Below are positions 1 through 64,000 of a DNA stretch of 64,000 nucleotides, piece after piece (the stretch's first letter is position 1; the number at the start of each line of letters is the position of its first letter). A program made the position numbers and the translations under genes. Origin of the DNA: Halapricum desulfuricans. GTDB taxonomy: Archaea > Halobacteriota > Halobacteria > Halobacteriales > Haloarculaceae. The notes below the pieces were generated by a model that had not been told where the DNA came from, did no database searches, and saw only the letters and a program-made list of their open reading frames with translations. The DNA lies in assembly GCF_017094505.1 (NCBI RefSeq), contig NZ_CP064787.1:186001-250000 (forward strand). The letters are read 5' to 3'.

Positions 1-938
1 GCATCGGACTCACTGTGTGGGTGGTCGCCCCCGGAAGCGTCGTGTGTGCCGTGACCGTGAGACCCCCTCTCTACAGCGTCCTCGGGCGTCGCCGGCGGGC
101 GGCCGTGTCCCGAGTTATCGTCCGCGGCGTCTTCCCACGGGGTCGAGAGCGGCTCGCCGGCCAGCAGGGCGTCCAGATCGGCGGGGTCGAAGCGCCGGCC
201 GATCCAGAAGGGGCCGAACTCGGCGAACTTCGAGGAGGAGGGGTCAAAGCGCATCTCGTAGAGCAGGTCCTTCACGTCGGTCATGTCGTCGGCGTACAGC
301 GTGACGCCCCACTCCCAGTCGTCCATGCCGATCGCGCCGGTTATCATCTGGGTCACCTTTCCGGCGTATTCGCGGCCGATGTCGCCGTGGGCGTCCATGT
401 GCTCGGCCCGCTCCTCGAACGGCAGATCGTACCAGTTGTACTCGGGGTCCCGGCGCTTGTCCATCGGGTAGAAACAGACGTGCTCCTTCTCGGGGATCTC
501 GGGGTACAGCCGCGAGCGCATGTACCGGGCCAGCCCCGAGTCGTCGTCGAGATCGCCCTCGATGAACTCCCGGCCGCGCTCGGAGTAGCCAGAGGCCTCG
601 GTCACGGAGACGAAGGACCGATCCCGCTCGGTGAACGACGAAAGCGCCGTGCGTTCGAACCGGCGCTCCAGTTCGTCGAGGTCCGCGAGCGTCGGTCGCA
701 TGTGGACGATCATGAGATCGCCCTTGTGTCCCAGCATCGAGACGACCATCGAGTCGCCCGCGTCGGCGTCCTCGACGGCCGCGGCCGACTGGAGGAACTC
801 GATCCCCTCCTCGATGGCCCGGTCGCGCGTGCGCTGGGCGGCCTCCGCCCAGCCGGCCCAGTCGATCGTTCGAACGTCGTGCAGCACGTACCACCCTTCC
901 GCCGTGGGGGGCGCGTCCCGTCGCTCTGTAGTCATCAT
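1..938 (-). CDS. pitA: PitA-type heme protein, chlorite dismutase-like domain (3' partial)
   Basis: The reading frame opens at a tandem ATG (938 or 935) and runs off the left edge without a stop, so the C-terminus is missing. The first ~235 residues read as a chlorite dismutase/HemQ-family heme-binding domain, with the blocks FYPMDKRRDPEYNWYDLPFE, VTQMITGAIGMDDWEWGVTL and FGPFWIGRRF. They are followed by a His/Asp/Gly-rich linker (several HG and DHPHSE runs). In haloarchaea this domain is commonly fused through such a linker to an antibiotic-biosynthesis-monooxygenase-like heme domain (PitA), and an unfinished frame at the edge fits that fusion. The likely role is coproheme decarboxylation or heme handling in the cytosol. 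A stand-alone HemQ-like protein cannot be excluded because the end is not visible. Confidence 0.85.
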   Translation of the reverse strand, partial: MMTTERRDAPPTAEGWYVLHDVRTIDWAGWAEAAQRTRDRAIEEGIEFLQSAAAVEDADAGDSMVVSMLGHKGDLMIVHMRPTLADLDELERRFERTALSSFTERDRSFVSVTEASGYSERGREFIEGDLDDDSGLARYMRSRLYPEIPEKEHVCFYPMDKRRDPEYNWYDLPFEERAEHMDAHGDIGREYAGKVTQMITGAIGMDDWEWGVTLYADDMTDVKDLLYEMRFDPSSSKFAEFGPFWIGRRFDPADLDALLAGEPLSTPWEDAADDNSGHGRPPATPEDAVERGSHGHGTHDASGGDHPHSESD

Positions 939-973
939 CGCCACTTTGGGGCGCGGGCATAAGGACGTTTGCC

Positions 974-1003
974 TTTCAGGAAAATACCTTTCGTTTCAGG
1001 AAA
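974..1003. promoter_or_regulatory. Paired TTTCAGGAAA direct repeats upstream of pitA
   Basis: The 10-mer TTTCAGGAAA occurs at 974-983 and again at 994-1003, exactly 20 bp apart (about two helical turns). It lies 36-65 bp upstream of the minus-strand pitA start. The right copy also sits in a short dyad, CCTTTC (987-992) and GAAAGG (1000-1005), and overlaps the stop codon of the protease gene. Spacing and position suggest a regulator binding site; this is inference from sequence only. Confidence 0.4.
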
Positions 1004-2768
1004 GGAGTTGTGGGCCGAACAGCATCAGGATCAGGCTGACGCCCATGATCAGGCCGATGGAGATCGTGACTGTCCGGACGTGCCGACGATGGTTCAGCGG
1101 CGTCCGCGCGAGGATCGCCTCCGTGCTCGTCCGCAGGAGGTGCCCGCCGTCAAGCGGGAACGCCGGGATGCAGTTGAACAGCCCGAGGTTGAAGTTGATC
1201 CAGCCGGTCCAGAACAGCAGGTTCGCGATCAGGAACACGCCGCCGCCGAGCGGCTCGAGCGGTCCCTGAACGGCGTAGAAACTCGTGACCGGATCCAGAA
1301 AGCCGGCGAAGTTAAAGCCCAGCGACGGCGCTGCGACGGCCGCGAAAGGCAACACCAGAAGCGTTACCGCAACGCTCGCGAGCGAGCCCTGACCGAGCCC
1401 GCCGAGCGCGCCGTCACCGGACAGGGCTGTGAGATACGATTCGGCGGGGTAGACCTGGATCCCGAAGTCGTCGATCACGAGCCCGCTGTATCCGGGCTGG
1501 ACGCCCAGCACGCCGAGAAGCGCGCCGTCGGTACGGGGGTTTTCCTCCAGCGTGACGCTGTACTGACTGACCGATCCGTCGACGGACACCTCGACCGAGA
1601 CGGTCGTCCCGGGGTCGAGCTCGGCGAGCACGTCCTGCATCGCTTCGGCGTCGGGGGTGCGTGTCCCGTCGATACGCGTCACGACGACCGGTTCGCCGGC
1701 GGGCGCTCCGGCGTCCGCAAGCGGGCCGCCCTCGTCGACTGCGCTGGCGTAGGCACCGACCGGACCGGTGACGTCCGATCCGTCAGCGGTCGTGAACCGC
1801 GCGGTCGCCCGGTCTGTCACGGCGGCGGCGAACTCGGCTTCGGTATCGACGGTCGTGCCGTTGACGGCGGCGATCGTCGCCCCGGCGTCGATCGCGAACG
1901 GCCCGTCCGCGAGCGCGCGGGTCACCAGCGCCGAGCGACTGACTGGCACCGACTCCCCGGAACCGGTCGTCACCGTCACGTTCTGTTCGGTGTGATTGGC
2001 CAGCACGGCGTCGACGTCGGCGGACGAATCGACGTCGACCCCGGCGATCGAGACGATCCGATCGCCCCCGTCGATCCCGGCCACGCGCGCCGGTGAATCC
2101 TGCATTGAGCCGCCGACCGGGACGCCGCTCGCGACCGCGATCGACCCCGTCACTGGCCCGAAAAGCAGGGCGAACGCGATCACGGTGATCGCGAAGTTGT
2201 TGGTGACGCCGGCGGCGAACATCCGGCTCTGTGCGCCGCGGCCGGCCCGTTTGCGGTCCTCCTCGTCGGGTTCGACGAACGCGCCGAGCGGGACGACCGT
2301 CAGCAGGGCGATCCCCATCGACTCGATGTCGATGTCTTCGACCCGACAGAGCAGGCCGTGCCCGCCCTCGTGGACGACCAGCCCGACGAGCAGCCCGAAG
2401 ACGATCTCGGGGGCGGCCGACAGCGGCAGGAACTCGTTGACGCCGGGGATGACCAGCGCGTTCTGTGGCTCCTGAATCGCCGAGGCCGCCGGCTGAAGCA
2501 GGCTCTGATAGGCCGACAGCAGGACGACCAAAAACAGCCCGACGAGAAACACAAGCGCCATCCCGAGTCCGAGGTTACCCCAGGCGCGCCAGAACCGCTC
2601 GTGTCGGGCCAGCCGATCGAGAAACCGCTTGCCGCGCTGCGTGTGAATCGTCGTCAGCGGGCCGGAAACGTGGACGAACTCGGGGAGCACCCCGCGCTGT
2701 CGAAGCCCCATCGCGACGACAGTGTAGAGCAACACCCCCGCGATCACCAGCGTCAGCGTCGAAACCAT
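996..2768 (-). CDS. Site-2 protease family (M50) intramembrane metalloprotease with PDZ region
   Basis: The 590-residue membrane protein has the zinc motif HEGGH at about residues 133-137 inside a hydrophobic segment. A second conserved motif, FPLDGGHLLR, lies near the C-terminus and corresponds to the NPDG-like aspartate of S2P enzymes. Between them is a long extracytoplasmic region with a PDZ-like stretch (GDRIVSIAGVDVDSSADVDA) and a second possible PDZ-like repeat. Membrane segments flank both catalytic motifs. Family role: regulated intramembrane proteolysis of membrane-anchored substrates; the substrate is not visible here. The ATG at 2768 gives a sensible N-terminal membrane helix. The stop lies 58 bp from the divergent-side start of pitA, so the two minus-strand genes may be co-oriented but are separated by a promoter-like region. 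Confidence 0.88.
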   Translation of the reverse strand: MVSTLTLVIAGVLLYTVVAMGLRQRGVLPEFVHVSGPLTTIHTQRGKRFLDRLARHERFWRAWGNLGLGMALVFLVGLFLVVLLSAYQSLLQPAASAIQEPQNALVIPGVNEFLPLSAAPEIVFGLLVGLVVHEGGHGLLCRVEDIDIESMGIALLTVVPLGAFVEPDEEDRKRAGRGAQSRMFAAGVTNNFAITVIAFALLFGPVTGSIAVASGVPVGGSMQDSPARVAGIDGGDRIVSIAGVDVDSSADVDAVLANHTEQNVTVTTGSGESVPVSRSALVTRALADGPFAIDAGATIAAVNGTTVDTEAEFAAAVTDRATARFTTADGSDVTGPVGAYASAVDEGGPLADAGAPAGEPVVVTRIDGTRTPDAEAMQDVLAELDPGTTVSVEVSVDGSVSQYSVTLEENPRTDGALLGVLGVQPGYSGLVIDDFGIQVYPAESYLTALSGDGALGGLGQGSLASVAVTLLVLPFAAVAAPSLGFNFAGFLDPVTSFYAVQGPLEPLGGGVFLIANLLFWTGWINFNLGLFNCIPAFPLDGGHLLRTSTEAILARTPLNHRRHVRTVTISIGLIMGVSLILMLFGPQLLS

Positions 2769-2839
2769 TACCCGAACCGTGGGGACACGTCGTCAAGAGG
2801 ATTGTGAATGGGACGGTCTCGGCCGGCGAATCAAGGCCA

Positions 2840-3103
2840 TCACACCCGATCGTCGGGGTCGTGACGGTCGGCCATCCGCTCGGCCTCGGTCGCATACCGC
2901 GTTCGAGTCTCCTCGTCGGCCACGGGTTCGAGCCGGTCGGGTTCGACGTCCTTGGCAGCCGTCGGCGGCTTCTTGCTCAGCAGCGCCGTCGAGAGCTGCT
3001 GGGTGAGATGGCGCGATCCGTCCGGCGTCGCGTAGACGAGCGTCACCAGGTCCTCGTCGTAGTAGTCGCGTTCGACCAGCCAGCACCGCACCGTCTCTGA
3101 CAT
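2840..3103 (-). CDS. Small conserved haloarchaeal protein, unknown function
   Basis: An 87-residue acidic protein starting MSETVRCWLVERDYYDEDL. It has a hydrophilic C-terminal half rich in charged residues and no membrane segment. The N-terminal part looks like a short alpha/beta fold (LVERDYYDEDLVTLVYATPD). I do not recognise a named family. It lies between the S2P protease (same strand, 71 bp downstream) and a divergent membrane-protein gene. The acidic composition and codon usage match the neighbours, which supports a real gene. Confidence 0.65.
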   Translation of the reverse strand: MSETVRCWLVERDYYDEDLVTLVYATPDGSRHLTQQLSTALLSKKPPTAAKDVEPDRLEPVADEETRTRYATEAERMADRHDPDDRV

Positions 3104-3214
3104 GGTCGGACGTTAGACGGGCAGACGATTGTATATCACGGTTCGAGGCGACGACCTCCGGCGTCCACCCCCGATCCCCTATCGTTTTGATCGGGGCCGT
3201 GCTACGGTGAGCCG

Positions 3215-3805
3215 ATGAGCCGCTGGAGCGAGCGGACCGAGGACCTGCTCTACGAGGGCGAGACGGTCGAGGAGCGCCTCGAGGTCGGGACGGCGACGGT
3301 CGCCGTCACGAGCCACCGGGTGCTCGCGTTCACGCCCGAACGGGACGGGGCGAACTTCCAGCAGGCCGACCGACCGAACGTGACCGCCGTCTCGGTCGAG
3401 TCGAACGGCGACTCGCGGTTTCTCGGGTACGCCGTCCGGGCGACGATCTACGGGCTGGTCTTGATCGTCGCGGGGTTGCTGGTGCCGCTCGATTCGGTTC
3501 TCTCGGACGTCGCGATGCCGGAATCGACGGGGCAACTCGGGATCGGGAGCGTGCTGGGGCTGTTCGAGCAGATCATCTCGATCCTCCGGAACCTCGGGGA
3601 GTTCATGCAACTCACCGGGGCGCTGTTGTTGCTGTTTGCGATCGTCCCGTTCGGCGTCTACCTCTGGTCGCGCGAGCGATCGCTCGTGATCGACCTCGCC
3701 GAGGACGACGAGTCGATCCGTCTGCCCGCACCGGAATCTGACGCCGAGGCGGTCGTCGACAGGCTGGACAGCGCGATCCGGCCGGGTCCGACCGGGGACA
3801 CGTAG
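3215..3805 (+). CDS. Membrane protein with N-terminal PH-like region
   Basis: A 196-residue protein. Residues ~8-60 (ERTEDLLYEGETVEERLEV, then VAVTSHRVLAFTPE) resemble the bacterial/archaeal PH-like pattern of membrane proteins in which a small beta-rich domain precedes transmembrane helices. Two hydrophobic segments follow, near residues 73-95 (IYGLVLIVAGLLVPL) and 128-150 (LTGALLLLFAIVPFGVYLW), with a short acidic C-terminal tail. Function unknown. It precedes uvrC by 78 bp on the same strand but no functional link is evident. Confidence 0.7.
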   Translation: MSRWSERTEDLLYEGETVEERLEVGTATVAVTSHRVLAFTPERDGANFQQADRPNVTAVSVESNGDSRFLGYAVRATIYGLVLIVAGLLVPLDSVLSDVAMPESTGQLGIGSVLGLFEQIISILRNLGEFMQLTGALLLLFAIVPFGVYLWSRERSLVIDLAEDDESIRLPAPESDAEAVVDRLDSAIRPGPTGDT

Positions 3806-3883
3806 GCGCGAGCGGATTGCCCCCGTCAGTCGCGAAGCGGTGCGTCCGACAGGATCAAACCGTCGTCGCCGCTAGGGCCGACG

Positions 3884-5629
3884 ATGGACGCCGACGCGGT
3901 GCGCGAGCGAGCGAGCGACCTCCCGACGGAACCGGGTGTGTACCGGTTTCTCGCCGGTGACAGCGAGGACGCGACAGTCCTGTACGTCGGCAAGGCGGTC
4001 GACCTGCGCGACCGGGTGCGCTCCTATGCCGATCCCCGCGGCGAGCGCATCCGGCGGATGGTCGACCGCGCGGGCGCGATCGACACCGTCGTGACCGACA
4101 CCGAGACACAGGCGCTGTTGCTTGAGGCGAACCTGATCAAGCGCCACCAGCCCCGCTACAACGTCCGGCTGAAAGACGACAAGTCCTACCCGCTCGTCCA
4201 GTTGACCGACCATCCGGCCCCGCGGATCGAGATCACTCGCGATCCGGACGAGAACGCGACCGTCTACGGCCCGTTCACCGACAAGGGCCGCCTCGAGACC
4301 GTCCTCAAGGCCGTCCGGGAGACCTACGGGCTGCGCGGGTGTTCCGATCACAAGTACGCCGACCGCGACCGGCCGTGTCTGGACTACGAGATGGGGCTGT
4401 GCACCGCGCCGTGTACCGGCGAGATCAGCGAGGCCGATTACCGTGCCGACTGCGAGGCCGTACAGCGCTTTTTCGAGGGCGAGACCGGCGTCGTCGCGGA
4501 CCCGATCCGCCGGGAGATGAACGAGGCCGCCCGGCGGGAGGCCTTCGAGCGGGCCGCGAACCTCCGCGATCGCCTGAAAGCCGTCGAGTCGCTCCACACA
4601 GAGAGCAGCGACGCCGTCGCGACGGCGTCCGGCGAACAGCGCACTGTCGACGTGCTCGGCGTCGCCGTCGAAGGCGAGCGGGCCACTGTCGCGCGCTTAC
4701 AGAGCGCCGACGGGTCGCTGGTCGAGCGCGAACGCCACCGCCTGGACCACCCGGAAGGTCAGCGCGCGGGCGCGGTGCTGGGCGCGTTCGTCGCCCAGTA
4801 CTACGCCGAGCGCGACCTCCCGGACGCCCTGCTGGTGTCCGACCGACCCGACGACGCGGAGTTGCGCTCGTGGCTCGACCGGGAGGGCGTCGACCTCAGA
4901 GCTCCCGGCGCGGGCCGGGAGGCGACGCTGGTCGATCTGGCGCTGAAAAACGCCCGGAGACGCGGCGGCGGCCGCGATGAGACGGCCGCGCTGGCCGACG
5001 CGCTCGGGCTCGACCGGGCCGAGCGCATCGAGGGCTTCGACGTGAGCCACGCGCAGGGCCGATCGGCGGTCGGCAGCGACGTCACCTTCGTCGACGGCAG
5101 TCCCGAGAAGGCCGCGTACCGACGGAAGAGACTCCCCGATCGAAACGACGATTACGCCAACATGCGGTCGCTGGTGCGCTGGCGGGCCGAACGGGCGATC
5201 GAGGGCCGTGACGACCGGCCCGATCCGGACCTGCTGTTGATCGACGGCGGCGAGGGACAACTCGGCGCGGCGCGTGACGCACTGGCGGAGACCGGCTGGG
5301 AGGTGCCGGCGGTCGCGCTGGCCAAGTCCGAGGAACTGGTCGTCACGCACGAGGGCGTCGAGTGCTGGCCCGACGACGCGCCGCAGCTGCACCTGCTCCA
5401 GCGGGTGCGCGACGAGGCCCATCGCTTCGCCGTCCGGTACCACCAGACGCTGAGAGACGACGTCTCGACCGCGCTGGACGAGGTACCCGGCGTCGGCCCG
5501 GAGACGCGCAAGCGACTGCTGGGACAGTTCGGTAGCGTCGAGGCGATCCGGGACGCCACCCTCGAGGAGTTGCGGTCCGTCGAGGGCGTCGGCGAGGTGA
5601 CGGCCGAATCGATCCAGACGGCACTGTGA
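3884..5629 (+). CDS. uvrC: UvrABC excinuclease subunit C
   Basis: A 581-residue nucleotide-excision-repair endonuclease. The N-terminal GIY-YIG domain is at residues ~10-95 ([20 protein letters not shown]). It is followed by the Cys-containing linker ([20 protein letters not shown]), a UVR helical motif near residue 210, and an RNase H-like second nuclease domain ([29 protein letters not shown]). The C-terminal helix-hairpin-helix pair reads [18 protein letters not shown] and [12 protein letters not shown]. With UvrA/UvrB it makes the two incisions around bulky DNA lesions. Length matches the family. The gene is followed 17 bp later by copy 1 of the 80-bp palindromic element. Confidence 0.97.
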
Positions 5630-5646
5630 GCTGTCAGATCGGACTG

Positions 5647-5726
5647 ATACTGGTGGCTATAACACTTCGAAATGATCTGACGCGCCGTCGTGCCAGATAT
5701 CTTTCCGAACGTACAGTCTCCAGTGT
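5647..5726 (+). repeat. 80-bp imperfect palindromic element, copy 1
   Basis: Starts ATACTGGTGGCTATA and ends GTCTCCAGTGT, where the right end is a degenerate inverted copy of the left. The core reads ATCTGACGCG, CCGT, CGTGCCAGAT, so one arm of the central hairpin has drifted in this copy. It shares TTCGAAATGATCTG and CCGAACGTA with copies at 10363 and 50225 and has exactly the same 80-bp length. It begins 17 bp after the uvrC stop. TGA sits immediately at the left edge (5645-5647) and immediately after the right end (5726-5728), as in the other copies. Confidence 0.85.
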
Positions 5727-6018
5727 GAGCGAGTCGTGTGACCGTTCTCGAAGAGTCCCGGCGTGGAGCCACACGCCGGCGGATCGACTCCGGCGCGTCA
5801 GTTCTGGCGTTCGGATCAAACGGCCGTCGCGACGACACCTGGGGGGATGTGGAAACGAGCGCTCGAGACGGCCGGCCGCGACCGAAGCCGATCCGTCCGA
5901 CGGAACGCTCGGCCGGCCCTTAATCCCCGGACAGCGTTTTCACAGCGAGAAGAAGCCGGCTCAATTTCGGCCAGCGACTAACAAGCCTTTTTTGACCGCC
6001 CGTGAGAACTAGCGGGTA
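5727..6018. other. Non-coding stretch with strong hairpins after uvrC
   Basis: No convincing coding frame. It contains a stem CCGGCGTG/CACGCCGG around 5759-5781 and a perfect 9-bp stem GGCCGGCCG (5870-5878) / CGGCCGGCC (5910-5918) closing a 31-nt loop that itself has a small CCGT/ACGG hairpin. A pyrimidine/T run (CCTTTTTTGACC) precedes the regulator gene at 6019. A structured small RNA on either strand is possible but not shown. Confidence 0.45.
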
Positions 6019-6372
6019 GTGCCAGGGGACGACCGAAGCATCGAGGAGATTCTGGATACGATCGGGGACCAGCACGCTCGGCGCGTCCTCGCGGCTGTCA
6101 GCCGCGAGCCGAAGTCCGCGAAGGAACTCAGCGAGGAGTGTGACCTCTCGCTGCCGACGGTCTATCGCCGCATCGAGATGCTCGAGGAGTACGACCTGAT
6201 CTCCGATCGGACACTGGTCGCCGAGGACGGCAACCACTACAAGGTCTTCGAGTCGAACTTCGAGAGCACCGTGATCTCGCTGGAAGACGATCAGTATCAG
6301 GTGCGGATCTACCGCACTGAGAACCTGCCCGACCGCTTCAGCCAGCTCTGGGACGAACTCGGCTCCGAGTGA
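6019..6372 (+). CDS. Winged-helix (ArsR-like) transcriptional regulator
   Basis: A 117-residue protein starting at a GTG. Residues ~8-75 form a winged helix-turn-helix (ILDTIGDQHARRVLAAVS, then SAKELSEECDLSLPTVYRRI). The wing-containing segment is ISDRTLVAEDGNHYKVFE. The C-terminal part is a short beta/alpha tail. Regulators of this size commonly precede a DUF7521 membrane-protein gene in haloarchaea, as here (95 bp downstream), so that gene is the likeliest target. The ligand is unknown. Alternative upstream starts would extend into the hairpin region and are disfavoured. Confidence 0.8.
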   Translation: MPGDDRSIEEILDTIGDQHARRVLAAVSREPKSAKELSEECDLSLPTVYRRIEMLEEYDLISDRTLVAEDGNHYKVFESNFESTVISLEDDQYQVRIYRTENLPDRFSQLWDELGSE

Positions 6373-6451
6373 CGACGGGCCGCGTTCGTGGCGGGCCGTG
6401 GTTTCTATCCACCTGTCCGAAAGACCGATGAAAATACCTTAGTAGGACTCT

Positions 6452-6463
6452 GTCCCACGGGAC
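6452..6463. promoter_or_regulatory. Dyad GTCCC-AC-GGGAC just before the DUF7521 start
   Basis: A perfect 12-bp inverted repeat three bases before the ATG at 6467 and downstream of an A/T-rich box (AAAATACCTTAG, 6430-6441). The position between box and start codon is typical of a repressor operator. The winged-helix protein encoded immediately upstream is the obvious candidate binder; this is inference. Confidence 0.4.
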
Positions 6464-6466
6464 TGT

Positions 6467-6772
6467 ATGGCCGATATCACCGTCTGGATTGCGCGGGGCG
6501 TGCTGATGCTTCTCCGTCTCGGGCTGTTCGGCCTGTCGCTGGGACTGACGGTCATCAGCTTTCAGGCCTACCGCTCACAGGGGACTGAGCGACTCCAGTA
6601 CGCATTTATCGGGTTCGCGTTCATCAGTATGGGCGTGGCCGTCAGCAACGTCGTCGGCCAGATCGGCTGGATGACCGAGACGGCCGAACTCGTCCGGATC
6701 TTCTTTCAGGCGTCCGAGACGATCCCCTTCATCGTCGGGTTCGCGATGCTGTATCTCTCGCTGTATCGGTGA
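6467..6772 (+). CDS. DUF7521 family small membrane protein
   Basis: A 101-residue protein with three hydrophobic segments: residues ~9-28 (VLMLLRLGLFGLSLGLTVIS), ~42-63 (YAFIGFAFISMGVAVSNVVG) and ~82-98 (TIPFIVGFAMLYLSLYR). The pattern matches the DUF7521 proteins that accompany ArsR-like regulators in haloarchaea. Function is unknown; a membrane sensor or transporter accessory role is conjecture. Preceded by the winged-helix gene and a dyad near the start codon. Confidence 0.75.
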   Translation: MADITVWIARGVLMLLRLGLFGLSLGLTVISFQAYRSQGTERLQYAFIGFAFISMGVAVSNVVGQIGWMTETAELVRIFFQASETIPFIVGFAMLYLSLYR

Positions 6773-6840
6773 CTCGCACGAAGACATCGAAACCAATATA
6801 TTATCTCCTGTCGGTTGTGCAGGTATCGGGGTGAGGGAAG

Positions 6841-6999
6841 ATGCCAGAATGCCAGAACTGTGGTGCGTTCGTGACTAAAGACTACGCACGGGTGTTCACG
6901 CCGCGTGGGGTTGACAATCCGCGTGTCTGTCCGCAATGTGAGGACAAGTTACGCGACGGGGCCGAGATACGGGAGGCGCGATCGCCGCGCCACTCCTGA
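6841..6999 (+). CDS. Small CxxC zinc-finger protein (DUF7563-like)
   Basis: A 52-residue protein with the pattern CQNCGAFVTKDYARVF followed by CPQCEDKL, i.e. two CxxC pairs about 25 residues apart that would bind one zinc ion. The basic/acidic C-terminal tail is short. A TATA-like box (AATATATTATC) lies about 40 bp upstream. Such mini-proteins are abundant in haloarchaea and some affect growth or adhesion in other species; the role of this one is unknown. The family name is from memory. Confidence 0.75.
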   Translation: MPECQNCGAFVTKDYARVFTPRGVDNPRVCPQCEDKLRDGAEIREARSPRHS

Positions 7000-7207
7000 T
7001 AGTGGTTGCACCGAGCGGACAGCAACGTGCCTGCTCTCGACACACACCCGCAAGTGGGAGTTTCGACGGCGGGTATCGGGGTCTGCGAATGGCACGAGCG
7101 CCGCGAGCAGATGACGAAAATCCCCGGTCCTCGATCCACGTGGTTCCGGAGCGGTTGACAGGAACTCGGACTGCCAAACAAACAGCGGTGTGAAGTCTGT
7201 CAAATCT

Positions 7208-7215
7208 TTTTATAA
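7208..7215 (+). promoter_or_regulatory. TATA-like box for the AI-2E-type permease
   Basis: TTTATAAT-type sequence in the run CTTTTTATAATCGG, centred about 25 bp before the GTG at 7237. This spacing predicts a leaderless transcript and supports the GTG start. The preceding 7000-7205 stretch shows no coding frame or strong hairpin. Confidence 0.5.
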
Positions 7216-7236
7216 TCGGTAGACAAACCCACAGTT

Positions 7237-8253
7237 GTGAACCTCAGCAAGGGATTTGTCCTCAGCCTCGTCGCCATTCTCCTCGTGCTATCAGCGCTGC
7301 TGATCCTGCCGTTTCTCCAGTACGTTCTCGGCGCTATCCTCCTCGCGTACGTGCTCTATCCGCTGCAGACACGTCTCGAAGCGTACGTATCGCCAATGGT
7401 CGCCGCACTCTCGCTCGTGATTCTGGCAGTCGCGGGATTCGTCGCTCCGTTCGTGGTGGTCCTCGCGAAGGTCGTGACGAGTGCCGAGAGGATCGTGAAC
7501 GACTTCGACGCTGATTCGATGCAGATCGGGGTGGTCGAATCCTGGATTGAGGAACTCACCGGACAGGAGATCGATCTCGCCGGAGAGCTCGTCAACTCAG
7601 GGCGGGAAATCGGGACGATCGTATTCGAACGGTCGATCCAGGCGTTCGGTACCATCACCTTTCATCTCGTCGGGACCGCGCTAGCGCTCTTTCTCGTCTA
7701 CTACCTTCTCAAAGACGGTGACGACCTGCTCGACTGGCTCGACCGAACGGTCCCCCTCCCGACCGGCATCCAGCGCGAGCTCTACGACGAGATCAACAAC
7801 GTGATGTGGGGAGTCCTCTTCGGGCACGTCTCCGTCGCCGTCGTCCAGGGTGCCGTCGCCGGCGTGGGACTCGTCGCCACTGGCGTTCCCAATGCGGTGT
7901 TTTGGACGGCCGTCATGATTGTTCTCGCAATGGTTCCACTCGTCGGAGCGATCCCCGTCTGGGGCGGGGCTGTCGTCTACCTGTATCTCACAAGTGAGCC
8001 GTTGCTCGCCGTCGGACTGTTCGTCTATAGCGTCGTCGTGGTCGGGCTTACCGACGACTACCTTCGTCCGTTCGCCGTCGACAGGTACGCCAAGCTCAAC
8101 CCTGCTGTGATCCTCCTCGGCATCCTCGGCGGGGCGTACGCGTTCGGGATCATGGGACTGTTCTTCGGCCCCGTCGTCCTCGGGGCACTCAAAGCCGCGC
8201 TCCGCGTCGGCCTTGACAACTGGTCGCATATCGACGAGCGTGATATCGGCTGA
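7237..8253 (+). CDS. AI-2E family transporter (PerM/TqsA-like permease)
   Basis: A 338-residue polytopic membrane protein. Paired hydrophobic helices lie at the N-terminus (~6-45, ~52-80) and a soluble helical segment at ~85-135. A four- to five-helix C-terminal block includes TGVPNAVFWTAVMIVLAMVP and AYAFGIMGLFFGPVVLGALK, the signature region of the AI-2E transporter superfamily. Family members are export-type permeases, with some acting as Na+/H+ antiporters; substrate cannot be inferred. GTG start chosen from the TATA-box spacing. Length is normal for the family. Confidence 0.9.
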   Translation: MNLSKGFVLSLVAILLVLSALLILPFLQYVLGAILLAYVLYPLQTRLEAYVSPMVAALSLVILAVAGFVAPFVVVLAKVVTSAERIVNDFDADSMQIGVVESWIEELTGQEIDLAGELVNSGREIGTIVFERSIQAFGTITFHLVGTALALFLVYYLLKDGDDLLDWLDRTVPLPTGIQRELYDEINNVMWGVLFGHVSVAVVQGAVAGVGLVATGVPNAVFWTAVMIVLAMVPLVGAIPVWGGAVVYLYLTSEPLLAVGLFVYSVVVVGLTDDYLRPFAVDRYAKLNPAVILLGILGGAYAFGIMGLFFGPVVLGALKAALRVGLDNWSHIDERDIG

Positions 8254-8309
8254 CTGAACGCTGATCGAAGTCACGTTGCTTATGAGGGACAAGCCCGTCT
8301 CTAGTGGCG

Positions 8310-10154
8310 ATGACTGACGCGAATCCCCAGATCGTCCGCCTGTTCGGCGGACCGGGGAGCGGGAAGACCACGGCACTGCTCGACCGCGTCGAGGAGTTGC
8401 TCGAGGACGACGACGTCGACGTTCGGGACGTGCTGGTGGTCTCCTATACCCGTGCGGCCGCAGCAGAGATCCGGGATCGACTCGCGGAACGGCTCGACAT
8501 CTCGCCACGTGCCCTGAAGGGCAACGTGAGCACGATGCATGCGAAAGCCTACGAGTTGCTCAACCTCTCGCGAGGGGACGTCGTCGGTGAAGACGACAAA
8601 CAGGAGTTCTGTGAGAGCTACGGGCTGGAGTTCGAAGACGAGTACGAGGGGTCGCGCCGTCGCTCGGCCCGGTCGACGACGATCGGCAACAAGATCATCG
8701 CGACCAGCCAGTGGCTCCAGCGGACCCGCCGGGAGGTCGCCGACTGGTACGACGTCCCTTTCAAGTGGGACGAGGAGACCGTCCGTCTGCCCCCGGAAAT
8801 CGACGACAACGCCCAGACGGGCAACAAGTACACGCCGACCTGGCCCAGCGACGACGACCGGATCGACGTGCCCGAGGCGATCCGCGGCTGGCGGTCCTAC
8901 AAGGGCGAGCAGGGGCTGGTCGGGTTCGCGGACATGCTCGAGCGGGTCAAACAGCGGTCGCTGTTACCGAACGTCGACTATCTGATCATCGACGAGTTCC
9001 AGGACATCACGACTCTGCAGTACGACGTCTACGAGGAGTGGAAACCCCACATGCAGAAGGTCCTGATCGCCGGCGACGACGACCAGGTCGTCTACGCCTG
9101 GCAAGGGGCCGACCCGGACCTGCTGCTCGACGAGGACGTGACCGACGACGAGATTCTGCCCAACTCCTATCGACTTCCCTCCCGGATTCTCAACGTCGTC
9201 GACCGCGAGGTGAGCCACATCGACAAGCGCCAGGAGAAAGACCTCAACCCGCGCAAGGAGGGGGGGACCGTCGAGGCCGTCTCCGGGCCCTCGATGCTCG
9301 ATCTGGCGCGCAACGTCAAGGCGACGATCGAGGAGGACGAAGACGGGACGGCGATGGTGCTGTTCCGGGCGCGCTACCAGATGTTCCAGTTCATCGACGA
9401 GTTCATCGACGAGGGGATCCCCTTCCAGTGCCTGACTGACCAGCGGATGTGGACCGACCGGCTCACACAGTACGTCCGGGGGATCGAGAACCTCGCTCGC
9501 GGCGAGCAACTGACGGCGCTGCAGGCAAGGCGGCTGGCGGACATGCTGGCCGACTCGGCGTTCGGGACCGGCGAGCGCGACGACTTATTCGACGCGATCG
9601 ACGAGATCACCGACGACGAGGAGACCGACGACCTGCAGGAGATCTACGTCGAACCGGACCTGATCGAGGACCACGCGCCGTTCGCGCCCGATCCGGTCGC
9701 GGCGGCCGACATGCTCCGGAAGGTGACGAGCTTTCAGGAGCGCAGCGTCGACGCGTACTTCGGCGGCGACTACGAGGGGATGGACCCGGACCGGTTGCGA
9801 CTCGGCACGATCCACTCCGCGAAGGGTCGAGAGGCCGATCACGTCTTCGTCGCGACCGATCTCACCGAGAAGGTCGTCGAGCAGATGGCCGCGACCGTCG
9901 AACAGGAAGACATCGACGTCCCGGGCGTCGAGGAGTTCACCAAGCACACCTCGCCCGTCCCGACGCTGACGGACAACGAACGGCGCGTCTTCTACGTCGG
10001 GATGTCACGGGCCCGCGAGCGGCTGGTCATCCTCGAGAACCTCGTCGACGGCGCGCCGACGCTGCCGGTCGACGTGCTGCTCAACAACGAGCCGACCGAC
10101 GCCGACCTCGAAACGTTGCTCGCTGAGGCACAGGAAATCGCCCCGGTGCAGTAA
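8310..10154 (+). CDS. UvrD/Rep-like superfamily 1 DNA helicase
   Basis: A 614-residue SF1 helicase. Motif I is GGPGSGKTT at residues ~13-21, motif Ia follows (SYTRAAAAEIRDRL), motif II is IIDEFQDITTLQYDVYEEW, motif III is AGDDDQVVYAWQGAD, motif V is GTIHSAKGREADHVFVATD and motif VI is YVGMSRARERLVIL. This is the full order for an ATP-dependent translocase acting on single-stranded DNA in repair or replication restart. The ATG at 8310 is preferred; an in-frame GTG at 8304 would add two residues. The length is shorter than bacterial UvrD, with small 1B/2B insertions. It stands alone between the permease and the SRP RNA region. Confidence 0.93.
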   Translation: MTDANPQIVRLFGGPGSGKTTALLDRVEELLEDDDVDVRDVLVVSYTRAAAAEIRDRLAERLDISPRALKGNVSTMHAKAYELLNLSRGDVVGEDDKQEFCESYGLEFEDEYEGSRRRSARSTTIGNKIIATSQWLQRTRREVADWYDVPFKWDEETVRLPPEIDDNAQTGNKYTPTWPSDDDRIDVPEAIRGWRSYKGEQGLVGFADMLERVKQRSLLPNVDYLIIDEFQDITTLQYDVYEEWKPHMQKVLIAGDDDQVVYAWQGADPDLLLDEDVTDDEILPNSYRLPSRILNVVDREVSHIDKRQEKDLNPRKEGGTVEAVSGPSMLDLARNVKATIEEDEDGTAMVLFRARYQMFQFIDEFIDEGIPFQCLTDQRMWTDRLTQYVRGIENLARGEQLTALQARRLADMLADSAFGTGERDDLFDAIDEITDDEETDDLQEIYVEPDLIEDHAPFAPDPVAAADMLRKVTSFQERSVDAYFGGDYEGMDPDRLRLGTIHSAKGREADHVFVATDLTEKVVEQMAATVEQEDIDVPGVEEFTKHTSPVPTLTDNERRVFYVGMSRARERLVILENLVDGAPTLPVDVLLNNEPTDADLETLLAEAQEIAPVQ

Positions 10155-10180
10155 CCGTTCGGGACCGTCAGACGCCGTCG

Positions 10181-10363
10181 ATGCATCGACCAGTGCTGTG
10201 GCTTTTTGCGGGCGTTGCCCTCTCGGCTGTCTGAGCGTGGCTGCTCGCCACTGAACCGGCTGACTCGCTGGCGCGGCTGTCCGGTCTCTGGATCGGGTTA
10301 CACGGACTCGGCGCACTGGCGGTCGGCGCGTGGCAGTGGCTCCGGAATCGAGATGAGGTATGA
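10181..10363 (+). pseudogene. Small two-helix membrane protein gene interrupted by in-frame TGA
   Basis: One frame runs from ATG 10181 to TGA 10361-10363 (61 codons) with a single internal TGA at 10232-10234 (codon 18). Before the stop it reads MHRPVLWLFAGVALSAV. After the stop it continues as AWLLATEPADSLARLSGLW and a second hydrophobic stretch GLHGLGALAVGAWQWL. Both halves look like membrane helices, and the lost codon is most simply explained as TGG (Trp) changed to TGA. Selenocysteine is not expected in haloarchaea. It follows the helicase by 26 bp, and its terminal stop codon coincides with the left edge of repeat copy 2. Confidence 0.5.
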
Positions 10364-10442
10364 TACTAGTGGCTGTACCATTTCGAAATGATCTGGCACG
10401 ACGGCGTGCCAGATATCTCTACGAACGTATAGCCACCAGTAT
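10363..10442 (+). repeat. 80-bp imperfect palindromic element, copy 2
   Basis: The best-preserved copy. Left end ATACTAGTGGCTGTAC, right end TATAGCCACCAGTAT (inverted). The centre is a perfect 10-bp hairpin ATCTGGCACG / CGTGCCAGAT around ACGG. Flanking arms TTCGAAATG and CTACGAACG also pair imperfectly, so almost the whole element folds back on itself. It begins on the last base of a stop codon and ends about 5 bp from the 3' end of the SRP RNA, which is transcribed toward it. Confidence 0.9.
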
Positions 10443-10446
10443 GAAT

Positions 10447-10756
10447 GGCGGACGGCCGGCGTTGCCCGGCGTTCGGACGCGGATAGTCTCGCGCGCCTCC
10501 TCCACCCCGCGACCCGACGAGCGGCAGGTGTCCGCGGGTCCGCTGCTCGCTTCCGCGCCTGACGGGGTGCCCGCGGTCAACCACGGCGACTCGCCCCTGC
10601 AGGCGAGTTCCCGTGGACCGCTACCCCCGTCGGACGAGGCTTCGACGTTGGCTTGCGAGGTCCGCGCCCGTCGACCGGACGCCTCCGGTGTTCGGCCCCC
10701 GCTGAAGACCATAGCGCGGGTATAGGGGCGGGGCCTAACCGCCCGGCCTAGTCCGT
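10447..10756 (-). ncRNA. ffs: Signal recognition particle RNA (7S RNA)
   Basis: About 310 nt, the archaeal SRP RNA length. On the minus strand the S-domain helix 8 signature GTCAGGCGCGGAAGCGAGCA is at 10563-10544, containing the GGAA tetraloop and the SRP54-binding internal loop. A helix 6 hairpin (ACTCGCC/GGCGAGT) is near 10588-10610. The Alu-domain core GGCCGGGCGGTTAGGCC is at the 5' side. The termini pair to form archaeal helix 1: GGAC-TA-GGCCGG near 10754 with CCGGCCGTCC near 10450. Ends are estimated from this helix to within a few bases. The RNA assembles with SRP54/SRP19 for co-translational targeting of membrane proteins. Confidence 0.93.
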
Positions 10757-10776
10757 CTGAATCTACCCCGCTGTGA

Positions 10777-10782
10777 CTTAAG
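10777..10782 (-). promoter_or_regulatory. CTTAAG box upstream of the SRP RNA
   Basis: CTTAAG lies about 24 bp before the estimated SRP RNA 5' end and overlaps the stop codon of the upstream membrane gene. The same hexamer precedes tRNA-Lys at a similar distance. Its position fits a TATA-box-equivalent; the assignment is inferred. Confidence 0.4.
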
Positions 10783-11201
10783 GGCCTTTCGCATCCTCGC
10801 CCCCGAAAAGCCCCAGCGCGTACGCGTACCAGCCTCCCGCCAGCGGGACGGTCGCCGCCGCGGCGAGCAGACCCCAGCGATGCCGGGCGAGCGACGATCC
10901 GACGATCCCGTACCCGTAGGTGAGCGCCCACACGGCGGTCACGAGGGCGATGAAGACGCCGAAGGTCAGGGTCACGCCCGCCGCCAGCGCGGGGTCGGTC
11001 CGGTCACGGGAGCCGGCAGCGAACACGACCAGTGAGACGACTGCTAACAGCCCCGCGATCAGGGGATTGACCGCCCCGGACTCGTAGTACAGCCCGACCG
11101 TTCGCGCGTCGGTGATCGCGTACGGTACCGCGAGGGCCGCGACTACCAGCAGGCAGGCCAGCATGCCGGCGGTCGCGGGCGTTCGACGCGAGTCAGTCAT
11201 G
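10778..11201 (-). CDS. Four-helix membrane protein, unknown function
   Basis: A 140-residue protein with four predicted membrane helices: AGMLACLLVVAALAVPYAI, LIAGLLAVVSLVVFAAGS, ALAAGVTLTFGVFIALVTAV and GLLAAAATVPLAGGWYAYAL. The start ATG at 11201 is chosen because upstream sequence is shared with the divergent DUF5798 promoter. I recognise it only as a haloarchaeal membrane family. It lies directly upstream of the SRP RNA on the same strand, and its stop overlaps the probable SRP promoter box. Confidence 0.75.
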
Positions 11202-11282
11202 GGCGGCTGTGCGTGGCCGGCGGCCTTAACGGCACGGGTCGACATCACAACGCCCACAACGGCCCCAGCCATAGGTCCGTAC

Positions 11283-11591
11283 ATGGGATTCGGAGACACC
11301 GCCAAGAAACTGCAGAAGGTCTCCTCGATCGCCGAGGACAGCTACAAGCGGATGAACGAACTCCGGGAGCAACTCGCGCAGCTGCGAAGCGAAGTCGAAT
11401 CGACCAGCGAGCAGGTCGATCAGATGGAGTACGACCTGGCCGAACAGCGCGCGCTCCTCGAGGCGCTGGCCGAACAGCAAGGGCTCGACGTCGACGCGAT
11501 CGTCGCCGAGGCCAACATCGAGGACCTCGACGCCGAGAACGCCGAAGTCGACAGCGACCGATCGGCGGAGTCGGACAGCGACACTCAGTGA
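11283..11591 (+). CDS. DUF5798 family coiled-coil protein
   Basis: A 102-residue, mostly helical acidic protein: MGFGDTAKKLQKVSSIAEDS, then a heptad-like coiled coil (residues ~20-65, LREQLAQLRSEVESTSEQVD) and a very acidic C-terminus. The N-terminal block and length match a haloarchaeal family I recall as DUF5798. Function unknown. It is divergent from the four-helix membrane gene with an 81-bp intergenic region. Confidence 0.75.
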   Translation: MGFGDTAKKLQKVSSIAEDSYKRMNELREQLAQLRSEVESTSEQVDQMEYDLAEQRALLEALAEQQGLDVDAIVAEANIEDLDAENAEVDSDRSAESDSDTQ

Positions 11592-11661
11592 TCTGGGATA
11601 CGGGGGTTCGGGTCTAGGTGGACCGAAGGAACCACGTGTCTCCGGCCCCCAGTTTGCAGTA

Positions 11662-12906
11662 ATGACCGTGAGCGAATCCGGAGCGCTCGACGTCGAGCGC
11701 ATCCGCGAGGACTTCCCCGTGCTGGAACGCGAGTTCGACGGGACACAACTCGTCTACCTGGACAACGCGGCGACCACTCAGACCCCGGAGCAAGTGATCG
11801 ACGCGATCTCCGACTACTACCGGGAGTACAACGCCAACGTCCACCGCGGGCTCCACCATCTCAGTCAGGAGGCCTCGATCGCCTACGAGCAAGCCCACGA
11901 CCGCGTCGCCGAGTTCATCGGCGCAGCGGGACGTGAGGAAATCGTCTTCACGAAAAACACGACCGAGAGCGAGAACCTCGTCGCCTACGCGTGGGGACTG
12001 CGAGAACTCGGCCCGGACGATACGGTCGTCCTGACCGAGATGGAACACCACGCGTCGCTGGTCACCTGGCAGCAGATCGCCGATCGAACCGGTGCGGAGG
12101 TCGCGTACATCCGGATCGACGAGGACGGTCGCCTCGACATGGACCACGCGCGTGAAGTGATCGACGACGACACCGCAATGCTGTCGGCGGTTCACGTCTC
12201 GAACACGCTGGGGACGATCAACCCCGTCGCCGACCTCGTGGACCTGGCCCACGATCACGACGCGCTGGCCTTCATCGACGGGGCGCAGGCTGTCCCGAAC
12301 CGTCCGGTCGACGTCGAGGCCATCGACGCCGATTTCTACGCCTTCTCGGGGCACAAGATGGCCGGCCCGACCGGGATCGGCGTCCTCTACGGCAAACGGC
12401 ACCTGCTCGACTCGATGGAGCCGTTCCTCTATGGCGGCGACATGATCGAGAAGGTCACCTTCGAGGAGTCCCGCTGGAACGAACTCCCCTGGAAGTTCGA
12501 GGCCGGAACGCCATCCATCGCCCAGGGGATCGCGCTGGCGGAGGCGTGTGACTACCTCGACGCGATCGGGATGGACCGGATCGCCCGCCACGAGAACGAA
12601 CTCGCCCAGTACACCCTCGAACGATTTGCGGAGTTCGAGGACATCGAGACCTTCGGCCCGCCCGCCGGCGAGAAACGGGGCGGGCTGGTCTCGTTCAACC
12701 TCGAGTCCGTCCACGCCCACGACCTGTCCTCGATTCTCAACGACTACGCCGTCGCGATTCGGGCCGGGGATCACTGCACCCAGCCGCTGCACGACAAACT
12801 CGGCGTCGCCGCGACCGCGCGGGCGTCGTTCTACGTGTACAACACCCGCGAGGAGATCGACGTGCTGGTCGAGGCGATCGACGACGCGCGCCAGTTGTTC
12901 GGCTAG
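11662..12906 (+). CDS. sufS: Cysteine desulfurase, SufS type
   Basis: A 414-residue PLP enzyme that moves sulfur from cysteine to the Suf Fe-S scaffold. The PLP lysine lies in FYAFSGHKMAGPTGIGVLYG (Lys232) and the persulfide cysteine in RAGDHCTQPL (Cys372), followed by the C-terminal block ARASFYVYNTREEID. Other family blocks are YLDNAATTQTP and NVHRGLHHLS. Length matches group II desulfurases. No other suf genes are adjacent. A leaderless-type start at ATG 11662 is chosen. Confidence 0.95.
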   Translation: MTVSESGALDVERIREDFPVLEREFDGTQLVYLDNAATTQTPEQVIDAISDYYREYNANVHRGLHHLSQEASIAYEQAHDRVAEFIGAAGREEIVFTKNTTESENLVAYAWGLRELGPDDTVVLTEMEHHASLVTWQQIADRTGAEVAYIRIDEDGRLDMDHAREVIDDDTAMLSAVHVSNTLGTINPVADLVDLAHDHDALAFIDGAQAVPNRPVDVEAIDADFYAFSGHKMAGPTGIGVLYGKRHLLDSMEPFLYGGDMIEKVTFEESRWNELPWKFEAGTPSIAQGIALAEACDYLDAIGMDRIARHENELAQYTLERFAEFEDIETFGPPAGEKRGGLVSFNLESVHAHDLSSILNDYAVAIRAGDHCTQPLHDKLGVAATARASFYVYNTREEIDVLVEAIDDARQLFG

Positions 12907-12992
12907 CAGGCCGAGTCTCACCGGTCTCGAACGTCGTGAGGTCGAGACCGGCGCGTGCATCTCGGACGAACGATCGGACCGTGGACAGTCGA

Positions 12993-13904
12993 TCAGTTGT
13001 CGTCGATACGCGGGACCGAAAGCGTCACGGCCGCGCCGCCGAGCGAGCTCTCGGACACGGAGAGGCCGCCGTCCGCTTTCTCGACGATCAGTCGGACGAG
13101 CCACAGGCCAACGCCTTCCGAGTGGGCGAGCACGTCCTCGACGTCGCCTTCGACAGCGGTCCGCTCGCTGTCCGGCAATCCCGGGCCGTCGTCCGCGACG
13201 GCGAGGCGATACGCGTCGCCGTCGGCCGTCAGTGAGACCACGACGGTCGGGTTCGGACCTGCGTGCACGACAGCGTTCTCCAGCAGTTCGGAGATCGCGA
13301 ATCCCAGTCGCGCGGGCACGAGCGTTCGCAGGTTCTCGGGACCGTCGAACGCGATCGTCGCGTCCGGGTAGTCCGACCGGTACTGTACACAGATATCCGT
13401 GATTGCCTGCGAGAGGTCCTGCTCGACGCGGTGGTCGGCCGATTGTGCGGAGACGCCGCGCAGCAGATTCGCCTTCTCCGCCAGCGTCGCCAACCGGCCG
13501 GCCTTGCGTTCGACGACCTCGAGGTGCGGTTCGACCTCGTCGGCGTCTCGGGCCGTCTCGATACGACCGCCGATGACAGTCGCGATGTTGCGCAGGTTGT
13601 GTCTGACGATCCGATGCAGGATACTCAGTTCTCGGGTCTGCTGGCGCAGCCGCCGTGTCGTCTCGCGCTGGCGTTCGTGGGCGCGTTCGGTCAGTCCGTA
13701 GACCAGCAGTGCCGAGACGACCACGAACAGGCCGCCTTTGAGCGCCTCGATCCGGAACCGGGCCTCTGGATCGGGAACGAACAGATACACGACTGCGTCC
13801 GAAAACAGGATCCAGAGCACCCCGAACGCGAAGTAGGTGGCGGCGATCCGTCTCGCCGTCAGCTCCGGCAGCGACAGCGTCGGGAGGTCATCGAACGGGA
13901 CCAT
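12993..13904 (-). CDS. Membrane sensor histidine kinase
   Basis: A 303-residue kinase. Two N-terminal membrane helices (residues ~20-44, RIAATYFAFGVLWILFSDAV; ~54-70, GGLFVVVSALLVYGLTER) precede the H-box HRIVRHNLRNIATVIG. An HATPase domain follows with the N-box ISELLENAVVHAG and G-boxes VADDGPGLPDSE and EGVGLWLVRLIVEKADGG. There is no PAS or extracellular sensor domain, so sensing is probably membrane-linked. No response regulator gene is adjacent, as is common for haloarchaeal kinases. It faces away from the citrate synthase gene. Confidence 0.9.
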   Translation of the reverse strand: MVPFDDLPTLSLPELTARRIAATYFAFGVLWILFSDAVVYLFVPDPEARFRIEALKGGLFVVVSALLVYGLTERAHERQRETTRRLRQQTRELSILHRIVRHNLRNIATVIGGRIETARDADEVEPHLEVVERKAGRLATLAEKANLLRGVSAQSADHRVEQDLSQAITDICVQYRSDYPDATIAFDGPENLRTLVPARLGFAISELLENAVVHAGPNPTVVVSLTADGDAYRLAVADDGPGLPDSERTAVEGDVEDVLAHSEGVGLWLVRLIVEKADGGLSVSESSLGGAAVTLSVPRIDDN

Positions 13905-14023
13905 CGTCCGTGCGGTGATCCGGGGATACGAAGAGGCGACACATAGACGTACGGGTCAGCGATTTGGGAACGTGTAGCGCAGAAACGACAATGTTTTTCC
14001 GCCGAGGTTGATTGCAGTACAGT

Positions 14024-15160
14024 ATGTCCGACGACCTCAAGAAGGGGCTCGAAGGCGTCCTCGTCGCCGAGTCGGAACTCAGTTACATCGACGGCGACGA
14101 GGGGCGACTTGTCTATCGCGGTTACGAGATCGAAGATCTGGCCGAACGGGCCAGTTTCGAGGAAGTGCTCTACCTGCTCTGGCACGGGGAACTGCCGACG
14201 GCGTCGGCGCTCTCGACTTTCGAGGACGAACTCGCCGCGAACCGGACAGTGCACGACGACGTTCTCGACACGGTGGCGCGGCTGGCCGAGGCCGACGCGA
14301 ACCCGATGGCGGCGCTTCGAACGGCGACGTCGATGCTGTCGGCCTACGACGACGAGGACGGCGAGCCCGGCACGCGAGCGGAAGACCTGGCGAAGGGCAA
14401 GCGGATCACCGCCAAGATGCCGACGATCGTGGCGGCGTTCAAGCGGCTGCGAGACGGCGACGAGCCGGTCGCACCGCGAGGGGACCTCGATCACGCTGCG
14501 AACTTCCTGTACATGCTCAACGGCGAGGTCCCGGACGACAAGCTCGCCGAGGTCTTCGACATGGCACTGGTGTTGCACGCCGACCACGGGATCAACGCCT
14601 CGACGTTCGCCGCGATGGTCACGGCATCGACGCTGTCGGACATCTACAGTTCGATCACGAGCGCTATCGGGACGCTGAAGGGCGGCCTCCACGGCGGGGC
14701 GAACCAGAACGTCATGGCGATGCTCAGAGAGATCGACGAGAGCGAGCTGAGCGTCGTCGAGTGGACGCGCAACGCCCTGCAAGAGGGCAAGCGAATCCCC
14801 GGCTTCGGACACCGAGTCTACGAGGTGAAGGACCCGCGCGCTGCGATCCTCGGCGACCAATCGCGAGCGCTGGGCAACGCCTCGGGCGAACTCAAGTGGT
14901 TCTCCTACAGTCAGGTCATCGAGGAGTTCATGCAACAGGAGACGGGCATCGCCCCGAACGTGGACTTCTACTCGGCGTCCACGTACTACCAGATGGGGAT
15001 CCCGATCGATCTGTTCACGCCGATATTCGCGCTGAGTCGGGTCGGCGGCTGGATCGCTCACGTGCTGGAGTATCAGGAGGACAACCGTCTGATCCGACCG
15101 CGGTCACGCTACGTCGGCGCGACCGACCAGACGTACGTCCCGATCGAGCAGCGGGAGTGA
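14024..15160 (+). CDS. Citrate synthase
   Basis: A 378-residue type I citrate synthase, condensing oxaloacetate and acetyl-CoA as the first TCA-cycle step. The catalytic residues are visible: His223 in GGLHGGANQNVM, His263 in GFGHRVYEVKDPRA and Asp314 in NVDFYSASTYYQMGIP. The HADHGINASTFAA block is also present. Length fits archaeal enzymes. The ATG at 14024 is preferred over an in-frame TTG 12 bp upstream because MSDDLKKGLEGV is a family-like N-terminus. 2-methylcitrate synthase cannot be fully excluded from sequence alone. Confidence 0.93.
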   Translation: MSDDLKKGLEGVLVAESELSYIDGDEGRLVYRGYEIEDLAERASFEEVLYLLWHGELPTASALSTFEDELAANRTVHDDVLDTVARLAEADANPMAALRTATSMLSAYDDEDGEPGTRAEDLAKGKRITAKMPTIVAAFKRLRDGDEPVAPRGDLDHAANFLYMLNGEVPDDKLAEVFDMALVLHADHGINASTFAAMVTASTLSDIYSSITSAIGTLKGGLHGGANQNVMAMLREIDESELSVVEWTRNALQEGKRIPGFGHRVYEVKDPRAAILGDQSRALGNASGELKWFSYSQVIEEFMQQETGIAPNVDFYSASTYYQMGIPIDLFTPIFALSRVGGWIAHVLEYQEDNRLIRPRSRYVGATDQTYVPIEQRE

Positions 15161-15260
15161 TATCGCGGACGTCCGGGAGATGACGGGACGGACGCGGTGC
15201 CACTTCCAGAAATCGCCGGCGACGAGAGGTTTTTCCGCGCCGGTCTCTTTACCACGAGCA

Positions 15261-15923
15261 ATGCCGCCGGAGGGGCCAGCACCGCCAGCCGATCGTGAGT
15301 CACCAGTCGGACAGCCGGTCATCAGAGGCGATCCGGACCTCACCGGACAACAGCCGGACGAAGCGGTCCAGTTCGATCCCGCCGATCCGGACAGCGTCGC
15401 CGAAGCGGCCGAGACAGTCGCGGCGTTCGCCGACAACACGGCCGGGGACGCGGACAACGTCTACATGTTGCGGGGTGCGGCCGCCTGCGCGGCGCTGGTT
15501 CGCGGCGAGGGATCCTACAAGGCCGCGGCCGAGCGTGCCGGCAGCGAGGCGACGGTCGCGTTCATCCGCAAGTGGTCGCGGGTCCACGACCTGCCGGAGG
15601 CGATCCGCCGACACGTCGCCCGCGGCGATATTGCGCCGACGGCGGCCAAGCACATCGCCCGGGTGTCCGGCACGTCGCGGTACCTGCTGGCCTGGGCGGC
15701 GCTCGATCACGACCTGACCGTCCGGGAGATCCGGTCGATCGCAAGTCGGGTCAACGACGGTGAGGAGGTCGCACAGGCGCTCGCCGCCGAGACCGGCGCG
15801 CAACTCGGTCAGCTGACGATTGACCTACCGATCGACGCGTATCTGTGTCTCCGCCGGCAGGCGTCGCTGTCGAACGTCGAGCCGGGGCCGTTTCTGGCCG
15901 AAGACATCGAGCCCGACGACTAA
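15261..15923 (+). CDS. Conserved haloarchaeal protein (DUF7119-like)
   Basis: A 220-residue soluble protein. The first ~45 residues are Pro/Asp-rich and probably disordered. Residues ~60-190 are helical and include a helix-turn-helix-like segment (TAAKHIARVSGTSRYLLAWA) and a second helical pair (DHDLTVREIRSIASRVNDG). It resembles a conserved haloarchaeal family I recall as DUF7119, which could be DNA-binding. Function is unknown. The gene ends 40 bp before tRNA-Lys. Confidence 0.65.
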   Translation: MPPEGPAPPADRESPVGQPVIRGDPDLTGQQPDEAVQFDPADPDSVAEAAETVAAFADNTAGDADNVYMLRGAAACAALVRGEGSYKAAAERAGSEATVAFIRKWSRVHDLPEAIRRHVARGDIAPTAAKHIARVSGTSRYLLAWAALDHDLTVREIRSIASRVNDGEEVAQALAAETGAQLGQLTIDLPIDAYLCLRRQASLSNVEPGPFLAEDIEPDD

Positions 15924-15932
15924 TCGTAAGGT

Positions 15933-15938
15933 CTTAAG
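15933..15938 (+). promoter_or_regulatory. CTTAAG box upstream of tRNA-Lys
   Basis: CTTAAG lies about 28 bp before the mature 5' end of tRNA-Lys, consistent with a TATA-equivalent. The identical hexamer precedes the SRP RNA. Confidence 0.4.
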
Positions 15939-15963
15939 CGATCACTGCCCGACCTGTAGGTGA

Positions 15964-16037
<74 letters not shown>

Positions 16038-16081
16038 TAGCATTCTGCTGCGAGCAATACGCAAGCAGCGAATGCGCTACA

Positions 16082-16155
16082 ATGGGAATTGAACCCTGGG
16101 AGTCACAGCCCGCGCAGCGGAGCGAGCAGGACTGTCTTCATCCGGTTCAATTCCC
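16082..16155. repeat. tRNA T-arm fragments downstream of tRNA-Lys
   Basis: Positions 16082-16096 are an exact inverted copy of 15 bp of the tRNA-Lys T arm (16015-16029). Positions 16144-16155 carry a 12-bp direct copy of the T-loop core (GGTTCAATTCCC), and this overlaps the last codon and stop of rnp4. Between tRNA and fragments lies an imperfect palindrome (16038-16080). This looks like scar sequence from recombination or integration at a tRNA gene. Confidence 0.6.
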
Positions 16156-16440
16156 GCCGTACCGATATCTCGCCTGCGCGCCGCAGTCACAGGTGACGAC
16201 GACGTGGCCCTCGCGCGTCCGGACGCGGGCGTTGCGGCCGGGCAAGAGGTAGGCGTCGCAGGCGTCGCAGGTGAACCGGTCGAAGTCCGCCGGCAGCGAC
16301 AGGCGGTTGCGCTCGGCGATCCGGCGGGCGCGGCGAACGTACTCGCGAGCGCGGTCCCGCTCGTCCGCACGGGCGGCCCGCTTGGCCTGCTCGTGGAGGA
16401 TCTCGATCCGCTCGCGGGCGAGTTGCTGGTCGCTGACCAT
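16147..16440 (-). CDS. rnp4: Ribonuclease P protein component 4
   Basis: A 97-residue archaeal RNase P subunit (Rpr2/Rpp21 family). N-terminal helices (ERIEILHEQAKRAARADERD) are followed by a zinc ribbon with CDACDAYLLPGRNARVR and TCDCGA. With Rnp1-3 it assists the RNase P RNA in 5' maturation of tRNAs in the cytosol. The extreme C-terminus (YGGN) is encoded over the T-arm-like fragment, so its last residues may have been altered by the rearrangement next to tRNA-Lys. Confidence 0.92.
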   Translation of the reverse strand: MVSDQQLARERIEILHEQAKRAARADERDRAREYVRRARRIAERNRLSLPADFDRFTCDACDAYLLPGRNARVRTREGHVVVTCDCGAQARYRYGGN

Positions 16441-16533
16441 CCGCTCGACCGTAGACCGACCCGCTGGTTAGGTGTGTCGCTCCGTCGGCGGCGAGTCGGC
16501 AACGTTATTGACGCCGCCGGACTGCTCTGGAGT

Positions 16534-17592
16534 GTGCGCGTCCTGAACTACCTCGAGTTGGAGGACCGGCTCGACCGCAGCGGGATCAGCACCTCCGTCG
16601 CCCACCAGCGGGCCGCCCTCTCGCGTGCCGACGCCGACGTGAGCTACGTCACTACGCCATGGTACGACGGCGACATGGTGCTGGCCGGGCTCAACCGCCT
16701 CGTCGACGGCCGGGGGATGACCGACTTCGACGTCGCCCACTGCAACATGATCGGCCCGGGGAGCGCGTTCGTCGCCCGGCAGGCCAGAAAGCACGACGTG
16801 CCCCTGGTATTGCACGCTCACGTGACCAGCGAGGACTTCGCCGAGAGCTTCCGCGGGTCGAACCTCCTCGCTCGCCCGCTCCGTCGGTATCTCCGGTGGT
16901 TCTACTCGCAGGCCGATCTGGTGCTCTGTCCCAGCGAGTACACCCGCCGGACCCTCGAAGCCTATCCGATCGACGCGCCGATCCGCTCGATCACCAACGG
17001 GATCGACCTCGACTCGATGACCGGCTACGAGCAGTTCCGTGACGAGTATCGCGAGCGGTACGACCTCGAGGGAATGGTCGTGTTCGCAGTGGGGAGCGTC
17101 TTCGAGCGCAAGGGCCTGACGACTTTCTGTGAAGTCGCCCAGCGCACCGACTACGATTTCGCCTGGTTCGGCGAATACGACGGGGGACTGCTGGGTTCCC
17201 GGACGGTCCGCAAGTGGACGAAGAACCCGCCCGAGAACGTCACGTTCACCGGCTGGATCGAGGACAAGCGCGGCGCGTTCGCCGCCGGGGACGTCTTCCT
17301 GTTCCCCTCGAAAGTCGAGAACCAGGGGCTGGTCGTCCTCGAGGCGATGGCCGCCGGCAAGGCGGTCGTCCTCCGGGACATTCCGGTCTTCCGGGAGTAC
17401 TACGAGGACGGCCACGACTGCCTGCTGTGTTCGACCCGAGAGGAGTTCGAAGACGCCCTCCGGCGGCTCGAGGCGAACCCGGACCTGCGCGAGCGCCTCG
17501 GCGAGAACGCCAGAGAGACGGCCAGGGAACACAGCCTCGACCGCGTCGCCGAGGAACTGGTCGACGCCTACGAGGAAGTCACAACACATTAA
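16534..17592 (+). CDS. GT4-family glycosyltransferase (first of two)
   Basis: A 352-residue GT-B glycosyltransferase. The N-terminal acceptor domain has HAHVTSEDFAESFRG and VLCPSEYTRRTLEA. The C-terminal donor domain has VFAVGSVFERKGL, VTFTGWIEDKRGAF and the E-x7-E region FPSKVENQGLVVLEAMAAGK. The GTG at 16534 (MRVLNYLELEDRLDRSG) begins the family N-terminus; upstream in-frame sequence belongs to the divergent rnp4. Probably transfers a hexose from a nucleotide sugar to a lipid or glycan at the membrane; the acceptor is unknown. Spaced 26 bp from the second glycosyltransferase, so likely co-transcribed. Confidence 0.9.
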   Translation: MRVLNYLELEDRLDRSGISTSVAHQRAALSRADADVSYVTTPWYDGDMVLAGLNRLVDGRGMTDFDVAHCNMIGPGSAFVARQARKHDVPLVLHAHVTSEDFAESFRGSNLLARPLRRYLRWFYSQADLVLCPSEYTRRTLEAYPIDAPIRSITNGIDLDSMTGYEQFRDEYRERYDLEGMVVFAVGSVFERKGLTTFCEVAQRTDYDFAWFGEYDGGLLGSRTVRKWTKNPPENVTFTGWIEDKRGAFAAGDVFLFPSKVENQGLVVLEAMAAGKAVVLRDIPVFREYYEDGHDCLLCSTREEFEDALRRLEANPDLRERLGENARETAREHSLDRVAEELVDAYEEVTTH

Positions 17593-17618
17593 TCGCCGGT
17601 CGTGCAATCGAGAGTCGA

Positions 17619-18725
17619 ATGGGCACCCCGACCGTCGCCGCGTTCACCGATACGTACCTGCCGACGGTGAACGGCGTCACCTACACCGTCAAGTCCTGGC
17701 GCGAGAGCTGGGAGTCTCGCGGGGGCACGATGGAACTGGTCTACCCCGAGGCCGACGAACACGATCCCGGGCCCGGCGAGTACCCCGTTCGAAGCGTTCG
17801 CTTCCCGTTTTACGAGGGGTTTCGCGTCGGCGCGCCGCAGGTTCCCGACGCCGTCACCGACGCCGACGTGGTTCACGCCCACACCCCCTTCGGCGTCGGG
17901 TTGAGCGGCCTTCGACTCGCTCGTTCGAACGATCTGCCGCTCGTCGCGTCCTATCACACGCCGACCAGCGAGTACGCCGAGTACGTCGCGTTCAACGGCA
18001 CGATCGAACGGACTGTCCGGCGGTGTGCCCGCTCCTACGAGCGGTGGTTTTTCGGCCACGCCGACCTGGTTATCGCGCCGAGCGAGCGAGCGCGTGACCA
18101 CATCCGCGAGGCGGTCGGTATCGACACCGAGGTCGCTGTGGTCCCCAACGGCGTCGATATCGACCGGTTCAAACCTGTCGACACCGACGACTTCCGCGAG
18201 CGCTACGACATCGACGACGGCCCCGTCGTCGGCTACACCGGCCGCCACGGCTACGAGAAGTGCCTCTCCGATATCCTCGCCGCGACCGACGGGATGGACG
18301 TGACGGTGCTGTTCGGGGGTGACGGGCCGGCCCGCGAGGACCTCGAAGCCCGCGCCGAACGGCTCGACGTCGACGTGCAGTTCCTGGGATTTCTCGACCG
18401 GGAGGAACTGCCCGCCTTTTACTCGACGCTCGACGTCTTCGCGTTCCCCAGTCCGGTCGAGACGCAGGGACTGGTCGCGCTCGAGGCCAACGCGTGCGGG
18501 ACGCCCGTCGTCGGCGTCGACACCGGTGCACTCTCGGACACCATCGTCGACGGCGAGACCGGCTATCGATATCCGCAGGGCGACATCGAGTCGTTTCGGG
18601 ACTCGCTCGAACGCGCACTACGGGAGCGCGACCGCCTCGGTCAGGCGTGTCTCGAGCGGCGCGAGCGACTCAGCGTCGAGCACTCCGTCGACCGCCTCGA
18701 GGACCTCTACAGGCGGAGCGTTTAG
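17619..18725 (+). CDS. GT4-family glycosyltransferase (second of two)
   Basis: A 368-residue GT-B enzyme starting MGTPTVAAFTDTYLPTVNGV, the typical N-terminus of diacylglycerol-type and mannosyl GT4 enzymes. It has ADVVHAHTPFGVG and VASYHTPTSEYAEYV in the acceptor half. The donor half has VPNGVDIDRFKP, VGYTGRHGYEKCL, VLFGGDGPAREDLE and FAFPSPVETQGLVALEANAC. By family analogy it may make a glycolipid such as a glycosyl archaeol, but no substrate is shown. It forms a pair with the gene before it. Confidence 0.9.
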   Translation: MGTPTVAAFTDTYLPTVNGVTYTVKSWRESWESRGGTMELVYPEADEHDPGPGEYPVRSVRFPFYEGFRVGAPQVPDAVTDADVVHAHTPFGVGLSGLRLARSNDLPLVASYHTPTSEYAEYVAFNGTIERTVRRCARSYERWFFGHADLVIAPSERARDHIREAVGIDTEVAVVPNGVDIDRFKPVDTDDFRERYDIDDGPVVGYTGRHGYEKCLSDILAATDGMDVTVLFGGDGPAREDLEARAERLDVDVQFLGFLDREELPAFYSTLDVFAFPSPVETQGLVALEANACGTPVVGVDTGALSDTIVDGETGYRYPQGDIESFRDSLERALRERDRLGQACLERRERLSVEHSVDRLEDLYRRSV

Positions 18726-18792
18726 CTGCTAGCGGGCGGCACGACCCCGTCCTCGCGGCGTCGCCGAAGGTAGCGAGCCGGCAGACGGCAGT

Positions 18793-19788
18793 TCACCGTT
18801 CGAACTCCGTCGGTTCCGACTTCGGGGCCGGCCGGTCGTGGACGAGCCGGTAGGCCCGGCGGTAGGCCTGTAGTTTCCAGACGAGTACGAGCCCGAACAC
18901 GCCGTCGAAGACGACGACGAACAGGACGAACCCGCCGAACCAGCCGACCCCTGTCACGATCGCGAAAAACTCCGGGACGAACTGCGCGAGCGTGTTGTAC
19001 CCGCCGTGGATGACAGACGCGATGAGCAGCCCCTTGATCACGATCGGGCCGGCGTTCTCGGGGTTGAACTTCGCCAGCCCGAGGTAGTAGCCCGCGATGG
19101 CCGAGTAGATGACGTGGCCGGGCCCGGCCAGCGCACGGACGACTGAGGTCCCGCCACCGATGGCGAACTGGTTTGCGCCGGCCGCGGCGACGTTCTGGGT
19201 GATATACAGGGCGTTCTCGATGGTCGCAAAGCCGAGTCCCGCGGCCGCGCCGTACACCGCGCCGTCGATCACGGCGTCGAAGCGGTCGTCGCGGAACGGA
19301 TACAGCCGGACGGCGAGTAACTTGACTCCCTCTTCGACGGGGCCGACGACCAGGAAGAAAAAGGCCGCGAGCCCGAGGTCGATCCCGGCTTCGAGGAACA
19401 CGGCCGGGACCGCCGCGTTGAGTATGCCGGCGAACCCGGCGACGAGCACGCCGAGCAGGAACGTGCCGACCAGCAGCGACAGCGGTTCCTGTGTCGTCAC
19501 GTCCGCGTGCCAGACGAACGCGGCGAGTCCGAGCGCCGGCACGGCAGAAAGCGCCGTCAGCACGCCGATCCAGGGGTCGGCCAGTCCGCCGAGCGTCCCG
19601 AGGGCGATCTCTGCCAGCAGGATGAACAGCGCGAGCAGGACGACGAACGCCCGCGTCGCGATCAGCAACGCCTGATAGATGAACACGGCGACGGCGTCCA
19701 GAACCGTGCGCTGGTCCCACTCAGCGATGTCGTGGAGGTCGAGCGAGCCGTCGTTGCGCGCCTGTACCGGATCCCGACGACTGTCCAT
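18793..19788 (-). CDS. PrsW-family intramembrane protease
   Basis: A 331-residue protein with about eight membrane helices. The diagnostic glutamate pair is in FFLVVGPVEEGVKLLAVRLY and later conserved blocks are FDAVIDGAVYGAAAGLGFAT and VIHGGYNTLAQFVPEF. These match the PrsW/Rce1-like (CPBP-related) metalloprotease fold. Family role: intramembrane cleavage of membrane-bound regulators. The N-terminal ~30 residues are hydrophilic (DSRRDPVQARNDGSLD). Substrate unknown. It is convergent with the glycosyltransferase pair. Confidence 0.88.
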   Translation of the reverse strand: MDSRRDPVQARNDGSLDLHDIAEWDQRTVLDAVAVFIYQALLIATRAFVVLLALFILLAEIALGTLGGLADPWIGVLTALSAVPALGLAAFVWHADVTTQEPLSLLVGTFLLGVLVAGFAGILNAAVPAVFLEAGIDLGLAAFFFLVVGPVEEGVKLLAVRLYPFRDDRFDAVIDGAVYGAAAGLGFATIENALYITQNVAAAGANQFAIGGGTSVVRALAGPGHVIYSAIAGYYLGLAKFNPENAGPIVIKGLLIASVIHGGYNTLAQFVPEFFAIVTGVGWFGGFVLFVVVFDGVFGLVLVWKLQAYRRAYRLVHDRPAPKSEPTEFER

Positions 19789-19993
19789 ATCGGGTCCTCG
19801 AACTCCCAGTACCTAATATTCCCGGCGGACGGAACTGCGGGCTCGACGCGCTGGGACGGACTCGAAACTGCTGCCGACGCGCTCGGACAGATCGGGACCG
19901 CGGTCCCGACACGACCAGGGCGACCAGCACTGTCGTCTCGGTGCGTTCGGACGGAACGAGGGGTTTTTCGCGGTCGGTCGGTTATCACCGGTG

Positions 19994-20572
19994 ATGAGTC
20001 TCACAGCCGGTGTCGTCGCCGTTCAGGGCGACGTCAGCGAACACGCCGCGGCGATCGAGTCGGCGGCCGCCGCCCACGGCGAGTCCGCCGAGGTCGTCGA
20101 GATTCGCGAGTCGGGGATCGTCCCCGAATGTGACCTGCTTGCGATCCCGGGCGGCGAATCGACGACGATCTCGCGGTTGCTCGCCCGCGAGGGGATCGAC
20201 GAGGAGGTCAAAGCCCACGTCGCCGACGGCAAGCCCCTGCTGGCGACCTGTGCGGGCCTGATCGTCGCCTCGAGCGACGCCAACGACGACCGCGTCGAGA
20301 CGCTGGATCTGCTGGACGTGAGCGTCCAGCGCAACGCCTTCGGCCGCCAGAAGGACAGTTTCGAGGCCGACCTCGACGTCGACGGTCTCGACGAGCCGTT
20401 CCACGCCGTGTTCATCCGCGCGCCCGTCATCGACGAGGTCGGGGACGCCGAAGTGCTGGCCTCTTGGGACGGCCGCCCCGTGGCAGTCCGGGACGGGCCG
20501 GTCCTCGGGACCTCGTTCCATCCCGAGCTCACGGGCGACTCGCGGGTTCACGATCTGGCCTTTTTCGAGTGA
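19994..20572 (+). CDS. pdxT: Pyridoxal 5'-phosphate synthase glutaminase subunit
   Basis: A 192-residue class I glutamine amidotransferase that supplies ammonia to PdxS for PLP synthesis. Visible hallmarks are AGVVAVQGDVSEH, the oxyanion block IPGGESTTISRLL, nucleophile Cys86 in LLATCAGLIVAS and the His/Glu dyad in TSFHPELTGD. The ATG at 19994 is preferred over the adjacent GTG. pdxS is not in the window. hisE follows 63 bp downstream on the same strand. Confidence 0.95.
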   Translation: MSLTAGVVAVQGDVSEHAAAIESAAAAHGESAEVVEIRESGIVPECDLLAIPGGESTTISRLLAREGIDEEVKAHVADGKPLLATCAGLIVASSDANDDRVETLDLLDVSVQRNAFGRQKDSFEADLDVDGLDEPFHAVFIRAPVIDEVGDAEVLASWDGRPVAVRDGPVLGTSFHPELTGDSRVHDLAFFE

Positions 20573-20635
20573 GCGTGACCTTCGCGGTCACCGTCGAGTA
20601 GCGACCTTTTTCTCTCCGGCCCGTCAGGCTAGCCC

Positions 20636-20926
20636 ATGGCCGAGGCTGACGTGCTCGACGAGGTGTTCGAAGTCATCGAGGACCGCAAGGAGACCCTGCC
20701 CGAGGACTCCTACACTGCGTCGCTGTTCACCCACGAGAAAGGCGAGAACGCCGTGCTGGAGAAACTGGGCGAGGAGATGACCGAACTCGTGCTGGCCGCC
20801 AAAGACGACGAGCGCGAGGAGATCGCCCACGAGGCGGCCGACATCGTCTATCACATGCTGGTGTTGCTCTCGATGAAGGACATGGACCTTGCCGACCTCC
20901 GATCGGAACTGGAAGACCGCCGGTAG
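20636..20926 (+). CDS. hisE: Phosphoribosyl-ATP pyrophosphohydrolase
   Basis: A 96-residue all-alpha NTP pyrophosphohydrolase that converts PR-ATP to PR-AMP, the second step of histidine biosynthesis. Motifs: LPEDSYTASLFTHEKGENAV, the metal-binding EKLGEEMTELVLAAKDD and EIAHEAADIVYHMLVLL. Stand-alone HisE (not fused to HisI), normal length. Other his genes are not nearby, as is common in haloarchaea. Confidence 0.95.
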   Translation: MAEADVLDEVFEVIEDRKETLPEDSYTASLFTHEKGENAVLEKLGEEMTELVLAAKDDEREEIAHEAADIVYHMLVLLSMKDMDLADLRSELEDRR

Positions 20927-20957
20927 GCCAGGGACGTTCCTGCTGGCCCACGTCGAT

Positions 20958-21374
20958 TCACGTTGATGCGATCAGTCGTCGATGTTCCGGTTTCATACAC
21001 CGGTCCTGGACGACACGCAGGCCGGCCGCTTCTGCCCGGGCAACGGCTTCGTCGTCGTGAATACCGAGCTGGAGCCAGACGGCCTTGAGGTCGTCACGGG
21101 CGAGGGCTTCGTCGACGATCCCGGCGACTTCGGAGCTCGGTCGGAACACGTCCACGATGTCGATCTCTTCCTCAACGTCGGCGAGCGAATCGTAGGCGGG
21201 CCGTCCAAGAACCTCGTCTGCGGTGGGATTGACTGGAATGATCTCGTAGCCCTGCGCCTGGAGGTATTTCGGGATCTCGTGGGCGTCCTTCCCGGGCGTC
21301 GACGAACACCCGACGACAGCGACCGTGTTATATCCCAGTATATTTCGGATCTCCGCGTCCGTCTCGACGGGCAT
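20958..21374 (-). CDS. CoA-binding (YccU-like) domain protein
   Basis: A 138-residue single Rossmann-fold domain. The family signature VAVVGCSSTPGKDAHEIPKY is at residues ~17-36, with GYEIIPVNPTADEVLGRPAY, IDIVDVFRPSSEVAGIVDEA and WLQLGIHDDEAVARAEAAGL. The C-terminus ends with the conserved VQDRCMKPEHRR. It corresponds to the CoA-binding domain of succinyl-CoA ligase-like proteins; the cellular role of stand-alone versions is unclear. Confidence 0.9.
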   Translation of the reverse strand: MPVETDAEIRNILGYNTVAVVGCSSTPGKDAHEIPKYLQAQGYEIIPVNPTADEVLGRPAYDSLADVEEEIDIVDVFRPSSEVAGIVDEALARDDLKAVWLQLGIHDDEAVARAEAAGLRVVQDRCMKPEHRRLIAST

Positions 21375-21526
21375 ACGATCTGTACGGCGTCACCTGCGAA
21401 AAGGTCGTCGTCGGTTCGGAGATCCGGCTGTGATTCTTGGACGCCTGTCGTGTTCGTTCCTGCTCTGAGCCCGCCAAGTCGATCAGGTACTTTTAACATC
21501 GGGTCTCGTGTACCACCCGGGCGACC

Positions 21527-22381
21527 ATGTTCGGGGTCTTCAGACGGCTGAAGATCGGGTTCGGTATGGCGCGCCGGAGCGGTCGCGTCCTGCGTGCGCA
21601 TCCGAACCTCCTGATACTGCCGTTGCTGGGTGGAATCGCGGGGATCGCGTTCGTCGCGACGCTGTTCGGCGCCCTGTACGCCGGCGGCGTCTACGACAGC
21701 GGCGGCGCGATGCTGTATGTCGCACTGTTCGTGATCTATCTCGTCGAGACGTTCGTCGCCTCCTTCTTCGCGGCGGCGCTGGTCGCGGCGACGCGAAGCG
21801 TGTTCCACGGCGACGAGCCGACCGTCGCCGGCGCGATGCGACAGGCCTGGGACCACAAGTGGCCGCTGCTGGTCTGGTCGGTCATCGCGGCGGTCGTCGG
21901 CGTGATCATCCAGGCGATCGAATCACAGGACAACATCGTCGCCGAGGTCCTCGCCGGGCTGTTCGCCGTCGCGTGGTCGGTGATGACGTATTTCGTCGTC
22001 CCGGTAATCGTCTTCGAGGACACCTCTGTGACTGGGATGTTCTCCGAGAGCGCGCGCACGTTCAAGGACACCTGGGGCGAGTCCATCGGCGCGATGGGCG
22101 CGATCAACCTCGTCACGTTCGCGCTCGTGCTGGTCGGCGCGTTGCTCGGCGTCGTCACTTTCTTCGTCGTCCCGTCGGGGATCGGCGTCGCCGCCGCGAT
22201 CGTCGTCGGACTCAGCGGGATCGTCCTCGGGCTGTTGATCGGCAAGTCCCTGACCGGCATCGCCAAGACCGCGCTGTACGTCTACGCGACAGAACAGACC
22301 GCACCCGAGTTCTTCGAGGACATGGACTTCTCCGGACTCGGCGGAGACCGCGGGTCGAGCAGTGTCGGCGGCCGGATCTAG
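21527..22381 (+). CDS. DUF6159 family membrane protein
   Basis: A 284-residue protein with six or so membrane helices. It begins MFGVFRRLKIGFGMARRS, then LLILPLLGGIAGIAFVATLF and a central loop block (SVFHGDEPTVAGAMRQAWDH). Later helices include VMTYFVVPVIVFEDTSVTGM and GIGVAAAIVVGLSGIVLGLL. The pattern matches what I recall as DUF6159. Function unknown. The C-terminal tail is short and polar. thiE follows 44 bp downstream. Confidence 0.8.
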   Translation: MFGVFRRLKIGFGMARRSGRVLRAHPNLLILPLLGGIAGIAFVATLFGALYAGGVYDSGGAMLYVALFVIYLVETFVASFFAAALVAATRSVFHGDEPTVAGAMRQAWDHKWPLLVWSVIAAVVGVIIQAIESQDNIVAEVLAGLFAVAWSVMTYFVVPVIVFEDTSVTGMFSESARTFKDTWGESIGAMGAINLVTFALVLVGALLGVVTFFVVPSGIGVAAAIVVGLSGIVLGLLIGKSLTGIAKTALYVYATEQTAPEFFEDMDFSGLGGDRGSSSVGGRI

Positions 22382-22425
22382 GTCCGATCGCAAGACCCAC
22401 TTCCGTCCCGCCAGTAGCACGGCCA

Positions 22426-23067
22426 ATGACCGACTGGGACGTGTATCTCGTCACGCAGGCCGGCAGTTCGGAGGGACGGGAAACGAGAGCGATCGTCCGC
22501 GAGGCGATCGAGGGCGGCGTCGACGTCGTCCAGTTGCGCGAGAAGGGCGTGCCCGCCCGTGACCGCTATCACCTCGGGCGCGAACTGCGCGCGCTGACGC
22601 GCGACGCCGGTGTGCCGCTGATCGTCAACGATCGCGTCGACATCGCGCAGGCGATCGACGCCGACGGCGTCCATCTGGGAGACGAGGACCTGCCGGTTCG
22701 GGTCGCGCGGGAGTTGCTGGGCGAGGAGGCGATCGTCGGCCGATCGGTGTCGTTCGTCGAGGACGCCCGCGAGGCCGAGCGCTTCGGCGCGGACTACCTG
22801 GGCGTCGGGGCGATCTACCCGACCGACTCGAAAGACGACATCGACGACGACGAGTACGCGATCGGGCTCGAGCGCCTCGAAGCGATCTGCGAGGCGGTCG
22901 ACATCCCGGTCGTCGGGATCGGCGGCGTCGACGCCGACAACGCCGGTGACGTCGCGGCGGCGGGTGCCGACGGCGTGGCGGTCATCTCTGCGATCACCGG
23001 GGCGGCCGATCCGGCGGCCGCGACGCGCGAGCTGGGTGAGGCTGTCCGCGCCGGACGATCGCCGTAA
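22426..23067 (+). CDS. thiE: Thiamine phosphate synthase
   Basis: A 213-residue TIM-barrel enzyme joining HMP-PP and thiazole phosphate to form thiamine phosphate. It has VDVVQLREKGVPARD near residue 30, LIVNDRVDIAQAIDADGVHL near residue 65, DYLGVGAIYPTDSKDD, and the phosphate-binding VVGIGGVDADNAGDVAAAGA and GVAVISAITGA at the C-terminus. Length is normal. It follows the DUF6159 gene closely, but no thiamine gene or riboswitch is adjacent. Confidence 0.95.
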   Translation: MTDWDVYLVTQAGSSEGRETRAIVREAIEGGVDVVQLREKGVPARDRYHLGRELRALTRDAGVPLIVNDRVDIAQAIDADGVHLGDEDLPVRVARELLGEEAIVGRSVSFVEDAREAERFGADYLGVGAIYPTDSKDDIDDDEYAIGLERLEAICEAVDIPVVGIGGVDADNAGDVAAAGADGVAVISAITGAADPAAATRELGEAVRAGRSP

Positions 23068-23099
23068 CGCACAAGCGGGCGGCCCCGAAACTGGGTCGT

Positions 23100-23942
23100 A
23101 TGGTCCGCATTCCGTTCGGGGTCCGCCAGCTCGATACGACGATCGACGGCGGTGCCCCGCCGGGGAGCGTCGTCCTGCTCTCGGGGGAGGCCGGGGCCGG
23201 CGCTCGCGAGTTCATGTACACCAGTCCGCTGATCACCGGGCTCGCGACGGCCGACCCGGAACTGTTCGACCTGTATTACGGCGATCTGCCGACGGCCGCT
23301 GAACTTCCTGAAGAGGTGCATTATATCTCGCTGACCGCGAGCGAAGCGCAGTTCCGCGAGGAGGCCAGCCGCGCCTTCGAGGCGGAACTGTTCGAGACGG
23401 GGATGGAGGCGGTCGAGTATCACGACCTCTCGACGACCTATTTCCACGTCAGCCCGGTCCCCCGGCAGTGGTACGCCGACCGGGCGCCCTCGATCAAGGA
23501 CATCCGGACGCGCGACGACCGCGAGGAACTGCTGACGGTCCTGGGCGACCTGCTGAGCGATCACGCCGCGAACAACCTGGTCGTGATCGACTCGCTGACT
23601 GACTTGATCACCGCTATCGGCGACCGCGCGGACATCGAGTGGGCCGACGTCACGTTCTTCCTGAAGGGACTGCAGAAGGCCGCCCACGACTGGGGCGGGC
23701 TCATTCTGACGTATCTCAATTTCGAGACGATCTCCGAGGAGCGCAACGGGCAACTCGTCGACGCCGCCGACGGGACGCTCACGTTCGAGTGGGCCAGCGG
23801 CGGCAGCACGCTCGCCCGGACGATGGTGGTCAAGCAGTTCCGCGGCGTGTTGAGTCAGCTCGAATCGGAGGACATCGTCCGCTTCGAGACGGAGTTCACC
23901 GACGCCGGCTTCGACATCAGCGACGTCCGGAAGATCCGTTGA
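23100..23942 (+). CDS. KaiC/RadA-like ATPase-fold protein with degenerate Walker A
   Basis: A 280-residue RecA-superfamily protein of the haloarchaeal HTR-like/KaiC-like type. The N-terminus (IPFGVRQLDTTIDGGAPPGS) is KaiC-like. The P-loop position reads LLSGEAGAGAREFMY, so the invariant lysine and following Ser/Thr are replaced by Ala and Arg. A Walker B-like VVIDSLTDLI is retained near residue 165. The C-terminal block VKQFRGVLSQLESEDIVRFE is typical. It may bind nucleotide weakly or act as a scaffold. It precedes the coiled-coil/zinc gene pair by about 100 bp on the same strand. Confidence 0.8.
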   Translation: MVRIPFGVRQLDTTIDGGAPPGSVVLLSGEAGAGAREFMYTSPLITGLATADPELFDLYYGDLPTAAELPEEVHYISLTASEAQFREEASRAFEAELFETGMEAVEYHDLSTTYFHVSPVPRQWYADRAPSIKDIRTRDDREELLTVLGDLLSDHAANNLVVIDSLTDLITAIGDRADIEWADVTFFLKGLQKAAHDWGGLILTYLNFETISEERNGQLVDAADGTLTFEWASGGSTLARTMVVKQFRGVLSQLESEDIVRFETEFTDAGFDISDVRKIR

Positions 23943-24044
23943 GCCCGTGCTGGCCTCGACAGCGGTGACGCCGGCACATCCGCCAGATTCGATCCTGAAA
24001 ATCCGTGGGGAACCCTTAACTACGCGCTACCCGATATCCGGGTG

Positions 24045-25037
24045 ATGGCGGGCGAGTCACAGGAGAGCACGGATCTGACGGTTTCGCTGCCGCCGGAACT
24101 GGAGTCGTGGCTCGACCAGCACGCCGCCGACCGGAATCTGGACCGCGAAACCGTTCTCGTCCAGTTGCTCGCGTCCTACCGTGAACTCGCCGAACACGAC
24201 AGCGAGGCGTTCGACGCCGAACTCCTCGAACCGGCAGTCAGATCCGTCGTCGCCGACCGGGTCCCCGACATCGCCGAGGCAGTCCAGTCACAGCTCGAGG
24301 ACGGCTCGCTCGACGACGCGAATCGGCTCGAAGCCCGGGTCGAGGACCTCGAAGCGGACTTTCAGGACAAGCTCGACGATGTCCGCCAGCGCGTCATCCA
24401 GGTCAAACGCGAGGCCGACGCGAAAGCGCCCGCCGATCACACCCACGACCGGCTGGACACGCTCGTCGATCGCCTCGACGCCGTCGAGTCCCGGATCGAG
24501 CGGGTCGACGGCGAACTCGACCGCGTCGAGACCCTCGAAGACGAACTCGAGGCGCTCGACGACTCCCGGGCGGAGCTCGACCGGCTAGACGAGCTGGAGA
24601 CCGAACTCGACGGCGTCGAATCGCAGCTCGCCGAACTGCGGGGACACCTCGAGGACACCGCCGCGAGCGACGACGTGGCCGCGCTGGCCGAAGACCTCGA
24701 GGACGCCCGCGAGAAGCTCCGGACGGTCGCCTGGGTCGTCCGGGACCTCCGCGAGAGCGGCGGCGGCAGAACGACCGTCGACGCGATCAAACGCGAGGCG
24801 GCCGAACGCGACGTCCGTCGCGCCCGGTGTGAGAACTGCGGCGAGGGCGTCGAGATCGGGCTGTTGACCGAGCCGTCCTGTCCGCACTGCTCGGCCGCGC
24901 TCGACGGGTTCGAGCCCTCGAGTCGGATCTTCGGGCTCGGCAGCGCCACGCTCACTACCGCCTCGGGGATCGGTTCCGGAGCCGACGAGACGGGCGACGC
25001 CGTCGACGGCATCGACACCGGAGGTGAGCAGCCGTGA
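24045..25037 (+). CDS. RHH-like / coiled-coil / zinc-ribbon protein
   Basis: A 330-residue protein in three parts. Residues ~8-50 (STDLTVSLPPELESWLDQHA) resemble a ribbon-helix-helix (CopG-like) start. Residues ~85-240 are a long coiled coil with regular Leu/Val heptads (RIERVDGELDRVETLEDELE). Residues ~262-290 carry CENCGEGVEIGLLTEPSCPH, a four-Cys zinc ribbon. The C-terminal tail is Gly/Asp-rich. It could be a DNA-binding or structural protein; function unknown. The GTGA at 25034-25037 couples it to the next gene. The ATG at 24045 is preferred over an adjacent GTG. Confidence 0.7.
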   Translation: MAGESQESTDLTVSLPPELESWLDQHAADRNLDRETVLVQLLASYRELAEHDSEAFDAELLEPAVRSVVADRVPDIAEAVQSQLEDGSLDDANRLEARVEDLEADFQDKLDDVRQRVIQVKREADAKAPADHTHDRLDTLVDRLDAVESRIERVDGELDRVETLEDELEALDDSRAELDRLDELETELDGVESQLAELRGHLEDTAASDDVAALAEDLEDAREKLRTVAWVVRDLRESGGGRTTVDAIKREAAERDVRRARCENCGEGVEIGLLTEPSCPHCSAALDGFEPSSRIFGLGSATLTTASGIGSGADETGDAVDGIDTGGEQP

Positions 25038-25663
25038 GCGACGACCCGACCGACGACGTCGACCCCTTCGACGGCCTCGCCGACGAGGTGCCCGACGAAG
25101 ACCCGTTCGACGACCTCGGGGCCGACCGGGAACCACCAGAGCAAGGTGGAGGAGACAGCGACGACCGACGGGTCGACGACCACCCCTTCCCGGACCGCTC
25201 TGCGGGGCAACCGAACGCCGAGGCGGATGACTTCGACCGGACAGCCGAGGCTGACGACCTTGATCGGGACATCGAGGCCGACGATTTCGATCGGGACGTC
25301 GAGGCCGACGACCTCGAGCGAGCAGTCGAGGCCGATCCGCTGGCGGACCTCGCCGGGGACGTCGAGGGCGACCCCTTCGAGAGTGGCGACTGGGCGGGGA
25401 GCGGCACCGACGACTCCGTCTGGGAGGACCTCTCGACCGAGTCCGAGATCGAGACCGAGGCGGAAGACGGGCGGCGGATCTCGGCGGTCGACAAGCACCG
25501 CTTCTGCGAGGGGTGTCGGTACTTTACCGAACCGCCGGAGATTGCCTGCACGCACGAGGGGACCGAGATCCTGTCGTTCCCGGACGTGGACACCGTCCGC
25601 GTCGTCGACTGTCCGATCGTCGAGGAGCGCGAACGGCTGGAACAGGGCGGCTTCGAGCAGTAG
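25034..25663 (+). CDS. Acidic repeat protein with C-terminal cysteine cluster
   Basis: A 209-residue, extremely acidic protein starting at a GTG that overlaps the stop of the preceding gene. The N-terminal ~60 residues are low complexity. Residues 63-98 are a 9-residue tandem repeat (EADDFDRTA, EADDLDRDI, EADDFDRDV, EADDLERAV, then EADPL). The C-terminus (residues ~155-195) has four Cys: FCEGCRYFTEPPEIACTHEG and VVDCPIVEE, likely binding zinc or a metal cluster. Translationally coupled to the coiled-coil protein, so the two probably act together. No known function. Confidence 0.7.
   Translation: MSDDPTDDVDPFDGLADEVPDEDPFDDLGADREPPEQGGGDSDDRRVDDHPFPDRSAGQPNAEADDFDRTAEADDLDRDIEADDFDRDVEADDLERAVEADPLADLAGDVEGDPFESGDWAGSGTDDSVWEDLSTESEIETEAEDGRRISAVDKHRFCEGCRYFTEPPEIACTHEGTEILSFPDVDTVRVVDCPIVEERERLEQGGFEQ
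25220..25342 (+). repeat. 27-bp coding tandem repeat (about 4.5 units)
   Basis: Four full 27-bp units and a partial fifth encode EADD(F/L)(D/E)R-type 9-mers in the acidic protein. Units differ by synonymous and conservative changes, so the array is not a recent slippage product. Confidence 0.75.
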
Positions 25664-25699
25664 CACTTAACATCCTCTCGGAGCCAATTCCTCGCAAGG

Positions 25700-26023
25700 A
25701 TGCAGTTCTGCGAGCAGTGCGGTTCGATGATGCACGCCGACGGCGACGTGATGGTCTGTTCGTCCTGCGGGCACGAGCAGCCGCGCGACGAGGCCGCGGC
25801 CGAACAGTTCGTCTCGACGGAATCTCAGAGCACCGACGACGTCATCGAGACCGAAGAGGGCGCGAACTTCGAGGGCAAGCCCACCGCCGACGACGTCGTC
25901 TGTGAGGAGTGTGGCCACACGAAAGCCTGGTACACGATCAAACAGACCGGCTCGGCCGACGAACCGCCGACGCGGTTTTTCAAGTGCCAGGAGTGTGGCC
26001 ATCGGTGGCGGGAGTATAACTGA
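25700..26023 (+). CDS. tfs: Transcription factor S (TFS, TFIIS-like)
   Basis: A 107-residue archaeal transcript-cleavage factor. The N-terminal zinc ribbon is CEQCGSMMHADGDVMVCSSC at residues 4-25. The C-terminal ribbon spans CEECGHTKAWYTIKQTGSAD to FFKCQECGHRWREYN. The acidic pair DE in SADEPPTRFF at the ribbon tip is the catalytic Asp-Glu used to stimulate RNA cleavage by backtracked RNA polymerase. Normal length. It follows the acidic repeat gene by 36 bp. Confidence 0.95.
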   Translation: MQFCEQCGSMMHADGDVMVCSSCGHEQPRDEAAAEQFVSTESQSTDDVIETEEGANFEGKPTADDVVCEECGHTKAWYTIKQTGSADEPPTRFFKCQECGHRWREYN

Positions 26024-26042
26024 GCCCCCGAACTTGCAACTC

Positions 26043-26624
26043 TCAGAACCCGACCACAGCCGACGACACGGCGACGAACACGAGCATGCCCAGCACGTCG
26101 ACGACGTTCGTGACGACCGGGATGGTGACGTCGTCGGGATCGATCCCCAGCCGGTAGGAGGCCCACGTCGCCGTAATGCTGGCCGCGACGGCGATCGAGA
26201 CGATGGCGAGCCCGCTGCCCAGCGCGATCGTCAGCAACTCGAACAGCGTGACGGCCGGATCGCCGGTCAGCAGCGAGATCGTGTAGGCCCCGACCGCGAG
26301 CGCGAGAAAGACCGTCAGCCCGAGCGCGTACATCGCCGCGACGTTCGCCCACAGCGTCCGGTCGCGGACCCGCAGGTCCGCCAGCCCGAGGTGCAGCCGC
26401 GTCGAGAGGCGCGCGCTCAGGATCGCTCCGAGGTTGCCCCCGGAGGCGATCATCGTCGGCACCATGATCGCCAGGATGCCGTACTCCGCGAGCAGTCCCC
26501 GGGCGTCTTCAAGCGTGATCCCCGCGACGAGGACGATCATCGAGAGCGCGACCAGAAGCGGGGCCATGTGCCGGACGATCCGGCTCGCCCGCCAGGAGCC
26601 AAGCGACGTCTCCGGGCCCGCCAT
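26043..26624 (-). CDS. MgtE/SLC41-like membrane domain, C-terminal partner
   Basis: A 193-residue protein with five membrane helices and the MgtE-type signature IMVPTMIASGGNLGAILSAR near residue 55 and YRLGIDPDDVTIPVVTNVVD near residue 165. It lacks the N and CBS cytoplasmic domains of bacterial MgtE. It overlaps its upstream partner by one base (TGATG), giving a two-gene version of a duplicated SLC41-like channel. Likely a divalent-cation (Mg2+) transporter when paired. The chosen start is the ATG overlapping the partner's stop. Confidence 0.85.
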   Translation of the reverse strand: MAGPETSLGSWRASRIVRHMAPLLVALSMIVLVAGITLEDARGLLAEYGILAIMVPTMIASGGNLGAILSARLSTRLHLGLADLRVRDRTLWANVAAMYALGLTVFLALAVGAYTISLLTGDPAVTLFELLTIALGSGLAIVSIAVAASITATWASYRLGIDPDDVTIPVVTNVVDVLGMLVFVAVSSAVVGF

Positions 26625-27193
26625 CAGACCAGCACCTCCACGAGGACCGTCGCCAGCAGCAGGAACGACATCCCGAAGACGTCGCCCAGCGTCGTCACGA
26701 TCGGCCCGACGAGGTTGTCCGGGTCGTACCCGCGCTTGTAGCCGGCGAAGATCACGACCAGCAACCCGACGATCAACACGACCGACGTCAGGACGCCGGC
26801 GACGAGCAGGATCGCGACGAACTCCGGAAGCGAGGCCGACTCCCAGCCCAGCAGCGCGAGCGCCGCCCACGAGAGGGTCGCGATCACGACCGACATGCTG
26901 ACCGCGATGGTGAACGAGGCGAGGACGGCGTTGAGCAACCGCTCGTCGCGCTGAAACCGCGGTTCGATCAGCCCCTGATGGAGGCCGCTTGCGATCCGGC
27001 CGCCCAGCGCGCCGTAGACGTTGCCCCGCGTCGCGAGAAAGACCGGCACCGCCACGAGCAGCCCCGGGAAGGTGTCGGCCTGCGCGATGATGACCTCGAG
27101 GACGAGCCCGGAGAACAGCCCCCCGACCAGCGAGACCAGCAGGACCGGCAGCGCCTCCCGGTAGATGGAGGCGAACTCCTCGGAGGCCGACAT
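26624..27193 (-). CDS. MgtE/SLC41-like membrane domain, N-terminal partner
   Basis: A 189-residue five-helix protein homologous to the following gene. It begins MSASEEFASIYREALPVLLV and has the signature LVAVPVFLATRGNVYGALGG and YKRGYDPDNLVGPIVTTLGD. The conserved acidic residue before the last helices in both halves is expected to line a cation path. The two genes probably encode a heterodimer equivalent to one MgtE homodimer or an SLC41 double domain. No regulator or riboswitch is visible. Confidence 0.85.
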   Translation of the reverse strand: MSASEEFASIYREALPVLLVSLVGGLFSGLVLEVIIAQADTFPGLLVAVPVFLATRGNVYGALGGRIASGLHQGLIEPRFQRDERLLNAVLASFTIAVSMSVVIATLSWAALALLGWESASLPEFVAILLVAGVLTSVVLIVGLLVVIFAGYKRGYDPDNLVGPIVTTLGDVFGMSFLLLATVLVEVLV

Positions 27194-27288
27194 TGACGGC
27201 GTTTCTCGGAGACAGCGGTTAAATCCAGCGGGTGGCGGCGGGGCCCGTTGTCGGGCACACGCGATCGCGCGCGATGGCCCGGCAGTCC

Positions 27289-28161
27289 CTACTCGTTGAC
27301 GCGTTCGAGATACTGGTTGACGACGATCTGTCCCTTGGCGGTCAGGACGGGATTGTGTTCGCCCGACTCGACGAGCCCCTTCTCGTGGAGCGCGTGCAGA
27401 ATGCGTTTGACGGTCCGGGCGTCGGCATCGACGACGCTCGACAGCGAGACGTCTGCGTCGCCGGTCGAGTACAGCGCGGCGAGCGTCTCGGTCTCGCGTT
27501 CGCTCAGCGAGAGGTCCCGCAGCGACGCCAGCACGTCCTCGTAGGTCCGGCGGAGATACCGCCCGAGCAGCGACAGTTCCCGCGAGGTCTCGGTCGCGGC
27601 GACGGTCGTCAGTGCCTGCCCGCTGTCGACGTGGGCGACGGCCACGACCGGCCGCCGGCGGCCGTCGACGGACTCTTCCCTGCGGTCGAAATCGACGATC
27701 GACGAGAGCGGGACCGTGACTGGCCCGTCCTCGGTGTCGAAGACGACGCCGCCCGACCGCAGCGAGAGGAGGCCACCGACGAACGCCGTCTCGAGGACGC
27801 GACCCCCGACTTTCGCGGGGTGTTTGACCCGCACTGCGGTCCCGTTGAGCAGCGCCTTGAACAGGACCGTGGTGAACTTCTCGATGGTCGCCTCCCCGCC
27901 GGCCACGACGGCGGTCGTCCGGCTCGAATCGTTCCGGTAGGCGACCGTCAGCGGTGTCCCCGCCATCGGATCGATCAGCGCGGCCTCGTTGCCGCTCGCG
28001 ACGTCGAAGACCTCGGTCAGCGGGATCGTCTCCCGGTCGGTTTCACCGGCCGCCAGCACGAGCCGCTCCTCGCCGAGGAGGATCCGCCCCTCGACGGGGC
28101 CGTCACGGTCGGACCCGGCGACGCTGAACCGGCCAGTGAAATCCGCGAGGACCGACGGCAT
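27289..28161 (-). CDS. cheF: Archaellum-chemotaxis adaptor CheF
   Basis: A 290-residue protein matching archaeal CheF (DUF439). Residues ~1-190 are beta-rich PH-like modules (LADFTGRFSVAGSDRDGPVE, LLGEERLVLAAGETDRETIP). The C-terminal ~70 residues are a winged helix (LSERETETLAALYSTGDADV, VKRILHALHEKGLVESGEHN). CheF links the Che phosphorelay to the archaellum motor through CheY and the ArlCDE proteins. It is unusual here in standing outside any che/arl cluster; it may be a paralogue. It is tail-to-head with the MBL hydrolase gene. Confidence 0.85.
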   Translation of the reverse strand: MPSVLADFTGRFSVAGSDRDGPVEGRILLGEERLVLAAGETDRETIPLTEVFDVASGNEAALIDPMAGTPLTVAYRNDSSRTTAVVAGGEATIEKFTTVLFKALLNGTAVRVKHPAKVGGRVLETAFVGGLLSLRSGGVVFDTEDGPVTVPLSSIVDFDRREESVDGRRRPVVAVAHVDSGQALTTVAATETSRELSLLGRYLRRTYEDVLASLRDLSLSERETETLAALYSTGDADVSLSSVVDADARTVKRILHALHEKGLVESGEHNPVLTAKGQIVVNQYLERVNE

Positions 28162-28215
28162 GTCCCGATCGTTCGGCGATTCGAGCGTATCGACTTGAGC
28201 GTTGGGTCCCGATTC

Positions 28216-28824
28216 TCACTCCGGATACTTCGGTTCGCGTTTCTCGGCCCGTTCGAGCGCGGTCTCGACGACGTCGCGGACGTCGCCGTGAAAGACCGAC
28301 CCGTGGCCGGCGTACATGTGCTCGACGCTTTCCGGGAGCCGATCCAGCAGGTGACGGATGCTCTCGATCAGGCGTTCGCGGGACTGGCCGGGCCGGTCGG
28401 TCCGGCCGAAACTCCCGTACTCGAAGGCACCGTCGTCGTGGACGACGACGTCGCCGCTGAACAGCGAGGCCGGGCCGACCAGCGAGACGTGATCGTCGGC
28501 GTGACCCGGCGTGTAGACGACCTTGCAGTCCTCGTCGCCGACGGTCACGGTGTCGCCGTCCGCGATCGCGTGCGTCCGGAGCGGGTGGTCGGCGTAGGCG
28601 TAGACGTCGGGCTCGAACGCCTCGACGACGGCGTCGAGTTCGGCGACGTGATCGCCGTGCTGATGGGTGAGGACGACAGCGTCGAGTCCGTCCGTGCGGG
28701 AGGCGACGACGTCGACGACACCCTCCATCGCGCCCGCGTCGACCAGCGTCGACCGCTCGCCGACGGCCAGATACGCGTTGGCGGTGAACGTCTCCGCGTC
28801 GGCCGTGACGTTGTACACGTCCAT
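28216..28824 (-). CDS. MBL-fold metallo-hydrolase
   Basis: A 202-residue metallo-beta-lactamase-fold enzyme. The metal-binding HxHxDH motif is in VVLTHQHGDHVAELDAVVEA (residues ~63-68). Further ligands are in VVYTPGHADDHVSLVG, SGDVVVHDD and MYAGHGSVFHG. Glyoxalase II-like hydrolases have this pattern, but substrate cannot be assigned. It is divergent from the sulfoquinovose-type operon, and its upstream region is shared with that operon's operator. Confidence 0.9.
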   Translation of the reverse strand: MDVYNVTADAETFTANAYLAVGERSTLVDAGAMEGVVDVVASRTDGLDAVVLTHQHGDHVAELDAVVEAFEPDVYAYADHPLRTHAIADGDTVTVGDEDCKVVYTPGHADDHVSLVGPASLFSGDVVVHDDGAFEYGSFGRTDRPGQSRERLIESIRHLLDRLPESVEHMYAGHGSVFHGDVRDVVETALERAEKREPKYPE

Positions 28825-28870
28825 AGACGGGGACAGGACCGTGACGGGCTTGATACTTCGGATGAGAAGA

Positions 28871-28900
28871 TTTATATCCGTTACTCAGAAATTGAGTAAC
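28871..28900 (+). promoter_or_regulatory. TATA box and perfect palindromic operator of the sugar-nucleotide operon
   Basis: A TATA-like box (TTTATATCC, 28871-28879) is followed directly by GTTACTCA (28880-28887), GAAAT, TGAGTAAC (28893-28900), a perfect 8-bp inverted repeat. It ends four bases before the ATG at 28905 and would overlap the expected transcription start. The layout is classic for repression by a dimeric winged-helix protein; none is encoded in the adjacent genes. Confidence 0.6.
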
Positions 28901-28904
28901 ACTC

Positions 28905-30080
28905 ATGTCGATCATCGTCACCGGCGGCGACGGCTACCTTGGGTGGCCGGCCGCCCTGCGTATCGCGGACCGAACCGACGACCGCGTCGTCCTCGTGGAC
29001 AACTTCGCCCGACGGGAGTGGGTCGAGGAGATCGGATCGGTCAGCGCCGTACCGATCGCCTCGATCGACGAGCGCCTCGACGCGGCCGAGGAGGTCCTCG
29101 GGCTGAGCAACCTCTCCTTCGTCGAGGGCGATCTCACCGAGAAGTCCTTCGTCGACCAGTTGCTCGCGGTTCACGAACCCGAGACGATCGTCCACGCCGC
29201 CGCCCAGCCCTCCGCGCCCTACAGCCAGATCAACGGCGAGCGGGCCAACTACACCCAGCACAACAACATGCAGGCGACGCGCAACCTGCTGTGGGGGCTC
29301 GAAGAGCAGGACATGACCGACACCCACTTCATCGAGACGACGACCACGGGCGTCTACGGGGCCCCCGAGTTCCCCATTCCCGAGGGCGGCGCGACAATGG
29401 AGAACCAGGGCGAGCGCGACGAGGTGCCGTTCCCGGCGATGGCCGGCTCGTGGTATCACCTCACGAAGAGCCACGACGCCGCGAACCTGCGGCTGGCCAA
29501 CTCGCAGTTCGACATTCCGATCAGCGACGTCCGGACCTCGATCATCTACGGGACCGAGGTCGAGGAGACCCGACAGGACCCCCGACTGAAGACCCGCTTC
29601 GACTTCGATTACTACTTCGGCGTCGTCGCCCACCGCTTCGCCGCCCAGGCCGTCGCGGGCTATCCCGTCACGATCTACGGCAAGGGCGAGCAGCGCAAGC
29701 CGTTCGGCAGCCTCGAGGACGCCGTCGAGGGGCTCGCGCGACTGGCCGTGATGGATCCCGACGAGCGAGAGGACGACCACGTCGTCTACAACCAGGTGAC
29801 CCGGGCCATTTCCATCGTCGAGGTCGGCGAGACCATCGCGGAGGTCGCCCGCGAGCACGATCTCGACGTCGAGGTCGAGCACTTCGAGAACCCGCGCGAC
29901 GAGGACGAGACCCACCAGATGGAGATCGAGAACGATCGCTATCTCGATCTCATCGACGGGCAGGACGTCACCTTCCGGGAGGGCGTCGAGGACGTCTTCG
30001 AGACGCTGACGGACTACGAGGGCCGCATCGAGTCCCACGAGGACCGGTTCCTGCCGGGCGTGCTCGAACCCGACGAGTAA
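28905..30080 (+). CDS. UDP-sulfoquinovose synthase-like SDR enzyme (SQD1 type)
   Basis: A 391-residue extended SDR. The Rossmann start is IVTGGDGYLGWPAA. The SQD1-type blocks are AAQPSAPYSQINGERANYTQ with HNN following, ETTTTGVYGAPEFPIPEG, and active-site YxxxK in SWYHLTKSHDAANL, then IIYGTEVEET. These follow the plant/cyanobacterial SQD1 pattern closely (APYS, YTQHNN, YHL.K.HD). The family forms UDP-sulfoquinovose from UDP-glucose and sulfite. Product would feed glycolipid or glycan sulfonation. First gene of a three-SDR run, with one base between its stop and the next ATG. Confidence 0.82.
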   Translation: MSIIVTGGDGYLGWPAALRIADRTDDRVVLVDNFARREWVEEIGSVSAVPIASIDERLDAAEEVLGLSNLSFVEGDLTEKSFVDQLLAVHEPETIVHAAAQPSAPYSQINGERANYTQHNNMQATRNLLWGLEEQDMTDTHFIETTTTGVYGAPEFPIPEGGATMENQGERDEVPFPAMAGSWYHLTKSHDAANLRLANSQFDIPISDVRTSIIYGTEVEETRQDPRLKTRFDFDYYFGVVAHRFAAQAVAGYPVTIYGKGEQRKPFGSLEDAVEGLARLAVMDPDEREDDHVVYNQVTRAISIVEVGETIAEVAREHDLDVEVEHFENPRDEDETHQMEIENDRYLDLIDGQDVTFREGVEDVFETLTDYEGRIESHEDRFLPGVLEPDE

Positions 30081-30081
30081 G

Positions 30082-31020
30082 ATGCACGTACTCGTCACCG
30101 GCGGCTGTGGCTACATCGGCAGCGCGCTGTTGCCCCTGCTGCAGGACGACCCGGACGTCGAGGGAGTCACGGTGCTGGACTCGCTGGCCAACGGGTCGCC
30201 GCGCAACCTGCTGGAGGCCGAACTCGGCGACGGCCTGGCGTTTCGCCGGGGCGATGTCCGGGAATACGGCGACGTCGAGAGCGCGATGCGCGGGGCGGAC
30301 ACGGTCGTCCATCTGGCGGCGATCACCGGCGCGTCGAGTACACACGACCGCCGCGAGGAGACCTTCGCTGTTAACCGCGACGGGACGACGAACGTGCTCA
30401 CCGCCGCGGCGAAACTCGGCGTCGAGAACGTCGTCTTCGCCTCCTCGTGTAACAACTACGGTCGGACGACCGAGACGGACATCGACGAGGGGACGGCGAT
30501 GGACCCGCTGAATCCCTACGCCGAGACCAAGGTCGCCTCGGAGCGCGAGTTGGCCGAGCGAGCCGAGGAGGGCGGGTTCGACGCGACGGCCCTGCGGATG
30601 GCCACGAACTTCGGGTACGCGCCCGGGGTGCGGTTCAACCTCGTCGTCAACCTGTTCGTCTTCCGCGCGCTGACCGATCGCCCGCTGACGGTGTACGGCG
30701 ACGGGACCAACTGGCGCCCCTTCATCCACGTCCGGGACGCCGCCCGGGCGTTCAAACACGCCGCGGTCTCGCCCGGCGACTGGCCCCGGCAGGTGTACAA
30801 CGTCGGCTCGAACGAGGGCAACTACCGGATCAGCGAGATCGCCGAGGTCGTCAGCGAGGAAGTCGGTGACGTCGATATCACGTATCTCGAGGACGAACAC
30901 CCCGGCCCGTCCTATCACGTCAACTTCGACCGCGTGGCTGAGACCGGATTCGAGACCGAGTGGACGCTTCGCGAGGGGGTTCGTGACCTCGCGGCGACGC
31001 TGACGGAACGACAGCGATAA
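30082..31020 (+). CDS. NAD-dependent epimerase/dehydratase (extended SDR)
   Basis: A 312-residue extended SDR. NAD(P)-binding LVTGGCGYIGSALLPLL, AAITGASSTHDRREETFAVN, catalytic YxxxK in NPYAETKVASERELA and a preceding Ser in VVFASSCNNYGRT. The C-terminal substrate part includes YGDGTNWRPFIHVRDAARAF. Similar to UDP-sugar 4-epimerases and dehydratases; exact substrate not inferable. It begins two bases after the SQD1-like gene and precedes the third SDR by 25 bp, so it probably works on the same nucleotide-sugar route. Confidence 0.88.
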   Translation: MHVLVTGGCGYIGSALLPLLQDDPDVEGVTVLDSLANGSPRNLLEAELGDGLAFRRGDVREYGDVESAMRGADTVVHLAAITGASSTHDRREETFAVNRDGTTNVLTAAAKLGVENVVFASSCNNYGRTTETDIDEGTAMDPLNPYAETKVASERELAERAEEGGFDATALRMATNFGYAPGVRFNLVVNLFVFRALTDRPLTVYGDGTNWRPFIHVRDAARAFKHAAVSPGDWPRQVYNVGSNEGNYRISEIAEVVSEEVGDVDITYLEDEHPGPSYHVNFDRVAETGFETEWTLREGVRDLAATLTERQR

Positions 31021-31045
31021 CCGCCATGCCCACACAGCGACATCT

Positions 31046-32038
31046 ATGACCGACGAATCTACGACGGACGGGTTTCACGTCGCGGTGACGGGCGGCGCGG
31101 GGTATATCGGCAGTCGCGTACTCGACCGACTCCAGGAGACACACCCCGACTGGACCGTCACCGCCATCGACAACTTCTATCGCGGCGACGTCCGGCGGGT
31201 CGGCGACGTCGAGGTCCAGCACGTCGACATCCGCGAGCGCGAGCGCCTCGAAGCCGCGCTGGAGGGTGCGGACGTCGTGCTCCATCTGGCCGCGATCAGC
31301 GGCGTCGACGACTGTCGGGAGAACGCCGACCTCGCGCAGGCGGTCAACGTCGAGGGGACCGCGAACGTCGCCTGGTTCTGCCGGAAGACCGGTGCCGCGC
31401 TGACGTTCCCGTTCAGCATGGCCGTGCTGGGCGATCCCGGACAGTTCCCGATCACGATCGACCAGCCACGCGACCCGATGAACTGGTACGGCCGGACGAA
31501 GGTGCTGGGCGAGCGCCTGATCGAGACCTACGCCGACGGCGCGTTCCCGGCACATCTGTTCATGAAATCGAACCTCTACGGCGATCACCGCGTCGGCGAT
31601 CGGATCGTCTCGAAGGGAACGGTGATCAATTTCTTCCTCGGTCGCGCGATGGCCGGCGAGCCCCTGACCGTCTACGAGCCGGGCACGCAGGCCCGCAACT
31701 ACATCCACGTCAAGGACGTCGCCCGCGCCTACGTCCGAAGCGCCGAGCGATTCGAGGAGCAACTCGCGGCGGGCGAGACCGGCGTCGAAAAATACGAGAT
31801 CGCCAGCGGTCAGGACCCGAGCGTGATGTCCGTCGCCGAGCGCGTCCGGGAGATCGCCGGCGAGTACGGGATCGACGTCGACGTCGAACTCGTCGAGAAC
31901 CCCCGGGCGGGCGAGGAAACGCTGGTCGAACAGTTCGAAGTCGATACCACCAGTGCCCACGAGACGCTGGGCTGGGAGACCCGCCACTCGATCGAAGACG
32001 CCGTCCGCGAACTGTTCGAACGACGCGCGGACGCCTAG
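31046..32038 (+). CDS. NAD-dependent epimerase/dehydratase (extended SDR)
   Basis: A 330-residue extended SDR with VAVTGGAGYIGSRVLDRL, LHLAAISGVDDCRENADLAQ and catalytic YxxxK in NWYGRTKVLGERLIE. NLYGDHRVGDRIVSKGTVIN and NYIHVKDVARAYVRS follow. It is a paralogue of the preceding gene and completes the run of three. Likely a UDP-sugar epimerase, dehydratase or reductase in surface-glycan or glycolipid synthesis. No glycosyltransferase is in the same run; two GT4 genes lie 11 kb away. Confidence 0.87.
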   Translation: MTDESTTDGFHVAVTGGAGYIGSRVLDRLQETHPDWTVTAIDNFYRGDVRRVGDVEVQHVDIRERERLEAALEGADVVLHLAAISGVDDCRENADLAQAVNVEGTANVAWFCRKTGAALTFPFSMAVLGDPGQFPITIDQPRDPMNWYGRTKVLGERLIETYADGAFPAHLFMKSNLYGDHRVGDRIVSKGTVINFFLGRAMAGEPLTVYEPGTQARNYIHVKDVARAYVRSAERFEEQLAAGETGVEKYEIASGQDPSVMSVAERVREIAGEYGIDVDVELVENPRAGEETLVEQFEVDTTSAHETLGWETRHSIEDAVRELFERRADA

Positions 32039-32129
32039 GACCGCAGTTCGTCCGTTTTCCCCGAGTGGGGCGTGTCCACGCGCCACACACAAGCCATAAG
32101 TCGGTGAGCGAGTACCGGTCTGATATGAC

Positions 32130-32170
32130 CCGTCTCACCGCCGACGTGTGCGATTCCCTCGGTGAGACGG
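32130..32170 (+). promoter_or_regulatory. Perfect 11-bp inverted repeat upstream of dapA
   Basis: CCGTCTCACCG (32130-32140) and CGGTGAGACGG (32160-32170) form a perfect 11-bp stem with a 19-nt loop, 106 bp before the dapA ATG. It could terminate the SDR operon, act as a dapA leader structure, or be an operator. A 22-codon open frame (32125-32193) covers it. No T-run follows the stem. Confidence 0.5.
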
Positions 32171-32275
32171 CGGTCTCGAAACGCGAGCGGTGACTCGCGG
32201 CGGGGTGGCGTCCCGTCCCGGGTCGGTCCTGTTAACTGCTCGCGCGCGAACTATTGCGACAACGAGACACGACAC

Positions 32276-33190
32276 ATGACGACACAGCTCTTCGAGGGCG
32301 TCTACCCCGCGATGGTGACGCCCTTCGAGACGGACGGGCGCATCGACTTCGAACAGCTCCGGGCGGACGCCCGGCGACTGGAAGCGGCGGGCGTCGACGG
32401 GCTCGTCCCCGTCGGCTCGACCGGCGAATCGGCGACGCTGTCCCACGACGAACACGTCGAGGTCATCGAGGCCGTCGTCGACGCCGTCGAGGACGTCCCC
32501 GTGATTGCTGGCACCGGATCGAACAACACCCGAGAGGCGCTGGAACTCTCCCGGCGGGCCGCCGACGCGGGAGCGGACGCCCTGCTGCTCATCTCGCCGT
32601 ACTACAACAAGCCCGAACAGGACGGACTGCTCGAGCACTACCGGACGCTGGCCGACGAGGTGGAGCTCCCCCAGATCGTCTACAACGTCCCCTCGCGGAC
32701 GGGCCGCAACGTCGACCCCGACACGGCGGTCGAACTGGCGAGCCATCCGAATATCGCGGGCTTCAAGGCCGCGAGCGGCGACGTCGGCCAGATCAGCGAG
32801 ATCATCGAGCGCACCCGCGACGAGGAGTTCGCGGTGCTGTCGGGCGACGACGGCATGACGCTGCCGCTGCTGTCGATCGGGGCCGACGGCTGCATCTCCG
32901 TGGTCGCCAACGTCGAACCCGAGCGGACCTGCGCGATGGTCGGCTCGGCGCTGGCCGGCGACTACGAGCGCGCGCGACGCCTGCATCACGAACTCGGGCC
33001 GCTGACCCGACAGCTCTTCGTCGAGACCAACCCGATCCCGATCAAGGAAGCGATGCACGTCCGCGGGCACGGGACGCCGCAGCTCCGGTCGCCGCTGACG
33101 CGCCTCTCCGAGTCCCATCGCGAGACACTGGAAGCCGAACTCCGTCGACTTGCCGAGGCCGATATCGAGGACAGGGGGGGTACACGATGA
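32276..33190 (+). CDS. dapA: 4-hydroxy-tetrahydrodipicolinate synthase
   Basis: A 304-residue TIM barrel condensing pyruvate with aspartate semialdehyde for lysine/diaminopimelate synthesis. Family blocks: VYPAMVTPFETDGRIDFEQL, GLVPVGSTGESATLSHDEH, IAGTGSNNTREALELSR, the active-site Tyr in YYNKPEQDGLLEHY and YNVPSRTGRNVD, and the Schiff-base Lys in IAGFKAASGDVGQI. The ATG at 32276 starts the family N-terminus. Its stop overlaps the dapB start (ATGA). Confidence 0.96.
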   Translation: MTTQLFEGVYPAMVTPFETDGRIDFEQLRADARRLEAAGVDGLVPVGSTGESATLSHDEHVEVIEAVVDAVEDVPVIAGTGSNNTREALELSRRAADAGADALLLISPYYNKPEQDGLLEHYRTLADEVELPQIVYNVPSRTGRNVDPDTAVELASHPNIAGFKAASGDVGQISEIIERTRDEEFAVLSGDDGMTLPLLSIGADGCISVVANVEPERTCAMVGSALAGDYERARRLHHELGPLTRQLFVETNPIPIKEAMHVRGHGTPQLRSPLTRLSESHRETLEAELRRLAEADIEDRGGTR

Positions 33191-33951
33191 TCTCGCTCGG
33201 CGTCACCGGCGCGGCCGGGCGGATGGGCGAGGCCGTCGTCGAGACCGCCGCCGATCGCGAGGACGTCGAGGTCGTCTTCGGCGTCGATACCGCCGACGTC
33301 GAGGACGTGCTGGGCGTCCCAATCGAGGACCCGGACGCCTTCGAGACGTTGCTCGAAACCCACGAACCGGACGCGGTGATCGATTTCACCGTCCCCAGAG
33401 CGGCGACGACGTTCGCGACCGCCTGTGCGGCGGCGGGCGTGCCGCTGGTGACCGGAACGACCGGCCACGACGACCTGCAGTTCGAGACGGTCGCGGCCGC
33501 CAGCGAGCGCACGCCGGTCCTGAAGGCGACCAACTTCGCCCGCGGGATCCAGGCGCTGCTGCGGTCGGTCTCGGCCGCCGTCGAGGCGCTGCCGGGCTAC
33601 GACATCGAACTCACCGAGACTCACCACAACGGCAAGCGCGACGCCCCCAGCGGGACCGCGAACACGATCCTCGAGGCGATCCGGGACGCCGGCGACGAGG
33701 ACTTCCGGAAAGTCTACGGTCGCGAGGGGATCCAGCCCCGCGAGGACGGCGAAATCGGCGTCCACGTCCGCCGTGCCGGGGATATCCGGGGCGAACACGA
33801 GGTCATGCTCGCCGGCAACGACGAGGTCCTGACACTCTCTCATCGGGCGGAGGACCGCGGCGTCTTCGCGGCGGGCGCGATCGACGCCGCCGTCTGGCTG
33901 GCCGACCAGGACCCCGGCTGGTATGAGTTCGACGATGTGATTGACGGGTAA
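33187..33951 (+). CDS. dapB: 4-hydroxy-tetrahydrodipicolinate reductase
   Basis: A 254-residue NAD(P)H-dependent reductase, the next lysine-pathway step. N-terminal Rossmann LGVTGAAGRMGEAVVETAAD, TGTTGHDDLQFETV and ATNFARGIQALLRSV. The catalytic His/Lys block is DIELTETHHNGKRDAPSGTA, and GDIRGEHEVMLAGNDE follows. Coupled to dapA by a 4-base overlap. dapD and lysA do not follow; the next gene is orc1/cdc6. Confidence 0.96.
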   Translation: MISLGVTGAAGRMGEAVVETAADREDVEVVFGVDTADVEDVLGVPIEDPDAFETLLETHEPDAVIDFTVPRAATTFATACAAAGVPLVTGTTGHDDLQFETVAAASERTPVLKATNFARGIQALLRSVSAAVEALPGYDIELTETHHNGKRDAPSGTANTILEAIRDAGDEDFRKVYGREGIQPREDGEIGVHVRRAGDIRGEHEVMLAGNDEVLTLSHRAEDRGVFAAGAIDAAVWLADQDPGWYEFDDVIDG

Positions 33952-34033
33952 TACGCCGGGTAAGACGCCCGTCAGACGCTGATTCCCCGATTCTGGCCAA
34001 GAGTTAAGTAGCGCGGGAAGCTCGGTGAAAGTG

Positions 34034-35164
34034 ATGAGCGACGACCCCGAGGAGGGGATGTTGTCCTGGGACGAGTCGGTGTTCCGCGACGAGCACGTCT
34101 TCGAGATCGACTACGTCCCCGAAACCTTTCGCCATCGCGACAGCCAGATGGAGAGTCTGAAGTACGCGCTCCGACCGGCCGTCAGGGGATCGCGGCCGCT
34201 GAACGTGATCGCGCGCGGTCCGCCCGGAACCGGCAAGACGACCGCGGTCCAGAAGCTGTTCTCGGAGTTGCGCGCCCAGACGGACGTCAACGTCGCTCGC
34301 GTCAACTGTCAGGTCGATTCGACCCGCTATTCGGTGTTCTCGCGGCTGTTCGAGCACGTCTTCGAGTACGAACCGCCGGCGAGCGGCATCTCGTTCAAGA
34401 AGTTGTTCGGGCAGATCACCGACAGACTCGTCGAGGACGACGAGGTGCTCGCGGTGGCGCTGGACGACGTGAACTACCTCTTCTACGAGGGCGAGGCCAG
34501 CGAGACGCTGTACTCGCTGTTGCGCGCTCACGAGGCCCACAGCGGCGCGAAGATCGGCGTCATCGTCATATCCTCGGACCTGGATCTGGACGTGATCGAG
34601 GAACTGGACAGCCGCGTCCAGAGCGTCTTCCGCCCGGAGGAGGTCTATTTCAACAGGTACGGCGAGCGCGAGATCGTCGACATCCTGCGGGAGCGGGTCG
34701 ATCGCGGATTTCACGAGGACGCCGTCGGTCCGACGGTGCTCGACCGCGTCGCGGCCCTGACCGCAGAGCAGGGCGGCGACCTGCGCGTCGGGATCGACCT
34801 CCTGCGGCGGGCGGGCATGCACGCCGAGATGCGCGCCAGCCGGGTTGTCGAACTCGAGGACGTCGAGGCGGCCTACGACAAGTCGAAATACGTCCACCTT
34901 TCTCGACATCTCCGGGGGCTATCCGACTCCGAACAGGTGCTGGTCGAGGCGCTCGCTGAGGAGGGCGGTGGCCGGGCGGGCGACATCTACGAGGCGTTTC
35001 ACGACCGCTCGGAGCTGGGTTACACCCGCTATTCGGAGATTATCAACAAGCTCGACCAGCTCGACATCATCGACGCCGAGTACACCTCTGTCGACGGTCG
35101 CGGCCGGTCGCGGGAACTGACGCTGAACTACGACGCCGACGCCGTCCTCGAGCGACTGGAGTGA
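34034..35164 (+). CDS. Orc1/Cdc6-type AAA+ replication initiator
   Basis: A 376-residue AAA+ protein. Walker A is ARGPPGTGKTTAVQKLF (residues ~65-75) and Walker B is VLAVALDDVNYLFYEG. Sensor 1 is VIVISSDLDL and sensor 2 lies in GDLRVGIDLLRRAG. The C-terminal winged helix includes RYSEIINKLDQLDIIDAEY. Haloarchaea carry many orc paralogues, only some tied to origins. I see no origin-recognition-box repeats in the short upstream gap. The ATG at 34034 is preferred over a GTG 9 bp upstream. Confidence 0.93.
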   Translation: MSDDPEEGMLSWDESVFRDEHVFEIDYVPETFRHRDSQMESLKYALRPAVRGSRPLNVIARGPPGTGKTTAVQKLFSELRAQTDVNVARVNCQVDSTRYSVFSRLFEHVFEYEPPASGISFKKLFGQITDRLVEDDEVLAVALDDVNYLFYEGEASETLYSLLRAHEAHSGAKIGVIVISSDLDLDVIEELDSRVQSVFRPEEVYFNRYGEREIVDILRERVDRGFHEDAVGPTVLDRVAALTAEQGGDLRVGIDLLRRAGMHAEMRASRVVELEDVEAAYDKSKYVHLSRHLRGLSDSEQVLVEALAEEGGGRAGDIYEAFHDRSELGYTRYSEIINKLDQLDIIDAEYTSVDGRGRSRELTLNYDADAVLERLE

Positions 35165-35173
35165 CGCTGTTCT

Positions 35174-35521
35174 CTAGAGCAGGTCCCGGACTTCCGAGTA
35201 GAACATGTCGTGGTCGTCGACGGCGTCGATTTCGCGGGCGATCTTCACCGCGAGGACGTGCCAGCACAACTCGGTCGGGTCCGTCGGATCGAGGTTGTAC
35301 TCGGCGTCCTTGCAGGTGCAGCCGCCGTCCTCGACGATGTACTCGTCGTCGTGACCGACTACGATCGTGAAGTCGTTGTACTGTTTGACTCGCCCCTCGG
35401 AGACGGCCTCGATCGCCCGGACGCCGCGCGACCCGTGGACCGAGATGATACGATCGACTACGTCGGGGTCGAGTTCGCCCGCGTCCGCGAGGGCTGCCTG
35501 CCACTGCTCGACGGCGTTCAC
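35174..35521 (-). CDS. SWIM zinc-finger domain protein
   Basis: About 115 residues from the GTG at 35521 ([20 protein letters not shown]). The SWIM motif CxC...CxH is clear: [18 protein letters not shown] followed by [18 protein letters not shown] domains bind DNA or protein partners. The open frame could start further upstream at 35614, but that would overlap the divergent trm1 start. It is convergent with the orc gene (9-bp gap). Confidence 0.78.
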
Positions 35522-35603
35522 GTCTCCGGCTATGGACAGCGAGGACAAAACGCTTCGGCACCGGAGCGCAACGGATTTGGGTCCCGGTCGTCGAGAGGTC
35601 GGT

Positions 35604-36710
35604 ATGCGCGTCACCGAAGGCAGCGCCGAGCTCGAGGTCCCCGAACAACCCGAGGAGGGGATCGGCGACGGCGTCTTCTACAACCCCGTTCAGGAGCTGA
35701 ACCGCGATCTGACGGTGGCGGTCCTGCGGGCCGCCCGCGAGCGCTTCGAACACGCCGAGACGTACCTCGATGCGACCGCCGCGAGCGGCGTCCGGGGCGT
35801 GCGAGCGGCCGCCGAGGGCTGGGACGTGACGCTGTGTGACCGCGACGAGGACGCGGTCGAACTCTGCCGGACCAACCTCGATCGAAACGGGCTCGCCGGC
35901 GAGGTCGTCCACCGGAACGTCAACGCGCTCATGCACGAGCGACGCTTCGACGTCGTCGATCTGGACCCGTTCGGCACGCCGATCCCCTTCGCCGACGCCG
36001 CCGTCCGGAGCGCCATCGACCTGCTCGCGGTCACCGCGACCGACACCGCCCCGCTCTGTGGCGCGCACTTCGAGAGCGGTGTCCGGTCCTACAGCGCGGT
36101 CCCCCGCAACACCGAATATCACCGCGAGATGGGCGTCCGGATCCTGCTGGGGGCGCTGGCCCGGACCGCCGCCCGCTACGACCGGGCGATCACGCCGATC
36201 ATGACCCACGCCACGAAACACTACGTCCGGACTTACCTTGCGCTGGCGGACGGCGCGACGGTCGCCGACCGCGCGCTCGACGAACTCGGCCACGTCCATC
36301 ACTGCCAGCACTGCCTGTGGCGCACCCACGAACGCGGGCTGATCGCCGACCCGCCAGCGGAATGTCCCAACTGCGGCGAGCACCTCCAGACCGCCGGCCC
36401 GCTGTGGCTCGGGCCGATCCACGACCGCGAGTTCCTCGAGCGGGTCGGCCGGCACGTCGACGACGGGATGGGGACCGCCGAGGAGGCCCGCGCACTGACC
36501 GAGCGGCTGGCCGCCGAACTGGCGACGCCGACCCACTACGACCAGCACCGACTCGCCAAGCGCTGGGGCGAGGGCGCGATGGCGATGGACGACTTCCTCG
36601 AGCGGCTCCGGGAGGCGGGCCACGAGGCGTCGCGCACCCACTACGGCGGGACGACGTTCAAGACCGACGCAGACGTGACCGAGATCGACGCGGCGATCCA
36701 CTCCGAGTGA
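35604..36710 (+). CDS. trm1: tRNA (guanine26-N2)-dimethyltransferase
   Basis: A 368-residue SAM-dependent enzyme forming m2G/m2,2G at tRNA position 26. N-terminal EGVFYNPVQ-type block is present as [19 protein letters not shown]-binding blocks are [17 protein letters not shown] and [18 protein letters not shown]. The C-terminal zinc-binding region has [15 protein letters not shown] and [20 protein letters not shown]. Archaeal length. It is divergent from the SWIM gene. Confidence 0.95.
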
Positions 36711-36772
36711 CGCCCGGACCTCTCGACCGGCAGCACTCGCCGGACGTCCGCCGATCGAGTGCGTGACGTTCG

Positions 36773-37834
36773 TCACTCGACTTCCGTGCCCTCGCTCGCT
36801 TCGGCCCCGTCGTCATCGCCATCACCGTCGTCCCCGTTTCCTCGGCTGTTTTCGTCCTGACTGACTTCCTCGTCGGTGTCGGCCCCATTGGCGTCGTCCT
36901 CGTCGTCTCCGTCTTCTCGGCCGTTTTCGCCCTGGCCGACTTCTTCGACGTCGACGTCTCTGCCGGCGACGCCGCTCTCGGAGATGACCGGCAGGAGGTT
37001 GTACCCGCCTGAGTTCCCCTTTTTGACGACGGTGATGTCGAACACGAACTCGACTGTCTCACCGGGAGTGACCTCGAAGGCTTTGACGATCTGGAGCTTG
37101 CCGCTCGGTATCTTGACCGAGACCGACTCGCCGTCGACGATCCCCTCGACGTCGGCCGCCTCGAGTTCGATCTTCGAGTAACGCCCGGCCGGGAGGTCGT
37201 CCTCGAAAACGCCCGTCGCCTTGTCTCCGACCACCTGTGTGAGATCGACGGTCGCGCCGTCCAGATCGAGGACGAAAAACCCGCGCTCGTCGTCTCCGTC
37301 GTCATCGTCGATGTCTCCGGCGGCAGTTTCGGTCCCGCTGTCGTCACTCTGCGTTTCGGCCCCGTTCTCGACGGTCTCCGCCTCGGTCTCGTTCTCGACG
37401 GTCCGTGGTTCAGTCGTGGTTCCGGTCTCGTTCCCGACGGTCTGCGTTTCGGTGGCTGTTTCGCCGTCGTCCGATTCCGAGCCGTCAGCTTCTCGCTGAC
37501 CGCTTCGGAACACTCGCGCTCGATCGAGGGAGACATCGAGCGAATCGAACTCGTCGATGGCTACCGGTCGATCGCTGATCAGCAGCCGGAACGTCCCGGT
37601 GTCCGCGTCGCTTCCGTCGTCCGTGGACGTCTCCTCGGGCGTCGAGTCGTCACTGTCCGTTCCGGTGTCTCCCTTGGGACTGTCCGTATCGTTTCCACTG
37701 CCCTCCGCTCCGGGGTCGCCCGAACACCCGGAGAGTAGCGCCGTGCCGACCGCGGTTCCGGCGAGAAGGAACCGTCGCCGCTTGACGCCCCCGCTCCCGT
37801 TCGTCGAGTCCGATTGCCGTCTGGATGATTTCAT
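36773..37834 (-). CDS. Tat-exported lipoprotein with DUF4382 domain
   Basis: A 353-residue secreted protein from the ATG at 37834. The signal has the twin-arginine and lipobox pattern KRRRFLLAGTAVGTALLSGC. A long Thr/Asp/Glu-rich linker with repeated ETET-like runs follows. A DUF4382-like domain occupies roughly residues 75-285 (FRLLISDRPVAIDEFDSLDV, LPAGRYSKIELEAADVEGIV, KLQIVKAFEVTPGETVEFVF), interrupted by an unusually long acidic insert. The C-terminus is a very acidic tail. Probably anchored outside the cytoplasmic membrane; function unknown. Confidence 0.85.
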   Translation of the reverse strand: MKSSRRQSDSTNGSGGVKRRRFLLAGTAVGTALLSGCSGDPGAEGSGNDTDSPKGDTGTDSDDSTPEETSTDDGSDADTGTFRLLISDRPVAIDEFDSLDVSLDRARVFRSGQREADGSESDDGETATETQTVGNETGTTTEPRTVENETEAETVENGAETQSDDSGTETAAGDIDDDDGDDERGFFVLDLDGATVDLTQVVGDKATGVFEDDLPAGRYSKIELEAADVEGIVDGESVSVKIPSGKLQIVKAFEVTPGETVEFVFDITVVKKGNSGGYNLLPVISESGVAGRDVDVEEVGQGENGREDGDDEDDANGADTDEEVSQDENSRGNGDDGDGDDDGAEASEGTEVE

Positions 37835-37969
37835 CGTACTCGCTTCTCTCGGCTCGAACAGGCATATACTCGGCCGACAGTTCATTCTGTTTCAGCCCCT
37901 GAACTGTTCACATCCGGTGGTCTGGGCGGACAGCCAGGCCGAGACGGTGATGCGCCTTCCAACCGGCGC

Positions 37970-38797
37970 TCAGACGAGTCGCGCCCCGGCCGCGTCGACC
38001 CGGCAGGCGTCGGGGTCGTACCCGGCGTCCGAGAGGCCGGACCCCAGCGCGAAGACGGTCTCGCCGAGCATCGCCATCAAGGCCTCGCCGCCGGCCTCGC
38101 TCACGTCCCGAATCGCGTCCCGAAGGCGGTCGGTCAGCAACCCCGACTCGCGGGCGAACCGCCGGGAAGCGTAGGCGAACTGCGCAGGCGTCGGCTCGGA
38201 GACGAGCCGCGAGAGCGCCTCCGTGCCGGCCCTGCTGATCAATTCGGTATCGCCGCCGATCACCTCGCCGGTGTCGAGTTCGCCGAACGTGACGTACTCG
38301 ACGCGCGGGCGGTACGGCACGGCGTCGATCACGTTGTGCTGTGGCCCGCCCGGCTCGAGCCGGATCGGCATGCCGCCGGCCGCCTGCGCGACGACGTCGC
38401 CCAGTCCGGTCCCCGCCTGAACGTCCGCCCCGTGGGCAATTGTGACGAGTTCGTTTCGCGAGAGGTCGCGCTCGTAGACCCGGTTGGTCGCCAGCGCGGT
38501 CCCGAGCGCCATCGCCCCCGAAATCCCGAAGCCCGACCCGATCGGCAGGTCCGTCTCGGCGACGACGGACCCCTCGACGTCGAGGGTCTCCAGAACCGTC
38601 TCGACGGCCTCGACGCTCGCGGGCCGGCCGTTCAACTCGACGCGTCGATCCTCGGCCCGCTCGACGGTCACGCTGACGCCGTCGGCGAGTGTCACCCCGG
38701 CCCCCTGCGAACCGCTCGCGGTCGGATCGTCGTCCCGATGGACCGTGAAGAAGCCGGTCACGTGTCCGGGGACGAACGCTGTCGCCTCGTCGGTCAT
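37970..38797 (-). CDS. Pantoate kinase (GHMP family)
   Basis: A 275-residue GHMP kinase. It has AFVPGHVTGFFTVHRDDDP at the N-terminus and the ATP-binding PIGSGFGISGAMALGTALA near residue 95. GADVQAGTGLGDVVAQAAGG and a C-terminal GSGLSDAGYDPDACRVD follow. In archaea this enzyme phosphorylates pantoate for the archaeal CoA pathway with phosphopantothenate synthetase. The ATG at 38797 is selected. The partner synthetase gene is not in the window. Confidence 0.9.
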   Translation of the reverse strand: MTDEATAFVPGHVTGFFTVHRDDDPTASGSQGAGVTLADGVSVTVERAEDRRVELNGRPASVEAVETVLETLDVEGSVVAETDLPIGSGFGISGAMALGTALATNRVYERDLSRNELVTIAHGADVQAGTGLGDVVAQAAGGMPIRLEPGGPQHNVIDAVPYRPRVEYVTFGELDTGEVIGGDTELISRAGTEALSRLVSEPTPAQFAYASRRFARESGLLTDRLRDAIRDVSEAGGEALMAMLGETVFALGSGLSDAGYDPDACRVDAAGARLV

Positions 38798-38912
38798 CGT
38801 TCGAAGATCCGGCCGGCCGAGCAAAAAGGGGACGGTTGCGAATCGCTCTTGCCCGCCCGATACCGGTGGTGGCCCCCATCTTCAAGAGCGCTTCAGCTAT
38901 ACAGGGGAGTAT

Positions 38913-39215
38913 ATGCCGACGCTCAGCGCCGAGGTACGCGAGGAGACCGCAGCCGATCTCGAAGCGGTCGCGGAGTTGCTCGGGGACGACCGTGAGACGA
39001 CGATCGAGAAAGCGCTACAGGAGGGACTGGAGACGCTCCGGGTCCGGGTGGCCGTCGAGCGCTACCAGACCGGGGAGGTCTCGATCGGCGAGGCGGCCGA
39101 CATCGCCGACTGTACCGTCGCCGACTGGCTGGAGATCGCCCACGAGAAGAACCTCACCGCCCAGTACGCGCCCGAACAGCTGGCCGACGACGCCGCGACA
39201 GCGATCGACCCATGA
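38913..39215 (+). CDS. UPF0175 family protein (antitoxin-like)
   Basis: A 100-residue helical protein starting MPTLSAEVREETAADLEAVA, with EKALQEGLETLRVRVAVERY and GEVSIGEAADIADCTVADWL, the UPF0175 layout (DNA-binding-like helices). It overlaps the next gene by 4 bp (ATGA), a strong sign of a coupled pair. By analogy with UPF0175/PIN pairs it would be the antitoxin and autorepressor. A TATA-like box (AGTATATG) abuts the start codon. Confidence 0.85.
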   Translation: MPTLSAEVREETAADLEAVAELLGDDRETTIEKALQEGLETLRVRVAVERYQTGEVSIGEAADIADCTVADWLEIAHEKNLTAQYAPEQLADDAATAIDP

Positions 39216-39718
39216 CGTTCGTCCACGTCGGCCCGACGGCCCTGTACGACCTCGGTCAGATCGGCGAGCTCGACCTGTTGACGTACTTCGACGGCGCGAT
39301 CGTCGTTCCGGCGGCGGTCCGGGCCCAGATCACGACCGAGCCCGCCGCGACAAACCTCGCACAGTTCCTCGAGGAGTCGACGGTCATCACCTCTGTCCGG
39401 CCTGACGTCCGCGAGCGGGCCGCCAGCGCCCTGGGGCTCGATCCCGCCGGGTACGAGGCGGCGCTGCTCGGCGGGCTGTTCGACGAGACGGTCGACGAGG
39501 ACCGGACCGTGCTCGTCGTCTCCGACGACCGACGGCTGCGGGCGCTGGCGGACGGACTGGGCGCGTCCGTCACCGGCGCGTTCGGGGTCGTGGTCCGGGC
39601 CGCCGTCGAGGACAAGTACCTCTCGGCGCCGGAGGCAAAGCGGATCGTCTCCCGGATGGACGACCACGGCGTCCAGCTGACGGGACAGCTGAAGACTGCG
39701 GCGATCGGCGAACTCTGA
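39212..39718 (+). CDS. PIN-like (DUF3368-type) toxin-like protein
   Basis: A 168-residue protein resembling DUF3368 PIN nucleases: YDLGQIGELDLLTYFDGAIV, VVSDDRRLRALADGLGASVT and GAFGVVVRAAVEDKYLSAPE. The first motif, normally V-x-D-T/A-S/G-P, reads FVHVGPTALYDLG, so the first acidic metal ligand appears replaced by His. Later acidic residues are retained. It may be an inactive or altered nuclease. Coupled to the UPF0175 gene, so a toxin-antitoxin-like module is likely. Confidence 0.8.
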   Translation: MTFVHVGPTALYDLGQIGELDLLTYFDGAIVVPAAVRAQITTEPAATNLAQFLEESTVITSVRPDVRERAASALGLDPAGYEAALLGGLFDETVDEDRTVLVVSDDRRLRALADGLGASVTGAFGVVVRAAVEDKYLSAPEAKRIVSRMDDHGVQLTGQLKTAAIGEL

Positions 39719-40139
39719 GACCACTTTTTCCTCCTTCGGGTGTCCTCGGGCCTGCGGCCCTGTGGGCACAGCGTTGCGGCTTCGCCGCAACGTCATTCGG
39801 TCGCGGGCGTTGCCCGCGACCCGCTCAGTCAGAAAAACATGGGGAAAAACAACCCGGACGCTCGGCTCCGCCTCGCGTCCGGTGAACCGCGCTCGCGATG
39901 CTCGCGCGGATGCTAGTCTCTCACCGCCTCTTACAACCACTCTTCTTCCCTCGGGTTTCCCCGCGTCTACGGCACCGCAGGAACAGCGTTGCGGCTTCGC
40001 CGCGGTTCACAGGCCAGCGGGACCGAAAGATCCCTACTCGGACCGCAAACTTGCGAAACAGCCCTGCTGACTCGCTGTGTTCGCCAGCAGTGAAACGGCT
40101 TGCTTCGCTCGCTGTTCCCGTGTGATCTCAACGTTTTCG
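39719..40139. repeat. Non-coding region packed with hairpins and a 21-bp direct repeat
   Basis: This 421-bp convergent gap has no convincing gene. A 21-bp direct repeat (ACAGCGTTGCGGCTTCGCCG plus C) is at 39768-39788 and 39983-40003. Strong stems are CGTTGCGGC/GCCGCAACG (39772-39792), GGTCGCGGGC/GCCCGCGACC (39799-39821, 10 bp, 3-nt loop) and CCGGACGC/GCGTCCGG (39854-39882). A T run follows the toxin stop. It probably includes terminators for the two converging units; the repeated hairpins suggest a dispersed palindromic family. Confidence 0.6.
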
Positions 40140-41444
40140 TCAGGGACTCAGTCGCTGGCGATCTCGCGGGAAGATCACGGCCTCGCGAATGTTGTCGAGC
40201 CCGAGCATCGTCATCACGAGGCGCTCGGCACCCAGTCCCCAGCCGGCGTGGGGCGGCATGCCGTACCTGAACATCTTGGTGTAGTACTCGAAGGCCTCCG
40301 GATCCAGGCCCTGCTGTTCGAAGCCCGCGACGAGCTGATCGTAGCGGTGCTCACGCTGACCGCCCGAGACCAGTTCCATCGACGGGTGCATCATGTCGAA
40401 GCCCGTCGAGACCTCGGGATCGTCGTCGCGGTCCTTGATGTAGAAGGGCTTGATCTCGCTTGGCCAGTCGGTGATGAAGTAGTGCTCGCCGACCGCCTGC
40501 CCGAGGGCGTGCTCGGCCTCCGTCGAGAGGTCGTCGCCCCAGACCAGCGGCTCGTCGAGTTCGCCCGTCGCGTTGATCCGCTCGATGGCCTCCTCGTAGG
40601 TCAACCGCTCGAACTCGCCGTCGGGCACCTCGAAGTCGTCTTCGATCCCGAGCGCTTCGAGCTCCTCCTCGCAGTTCTCGGCGACGCCCTCGTAGGCGGA
40701 CTTGACGACGTGCTCGCAGACGTCCATCGCGTCGCCGTCGTCGAAGAACGCCGACTCGAAGTCGATAGAGGTCGCCTCGTTGAGGTGTCGCGGCGTGTTG
40801 TGTTCCTCGGCGCGGAAGATCGGCCCGATCTCGAAGACCCGTTCGAGCCCGGAGCCGACCATCAGCTGCTTGAACAGCTGCGGGCTCTGGTTCATGAAGG
40901 CCTCGCGCCCGAAGTAGGTGATCGGGAACAGCTCGGTCCCGCCCTCAGTGCCCGTAGCGACGATCTTGGGCGTGTTGATCTCGGTCGCGTCGACCGATCG
41001 GAAGGCTTCTCGGACGCTTCGCAGCACCTCCGCTCGGATCTCGAAGACCGCCTTGACCTCGGGCTTGCGCAGATCGAGCGTCCGGTTGTCCAGCCGCGTC
41101 GAGAGTTCGGCGTCGACCTTCCCCGAGGGATCCAGCGGGAGTTCGGGGTCGGCCTCGGCGATGACCTCGACCGACTCGGGGACGACTTCGACGCCGGTCG
41201 GGGCGCGGTCTTCCTCTTCGACTGCGCCCGTGACGGCCACGACGCTCTCGCGGTGAACGTCGAGCCCGGTCTCGACCAGGTCGTCGTCCATCTCGTCTTT
41301 CTCGAATTTGACCTGGATCTTTCCGGTCGTGTCCCGGACGATGATGAAAGCGATGCCACCGAGGTCGCGGATCTCGTGTACCCAGCCCTTGATGGTTACG
41401 TCCTCGCCGGGCTCGGCGTCCGCGGTGTAGGTTCGCTCGTCCAT
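40140..41444 (-). CDS. aspS: Aspartyl-tRNA synthetase
   Basis: A 434-residue archaeal-type class II enzyme. The N-terminal OB-fold anticodon-binding domain covers residues ~1-105 ([20 protein letters not shown]). Class II motif 2 is [20 protein letters not shown] and motif 3 is [20 protein letters not shown]. The [20 protein letters not shown] loop follows the archaeal/eukaryal form, and there is no bacterial GAD insertion. The ATG at 41444 is chosen. Whether it also charges tRNA-Asn cannot be decided from what I can see. Confidence 0.95.
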
Positions 41445-41797
41445 GCTCGGCCCTATTGGTCGGCCTGACTTAAACACCGTTTATTCGGACCGACGGATGT
41501 GGCGGCGAGACGTGACACGGCCACGACCGGCTGTCTCAGAGTGACCGCTGTACGTCTGTTCCGGGTCGACCGCACCAGATTCTGGTGTCTCGACTCTCGG
41601 GCCCTCGTTCGTTCTATTCACAGAATTTCGAGGCGGATGCCACGGGGTCGTCCGGACATCGAAGATTTCCGGGATGAGAGACGAAATCTCTCGAGCCACT
41701 TGGTCCCGCGGTTGTTGACGGGGGCGCAGTCGTGCGGTCGCTCCGGTGAATCGATATCACGGTCACTAGCATACTGAGCGACTCGGGGCCGACCCCG
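41445..41797. other. Intergenic region with no recognised feature
   Basis: 353 bp between aspS and the photolyase gene on the same strand. Part must hold the aspS promoter (A/T-richer patch near 41470-41490). I see no coding frame with haloarchaeal composition, no strong hairpin and no repeat. Confidence 0.4.
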
Positions 41798-43309
41798 TCA
41801 CGTAAACTCCTCGAGACTCGCCTGTCCGTCGCGCTCGGCGTTGCTCTCTTCTCGCCCGTGGCGACGGTTCGAAAACGAGCCTCGCCGCTGAATCGTCGGG
41901 TCCGACAGCGCCTCGTCTGCCCGATCCGCCAGCGCGGCGTATCGGTCGCGTGCCGTCTCGGCCCGACGCTGGTAGTCGACGACCGGATACGGGTAGTCGA
42001 CTCCGATTTCGACGCCGACGTCCGCCTGCGTCGCGCGGTCCATTTTCGCCGGGTCGGCCAGATAGGCGTCCGGAACCGGCCGGAGTTCGGGGACGTACCG
42101 GCGGACGAACGTACCGTCGGGATCGTACTCGCGGAGTTGCTTTGCGGGGTCGTACACCCGGACCGGATGGACGCCGGTCAGGTTGGCCTGGGATTGCCAC
42201 TGGGTGTAGTTGATCGCCGGGTCGGCGTCGATCAGGTGGTAGTACATGAAGTCCGCGCCTCGCTTCCACCACTCCCGGAGGACGTAGACGAAAAACGAGG
42301 CGACCATGGCACGGGTCCGGAAGTTGAGATAGCCGGTCTCGACCAGCGCCCGCATCGCCGCGTCGACCATCGGAAACCCCGTCTCGCCGCGCTTCCAGGC
42401 CGCGACGAGGTCGGGATCGTGCTCCTCTCGGAACAGCCCGTGCATCGCGGGGTTGACCGCCCGCTCGGTCCAGCCCGGCCAGTCGGCCAGTTTCTGGGTA
42501 TAGTGGCGGTTCCAGAACAGCCGCGAGACGAACATCTCTCTCCCCCCCGAGGACGGCGCGTCCCGCACGCGCCGATAGACCTCCCGAGGCGAGAGCGCCC
42601 CGATCGCGAGGTGTGCCGAGAGCCGCGAGGACCGCTGTTCGGCGTCGGCGGGCGACGAGATCACGGCGGGATACTCCTGTAAGCGGTCGGCGAACGCCGA
42701 CAGTCGCTCGCGGCCGGCCGTCGTCCCGCCCTCGGGGACGTTCGACTTCGAGGGGGTAACGTCGTATCGGCCCTCGATCCTCCCGATGGTCGTCGCACTC
42801 TCGATGGGGTTGTCGGACAGTGATTCCGGCCGCGGGTGGGGCTCGGACCGGAAATACGCTTCACACTGCTCGCGCCAGTCCTCGCGGGTGTCGATCGCGA
42901 CCGTACCGTCGCGATGGCGCTCGTCGGGTCGGACGATCCCGTCGTCCTCGAAGGCGGTGACGCCTTCGCGGTCGAGCAACGCGTCGTCACGCCGTCGGCC
43001 GTATCGGCCGGTCACGCCCCGGTTGCAGTAGATCTCGTAGCCCCGATCGAGCAGGGAAGCGATCACTTCCCGGGGGTCGCCGTGCAGCAAGGCGAGGTCG
43101 CCGCCCCGGTCGCGATACTGACGACGGAGATCGCGCAGCGACTCGTGGACGAACCGGAGTCGGGCGTCACAGGCCAGCCCGTCGCTCCCGTAGAACTGCG
43201 GGTCGAAGACGAACACCGGTGCCGGGGTGCCGTCTTCGGCGGCCGCCGCGAGCGCGGGGTTGTCGACGCTGCGCAGGTCCGCCCGATGCCAGACGACGAT
43301 GTCGCTCAC
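41798..43309 (-). CDS. Class I DNA photolyase / cryptochrome
   Basis: A 503-residue FAD protein from the GTG at 43309 (SDIVVWHRADLRSVDNPALA). The N-terminal Rossmann domain binds an antenna chromophore. The FAD-binding half has REMFVSRLFWNRHYTQKLAD, GETGFPMVDAAMRALVETGY, LNFRTRAMVASFFVYVLREW and DADPAINYTQWQSQANLTGV. These are strong class I CPD-photolyase/cryptochrome blocks, for blue-light repair of UV dimers or light sensing. The C-terminal ~60 residues are charged. Which activity applies cannot be fixed from sequence. Confidence 0.92.
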   Translation of the reverse strand: MSDIVVWHRADLRSVDNPALAAAAEDGTPAPVFVFDPQFYGSDGLACDARLRFVHESLRDLRRQYRDRGGDLALLHGDPREVIASLLDRGYEIYCNRGVTGRYGRRRDDALLDREGVTAFEDDGIVRPDERHRDGTVAIDTREDWREQCEAYFRSEPHPRPESLSDNPIESATTIGRIEGRYDVTPSKSNVPEGGTTAGRERLSAFADRLQEYPAVISSPADAEQRSSRLSAHLAIGALSPREVYRRVRDAPSSGGREMFVSRLFWNRHYTQKLADWPGWTERAVNPAMHGLFREEHDPDLVAAWKRGETGFPMVDAAMRALVETGYLNFRTRAMVASFFVYVLREWWKRGADFMYYHLIDADPAINYTQWQSQANLTGVHPVRVYDPAKQLREYDPDGTFVRRYVPELRPVPDAYLADPAKMDRATQADVGVEIGVDYPYPVVDYQRRAETARDRYAALADRADEALSDPTIQRRGSFSNRRHGREESNAERDGQASLEEFT

Positions 43310-43358
43310 TCGCGTCCATTCGGACCGAATCGACAAATGCGGCGGGATCGATCGCCGG

Positions 43359-44504
43359 CTACCCTTCGATCTCGGCCTGCCGATCCCGGAGCGCGGCGAT
43401 CCGCTCGTCCGGATCAGGGTGTGAGCCGGGAAGGACTCGGTTGCAGAGCCAGTCACAGCGCCGCCGGAGTCGTCCCAGTCTGTCGTCGGGCACCTCCTCG
43501 TCCGTCTCGCTCATCGCGTAGGGGAGCACGCACAGTTCGCGGACGCCCGTCTCGGCCATCCGGAGGTCGGTCTCGGGCCGCGGGTCCGCGGTCAGCGTTT
43601 CGAGTGCGCTGGACAGCGCGGCCGGCGAGCCGCTGATCGCCGCCCCGCCGGCGTCGGCGGCGTACTCGCGGATCCGCGAGAGCAGTCGGTAGGTGGCCGT
43701 GCCGGCGAGATACAGCGGCCCGACGGTGAGGACGGCGACCGGCGTGAACAGCAAGAGTGGGATCTCGAGATTGCTCAGGTTCGAGTCGTCCGGCCCGTCG
43801 AGATCGAAGAGCTTGCGCGCGATCCACGAGCGCCGGAGTGCCCCGGCCAGCCCGTCGAGAAAGCGGCCGCTGACCGTCGGCAGGAACGCCGCCGCGGTCA
43901 TGACGAACGCGTCGCCGTTGCTGAGATGCGCGAGCTCGTGGCCGATCACCGCGTCGAGTTCCTCGTCGTCGAGTGCCTCCAGCAGGCCCACGGTGAGAAA
44001 CAGCGTCCGCTCGCCCGGCCGACTCGCGACGTAGCTGTTCGGCGTCTCGACGTCAAGCACTCGCACGTCGGGCACGGTCACGTCGGCCGTCTGAGCGAGC
44101 CGGGCCACGCGGTCCTCCAGCGTCGGCGCGGCGACGACGGTCTCCTCAGGTTCGTCGTCTGTCTCGTCAGCGCTGCGATCGGCGAGGAGGATATTCTTCA
44201 ACTCCCTGTCCGGGCCGATGTCGTACTCGCGGGCCTCCCGCAGGGTCAGCCGGTAGCCGAACACCGACTGGACCAGCAGGACGAGCGGCGTCCCGACAAC
44301 CAACACCGGCCGCAGCGCCACGAGATCGAACGACAGCGCCCGGGCCATGAGCTCGAACTGGTAACCGACCAGCGGCAACAGCGCCAGCGCGACGTGCGCG
44401 AGGACGTACGCGGCGGCCACGAAGGCCGCGTCAAAGGCCAGCAGGACCGCCCCGAGCGCGACGATCCGCAGGCGCGTCCGTAAGGAGGGCTGGCGGCGTG
44501 ACAT
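43359..44504 (-). CDS. M48 family zinc metalloprotease (HtpX-like)
   Basis: A 381-residue membrane protease from the ATG at 44504. Two N-terminal helices (RIVALGAVLLAFDAAFVAAA and a second near residue 65) precede the catalytic domain. The HEXXH motif is AVIGHELAHLSNGDAFVM and the third ligand region is LSRIREYAADAGGAAISG. A helix pair follows HEXXH. HtpX enzymes degrade misfolded membrane proteins. The C-terminus is charged (PDERIAALRDRQAEIE). It follows the photolyase start by 49 bp on the same strand. Confidence 0.93.
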   Translation of the reverse strand: MSRRQPSLRTRLRIVALGAVLLAFDAAFVAAAYVLAHVALALLPLVGYQFELMARALSFDLVALRPVLVVGTPLVLLVQSVFGYRLTLREAREYDIGPDRELKNILLADRSADETDDEPEETVVAAPTLEDRVARLAQTADVTVPDVRVLDVETPNSYVASRPGERTLFLTVGLLEALDDEELDAVIGHELAHLSNGDAFVMTAAAFLPTVSGRFLDGLAGALRRSWIARKLFDLDGPDDSNLSNLEIPLLLFTPVAVLTVGPLYLAGTATYRLLSRIREYAADAGGAAISGSPAALSSALETLTADPRPETDLRMAETGVRELCVLPYAMSETDEEVPDDRLGRLRRRCDWLCNRVLPGSHPDPDERIAALRDRQAEIEG

Positions 44505-44614
44505 CGCGTCGTTGTTGTCACTTCGAATCAAAAAACGTATCGGAAAACGAACCACTCTCGTTCTGGATGTACGTTGCCGGCCTTTCGTCAATCGGTGTTC
44601 CCGCGTTCGTGGTC

Positions 44615-45919
44615 CTACGCCAGCGCGCTGCCGGCCCGGATGATCTCCCGCTCGCCGAAGGCCGGCCCGATCAACTGCAACCCGACCGGCAGGCCGTCGC
44701 TCGTCTCGCCCGCCGGAACGGAGATCGCGGGGAGGTTCGCGAGGTTGACCGGCGTCGTGTTGGCGTCGGCCAGGTACATCGTCAGGGGGTCGTCCAGGCT
44801 CTCGCCGCGCTCCATCGGCGGGACCGGCATCGTCGGGGAGGCGAGCACGTCCGCCTCTGAGAGGGCCGAATCGAAGTCCTGCTTGACCCACGCGCGGGCG
44901 TCCTGGGCCTGCTTGTAGTACTTGTCGTGATACCCCGCCGAGAGCGCGTAGGTCCCCAGCAGGATCCGGCGCTTGACCTCCTCGCCGAAGCCCTCCTCGC
45001 GGACCGCCGCGAACTCCTCGTTCCAGTTGCCCTCGTACTCGGGCGTCGGACCGTACCGGACGCCGTCGAACCGGGCCAGGTTCGAGGATGCCTCGCTCAT
45101 CGCGATCACGTAGTAGGCCTCGACGGCGTGGGAAAGAGACTCCATCGAGACCTCGTGGTAGCTCGCACCCTGCGCTTCCAGTTCGTCGATGGCGTCCCAG
45201 AAGGTCTCGACGACTCGCTTGTCGGCCCCATCAAGCAGTTCGGTCGGGATCCCGATCTCCAGTCCCTCGACGTCGCCGTCCGCGGCGTCGGCGAAGGCGT
45301 ACTCGCGCACGTCGTCGGGGCTCTGCTCGCCGATCTCCTCGTGGGCGTCCCGGGTCGTCGAGTCGCGGTCGTCCGGTCCGGCGATCACCTCCAGCAGTTC
45401 GGCGGCCTCCTTGACGGAGGGGGCGATCGGGCCGATCTGCTCTAGGGAGTTGGCGTAGGCGATCAGCCCATACCGGGAGACCAGCCCGTAGGTGGGCTTG
45501 ATCCCGACCGTACCGGTGAACGCGGCCGGACAGCGCACCGACCCGCCGGTGTCGGTCCCCAGCGCGAGGTCGGCCTCGTCGGCGGCCACGGCGGCCGCCG
45601 AGCCACCCGAAGAGCCGCCGGGAACCCGCCCCTCTGCCGCGGGGTTGTCCGTCGGGCCGAACGCCGACGTCTCGGTCGTCGTGCCCATCCCGAACTCGTC
45701 CATGTTGGTCTTGCCGGGGATCGTCGCGCCCGCCTCGAGCAGGCGCCCGACGACCGTCGCGTCGTAGGGCGGGACGTACTCCTCGAGCATCGCCGACCCG
45801 CAGGTCGTCCGCACGCCCTCCGTCGAGATGTTGTCCTTGACGGCGACGGTCTTGCCGGCGAGCGGTCCGTCTTCCTCGCCCTCGATCGTCTCTCGGGTGA
45901 TAAAAGCGTTGTAACTCAT
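44615..45919 (-). CDS. gatA: Aspartyl/glutamyl-tRNA amidotransferase subunit A
   Basis: A 434-residue amidase-signature protein. The catalytic triad is visible: Lys in KTVAVKDNISTEGVRTTCGS, and cis-Ser and nucleophile Ser in GGSSGGSAAAVAADEADLAL with GTDTGGSVRCPAAFTGTVG. The enzyme releases ammonia from glutamine to amidate misacylated Glu-tRNA(Gln) or Asp-tRNA(Asn). One base separates it from the gatC stop, so the two form an operon; gatB is elsewhere. C-terminal AFGEREIIRAGSALA is typical. Confidence 0.96.
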   Translation of the reverse strand: MSYNAFITRETIEGEEDGPLAGKTVAVKDNISTEGVRTTCGSAMLEEYVPPYDATVVGRLLEAGATIPGKTNMDEFGMGTTTETSAFGPTDNPAAEGRVPGGSSGGSAAAVAADEADLALGTDTGGSVRCPAAFTGTVGIKPTYGLVSRYGLIAYANSLEQIGPIAPSVKEAAELLEVIAGPDDRDSTTRDAHEEIGEQSPDDVREYAFADAADGDVEGLEIGIPTELLDGADKRVVETFWDAIDELEAQGASYHEVSMESLSHAVEAYYVIAMSEASSNLARFDGVRYGPTPEYEGNWNEEFAAVREEGFGEEVKRRILLGTYALSAGYHDKYYKQAQDARAWVKQDFDSALSEADVLASPTMPVPPMERGESLDDPLTMYLADANTTPVNLANLPAISVPAGETSDGLPVGLQLIGPAFGEREIIRAGSALA

Positions 45920-45920
45920 C

Positions 45921-46196
45921 TCACGACACCTTCGGTCCCTTGAAAAAGCCCTCCTCGTCCTCGGCGTTCTGGAGCGCTTGCTCCTGACTGAGGGAGTCCC
46001 GTACCTCGTCGGGTCGCATCACGTTGACGAGATCGGCCTCGCGCTCGACCTCGGGAACCTCCTCAAGCGTCTCGAAGGCGTCGAGGATCTCGCCGAACTG
46101 TTCGGCGAAGCGCTCGAGTTCCGCCTCGGCGAGATCGACCCGGGCGAGATCAGCGACATGGCGCACTTCGTCGGGATCGACGGCAGAATCGCTCAT
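45921..46196 (-). CDS. gatC: Aspartyl/glutamyl-tRNA amidotransferase subunit C
   Basis: A 91-residue helical subunit that wraps around GatA and stabilises GatCAB. It has DPDEVRHVADLARVDLAEAE, FAEQFGEILDAFETLEEVPE and LVNVMRPDEVRDSLSQEQAL, ending EGFFKGPKVS. All are GatC hallmarks. First gene of a gatC-gatA pair, divergent from tfb. Confidence 0.95.
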   Translation of the reverse strand: MSDSAVDPDEVRHVADLARVDLAEAELERFAEQFGEILDAFETLEEVPEVEREADLVNVMRPDEVRDSLSQEQALQNAEDEEGFFKGPKVS

Positions 46197-46383
46197 GTGC
46201 CACCGGACGGCTGGCCCAGCGGTAAGGATTTCGATGCGACTCTACTGTCGCCCGGGCTGTCGTGACACGTCGCCCCAAGAGCGTGCCGAGATCGACACAG
46301 TCGTCCCGAAATGCGAACGCAGCGTACACGATCGATGAGGTGTTTTTTCGATCGTGGAAACAGATTTTTCGGCTAGCCAAAGA

Positions 46384-46389
46384 TTTAAG
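46384..46389 (+). promoter_or_regulatory. TATA-like box for tfb
   Basis: TTTAAG in AAGATTTAAGACG, about 80 bp before the tfb ATG, implying a leader of about 50 nt. The rest of the 268-bp divergent gatC-tfb region shows T-rich patches (GGTGTTTTTTCGATC near 46339) but no coding frame. Confidence 0.4.
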
Positions 46390-46464
46390 ACGCTCGCACT
46401 ACAACAGGATATCGAAGTCAGGTAGTTCTGTGGGCGTTCGCCCGCGACGTACACATCCCAACCA

Positions 46465-47433
46465 ATGACAGACACGACCATCAGACGCCACGAGCACACG
46501 AGTCAGCGAGAGACGACCGAGGAGACAGCTGAAGAGGAGTTGGTCTGTCCCGAGTGTGGCGGGACGCTCGCGCGCGATTCCGAACGCGGAGAGACCGTCT
46601 GCCAGGAGTGTGGGCTCGTCGTCGAGGAGGACGAGATCGACCCCGGGCCGGAGTGGCGCGCGTTCGACGCCAAGGAGAAAGACGAGAAGTCCCGGGTCGG
46701 CGCGCCGACGACGAACATGATGCACGACAAGGGGCTGTCGACGAACATCGGCTGGCAGGACAAGGACGCCTACGGCAACTCCCTGTCCTCGCGCCAGCGC
46801 GAGAAGATGCAACGGCTTCGCACCTGGAACGAGCGCTTCCGCACCCGCGATTCCAGAGAGCGCAACCTCAAGCAGGCGCTGGGCGAGATCGACCGCATGG
46901 CCTCGGCGCTGGGCCTGCCCGAGAACGTCCGCGAGACCGCAAGCGTCATCTACCGCCGGGCGCTGCAGGACGACCTGCTGCCCGGCCGTTCGATCGAGGG
47001 CGTCTCCACGGCGTCGCTGTACGCCGCCGCTCGACAGGCCGGGACGCCGCGCAGCCTCGACGAGATCGACGCCGTCTCCCGCGTCGACAAGGACGAGATC
47101 GCGCGCACGTACCGGTATGTCGTCCGCGAACTCGGACTCGAGGTCAAGCCCGCTGATCCCGAGAGCTACGTGCCCCGTTTTGCGAGCGATCTCGATCTCT
47201 CAGAGGAAGTCGAACGCCGTGCCCGGCAGCTGCTCAGCACGGCCAAGTCAAAGGGCGTCCACTCCGGGAAGTCGCCCGTCGGACTGGCCGCCGCCGCGGT
47301 CTACGCCGCCTCGCTGCTCTCGAACGAGAAGGTCACCCAGAACGAGGTTTCGGAAGTGGCCAACATCTCCGAGGTCACGATCCGCAACCGGTATCACGAA
47401 CTCCTCGAAGCCGAAGACGACATCCCGACCTAG
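46465..47433 (+). CDS. tfb: Transcription initiation factor IIB
   Basis: A 322-residue TFB. The N-terminal zinc ribbon has CPECGGTLARDSERGETVCQ with ECGLVVEEDEIDPGPEWRAF. The B-finger/linker segment is STNIGWQDKDAYGNSLSSRQ. Two cyclin-fold repeats cover residues ~120-215 (FRTRDSRERNLKQALGEIDR, SLYAAARQAGTPRSLDEIDA) and ~218-310 (PVGLAAAAVYAASLLSNEKV). TFB recruits RNA polymerase to TBP-bound promoters. Haloarchaea encode many TFBs, so this need not be the main housekeeping one. Confidence 0.96.
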   Translation: MTDTTIRRHEHTSQRETTEETAEEELVCPECGGTLARDSERGETVCQECGLVVEEDEIDPGPEWRAFDAKEKDEKSRVGAPTTNMMHDKGLSTNIGWQDKDAYGNSLSSRQREKMQRLRTWNERFRTRDSRERNLKQALGEIDRMASALGLPENVRETASVIYRRALQDDLLPGRSIEGVSTASLYAAARQAGTPRSLDEIDAVSRVDKDEIARTYRYVVRELGLEVKPADPESYVPRFASDLDLSEEVERRARQLLSTAKSKGVHSGKSPVGLAAAAVYAASLLSNEKVTQNEVSEVANISEVTIRNRYHELLEAEDDIPT

Positions 47434-47474
47434 CGAACCGCACGCTCTTGCTCCGCGAGCCCCGAGTCGCCCGC

Positions 47475-47954
47475 ATGGAAACGACGCGCCATTTCGTCGC
47501 GACCGTCTACGTCGTCAACGACGGTGCCGTCGCGCTACACGATCACGGCAAGCTCGGCATGTGGCTGCCGCCCGGCGGGCACGTCGATCGCGACGAACTC
47601 CCCCACGAGGCCGCCAGACGGGAGGTACGGGAGGAACTGGGTCGCGACGTCGAGTTGCTCGCGCCGCGTGAGGGGATCTCCTCGCCGACGGTCGAATCGA
47701 TCCCCCAGCCACAGCATTTCCTGCTCGAAGACATCAACACCTGTGACGGGGCTGTCGGCCACCAGCACATCGATTTCGTCTTCTACGGTCGGGCCGACGG
47801 ACGCGAAATCGATCCGGAACCCGGCGAAGCGGGTCCGGAGGCCTGGGAGTGGTTCGACGCGGCCCAGTTCCGGGCCGAACCCGACCGTCTCGAACCCGAC
47901 GTGATCGAGATCGGCCTGCAGGCGATCGAGGCGGCAGAACGCCTTCAAGGCTGA
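47475..47954 (+). CDS. NUDIX hydrolase
   Basis: A 159-residue enzyme with a canonical NUDIX box: Gly35, Glu41 and REVREELG at 49-56 in PPGGHVDRDELPHEAARREV and continuing. It hydrolyses nucleoside diphosphates linked to another moiety; substrate unknown. The ATG at 47475 begins METTRHFVATVYVVNDGAVA. It lies between tfb and the hybrid kinase with a 45-bp gap to the latter. Confidence 0.92.
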   Translation: METTRHFVATVYVVNDGAVALHDHGKLGMWLPPGGHVDRDELPHEAARREVREELGRDVELLAPREGISSPTVESIPQPQHFLLEDINTCDGAVGHQHIDFVFYGRADGREIDPEPGEAGPEAWEWFDAAQFRAEPDRLEPDVIEIGLQAIEAAERLQG

Positions 47955-47999
47955 CAACTTCCCCCAATTATATTGCCTGTTAGACACTTCTATCGACGT

Positions 48000-50225
48000 A
48001 TGGGATCGGCGAGGCCGATACGGGTCCTCTACGTCGACGACGATCCGCACCTCGGGGCACTGGTCGGGTTGTTTCTGGAGCGCGAGGCGGACGACCTCCG
48101 GGCACAGACGGCCGCGAGCGTCGGCGAAGCGCAGTCGGCTCTCGCCGAACACGCCTTCGACTGCGTCGTCTCCGCTGGCGAGTTGCCGGATCGGAGCGGC
48201 GTCGAGTTCTTCGAGAGCGTCCGGGACGACTACCCGCATCTGCCGTTCCTCCTGTTTCTCGATCGGCCCGACGAGACGGCCATGCGCGAGGCGATCGACG
48301 CTGGCGTCACCGACTACGTGCGGAAGGGGATCGGCCCCGGTCAGTACGCAGTGCTGGCGGATCGGATCGTGAACGCGGTCCAGCGCCACCGCGCGACCCG
48401 TCGACTCCGCAAAGCCGAAAAGCGGTATCGATCGCTGTTTACCGAGACGAACGAGGGCGTCGCGCTCCTCGAACTCGTCACCGACGACGCGGGCGAGCCG
48501 ACCGATTTCAGAATTCTCGACGTCAACGACCAGTACGCGTCCATCCTCGACCTGGACCGGGCCGACATCGTAGGAAAGCGTGGATCGGAGGTCTACGGTA
48601 CGGCTGCCTCGGCCTATCTTGACCGGTATGCCGAGGTCGTCCGGACGGGGGAGCCGATCGAGTTCGAGACGTACTATCCACCGCTGAAGAAGTCCCTCCG
48701 GGTCGCGGCGTTCTCACCGACCGATGGTCAGTTCGCGACGGCGCTTTCCGATATCACTGAGCAGAAACGGGCCGAGGAGAGGATTCGGGAGTCTCAGCGG
48801 ACCTACGAGAACATCTTCCAGGGCATCAGCGAAATCGCGTTCGTCCACGAGACGGGCGGGGAGATCATCGCGGCCAACGAGGCGGCGCGTGAACGACTCG
48901 GCTACAGCGAGGAGTCGCTTATCGGCATGTCACCGCTGGAGACCGACGCTGTCGACATCTCTGACGCCGGCGTTCGCGAGCGGCTGGAGACGGTTCGCGA
49001 ACAGGGCCACGTGACGTTCGAGACGAGTCTCGACGCGAAGACTGGCGAGTCTGTTCCGGTCGAGATCTCGTCCAGCCGGATCGAGTACTTCGGCATGCCG
49101 GCAGTCCTCAGCATCGCACGTGACATCAGCGAACGCAAAGAGCAGGAACGACAGCTGCACACGCTCAACGAGCGGTTCGAGTTGGCGCTGGAGGCGGGTC
49201 AGTTCGGCGTCTGGGACTGGAACGTCGAGACCGATCAGGTCACGTACGATCAGCGATGGGCGGAGATGCTGGGATACTCTCTGGCGGAGATCGAACCCCA
49301 CCTGAGTGCCTGGGAGGACCGAGTTCATCCCGATGATTTGCCCGACGCGAAAGCGTCGCTGCAGGCTCACTTCGACGGCGAAACCGACTACTACGAGACC
49401 GAGCACCGAATGCAGGCGAAATCGGGTGACTGGATCTGGATCCGCGACATCGGTAAGGTGTTCGAACGCGACGAGAGCGGTGATCCGGCCCGGATGGTCG
49501 GGGTCCATCAGGACATCACCGACCGAAAGCGACGCCGACAAGAGTTGCGACGACAGAACGAGCGCCTCGATGAATTCGCGAGCCTCGTCAGTCACGACCT
49601 CCGCAATCCGCTCCAAGTTGCCGACGGACGGATCGAACTGGCGGCACAGGACTGTGACAGCGATCACCTCGACTCGGCCATGGCCGCGGTCGAACGGAGC
49701 CAAAATCTGATCGACGATTTGCTATCCCTTGCCCGAGAGGGCGAACGCGTCACCGACATGGAGCCTGTCGAGCTACCGCCACTGGCCGAGGACTGCTGGC
49801 AGCACGTCGAGACGGCCGATGCGACGCTGTCTATCGAGGCCGATCACTCGATCCGTGCCGATGAGCGTCGTCTCAAGCGGCTGTTCGAGAACCTGTTCCG
49901 CAACGCCGTCGAGCACGGCTCGCTGACCTCCGACCCGGGGGCCCGTCAGGACGCTCTCGAACGCGGTGGCAGCGACGTCACTGTCCGGGTCGGGCCGCTC
50001 GACGAGCGAAACGGATTCTACGTCGCCGACGACGGAACTGGCATCGACCCGGACGAGCGTACGGAGATCTTCGAAAGCGGCTACTCGACGTCACGGGATG
50101 GTACCGGATTCGGGCTCGCAATTGTCGAGGAGATCGCACAGGCACACGGCTGGCACGTCAGCGTCACCGACAGCGAGAGCGGTGGCGCACGTTTCGAGAT
50201 CAGCGGCGTGGCCACTGTCGAGTGA
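48000..50225 (+). CDS. Hybrid histidine kinase with degenerate receiver and PAS domains
   Basis: A 741-residue soluble sensor kinase. Order: receiver-like domain (residues ~5-125, IRVLYVDDDPHLGALVGLFL), three PAS-type domains (~145-260, ~270-385, ~390-515; EHRMQAKSGDWIWIRDIGKV is a PAC block), H-box VSHDLRNPLQVADGRIELAA and HATPase with NLFRNAVEHGS, DDGTGIDPDERTEIFE and SRDGTGFGLAIVEEIA. In the receiver the phosphoacceptor site reads CVVSAGELPD, with Ala59 in place of Asp, and the Thr position reads Leu (LLFLDRPDE); Lys is kept. The ATG at 48000 replaces an in-frame TTG upstream. The stop codon overlaps the 80-bp element. Confidence 0.9.
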   Translation: MGSARPIRVLYVDDDPHLGALVGLFLEREADDLRAQTAASVGEAQSALAEHAFDCVVSAGELPDRSGVEFFESVRDDYPHLPFLLFLDRPDETAMREAIDAGVTDYVRKGIGPGQYAVLADRIVNAVQRHRATRRLRKAEKRYRSLFTETNEGVALLELVTDDAGEPTDFRILDVNDQYASILDLDRADIVGKRGSEVYGTAASAYLDRYAEVVRTGEPIEFETYYPPLKKSLRVAAFSPTDGQFATALSDITEQKRAEERIRESQRTYENIFQGISEIAFVHETGGEIIAANEAARERLGYSEESLIGMSPLETDAVDISDAGVRERLETVREQGHVTFETSLDAKTGESVPVEISSSRIEYFGMPAVLSIARDISERKEQERQLHTLNERFELALEAGQFGVWDWNVETDQVTYDQRWAEMLGYSLAEIEPHLSAWEDRVHPDDLPDAKASLQAHFDGETDYYETEHRMQAKSGDWIWIRDIGKVFERDESGDPARMVGVHQDITDRKRRRQELRRQNERLDEFASLVSHDLRNPLQVADGRIELAAQDCDSDHLDSAMAAVERSQNLIDDLLSLAREGERVTDMEPVELPPLAEDCWQHVETADATLSIEADHSIRADERRLKRLFENLFRNAVEHGSLTSDPGARQDALERGGSDVTVRVGPLDERNGFYVADDGTGIDPDERTEIFESGYSTSRDGTGFGLAIVEEIAQAHGWHVSVTDSESGGARFEISGVATVE

Positions 50226-50304
50226 TACCGGTGGCTCTCCCGGCTCGAACTGATTCGGCACGATTGCGTGTCGAATATCTTTCCGAACGTATCGCCACCA
50301 GTAT
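50225..50304 (+). repeat. 80-bp imperfect palindromic element, copy 3
   Basis: Left end ATACCGGTGGCTCTCC and right end ATCGCCACCAGTAT. Centre ATTCGGCACG, ATTG, CGTGTCGAAT: two stem positions differ from copy 2 on both arms together, so pairing is kept. It starts on the last base of the kinase stop codon and lies in a convergent gap, 41 bp from the stop of the small membrane gene on the other strand. Length again 80 bp. Confidence 0.87.
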
Positions 50305-50345
50305 GAGCGACGGTGGGTCGGACGTGGCTGTCCGATGCGTTTCGC

Positions 50346-50525
50346 CTATCCTTCGATGACCAGCAACCGGCCGAAGATCGCGACGCTCGCGAGGAAGAGG
50401 CCACCGAAGATCACGTAGAGGAGGCCTTTCACCGCCAGCGGCACCGGCAACAGAAAGGTTCCGACTGCCAGCCCGAGCGCGACGACCCCTGCCGCCGCCC
50501 CGGCGAGTACGATCCGCGGGACCAT
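50346..50525 (-). CDS. Small two-helix membrane protein
   Basis: A 59-residue protein, MVPRIVLAGAAAGVVALGLA then VGTFLLPVPLAVKGLLYVIF and GGLFLASVAIFGRLLVIEG. Two membrane helices and a short tail. It is shorter than most annotation cut-offs, but start, composition and stop are clean. Function unknown. Neighbours are the 80-bp repeat and the sugar kinase gene, all on separate short gaps. Confidence 0.7.
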   Translation of the reverse strand: MVPRIVLAGAAAGVVALGLAVGTFLLPVPLAVKGLLYVIFGGLFLASVAIFGRLLVIEG

Positions 50526-50582
50526 TGGCTTTGACTGCTCGGGCCTGTCGTATCAATGTATTCCTCTCAGCGATCGCTTCTA

Positions 50583-51440
50583 TCAGGTCGAGTCAGCGGG
50601 TAGCGCGTCGATGTCGTCCCACGAGAGGCGCGTGCGAGCCCCGAGCGACTGGACGGCCAGCGCGCCGCAAGCGTTAGCGACTGCGAGTGCGTCCGCCGCC
50701 GAGCGGTGCCGGCGAGCCGCCAGGAACCCGCCGGCGAAGGCGTCGCCAGCACCGGCCGTATCGACGACGTCGACGTCGAAACCGGAGTGTGTCTCGACAC
50801 CGCCGTCGCGAAGCTGTGCCCCTCTTTCGCCCCGTTTGACCACGACGGCCTGTCCGGGCCTGCTCTCGCGTCCGATCGACTCGAATTCCCGTTCGGTGAC
50901 GAACAGCAGGTCGGTCCGTTCGAGCACCGGCTCGTACTCCCGATCGGCGACCCGTCGGCCCGGATCGAAGCTGACGGACACGTCGCGCTCGGCGGCCCGG
51001 CGAGCGAGTTCGAGCGCGGTGTCGGGCCGCTGGCTCGTCAGGTGGAGGCGTTCGACGCTCTCGAGCGTCTCCGCTACCGCCGAGCCGACACCGAACCGTT
51101 CGTTCGCACCCTCGTTGCCGAGCACGAGTACCTCGCCCGCCCGATCGACGATCAGGTACTTCGTCGTCGTCTCGGCCGTGACGGCTTCGAGCAGTCCAGT
51201 CTCGACGTCCAGATCCGTCAACTCCCGCCGGATCACCTGTCCGCGCTCGTCCCGGCCGACGCTCCCGAGCAGCGCCGTATCGACCTGCAGCTGTGCGAGG
51301 ACCGCCGCCGCGTTCGCCGCGCTGCCGCCGCCCGACTGGCGTCGGCCGGTGATCCGTGCCTCGTCGTCCGGTTGTGGCAGGCGATCGACCCGCAGGGAGA
51401 CGTCCCAGTTCGCGTGCCCGGCACAGAGGACGTCGGTCAC
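50583..51440 (-). CDS. PfkB-family sugar kinase, probably ribose-1-phosphate kinase
   Basis: A 285-residue ribokinase-fold enzyme from a GTG at 51440 that overlaps the isomerase stop (GTGA). PfkB signature 1 region is GGGSAANAAAVLAQLQVDTA and signature 2 is DVVDTAGAGDAFAGGFLAAR with the catalytic Asp. Because it is translationally coupled to ribose-1,5-bisphosphate isomerase, phosphorylation of ribose 1-phosphate to ribose 1,5-bisphosphate is the most likely reaction, as in the haloarchaeal pentose-bisphosphate route for nucleoside ribose. Other sugar substrates remain possible. Confidence 0.85.
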   Translation of the reverse strand: MTDVLCAGHANWDVSLRVDRLPQPDDEARITGRRQSGGGSAANAAAVLAQLQVDTALLGSVGRDERGQVIRRELTDLDVETGLLEAVTAETTTKYLIVDRAGEVLVLGNEGANERFGVGSAVAETLESVERLHLTSQRPDTALELARRAAERDVSVSFDPGRRVADREYEPVLERTDLLFVTEREFESIGRESRPGQAVVVKRGERGAQLRDGGVETHSGFDVDVVDTAGAGDAFAGGFLAARRHRSAADALAVANACGALAVQSLGARTRLSWDDIDALPADST

Positions 51441-52426
51441 TGTTCGTCGCCTCCAAGCCCCTGGCCCGGCCTCGACTCGGTCCAGGGGTCGGCGACCGCC
51501 TCGCCGAACAGCTCGCGCATCAGCGCCACGATGCTCTCGGGCGGGAACTGCCCGCGCTCGGTGACGATCGCGTCCACGTACCTCGGGGGCGTCACGTCGA
51601 ACGCCGGGTTCTCGACGTTGATGTCCCCGATCGCCTCCCGGTCTGGGCGGTCGATCACCTCCGACTCGTCGCGGGTTTCGATCTCGACGAGATTGCCGGT
51701 CATCGTGTCCGGGTCGAGCTTGATCGTCTGGGCCGCGACGACGATGGGCGTCCCCCGATCGCGGGCGTTGACCGCCAGCCCGGACGTGCCGATCTTGTTG
51801 ACGACGCCCCCGTCGGCGGCGATGGCGTCGGCTCCGACGAGGACGTGGTCGACGTCGTTGAGATACCGGCGGGCCGCTGAATCGACGATGAGAGTCACGT
51901 CCACGCCGAGCTCGACCAGCCGCTCGGCGGTCAGACGGCCCTGGTTTCGCGGGCGCGTCTCCTTGACGATCGCCGACAGCTCCTTGCCCTGCTCGCGTGC
52001 GGTCTCGACGCAGGCCAGCACGTCTGTCGAGTGACAGTGAGTCATGATCCGATCGCCGTCGCGCAGGCGGTTGGCTCCGACGCGTCCGAGGTCAGTCTGG
52101 GCACGATCGAGGCGCGTCCGGAACTCTTCGGCCCCGGCGACGGTATTCCGCCGGAGTGTCTCGACGCTGTCGCCGTCCATCCGCTGGAGCACGTACCGCA
52201 GCGCGTTCGGCAACGAGACGGCCGTCGGCCGTGTCTCCAGCAGACGCCGGGCCGCAGCCCGCAACTCCGATCGGAACGCCTGAGGGGTCTCCGCGTCGCT
52301 GTGCTCGGCCTGGCGTCGGAGCGCGTCGGCGGCCGCGTCGGCGATCGCCGCGGCCCCGCGGGTCTCCATCGCCGCGATGTCCGCCGCGATCCGCTCGACG
52401 CTCGCGTCGAGATCGTGAGTTCCCAT
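51437..52426 (-). CDS. Ribose-1,5-bisphosphate isomerase
   Basis: A 329-residue member of the eIF2B-like/MtnA superfamily. Visible blocks are DRIMTHCHSTDVLACVETA, AIVKETRPRNQGRLTAERLV, VDHVLVGADAIAADGGVVNK and IGTSGLAVNARDRGTPIVVA, with the R15P-isomerase Cys in THCHS and Asp in GADAI. It converts ribose 1,5-bisphosphate to ribulose 1,5-bisphosphate in nucleoside breakdown. It forms a coupled pair with the PfkB kinase. RuBisCO and phosphorylase genes are not in the window. Confidence 0.9.
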   Translation of the reverse strand: MGTHDLDASVERIAADIAAMETRGAAAIADAAADALRRQAEHSDAETPQAFRSELRAAARRLLETRPTAVSLPNALRYVLQRMDGDSVETLRRNTVAGAEEFRTRLDRAQTDLGRVGANRLRDGDRIMTHCHSTDVLACVETAREQGKELSAIVKETRPRNQGRLTAERLVELGVDVTLIVDSAARRYLNDVDHVLVGADAIAADGGVVNKIGTSGLAVNARDRGTPIVVAAQTIKLDPDTMTGNLVEIETRDESEVIDRPDREAIGDINVENPAFDVTPPRYVDAIVTERGQFPPESIVALMRELFGEAVADPWTESRPGQGLGGDEQ

Positions 52427-52505
52427 ACCACGGAACTACGTCGACGCCGGTCAAAAGATGGTGGGCCGAGGGGACCCGTTCGGATTCTATATAGCGATGA
52501 ATGGT

Positions 52506-53420
52506 TTATTCCGTGACGAACGCTCGAAGCGACTCGAAGGCGTCGTTCCGGATCGCTCGGCTGACGCCTTCGATATCAGTCCGTTCGGGCATCCGCCCGG
52601 GATACTTCCGCCGGAAGTAGCCCACGATGTTCTCGACGTCGCGCTCGAGGAGTTCGTCGCTGTTCTCGTGGTCGGTGGGCACGGCCTGGGGCCAGTCGAA
52701 GACCGTGACGCCGCCGCTAGCCACGAAGACGTTGTACTCGCTGATGTCGGCGTGGACGAACCCCTCGTGGTAGGCCGTCTGGATCTCCCGGAGGATCAAC
52801 TCCAGTAGCGGCCGGACTTGCTCGGGTTCCAGTCGCGCTTTCGAGAGTTCGACGCCGTCCATGCGTTCCATGACGACCGCGTGGCGGTTGTGGTCGATCG
52901 GCTGTGGGACGCTCACGTCGGGGTACAGCGTTTCCAGAGCGTCGTACTCTCGCTCGGCGGCCTTGCGCGCGGTGTACTGCCAGGAGACGTGCTCGCGATC
53001 GGCAGTGTACTCCCGTTCGCGCATCACCTCCCGGAAGTTGGTGTAGCCCTCGCGGTGGAACTTCAGCGCTAGCGGCCGGTAGGAGCGCGCCTCGTAGACA
53101 TCGCTCTCTTTGCCGACGCCCAGCGGCGAACCGACGCCGTCGATCGTCTCTCGCTGTGCGAACGTGTGCAGCGCAAGCGCGTCGTACCCCTCGAAAGTGA
53201 GCGTGTACCCCTCGTACTGGATCGTCTTTCGCTCGATCAGCTCGCGGTCCATGCAGCGGTCGAGCCGATACTCGACGTCTTCGGCCGTCAGCCGCGAGAA
53301 CTCCGGAATCTTCTCGCGCTGGACCCACTCCGAGAACCGCATCCCCTGCTCGATCCCCGAGAGGAGATAGAAGTCCTCGGGCTCGAGTTCCGCCATCACT
53401 GGCGCGACGTTCTGGACCAT
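52506..53420 (-). CDS. rio2: RIO2-type serine/threonine protein kinase
   Basis: A 304-residue kinase. The N-terminal winged helix (residues ~1-85; LEPEDFYLLSGIEQGMRFSE) identifies RIO2. The P-loop is GVGKESDVYEARSY, the catalytic loop GFVHADISEYNVFV and the metal-binding GGVTVFDWPQAV. It acts as an ATPase/kinase in late small-subunit ribosome maturation. ATG at 53420. A palindrome lies about 56-67 bp upstream. Confidence 0.94.
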   Translation of the reverse strand: MVQNVAPVMAELEPEDFYLLSGIEQGMRFSEWVQREKIPEFSRLTAEDVEYRLDRCMDRELIERKTIQYEGYTLTFEGYDALALHTFAQRETIDGVGSPLGVGKESDVYEARSYRPLALKFHREGYTNFREVMREREYTADREHVSWQYTARKAAEREYDALETLYPDVSVPQPIDHNRHAVVMERMDGVELSKARLEPEQVRPLLELILREIQTAYHEGFVHADISEYNVFVASGGVTVFDWPQAVPTDHENSDELLERDVENIVGYFRRKYPGRMPERTDIEGVSRAIRNDAFESLRAFVTE

Positions 53421-53475
53421 GTACCGGCTGTACTCGCTTGAGCGCTAAAAGGCCGACGTGTCCTGTGATAAAGCG

Positions 53476-53487
53476 TATAGCGCTATA
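53476..53487. promoter_or_regulatory. Palindrome TATAGCGCTATA upstream of rio2
   Basis: A perfect 12-bp palindrome in an A/T-rich patch 56 bp before the rio2 start on the minus strand. A TATA-like element CTTTATCA lies between it and the gene. It may be an operator or promoter element. Confidence 0.35.
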
Positions 53488-53715
53488 TTGAATCGTCCTC
53501 CGTTCAGTTGCGAATACCCCGCTAAACGTTCACGGATTCACCCAGTTCACACGGTCTACCTCGGAATCTCATCCTAATCTACCCGCCGAAACCTATCAGA
53601 AAAATCGACTACCGGCGAGGAACTGAGAAATCACCCGAAAAATAGCTGCGCTGTCTACTGATGGGTCTCCTGAAACGGAATACTCGAGATTGAGATGATA
53701 GCTCAAATTATGCAA

Positions 53716-53760
53716 ATCGTGTTCAGACATATCGTGTTCAGACATATCGTATTCAGCCGT
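53716..53760. repeat. Three tandem 15-bp repeats before the ATPase gene
   Basis: ATCGTGTTCAGACAT occurs at 53716-53730 and 53731-53745, then a diverged unit ATCGTATTCAGCCGT at 53746-53760. The array ends three bases before the TATA-like box of the ATPase gene (ATATTTAT near 53763-53770). The rest of 53421-53715 is A/T-richer than the neighbourhood and shows no clear gene. A short minus-strand frame crosses the array (MSEHDMSEHD...) but is weakly supported. Confidence 0.7.
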
Positions 53761-53797
53761 CGGAATATTTATGAATTCGGAGATCGGATACCCGTGC

Positions 53798-55192
53798 ATG
53801 CCACCCTCGTTCGTCAACCGTTCGGAAGAGCTGTCGCGGATTCAGCGGGCTTACGAGAGCGAGTCCGCTGAGTTCATCGTCGTCCTGGGACGTCGGCGGA
53901 TTGGAAAGTCGGCGCTTGTCCGCGAATCAATCCCCGACGAGAATTCTGTCTACTACCAAGCCACACGGGATACTGCCGCGGTTCAGATCTCTGACTTCAT
54001 CCGGGAAGCCCAGGGGACGTATCCAGGAATTGAGCGGATTCGGGAGGACTGGGAAGCACTGCTCGGGTATCTCGGCGAGCAGAACGCCACGGTCATCATC
54101 GACGAGTGGCCGTTCCTCGTTGAGGCGGATAGTAGCGTTCCGACGAAATTCCAGCGCGTGTGGGACACGGAACTCGAAGAGACGGAGATGACGCTTGTCT
54201 TAGTCGGGTCGGCAATCAGCATCATGACGAACAAAATCACGGAGCAGGATGCCCCGCTGTACAACCGGGACACGGTTCGATTGGATCTCGCACCGCTCTC
54301 GCTCGGTGATGCAGCCCCGTACTACCCTGCCACGACGGACGACCCAATTGGGGTTCTCGAAAGCTGGAGTATCTTTGGCGGGACACCATTCTATCTCCAG
54401 CTCATTTCGCCGGACGAGTCGCTTGCGACGAACGTAAACCGGCATATTATCAGCCAGCACGGCCGCCTGCACGGTGAGCCGGAGACCATTCTTCAGACTG
54501 AGAGTGTGCGGAAACCGGAGCGATACATGAGTATTCTCCGGGCGCTCGCTGATGGAAACCGCGAAACGGGCGAGATCGGCGACTACGCTGGGTTCGATGA
54601 CTCGCGTGGGGTGTGGCGGTACGCTGAACGACTGAAACAACTCCGGGTGATCGAAGAAGACCAACCGGTTACAGAGGAGACGTCGAGCCCGAAGCGATAT
54701 CGGATTCAGGAACCGTTGTTCCGGTTTTGGTTCCGCTTCCTCTACGGGAAGAACCCGCAGCACATCACTGCTGACGATCCGTTCACGGAGCAGATTCGCC
54801 CGGACTTTCCGGCCTACGTTGGCCGCGTCTTCGAGGGAGTGTGCCGTGACGCGCTCCCGGTGCTGTTCCCGGAGGCGTCGTTCAGTCGGATCGGTGGGTG
54901 GTGGGACTCGGAGGGCGAACTGGATGTCGTTGGGCTCGATTACACTGGGCGCATCATCGGTGGTGAGTCAAAGTTCACCACGAGTCCGATGCATCCGGGA
55001 CACCTGGACGATGTCGAAACCAGAATGGAACGTATTGAGTGGACAGCACCGAACGAGTCGGAAGCAGCCCGACAGTACTGTCTGTTTAGTCGGTCTGGAT
55101 TCACCGATGCACTGCAAGAAACCGCGCAAACCCGAGACGACGTGCATCTGTTTTCGGTAGCGGACGTTGTGACTGCTCTCACAGACTCATAG
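53798..55192 (+). CDS. Archaeal ATPase with DUF234-type C-terminal nuclease-like domain
   Basis: A 464-residue protein from the ATG at 53798 (MPPSFVNRSEELSRIQRAYE); an upstream ATG at 53771 would lie on the TATA box. Walker A is VVLGRRRIGKSALVRESI (residues ~31-40), Walker B VIIDEWPFLVEA and a sensor region LVLVGSAISIM. A winged helix is near 245-300. The C-terminal DUF234 region has FWFRFLYGKNPQHIT and a PD-(D/E)xK-like motif GELDVVGLDY with GESKF. Family functions are unknown, often linked to mobile or defence contexts. Codon use is A/T-richer than neighbours, suggesting transfer. Confidence 0.88.
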   Translation: MPPSFVNRSEELSRIQRAYESESAEFIVVLGRRRIGKSALVRESIPDENSVYYQATRDTAAVQISDFIREAQGTYPGIERIREDWEALLGYLGEQNATVIIDEWPFLVEADSSVPTKFQRVWDTELEETEMTLVLVGSAISIMTNKITEQDAPLYNRDTVRLDLAPLSLGDAAPYYPATTDDPIGVLESWSIFGGTPFYLQLISPDESLATNVNRHIISQHGRLHGEPETILQTESVRKPERYMSILRALADGNRETGEIGDYAGFDDSRGVWRYAERLKQLRVIEEDQPVTEETSSPKRYRIQEPLFRFWFRFLYGKNPQHITADDPFTEQIRPDFPAYVGRVFEGVCRDALPVLFPEASFSRIGGWWDSEGELDVVGLDYTGRIIGGESKFTTSPMHPGHLDDVETRMERIEWTAPNESEAARQYCLFSRSGFTDALQETAQTRDDVHLFSVADVVTALTDS

Positions 55193-55305
55193 CAGGTTAT
55201 TTCTCCGAGAGCTACTGCGGACGTATCCCGTGAACGTTTCGTGTCGTTCGCAACTCGACGTCCTCCGGCCCGATAACCTCAACTGTCCGCAGTCGAACGG
55301 CCCGT

Positions 55306-55845
55306 ATGGAGCGAGCACCGGGCGGTTCTCCGGTCGGCGTGGACGATCCATACGCACACGTCCGGCGGTGCGATCACGTCACCGACGAGGGGAAGTGCCG
55401 GTGGGCAGTCGAACAGAGACACCGCGACCCGGAGTTCGCCGACGCCCGGAGCGTCGAAGAGTTCCGATGTCCCGCCGCCGACCCGGACGGCGACTGGGCA
55501 TGGGCTGACTGCCCTCACTTCCGTTCGACCACTGCGGGTACGGAGTGCATTCGCTGCGGGCTCGAGGAACGGCGACTCGCACACGAGGACGTCCGTCCGC
55601 TGCTTGAGGAGCATCACCTCTCGTATGCCGATGGATCGGCGCGGGGGAAGAGACAACTGGACCACGAGATCACCGTCTCGCTCTGCCGGTGGTGTCACGC
55701 GAAGGTCCACAATTCCTGGGCACGGATCGACGACGACGCCAGTCCCGATCCGGACGCCGTCGCCGAGGCCGAGACGCGCAAGGGCAGAGAACTCGACGAG
55801 CTGTCCTTCGAATCCGCGTCAGAACGGTTCGGGGACCGCGATTGA
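55306..55845 (+). CDS. HNH-like zinc protein (DUF7097-like)
   Basis: A 179-residue protein with several Cys/His pairs: YAHVRRCDHVTDEGKCRWAV, FRCPAADPDGDWAWADCPHF and TECIRCGLEERRLAHEDVRP. An HNH-type motif follows (LLEEHHLSYADG, then DHEITVSLCRWCHAKVHNSW). The pattern suits an HNH endonuclease fold with an extra zinc site. I recall a haloarchaeal family DUF7097 of this kind. Nuclease activity is possible but not shown. It follows the transferred ATPase gene by 113 bp on the same strand. Confidence 0.75.
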   Translation: MERAPGGSPVGVDDPYAHVRRCDHVTDEGKCRWAVEQRHRDPEFADARSVEEFRCPAADPDGDWAWADCPHFRSTTAGTECIRCGLEERRLAHEDVRPLLEEHHLSYADGSARGKRQLDHEITVSLCRWCHAKVHNSWARIDDDASPDPDAVAEAETRKGRELDELSFESASERFGDRD

Positions 55846-55880
55846 CGGGCCCACCCGGAGACACCGACTGACGACACCAG

Positions 55881-56411
55881 TCACAGATACCGACTGACGA
55901 TGCTGGCGACGCGGTTGCGCAGTCCGGCCTCGCCCTCGACGGCGCCGTCCGCGCTGACGACGTACTCGGTGTCGTACTTCTCGACGTGGAGTTCGGCCGC
56001 GTCCTCCTCGAGCGTGACCGCGAAGTCGTTCTCCTCGAGGCGATCGCGGATGACCTCGAACTCCTCGGGGACCTCGACCGTGTCCGACTCGTCAGTATCA
56101 GCCGCGTCGGCCTCGAGTCGGCCCTCGGGAAACCCGTAGACCGGAACGTCGCGCTCTCGAACGCCGTCGCGCAACTCCCCGGGCGACACCGCCTCCCAGT
56201 CCGGCCAGTCCGATTCGAGCGAGTCGAGAAAACTGATCAACACGAGCTGCTCGTCGTCCGAGTAGTCGGGGTTCGACTCCGCTGTCGTGTAGGTCTCGCC
56301 GTCGACTTCGTACTCCCAGTCGGCGACTGTCATGTCCTCGGGCCTGTCGACGACGACGGCCTCGTCCGGATCGCCGTCTTCACGATCGAGCACCCGCGTC
56401 CCTACGTTCAT
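55881..56411 (-). CDS. Acidic haloarchaeal protein, unknown function
   Basis: A 176-residue, highly acidic soluble protein starting MNVGTRVLDREDGDPDEAVV. The first ~50 residues look beta-rich (WEYEVDGETYTTAES) and the C-terminal ~65 alpha/beta (FEVIRDRLEENDFAVTLEED, YVVSADGAVEGEAGLRNRVA). No motif I can name. Convergent with the HNH-like gene and divergent from the GMP synthase subunit gene. Confidence 0.7.
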   Translation of the reverse strand: MNVGTRVLDREDGDPDEAVVVDRPEDMTVADWEYEVDGETYTTAESNPDYSDDEQLVLISFLDSLESDWPDWEAVSPGELRDGVRERDVPVYGFPEGRLEADAADTDESDTVEVPEEFEVIRDRLEENDFAVTLEEDAAELHVEKYDTEYVVSADGAVEGEAGLRNRVASIVSRYL

Positions 56412-56499
56412 CGTCCTCCTCTCGGTGTCACACGCACTTTGTCTTTTCCGTCGGCCGCTTTCCGCGAGTATTTACCGCCCAGCCGTCTATCCGCTTTCA

Positions 56500-57048
56500 A
56501 TGACCCGAATCGACGTCGTGGACAACCACGGCCAGTTCACCCACCTCGAACAGCGCGCGCTCCGTGACATGGGCGTCGACGTCGAGCTGATCGACAACAC
56601 GACGCCACCCGAAGAGATCGACGCCGACGGACTCGTCCTCTCCGGCGGTCCGGATATCGACCGCGTCGGCAACTCCCGGGCGTACCTCGATCTGGACGTT
56701 CCCGTCCTCGGGATCTGCCTTGGGATGCAACTCATCGCCGACGAACGCGGCGGCACGGTCGGGGAAGGCGAGTACGGCGGCTACGCCGACGTGACCGTCG
56801 AGATCGACGACGAGACCGATCCGCTCGTGGGATCGCTCGCACCCGAAACGCGGGTGTGGGCCAGCCACGCCGACGAGGTCACGTCGGTACCGGAGGGCTT
56901 CGTCCGGACGGCCCACAGCGACGTCTGCGGCGTCGAGGCCATGTCCAACACCGACGAGGACCTCTACGGCGTCCAGTGGCACCCCGAGGTCGCTCACACC
57001 GAAGAGGGTGAGGAAGTCTTCGAGAACTTCCGAGACATCTGCGAGTGA
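56500..57048 (+). CDS. guaA: GMP synthase glutaminase subunit
   Basis: A 182-residue class I glutamine amidotransferase. Nucleophile Cys73 is in VPVLGICLGMQLIADE, the His/Glu pair in GVQWHPEVAHTEEGEEVFEN, and the oxyanion region in GLVLSGGPDIDRVG. In archaea GMP synthase is split, and this is the glutaminase half (subunit A) that feeds ammonia to the separate ATP-pyrophosphatase half, not in this window. ATG at 56500 begins MTRIDVVDNHGQFTHLEQRA. Confidence 0.94.
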   Translation: MTRIDVVDNHGQFTHLEQRALRDMGVDVELIDNTTPPEEIDADGLVLSGGPDIDRVGNSRAYLDLDVPVLGICLGMQLIADERGGTVGEGEYGGYADVTVEIDDETDPLVGSLAPETRVWASHADEVTSVPEGFVRTAHSDVCGVEAMSNTDEDLYGVQWHPEVAHTEEGEEVFENFRDICE

Positions 57049-57140
57049 GTCGTGTCTCCTTTGTAAGGGATTGCCGACCGTTTCCGCCGCTGCGACTCGA
57101 ACGCATGCTTTATCCTGTCGGCCGTCGGGGGTTGCGATAG

Positions 57141-58997
57141 ATGACGGCGACGCAGGGGAACCTTGCGGCGCTATCGCGGTTCGTCTTCCGGACGCCGCGG
57201 TGGTACACGACCTTGGCCTTTGCACTGCTGATCGCGGCCGTGAGCGGCGTCGCGGCCTTCGATTCGGCGTTCGTGCTCGACGACGCCTGGCAGGGCGTGT
57301 TCTTCGTCGGCCTGCCGACCGTGGCCGCGAGCCTGCTGACTGCGCCGCTCGACCGGCGACTCGGCGGCCGACTCACGCACAACCACTCCTCGCTGCTGGC
57401 GCTGATCAGCGAACTGCTGGTCATCGGGATCCTGACCGCCGCGGCCGTCGTGGCGCTGGTGACCCCGCTGGGCCAGCCGTTCGTCTTCGACGCGCTGTTG
57501 CTGGCGCTGGCCGCGATCTTCGCCGTCCGGTTGCTGGTCGTGCTCGCCGTCTCCCGCCACCGGCTCGCGATCGCCGCGCTCCCGGCCGGTCTCCAGACCG
57601 CCGCCGCTGCGGTGCTGCTGGTCGTCTACACCGGCACCCTTCGGTTCGTCGGGGACAGCGGTCCGCTCGTCGATCGGCTGTTCTCGCGCGCGAACCACGC
57701 CGATCTCCCGGTCGTCTTCCGTCCGCAGGATCTGCTCGTACTGGCGGTGATGTGTCTCGTCTATGCCGGTGCAGTCTGGCTGTTCTTGCTCGTGATCGAC
57801 CGGCCCTGGCGGCGCAGTCTCGGCGTCAGCGCGCTGGAGTTCGTCGGCGGGTTCATGAGCCACCTCGCGGAGGGCTCGCGCGAGCTCGAGACATTCTTCG
57901 AGGAGATCGGCGAAACCGCCGTCGTTCCCGTCTCGGTGCTCTCGTTTCGCCGCCCGTCCGACGGCGAAGAGAAGGCCCGGTTCGTGCTGCCGATGATCCA
58001 CCCCGGACCGATGGGCGACATCGGCGGCGGCAACCTCCCGGTTCGGATCGACGAGCACGCCGACGGGCTCGCGTTCCCGCCACACGCCACCGCCGGACAC
58101 GACTTCAACCTCGTCACCGAACGCGAGGTCGAGACGCTCGTCGACGCCGCCGAACGCGCCCACGGTCAGATCGAGTACGCCGCCACGGCCACCCCCGGCT
58201 CGCGCGTCGAGACCGGCGAAGCGACGCTGACGGGTCACGCCTTCGACAGTTCGGCCTTCGCGGCGGCGACGTTCGCGCCGGGCTACGCCGACGACGTCGA
58301 GTTCGGCGTCGGCCTCTCGGCGGTCGCCGCGGCCCGCGACGGCGAGTTCGAGGACGTCATGCTCGCGGACGCCCACAACTGCAACGACGGACTGACCGGT
58401 CCCGATCTGGGGCACGTCGTCCCCGGGAGCAGGCGAGCGTTCGACCTGATCGACGGCACCGAGAGACTCGCCGATCGACTGGCCGAGACGCCTCAGTCCA
58501 CCCTCGAACTCGGGACGGCGCGCGATCCGACGCCCTGGGACGCCGAAGACGGGATCGGCTCGCTCGGGATCCGGGCGGCGCTGTTGGGGGTCGAGGACCA
58601 CACGACCGCCTACGTGCTGATCGACGGCAACAACATGGTCCCCGGCCTGCGCGAACGGATCATCGAAGCCGTCGACGGTCCGGACCTGCTTGAGGTTCTC
58701 ACTACGGACACCCACGCGGTCAACACGATCGAGGCCGAGAACCCCGTCGGCGGCTCGATTCCCGAGGACGAATTGGTGGCGCTGATCGACGACCTCCTCG
58801 CGCAGGCCCGCGCGGACCTCGAACCCGTCGAGGCCGGGATGGCCACCGAACGGGCCGAAGTCACGGTCTTCGGCAACGACCGCACGGAGATGCTTGCAAG
58901 CACTGCCAACGCCGTCGTCTCGCTCGGCGCGCCGCTGGCCGGCGCGTTCATCGCGGCCGTCCTCGCGATCAGCGTCCTGCTGTTCTTCCTGACGTGA
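57141..58997 (+). CDS. DUF2070 family membrane protein
   Basis: A 618-residue protein. The N-terminal ~235 residues hold about six membrane helices (VAASLLTAPLDRRLGGRLTH loop, LLALISELLVIGILTAAAVV). A large cytoplasmic domain follows with conserved blocks VLPMIHPGPMGDIGGGNLPV, TAGHDFNLVTEREVE, LADAHNCNDG and VLIDGNNMVPGLRERIIEAV. A C-terminal helix pair ends GAFIAAVLAISVLLFFL. The metal-ligand-like His/Asp in HPGP, HDFN and DAHN suggest an enzyme; function is unknown. It ends 36 bp before tRNA-Ser, which is transcribed toward it. Confidence 0.9.
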   Translation: MTATQGNLAALSRFVFRTPRWYTTLAFALLIAAVSGVAAFDSAFVLDDAWQGVFFVGLPTVAASLLTAPLDRRLGGRLTHNHSSLLALISELLVIGILTAAAVVALVTPLGQPFVFDALLLALAAIFAVRLLVVLAVSRHRLAIAALPAGLQTAAAAVLLVVYTGTLRFVGDSGPLVDRLFSRANHADLPVVFRPQDLLVLAVMCLVYAGAVWLFLLVIDRPWRRSLGVSALEFVGGFMSHLAEGSRELETFFEEIGETAVVPVSVLSFRRPSDGEEKARFVLPMIHPGPMGDIGGGNLPVRIDEHADGLAFPPHATAGHDFNLVTEREVETLVDAAERAHGQIEYAATATPGSRVETGEATLTGHAFDSSAFAAATFAPGYADDVEFGVGLSAVAAARDGEFEDVMLADAHNCNDGLTGPDLGHVVPGSRRAFDLIDGTERLADRLAETPQSTLELGTARDPTPWDAEDGIGSLGIRAALLGVEDHTTAYVLIDGNNMVPGLRERIIEAVDGPDLLEVLTTDTHAVNTIEAENPVGGSIPEDELVALIDDLLAQARADLEPVEAGMATERAEVTVFGNDRTEMLASTANAVVSLGAPLAGAFIAAVLAISVLLFFLT

Positions 58998-59008
58998 CGC
59001 AGCTGACA

Positions 59009-59032
59009 CCGAAAAACGAATTTAAAATAAAA
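59009..59032 (-). terminator. T-rich terminator after tRNA-Ser
   Basis: On the minus strand the sequence right after the tRNA reads GTTTTATTTTAAATTCG and continues into TTTTT. Two T-runs without a stem match the archaeal T-tract terminator type. Confidence 0.6.
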
Positions 59033-59117
59033 CGCCGAGGGAGAGATTTGAACTCTCGAGTCCTCTCGGACACCTGCTCTCGAGGCAGGCGCCTTGGCCG
59101 GGCTAGGCTACCTCGGC
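59033..59117 (-). tRNA. tRNA-Ser (anticodon CGA)
   Basis: An 85-nt cloverleaf with a long variable arm. Acceptor GCCGAGG pairs with CCTCGGC, discriminator G. Anticodon stem CCTGC/GCAGG holds loop CTCGAGA (anticodon CGA, reads UCG). The variable arm GTCCGAGAGGAC has a 4-bp stem. T arm is GAGAGTTCAAATCTCTC. CCA is not encoded. Confidence 0.97.
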
Positions 59118-59224
59118 TCATCGTCCCGTACCCGCGAGGGACTTGTATCGGTTTCGATCCGCGCCCGGGCTGGCAACGGCTCGCATTCGACATGCTGAAG
59201 GGACGGGGCCGAAACACCGGGCGT

Positions 59225-60172
59225 ATGGACATCGACGATGCCAGCGACGCCTGCGGGTCGCTGCTCGCGGAGATCGAGAGCGCGGTCATCACCGACCGGG
59301 AGTTCCTCGAGACCGTCCTCCTGGGTGTGGTGGGACGGGGACACGTCCTGCTCGAGGACGTGCCCGGGACGGGAAAGACCCTGACGGCCCGGAGTTTCGC
59401 GACGGCGCTCGGACTCTCCTTTTCGCGGATTCAGTTCACTCCCGATCTGCTGCCTGCCGACGTGACGGGCACGCACGTGTTCAACGAGCGCGACGGAACC
59501 TTCGAGTTCAGCGAGGGGCCGATCTTCGCCAACGTCGTGCTGGCCGACGAGATCAACCGCGCGCCGCCGAAGACTCAATCGGCGCTGCTTGAAGCCATGG
59601 AAGAGGGCCAGGTCACCGTCGACGGCGACACGCACGACTTGCCGGACCCCTTCTTCGTGATGGCGACCCAGAACCCCGTCGAGATGGAGGGGACCTTCGA
59701 GTTGCCCGAGGCGCAGGTCGATCGCTTCGCGATCAAGACCGCGATGGGCTATCCCGATCAGGACGGCGAGTTCGAACTGCTCCGTCGCCGTGCCGGCCGA
59801 ACCGAGCAGAGCCCCTCCGTCGAGACCGTTCTGGACCCGGACTCCGTGCAGGACCTGCGGCTGACGCCCGAATCAGTCACCGTCGAGGAAGACGTCCTGG
59901 AGTACATCGCGCGGTTGTCCCGCCAGACCCGCGAACACCGCCACGTTGAAGTCGGCGTCTCTCCCCGTGGCACCCAGCGGTTGTTCGAGATCGCCCGCGC
60001 CCGCGCGACGATCGCCGGTCGGGAGTTCGTCACGCCAGACGACGTCAAGCGCGTCGCCCGGCCCGCGATGGCCCATCGACTCGTGCTCACTCCCGACGCA
60101 CGCGTCGAAGACGTTCGCAAGTCCACCATCGTCGACGACGTCCTCGACAGCGTCGCGGTCCCGACGGTCTAG
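59225..60172 (+). CDS. MoxR-family AAA+ ATPase
   Basis: A 315-residue AAA+ chaperone-like ATPase. Walker A is LLEDVPGTGKTLTARSF, Walker B is ANVVLADEINRAPPKTQSAL, sensor 1 is FFVMATQNPVEMEG and the C-terminal lid has VGVSPRGTQRLFEIARAR. MoxR proteins assist maturation of metalloproteins or membrane complexes and usually cluster with DUF58 proteins. Here DUF58 and partners are on the opposite strand. Its TAG stop is shared with the stop of the facing gene through CTAG at 60169-60172. ATG at 59225 chosen. Confidence 0.94.
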   Translation: MDIDDASDACGSLLAEIESAVITDREFLETVLLGVVGRGHVLLEDVPGTGKTLTARSFATALGLSFSRIQFTPDLLPADVTGTHVFNERDGTFEFSEGPIFANVVLADEINRAPPKTQSALLEAMEEGQVTVDGDTHDLPDPFFVMATQNPVEMEGTFELPEAQVDRFAIKTAMGYPDQDGEFELLRRRAGRTEQSPSVETVLDPDSVQDLRLTPESVTVEEDVLEYIARLSRQTREHRHVEVGVSPRGTQRLFEIARARATIAGREFVTPDDVKRVARPAMAHRLVLTPDARVEDVRKSTIVDDVLDSVAVPTV

Positions 60173-60651
60173 CGGCCCAGCGCAAGCACGACCAGCACCG
60201 TCCCGAACACGAGCAGCGACAGCGCGATCCCGGGCTGACCGCCGCTCGCCAGCCGGAACACGCTGTATCCGACGACCGTCGCGGTGAGCGTCACCGCACT
60301 CACGGCTGCGGCGTGGACGATTTCGGCTCGCCCGCTCGATCCGGTTCGAACCTGCCCGGCCATCGAGATCGCGTTCTCGCCGACGTCCCAGGCCAGCACC
60401 GTCCCGAGCATCGCGGTCAGTACTGTCGCCACCCCGCTTTCCTGAAGGCCGGCCAGTACGACGCCGGCGAACAGGAGTGCGACCCCGACGGCCAGGGTCG
60501 CCCGCGAGGTCCGATAGACGCCGAGCACCACGACCGGGACGCCGGCCAGCGCCGCGGCGCTCCCGCCCAGCAACGCGCCGGTCGCGGCGACCACTCCGGC
60601 CAGCGCTGTCAGGGCGAGCCCCTCGCTCGAGGGCGCTCGCTCGACGTTCAT
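60169..60651 (-). CDS. Membrane protein of the MoxR/DUF58 cluster
   Basis: A 160-residue protein with about five hydrophobic segments (ALTALAGVVAATGALLGGSA, LAVGVALLFAGVVLAGLQES, VATVLTAMLGTVLAWDVGEN, VSAVTLTATVVGYSVFRLAS, ALSLLVFGTVLVVLALG). I recall such proteins in haloarchaeal DUF58 clusters as DUF7519. The ATG at 60651 overlaps the DUF58 stop (ATGA), so it is coupled. Role probably in assembling the membrane complex. Confidence 0.75.
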   Translation of the reverse strand: MNVERAPSSEGLALTALAGVVAATGALLGGSAAALAGVPVVVLGVYRTSRATLAVGVALLFAGVVLAGLQESGVATVLTAMLGTVLAWDVGENAISMAGQVRTGSSGRAEIVHAAAVSAVTLTATVVGYSVFRLASGGQPGIALSLLVFGTVLVVLALGR

Positions 60652-62597
60652 CGCGACCACCGCCGTTGGGCGCGGTCGATCGAGATCGCGAGCGGCTCCC
60701 CGCGCCGCCAGTCGATCACCCGCACGTCGGCGTCCCTGAGCCGTGACAGCCGGAGACGCCGTTCAATGTGGGCGACAGTTCGACCGGGGGTGTCGGTCGC
60801 CGTCGCGTCCGGCGCGACGACGGTCATCGGATACCCGTAGGCGTGCAGCCGGCGGGCCATCGAGACGGCCGTCTCGTCGGTGAGCGGCGAGAACAACACC
60901 AGCTGGGCGTCTTTCGGGAGTCGCTTTCGAAGCCGTCTCATCGCGAGCAGCGCGTAGAACTCGCCGTTTCCACCCTCGGTGAAGGCGCGCTCGGTCGTCA
61001 GCAGTCGCTGTGCCAGCGCCCAGTGTCCGTGGCCCGAACCGGGCGCGAGCCAGCAGTCCTCGGCCCCGAGCGCGCCGAGCCCGACCCGGTCGTCGCTGTC
61101 CAGCCGGCTGCGGAACACCTCGGCGGCGGCTCCGAGGCTCCGCTCGATCGCGCTCGGGGCGTCCCGTTCGGGCGCGACGAACGCCTCGCTCCGGGCGTCA
61201 AGCAACAGCACGACCGTCGCGGCGTGCTCCTCGCGGAACTGCATGGTCGCCGGCTCGCCGCCGCGCGCGACCCGGTTCCAGTCGATCCGCTTGAGCGAAT
61301 CGCCCGGCCGGTACTCCCGGACGGAGTGAAACTCCAGACCGCTGCCGCCGACGTCCGTGACGACTCGACCGACGTCACGGCTCGTCTTCGCCCGAACCGG
61401 GACCGAGAGGTCGCTCGTCGGCTTCGGCTCACAGCGGACGGACGCGTCGCCGCTCGCCTCGACGCGTTCGGTCCGCTCGACGCTGCCGCTGGCGCTCCGG
61501 GCGATCACCAGCGGGTCCTCGAAGGCGTGTTCGCCGCGCTCGGCTTCGATCAGGTACGCGAACGTCGCCGACGCCCCCGGACGGAGCGCCGTCCCGTGGC
61601 GCGGCGACCCCGAGACGACGGTCAGTCCCGGCGGCACGCCGTCGAGATACCGCAGATCCGAGACCAATCCGTCGCCGGCGTTCGAGACGGTGACGGTCAC
61701 ACGGACCTGCTGGCCCGGATCCGGTTCGGGGTCGTCGAGTTCGCGCTCGACGTCGAGCCGGGGGGTCGGCGTCGAGCCGACGTAGCGAAGCGCGATCGGA
61801 CCGAGCCCGACGACGCCGGCGAGCACGAGCGGCCCGGCGTTCAGGAGGACACCGAGCCCGACTGCCAGTAGCGTCAGCCCGGTCACCATTCGCCAGCGGT
61901 CGATCCCCATGACTCCTCGTTCGACGTCTGCGAGCCGACCGACCCACCCCTCGTCGATCTCCGACCGGGCACCCGGTTTCTCGGGATCGGTCCACTCGCG
62001 TTCGCTGACGCCCAGCCGATTCGCCAGGCTATCGATCGCGTGGCGGGCCTGCATCACGAGCGGATGCCGTCGCCGGGCGCGCATGCGGAGCCGATCGCCG
62101 GTCGAGAACGGACTGTCGGACTGAAAGAAGCCCGCCGCGACGCTGTCGTCGGTCCACGTCCCGGACTCCACGGCCGCTTCCCGGTCCGATTCTGCCGTTC
62201 CTGTCCTCGATAGCACGTCCCCGAGCACCGCGCGCAGGCGGTCGCGAACCGCACCGATGCGCTTGTACTGACCCAGCGGCCCTTCGGCGGTCGATCCGGA
62301 GAGATCCGCGTCGATCGACGTGCCCGGCACGCTGACCGTCGATCGGTACTCGATCAGCGGCGGATCGAGTTCGCCCCGCTCGTCGCGGAGGTAGTTGATC
62401 CCGAGCGCCAATGCCGCCCCGACGCCGAGTAGCGCCATCAGGTACTCCAGGACGACGATCGGATCGAACGTCGGTGCCAGCTCCGGGTCGAGGACGAAGC
62501 CGATCGCGATTGCGACGGCGAGCGCACCGAGCACGACCGAGACGAGCGTCGCCCCCGACAGCTTGTCGGCCTCCGCTGCCGTCGTGCGATCACTCAT
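60648..62597 (-). CDS. DUF58 domain membrane protein
   Basis: A 649-residue protein. N-terminal helices near residues 15-35 and 45-65 and two more near 240-275 anchor it. A CARDB-like beta domain follows (VRVTVTVSNAGDGLVSDLRY). The DUF58 core is FHSVREYRPGDSLKRIDWNR, and a vWA-like domain has VVLLLDARSEAFVAPERDAP. The C-terminus includes QLVLFSPLTDETAVSMARRL. DUF58 proteins partner MoxR. Overlaps the DUF4129 gene by 8 bp and the next gene by 4 bp; all three form one operon. Confidence 0.9.
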   Translation of the reverse strand: MSDRTTAAEADKLSGATLVSVVLGALAVAIAIGFVLDPELAPTFDPIVVLEYLMALLGVGAALALGINYLRDERGELDPPLIEYRSTVSVPGTSIDADLSGSTAEGPLGQYKRIGAVRDRLRAVLGDVLSRTGTAESDREAAVESGTWTDDSVAAGFFQSDSPFSTGDRLRMRARRRHPLVMQARHAIDSLANRLGVSEREWTDPEKPGARSEIDEGWVGRLADVERGVMGIDRWRMVTGLTLLAVGLGVLLNAGPLVLAGVVGLGPIALRYVGSTPTPRLDVERELDDPEPDPGQQVRVTVTVSNAGDGLVSDLRYLDGVPPGLTVVSGSPRHGTALRPGASATFAYLIEAERGEHAFEDPLVIARSASGSVERTERVEASGDASVRCEPKPTSDLSVPVRAKTSRDVGRVVTDVGGSGLEFHSVREYRPGDSLKRIDWNRVARGGEPATMQFREEHAATVVLLLDARSEAFVAPERDAPSAIERSLGAAAEVFRSRLDSDDRVGLGALGAEDCWLAPGSGHGHWALAQRLLTTERAFTEGGNGEFYALLAMRRLRKRLPKDAQLVLFSPLTDETAVSMARRLHAYGYPMTVVAPDATATDTPGRTVAHIERRLRLSRLRDADVRVIDWRRGEPLAISIDRAQRRWSR

Positions 62598-63501
62598 CGC
62601 CCCCTCCCGCGTACGTCTGCTGGATGCGCCGCAGCGCGTCCTGCGCTCTCCGTTCGCGCTCCGGCGTCGGCCGCGTGTCGCCGTAGCGAACATCCTCGAA
62701 CAGCCGCGTCAACTCGCGGACGTCCTCGCGGGACATCCCGGCGTCGACTGCGACCTCGGCGAACTCTTCGGGGGTCGTCGTTCGCGGGCTCGAGACCTCG
62801 AGCGCGTCGGCCATCTCCCGCCAGGCCCGGTAAATCGCGTTCTCGAGCTCCCCGTCCGAATCGAGGCGATCGGCCGCCTGCCCGGCCGCTTCCCCGACCG
62901 CCTGGACCGACGACGGTTCCCCGGACTCGCCCGTTTCGCCTTCGACTGTGAGATCGGTGCCGCCGGCGGAATAGCGGTAGATCGCGCCGACGAGGACCAG
63001 CAGCGCCAGTCCGAACGCGCCGAACACGACTGGCGGGACATCGGTCTGATCTCGTGGCGGTTCGGTCGGCGTTCGGCCGCCGTCGCCGCCGCCGCTGTCC
63101 GACTCGTTGGGTCCGGCGAGTCCGTCGTCGCCGGGCTGCGGGACCGAATCCATCAGCAGCGACAGCGCGAGGACGCTGGCGATGGCGACGACCGCGACCA
63201 CGAGTATAGCGATCACGGCTCGACGGGGGGTGAACGCGCGCACGAACACGTACAGCGCCGCGATCATCGAGGCGACGAACAGCACAACTCCCAGCAACAC
63301 GAGGAGGTCGTCGTTCCCGCCTCCGTCGGCGGACGGTCGCGGGGGTCGCTGACTCTCATCGCTGTCTGACCCTCCCGGCTCGTCCCCGAGACCTGCTCCC
63401 GGCTCGGAGCTCGACGGCGTCGAGACTGTCGCCGCCGCGATCGCGAGACCCGCGACACTCAGAGCGACCACGACGACGGCGATGAACTGATTGCGATTCA
63501 C
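62590..63501 (-). CDS. DUF4129 domain membrane protein
   Basis: A 303-residue protein from a GTG at 63501 (NRNQFIAVVVVALSVAGLAI); a GTG at 63600 would add 33 charged residues. Four hydrophobic segments (a signal-like helix, LLVLLGVVLFVASMIAALYV, AVIAILVVAVVAIASVLALS, VVFGAFGLALLVLVGAIYRY) alternate with Gly/Asp/Pro-rich linkers. The C-terminal DUF4129 part is ELENAIYRAWREMADALEVS to YGDTRPTPERERRAQDALRR. In related clusters DUF4129 is fused to or followed by transglutaminase domains; none is visible here. Confidence 0.82.
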   Translation of the reverse strand: MNRNQFIAVVVVALSVAGLAIAAATVSTPSSSEPGAGLGDEPGGSDSDESQRPPRPSADGGGNDDLLVLLGVVLFVASMIAALYVFVRAFTPRRAVIAILVVAVVAIASVLALSLLMDSVPQPGDDGLAGPNESDSGGGDGGRTPTEPPRDQTDVPPVVFGAFGLALLVLVGAIYRYSAGGTDLTVEGETGESGEPSSVQAVGEAAGQAADRLDSDGELENAIYRAWREMADALEVSSPRTTTPEEFAEVAVDAGMSREDVRELTRLFEDVRYGDTRPTPERERRAQDALRRIQQTYAGGGDE

Positions 63502-63794
63502 TCGCAGGGAATTCGGCCCTACTCGTTTTCGGTCTATCGATCGGCTCCCGTCGCGCCGCTCTCGAGACGGTCTCGCAGGCGTCACACTCCTGTCCGACAC
63601 ACATCAGAAAACATGAAGGTATATCCGCAAAAGCTGGCAGTTTGCGTATGTTTCCTCCCGAAAATTCTATCAGATATTGTATTTTTATCGCAAGAGGGAA
63701 GGTCTATTAGTCGCGATCCGCATGGAGTCGTAATACTCGTTGCCACCGCCAGAACGGCGCGGCGTCCGACCGCGATGGGGAGGGGACTGCTCGA
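63502..63794. other. A/T-rich intergenic region upstream of the DUF4129 operon
   Basis: Contains T-rich stretches (GATATTGTATTTTTATCG near 63673-63690) that probably hold the promoter of the minus-strand DUF4129 operon. A 72-codon plus-strand frame exists, but its composition is unlike haloarchaeal genes and I do not accept it. No hairpin or repeat noted. Confidence 0.4.
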
Positions 63795-63956
63795 TCAGTC
63801 GTCGATCCACTTCGTCGCTCGAACGTCGTAGCTCCCGCACTCGGGGCAAGTGTGGTGCTGGACAGGGAGGTCCGCGCCGCAGGACATACACCGATACGGG
63901 TACGTCTCCTGTTGGTCGCCTCTGGCGAGCCGCGCCGCGCGATCGAGGACACCCAT
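63795..63956 (-). CDS. Small zinc-ribbon protein
   Basis: A 53-residue protein starting MGVLDRAARLARGDQQETYP. It has two CxxC pairs: YRCMSCGADLPVQHHTCPEC, forming one zinc site, and a short tail GSYDVRATKWIDD. Typical of haloarchaeal zinc mini-proteins; role unknown. It lies near the right edge of the window, so its upstream context is only partly visible. Confidence 0.78.
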   Translation of the reverse strand: MGVLDRAARLARGDQQETYPYRCMSCGADLPVQHHTCPECGSYDVRATKWIDD

Positions 63957-64000
63957 GCGACCTTCAGCTCAACCCACGCGTCACAGCGATAAAAAAGGGG

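Follow-up and report, generated by a model that had tools for sequence, protein, structure and literature searches.

A 78-bp palindromic, probably MITE-like element with TNA target duplications in Halapricum desulfuricans and other Halobacteriales

Three copies of a palindromic unit in the window

The genome of Halapricum desulfuricans examined here (G000) is a single contig of 2.94 Mb. Its positions 186001 to 250000 make up the window, the stretch of 64,000 nucleotides that was analysed. Three palindromes of 80 bp each, predicted at 5647–5726, 10363–10442 and 50225–50304 of this window, were confirmed at that length. In all three (3/3) the unit is better read as 78 bp with a TGA on either side, and the features around the copies are as follows.

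5645–5647, + strand: TGA, left target duplication of copy 1, from reading of the flank
5648–5725, + strand: copy 1, 78 bp; the end of a uvrC-like gene (5629) lies 15 bp upstream, and the right end is mutated (CAGTG)
5726–5728, + strand: TGA, right target duplication of copy 1, from reading of the flank
10361–10363, + strand: TGA, left target duplication of copy 2, from reading of the flank
10364–10441, + strand: copy 2, the element under study, 78 bp, with an outer stem of 15 pairs that includes the adjoining A and T, an asymmetric middle and an inner stem of 10 pairs
10442–10444, + strand: TGA, right target duplication of copy 2, from reading of the flank
10446–10758, − strand: archaeal SRP RNA gene (RF01857), a neighbour outside the element, whose 3' end copy 2 adjoins
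50223–50225, + strand: TGA, left target duplication of copy 3 and at the same time the stop codon of the gene at 47973–50225
50226–50303, + strand: copy 3, 78 bp, more diverged than copies 1 and 2
50304–50306, + strand: TGA, right target duplication of copy 3, from reading of the flank

The gene that ends on copy 3 encodes a sensor histidine kinase, judged by its sequence. The element has the ends TACTGGTGGC...GCCACCAGTA, and is a non-coding unit of 78 bp between two TNA copies of the same three bases. An earlier estimate that the copies diverge at roughly a quarter of positions was fair, the pairwise identities over the 78-bp core being 64/78, 60/78 and 54/78 (82, 77 and 69%). A 21-mer from the right half, allowing up to 3 mismatches, has three matches in the window and none in 100 shuffles. 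The claim that no open reading frame lies inside is right in effect: one frame reads through copies 1 and 2, but it meets stops in sister subfamilies.

Around one axis of symmetry the element has two stems, the outer one with 15 pairs and the inner one with 10; between them lies an asymmetric middle (13 + 13 bases), and the inner stem closes on a loop of 4 bases. RNA-fold z-scores for the + strand of the three window copies are −3.3, −8.1 and −2.7. Among 28 members, 94% of the cells are paired (the figure given with the 15-pair outer stem is 96%), and both partners have changed in 11 pairs; covariation scores 0.314, compared with 0.125 for shuffles and no more than 0.085 for slid alignments. 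Joint changes occur at columns 9/76, 31/54, 33/52, 36/49 and 40/45 among 152 oriented members. Mismatches in the stems are G-T in 96 cases and A-C in 72; with the two about equal, both strands keep the pairing to much the same degree. Such pairing seems to fit DNA better than RNA, whether as paired binding sites, as a cruciform or through arm-to-arm repair.

BLAST with copy 2 matched about 45 places in G000, besides reverse-strand echoes, and degraded copies were added by a search with the end pattern and by a covariance model applied to selected loci. The search of the genome for further copies that the original prediction had proposed thus gave 46 copies with both ends recognised, and about 54 when degraded ones are included. 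At 62233–62397 of the genome (L010, L038) two copies stand head to tail on one common TGA, an arrangement that insertion of one copy into the other's duplication could have produced.

Target duplication, element-free sites and gene context

Of the first 41 copies, 15 have TGA as the adjoining three bases on both sides, 11 have TCA on both and one has TAA on both. Over seven genomes, 169 copies have TNA on both flanks, and the middle base agrees in 160 of them (G000 32/34, G001 24/24, G005 10/11, G002 3/3, G016 16/16, G119 39/45, G138 36/36), where chance would give half, G and C being about equally common. This agreement marks TNA as a target-site duplication. A 3-bp TNA duplication and a duplication of one base within a TNA target leave the same string in the finished sequence and are therefore indistinguishable. 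The target logo over 160 sites is symmetric and forms the weak palindrome GACT(S)AGTC. Length is nearly fixed: 171 of 193 copies measure exactly 84 bp including both TNAs, as do all 37 of the 37 copies in G138.

Sites free of the element, which the original prediction had also proposed looking for in relatives, were found when the joined flanks of 14 copies were searched in four congeners. Continuous sites lacking the element occur in G001 (at 98% and 95% flank identity), in G002 (91%) and in G005 (88%). The TNA itself is altered (GGA, GCA) at two of the cleanest of these, so that the empty sites are not base-perfect. One site in G001 is filled by another copy, and there the two flank matches overlap by exactly TGA. 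G000 and its closest relative, G001, have window copies 1 and 2 in common; G002, G003 and G005 lack the insertion of copy 2, and G002 also lacks that of copy 1. Copy 3 is likewise missing in G002, where the gene ends in the TGA stop codon and no element follows.

Two further loci were noted in the same comparison. The element-free 3' flanks of the SRP RNA gene in G005, G003 and G002 (L486, L488 and L489) keep GTATGAAT where the element ends in the other genomes, which could be the old target or a deletion scar. At 1339503–1339586 of G000 (L009), a copy interrupts a degraded transducer-like gene and adds a stop codon; G002, G003 and G005 have no copy there.

With gene context taken from a simple home-made gene caller, the copies in G000 lie in 18 convergent, 20 tandem and 8 divergent gaps, and rarely inside genes. 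This range of settings, together with the absence of a T-run from the copies shown, leaves no need for the suggestion that the palindromes are bidirectional terminators. About 20 of the 54 copies in G000, and roughly a third of copies overall, sit exactly on a TGA stop codon. Public annotation agrees on this position twice, at an HTH gene in Halomicrobium LC1Hm and at an M48 protease in Haloarcula hispanica. Under a null in which every TSA site within a gap has the same chance, 30 stop-codon insertions are expected and 50 were observed, a number reached in 0 of 20,000 simulations. Strong targeting of stop codons was dropped as an explanation, as TGA is itself a TNA target and the gaps are short, which leaves the difference between 50 and 30. 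The preference is at most moderate and comes mostly from the TNA target and from tolerance, and the remaining excess may arise because particular bases next to the site are favoured.

Spread, age and the search for a parent

Matches in the congeners number 46 in G001, 34 in G005, 27 in G002 and 1 in G003, some of them being one copy read on both strands. The exact end pattern is present in 22 of 293 Halobacteriales genomes, in which a control pattern gave 0; outside the order, only 2 single hits were obtained in 97 genomes. The distribution is patchy, with element-rich and element-empty species side by side within genera. Sister subfamilies have the ends TACTGCCGG, TACTGTCGG or TACTGTTGG and different interiors, at an unchanged length of 78 bp. 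Copies are carried on plasmids in Haloarcula hispanica, Haloarcula rara, Halomicrobium mukohataei, Halomicrobium sp. LC1Hm, Halobellus ramosii and Halobellus limi, and the element also occurs in assembly SHR40. Phage records contained no match to it, and two scans of IMG/VR returned single hits at chance level only.

Mean identity within a genome is 84% in G000 and in G001, 91.8% in G119 and 97.5% in G138. Judged by these values, the copies in G000 and G001 are old, and the about 50 very homogeneous copies in G138 are a recent burst, which would make that genome the best place to seek the mobilising enzyme. Shorter derivatives were also seen, one of 30 bp in G138 and one of 49 bp, including both TNAs and without the inner stem, in two species of another genus (L462 2436; L185 1501; L186 1517).

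An autonomous element with these ends was not found in G000, G119, G138, or the other genomes and viral contigs searched. Transposase profiles were run on 13 genomes, ten of which carry several copies of the element; PF13340, PF13359 and PF13586, the families linked to TNA targets, had no match in these genomes, G138 included. DDE_Tnp_1 is matched only twice in G000, by a sequence with five stops and by a partial ISH3-like protein.

Several candidate parents were set aside. The PF01609 transposases, searched for in G138 and G000 only, lie between ends that differ from those of the element. Unpaired ends in several genomes (L184, L191, L192, L194, L201, L206) and in G119 and G138 are truncated copies or chance, and a 2.6-kb pair of ends in a phage-like viral contig (L102) is likewise due to chance. 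A 332-bp pair in G119 turned out to be an 80-bp unit split by a different sort of insert, 250 bp long and flanked by an 8-bp duplication. This insert (L414, G119 C4:166969–167300) is itself MITE-like, with the ends CGCTCTT...AAGAGCG and the duplication TCACGTAG.

We found no description of a 78-bp family of this kind in the open-access literature, and conclude that the element represents an orphan MITE-like family not previously described in the literature searched.

Mobility and comparison with known systems

The palindromes are very probably copies of a non-autonomous MITE-like DNA transposon mobilised in trans, a reading to which we assign a probability of about 0.86 and which the target duplications, the element-free orthologous sites, the high copy number and the patchy spread all support. 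In this scenario, a trans-acting transposase would recognise the two inverted ends (TACTGNYGGCTATA), the TNA target (the weak palindrome GACT-S-AGTC) would be cut with a 3-base stagger, and the 78-bp unit would be inserted so that a TNA is left on either side. Insertions would survive mainly where they are harmless, in intergenic gaps and at TGA stop codons, which the duplication rebuilds. We infer a trans-acting enzyme of the DDE type and movement of the unit as DNA. The original prediction had offered MITE-like derivatives of a transposon, bidirectional terminators or a structured RNA family. Its MITE-like part is supported, the terminator option is not needed and the RNA option is not favoured; as for derivation from a transposon, no full-length element with the same ends was found in the genomes searched.

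Known archaeal MITEs (those of Haloquadratum, ISH2 and MITEHsal1/2) are, like the element, short and non-coding, with inverted ends, target duplication and many copies. The element has three of the features by which MITEs are recognised, namely a short non-coding unit with terminal inverted repeats, a target-site duplication, and dispersed copies with empty sites in relatives. It differs from the archaeal examples in measuring 78 bp, where MITEHsal2 has about 410 bp and the ISH2-type HqIRS32 520 bp (PMC3119063 among other sources), in being nearly all palindromic, and in that a partner transposon with the same ends was not found in the genomes and viral contigs searched. The small mobile repeats (SMRs) of Haloquadratum walsbyi are 80–110 bp long, with inverted ends and no transposase, and their movement has been called enigmatic; they reportedly insert into other mobile elements, with no duplication of the target (PMC3119063). 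Compared by description only, the SMRs, above all the 80-bp SMR-B HqIRS41, resemble the element in being haloarchaeal, non-coding and multi-copy, with inverted repeats unrelated to known transposons. The element shares with them the 80–110 bp range, the inverted ends and the lack of a transposase, but, unlike them, it has a TNA duplication and sits mostly in gaps and at stop codons.

A narrower version of the preferred reading makes the element a classical MITE whose full-length parent, an IS1031-type insertion sequence of the IS5 superfamily, is lost or lies outside the genomes searched. As a sub-case it overlaps in confidence with the broader reading, and we hold it to be possible, at somewhat less than even odds. 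The IS1031 group of the IS5 family inserts at TNA with a 3-bp repeat (PMC12016507), as the element does, and the related eukaryotic NuwaII prefers C|TNA|G (PMC4482050), which is close to the logo of the element; the palindromic C|TNA|G extension is common to the element, the IS1031 group and the PIF/Harbinger-type (PHIS) transposons (PMC12016507, PMC4482050). However, the element has no protein, and the associated transposase families are those absent from the 13 genomes tested. An IS5-type transposase with matching ends was not seen: the end of ISLrh, GAACCTGTCTAGTATCT (PMC12016507), is unlike TACTGGTGGC, and the ends of the PF01609 transposases examined in G138 are different too. The pairing of the inner stem exceeds what a plain terminal repeat needs, and in this respect counts against a MITE-like transposon. 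It is rather doubtful that the element is instead a self-maintaining 78-bp lineage, moved by an unrecognised and perhaps domesticated host enzyme that reads the whole folded unit and not by an insertion sequence sharing its ends; if this were true, the length and both stems would be kept while the sequence drifts.

Movement by a single-strand (HUH, Y1) transposase, in the manner of haloarchaeal PATEs or bacterial REPINs, would account for the hairpins and the fixed length. The doublet-like architecture is similar and PATEs are present in haloarchaea (PMC3119063), but PATEs and other IS605-type elements have neither terminal inverted repeats nor target duplication (PMC3119063), and with both present in the element we regard this as very unlikely. 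A structured RNA family at gene ends, selected on the transcript as, for example, a 3'-end processing or stability element, is highly improbable: the good hairpins, the compensatory changes in both stems, and the frequent placement at stop codons and, once, where the SRP RNA gene ends would suit it, but the matching TNA flanks and element-free sites show insertion, some copies occupy divergent gaps or the interior of genes, and selection on one RNA strand should yield a large excess of G-T over A-C mismatches, whereas G-T is only slightly commoner. Nor does any curated Rfam family match the element. Hardly credible, and dropped, is an in-frame protein-coding insert like the Rickettsia palindromic elements; the net gain, 81 bp, is divisible by three and several copies have one frame open throughout, yet that frame is lost between subfamilies, the copies are mostly intergenic or at stop codons, and one brings a stop into the transducer-like gene. 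REPINs and Rickettsia palindromic elements resemble the element as short dispersed palindromic units of fairly constant length, a likeness of form rather than of compared sequence. They are not haloarchaeal, and they insert differently.

As a MITE-like transposon, the element would be a DNA transposon of very small size whose target duplications are clean; its length stays the same in different haloarchaeal families even as the interior drifts, with compensatory changes. Without a visible partner transposase, it points to an enzyme yet to be found, and it bears on how the small mobile repeats of haloarchaea move. The copies could be used as insertion markers; their landing sites are regularly stop codons and, in one case, the position immediately after the SRP RNA gene. 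Haloarcula hispanica is a genetically tractable species, and the sister copies on its plasmids would allow mobility to be tested there.
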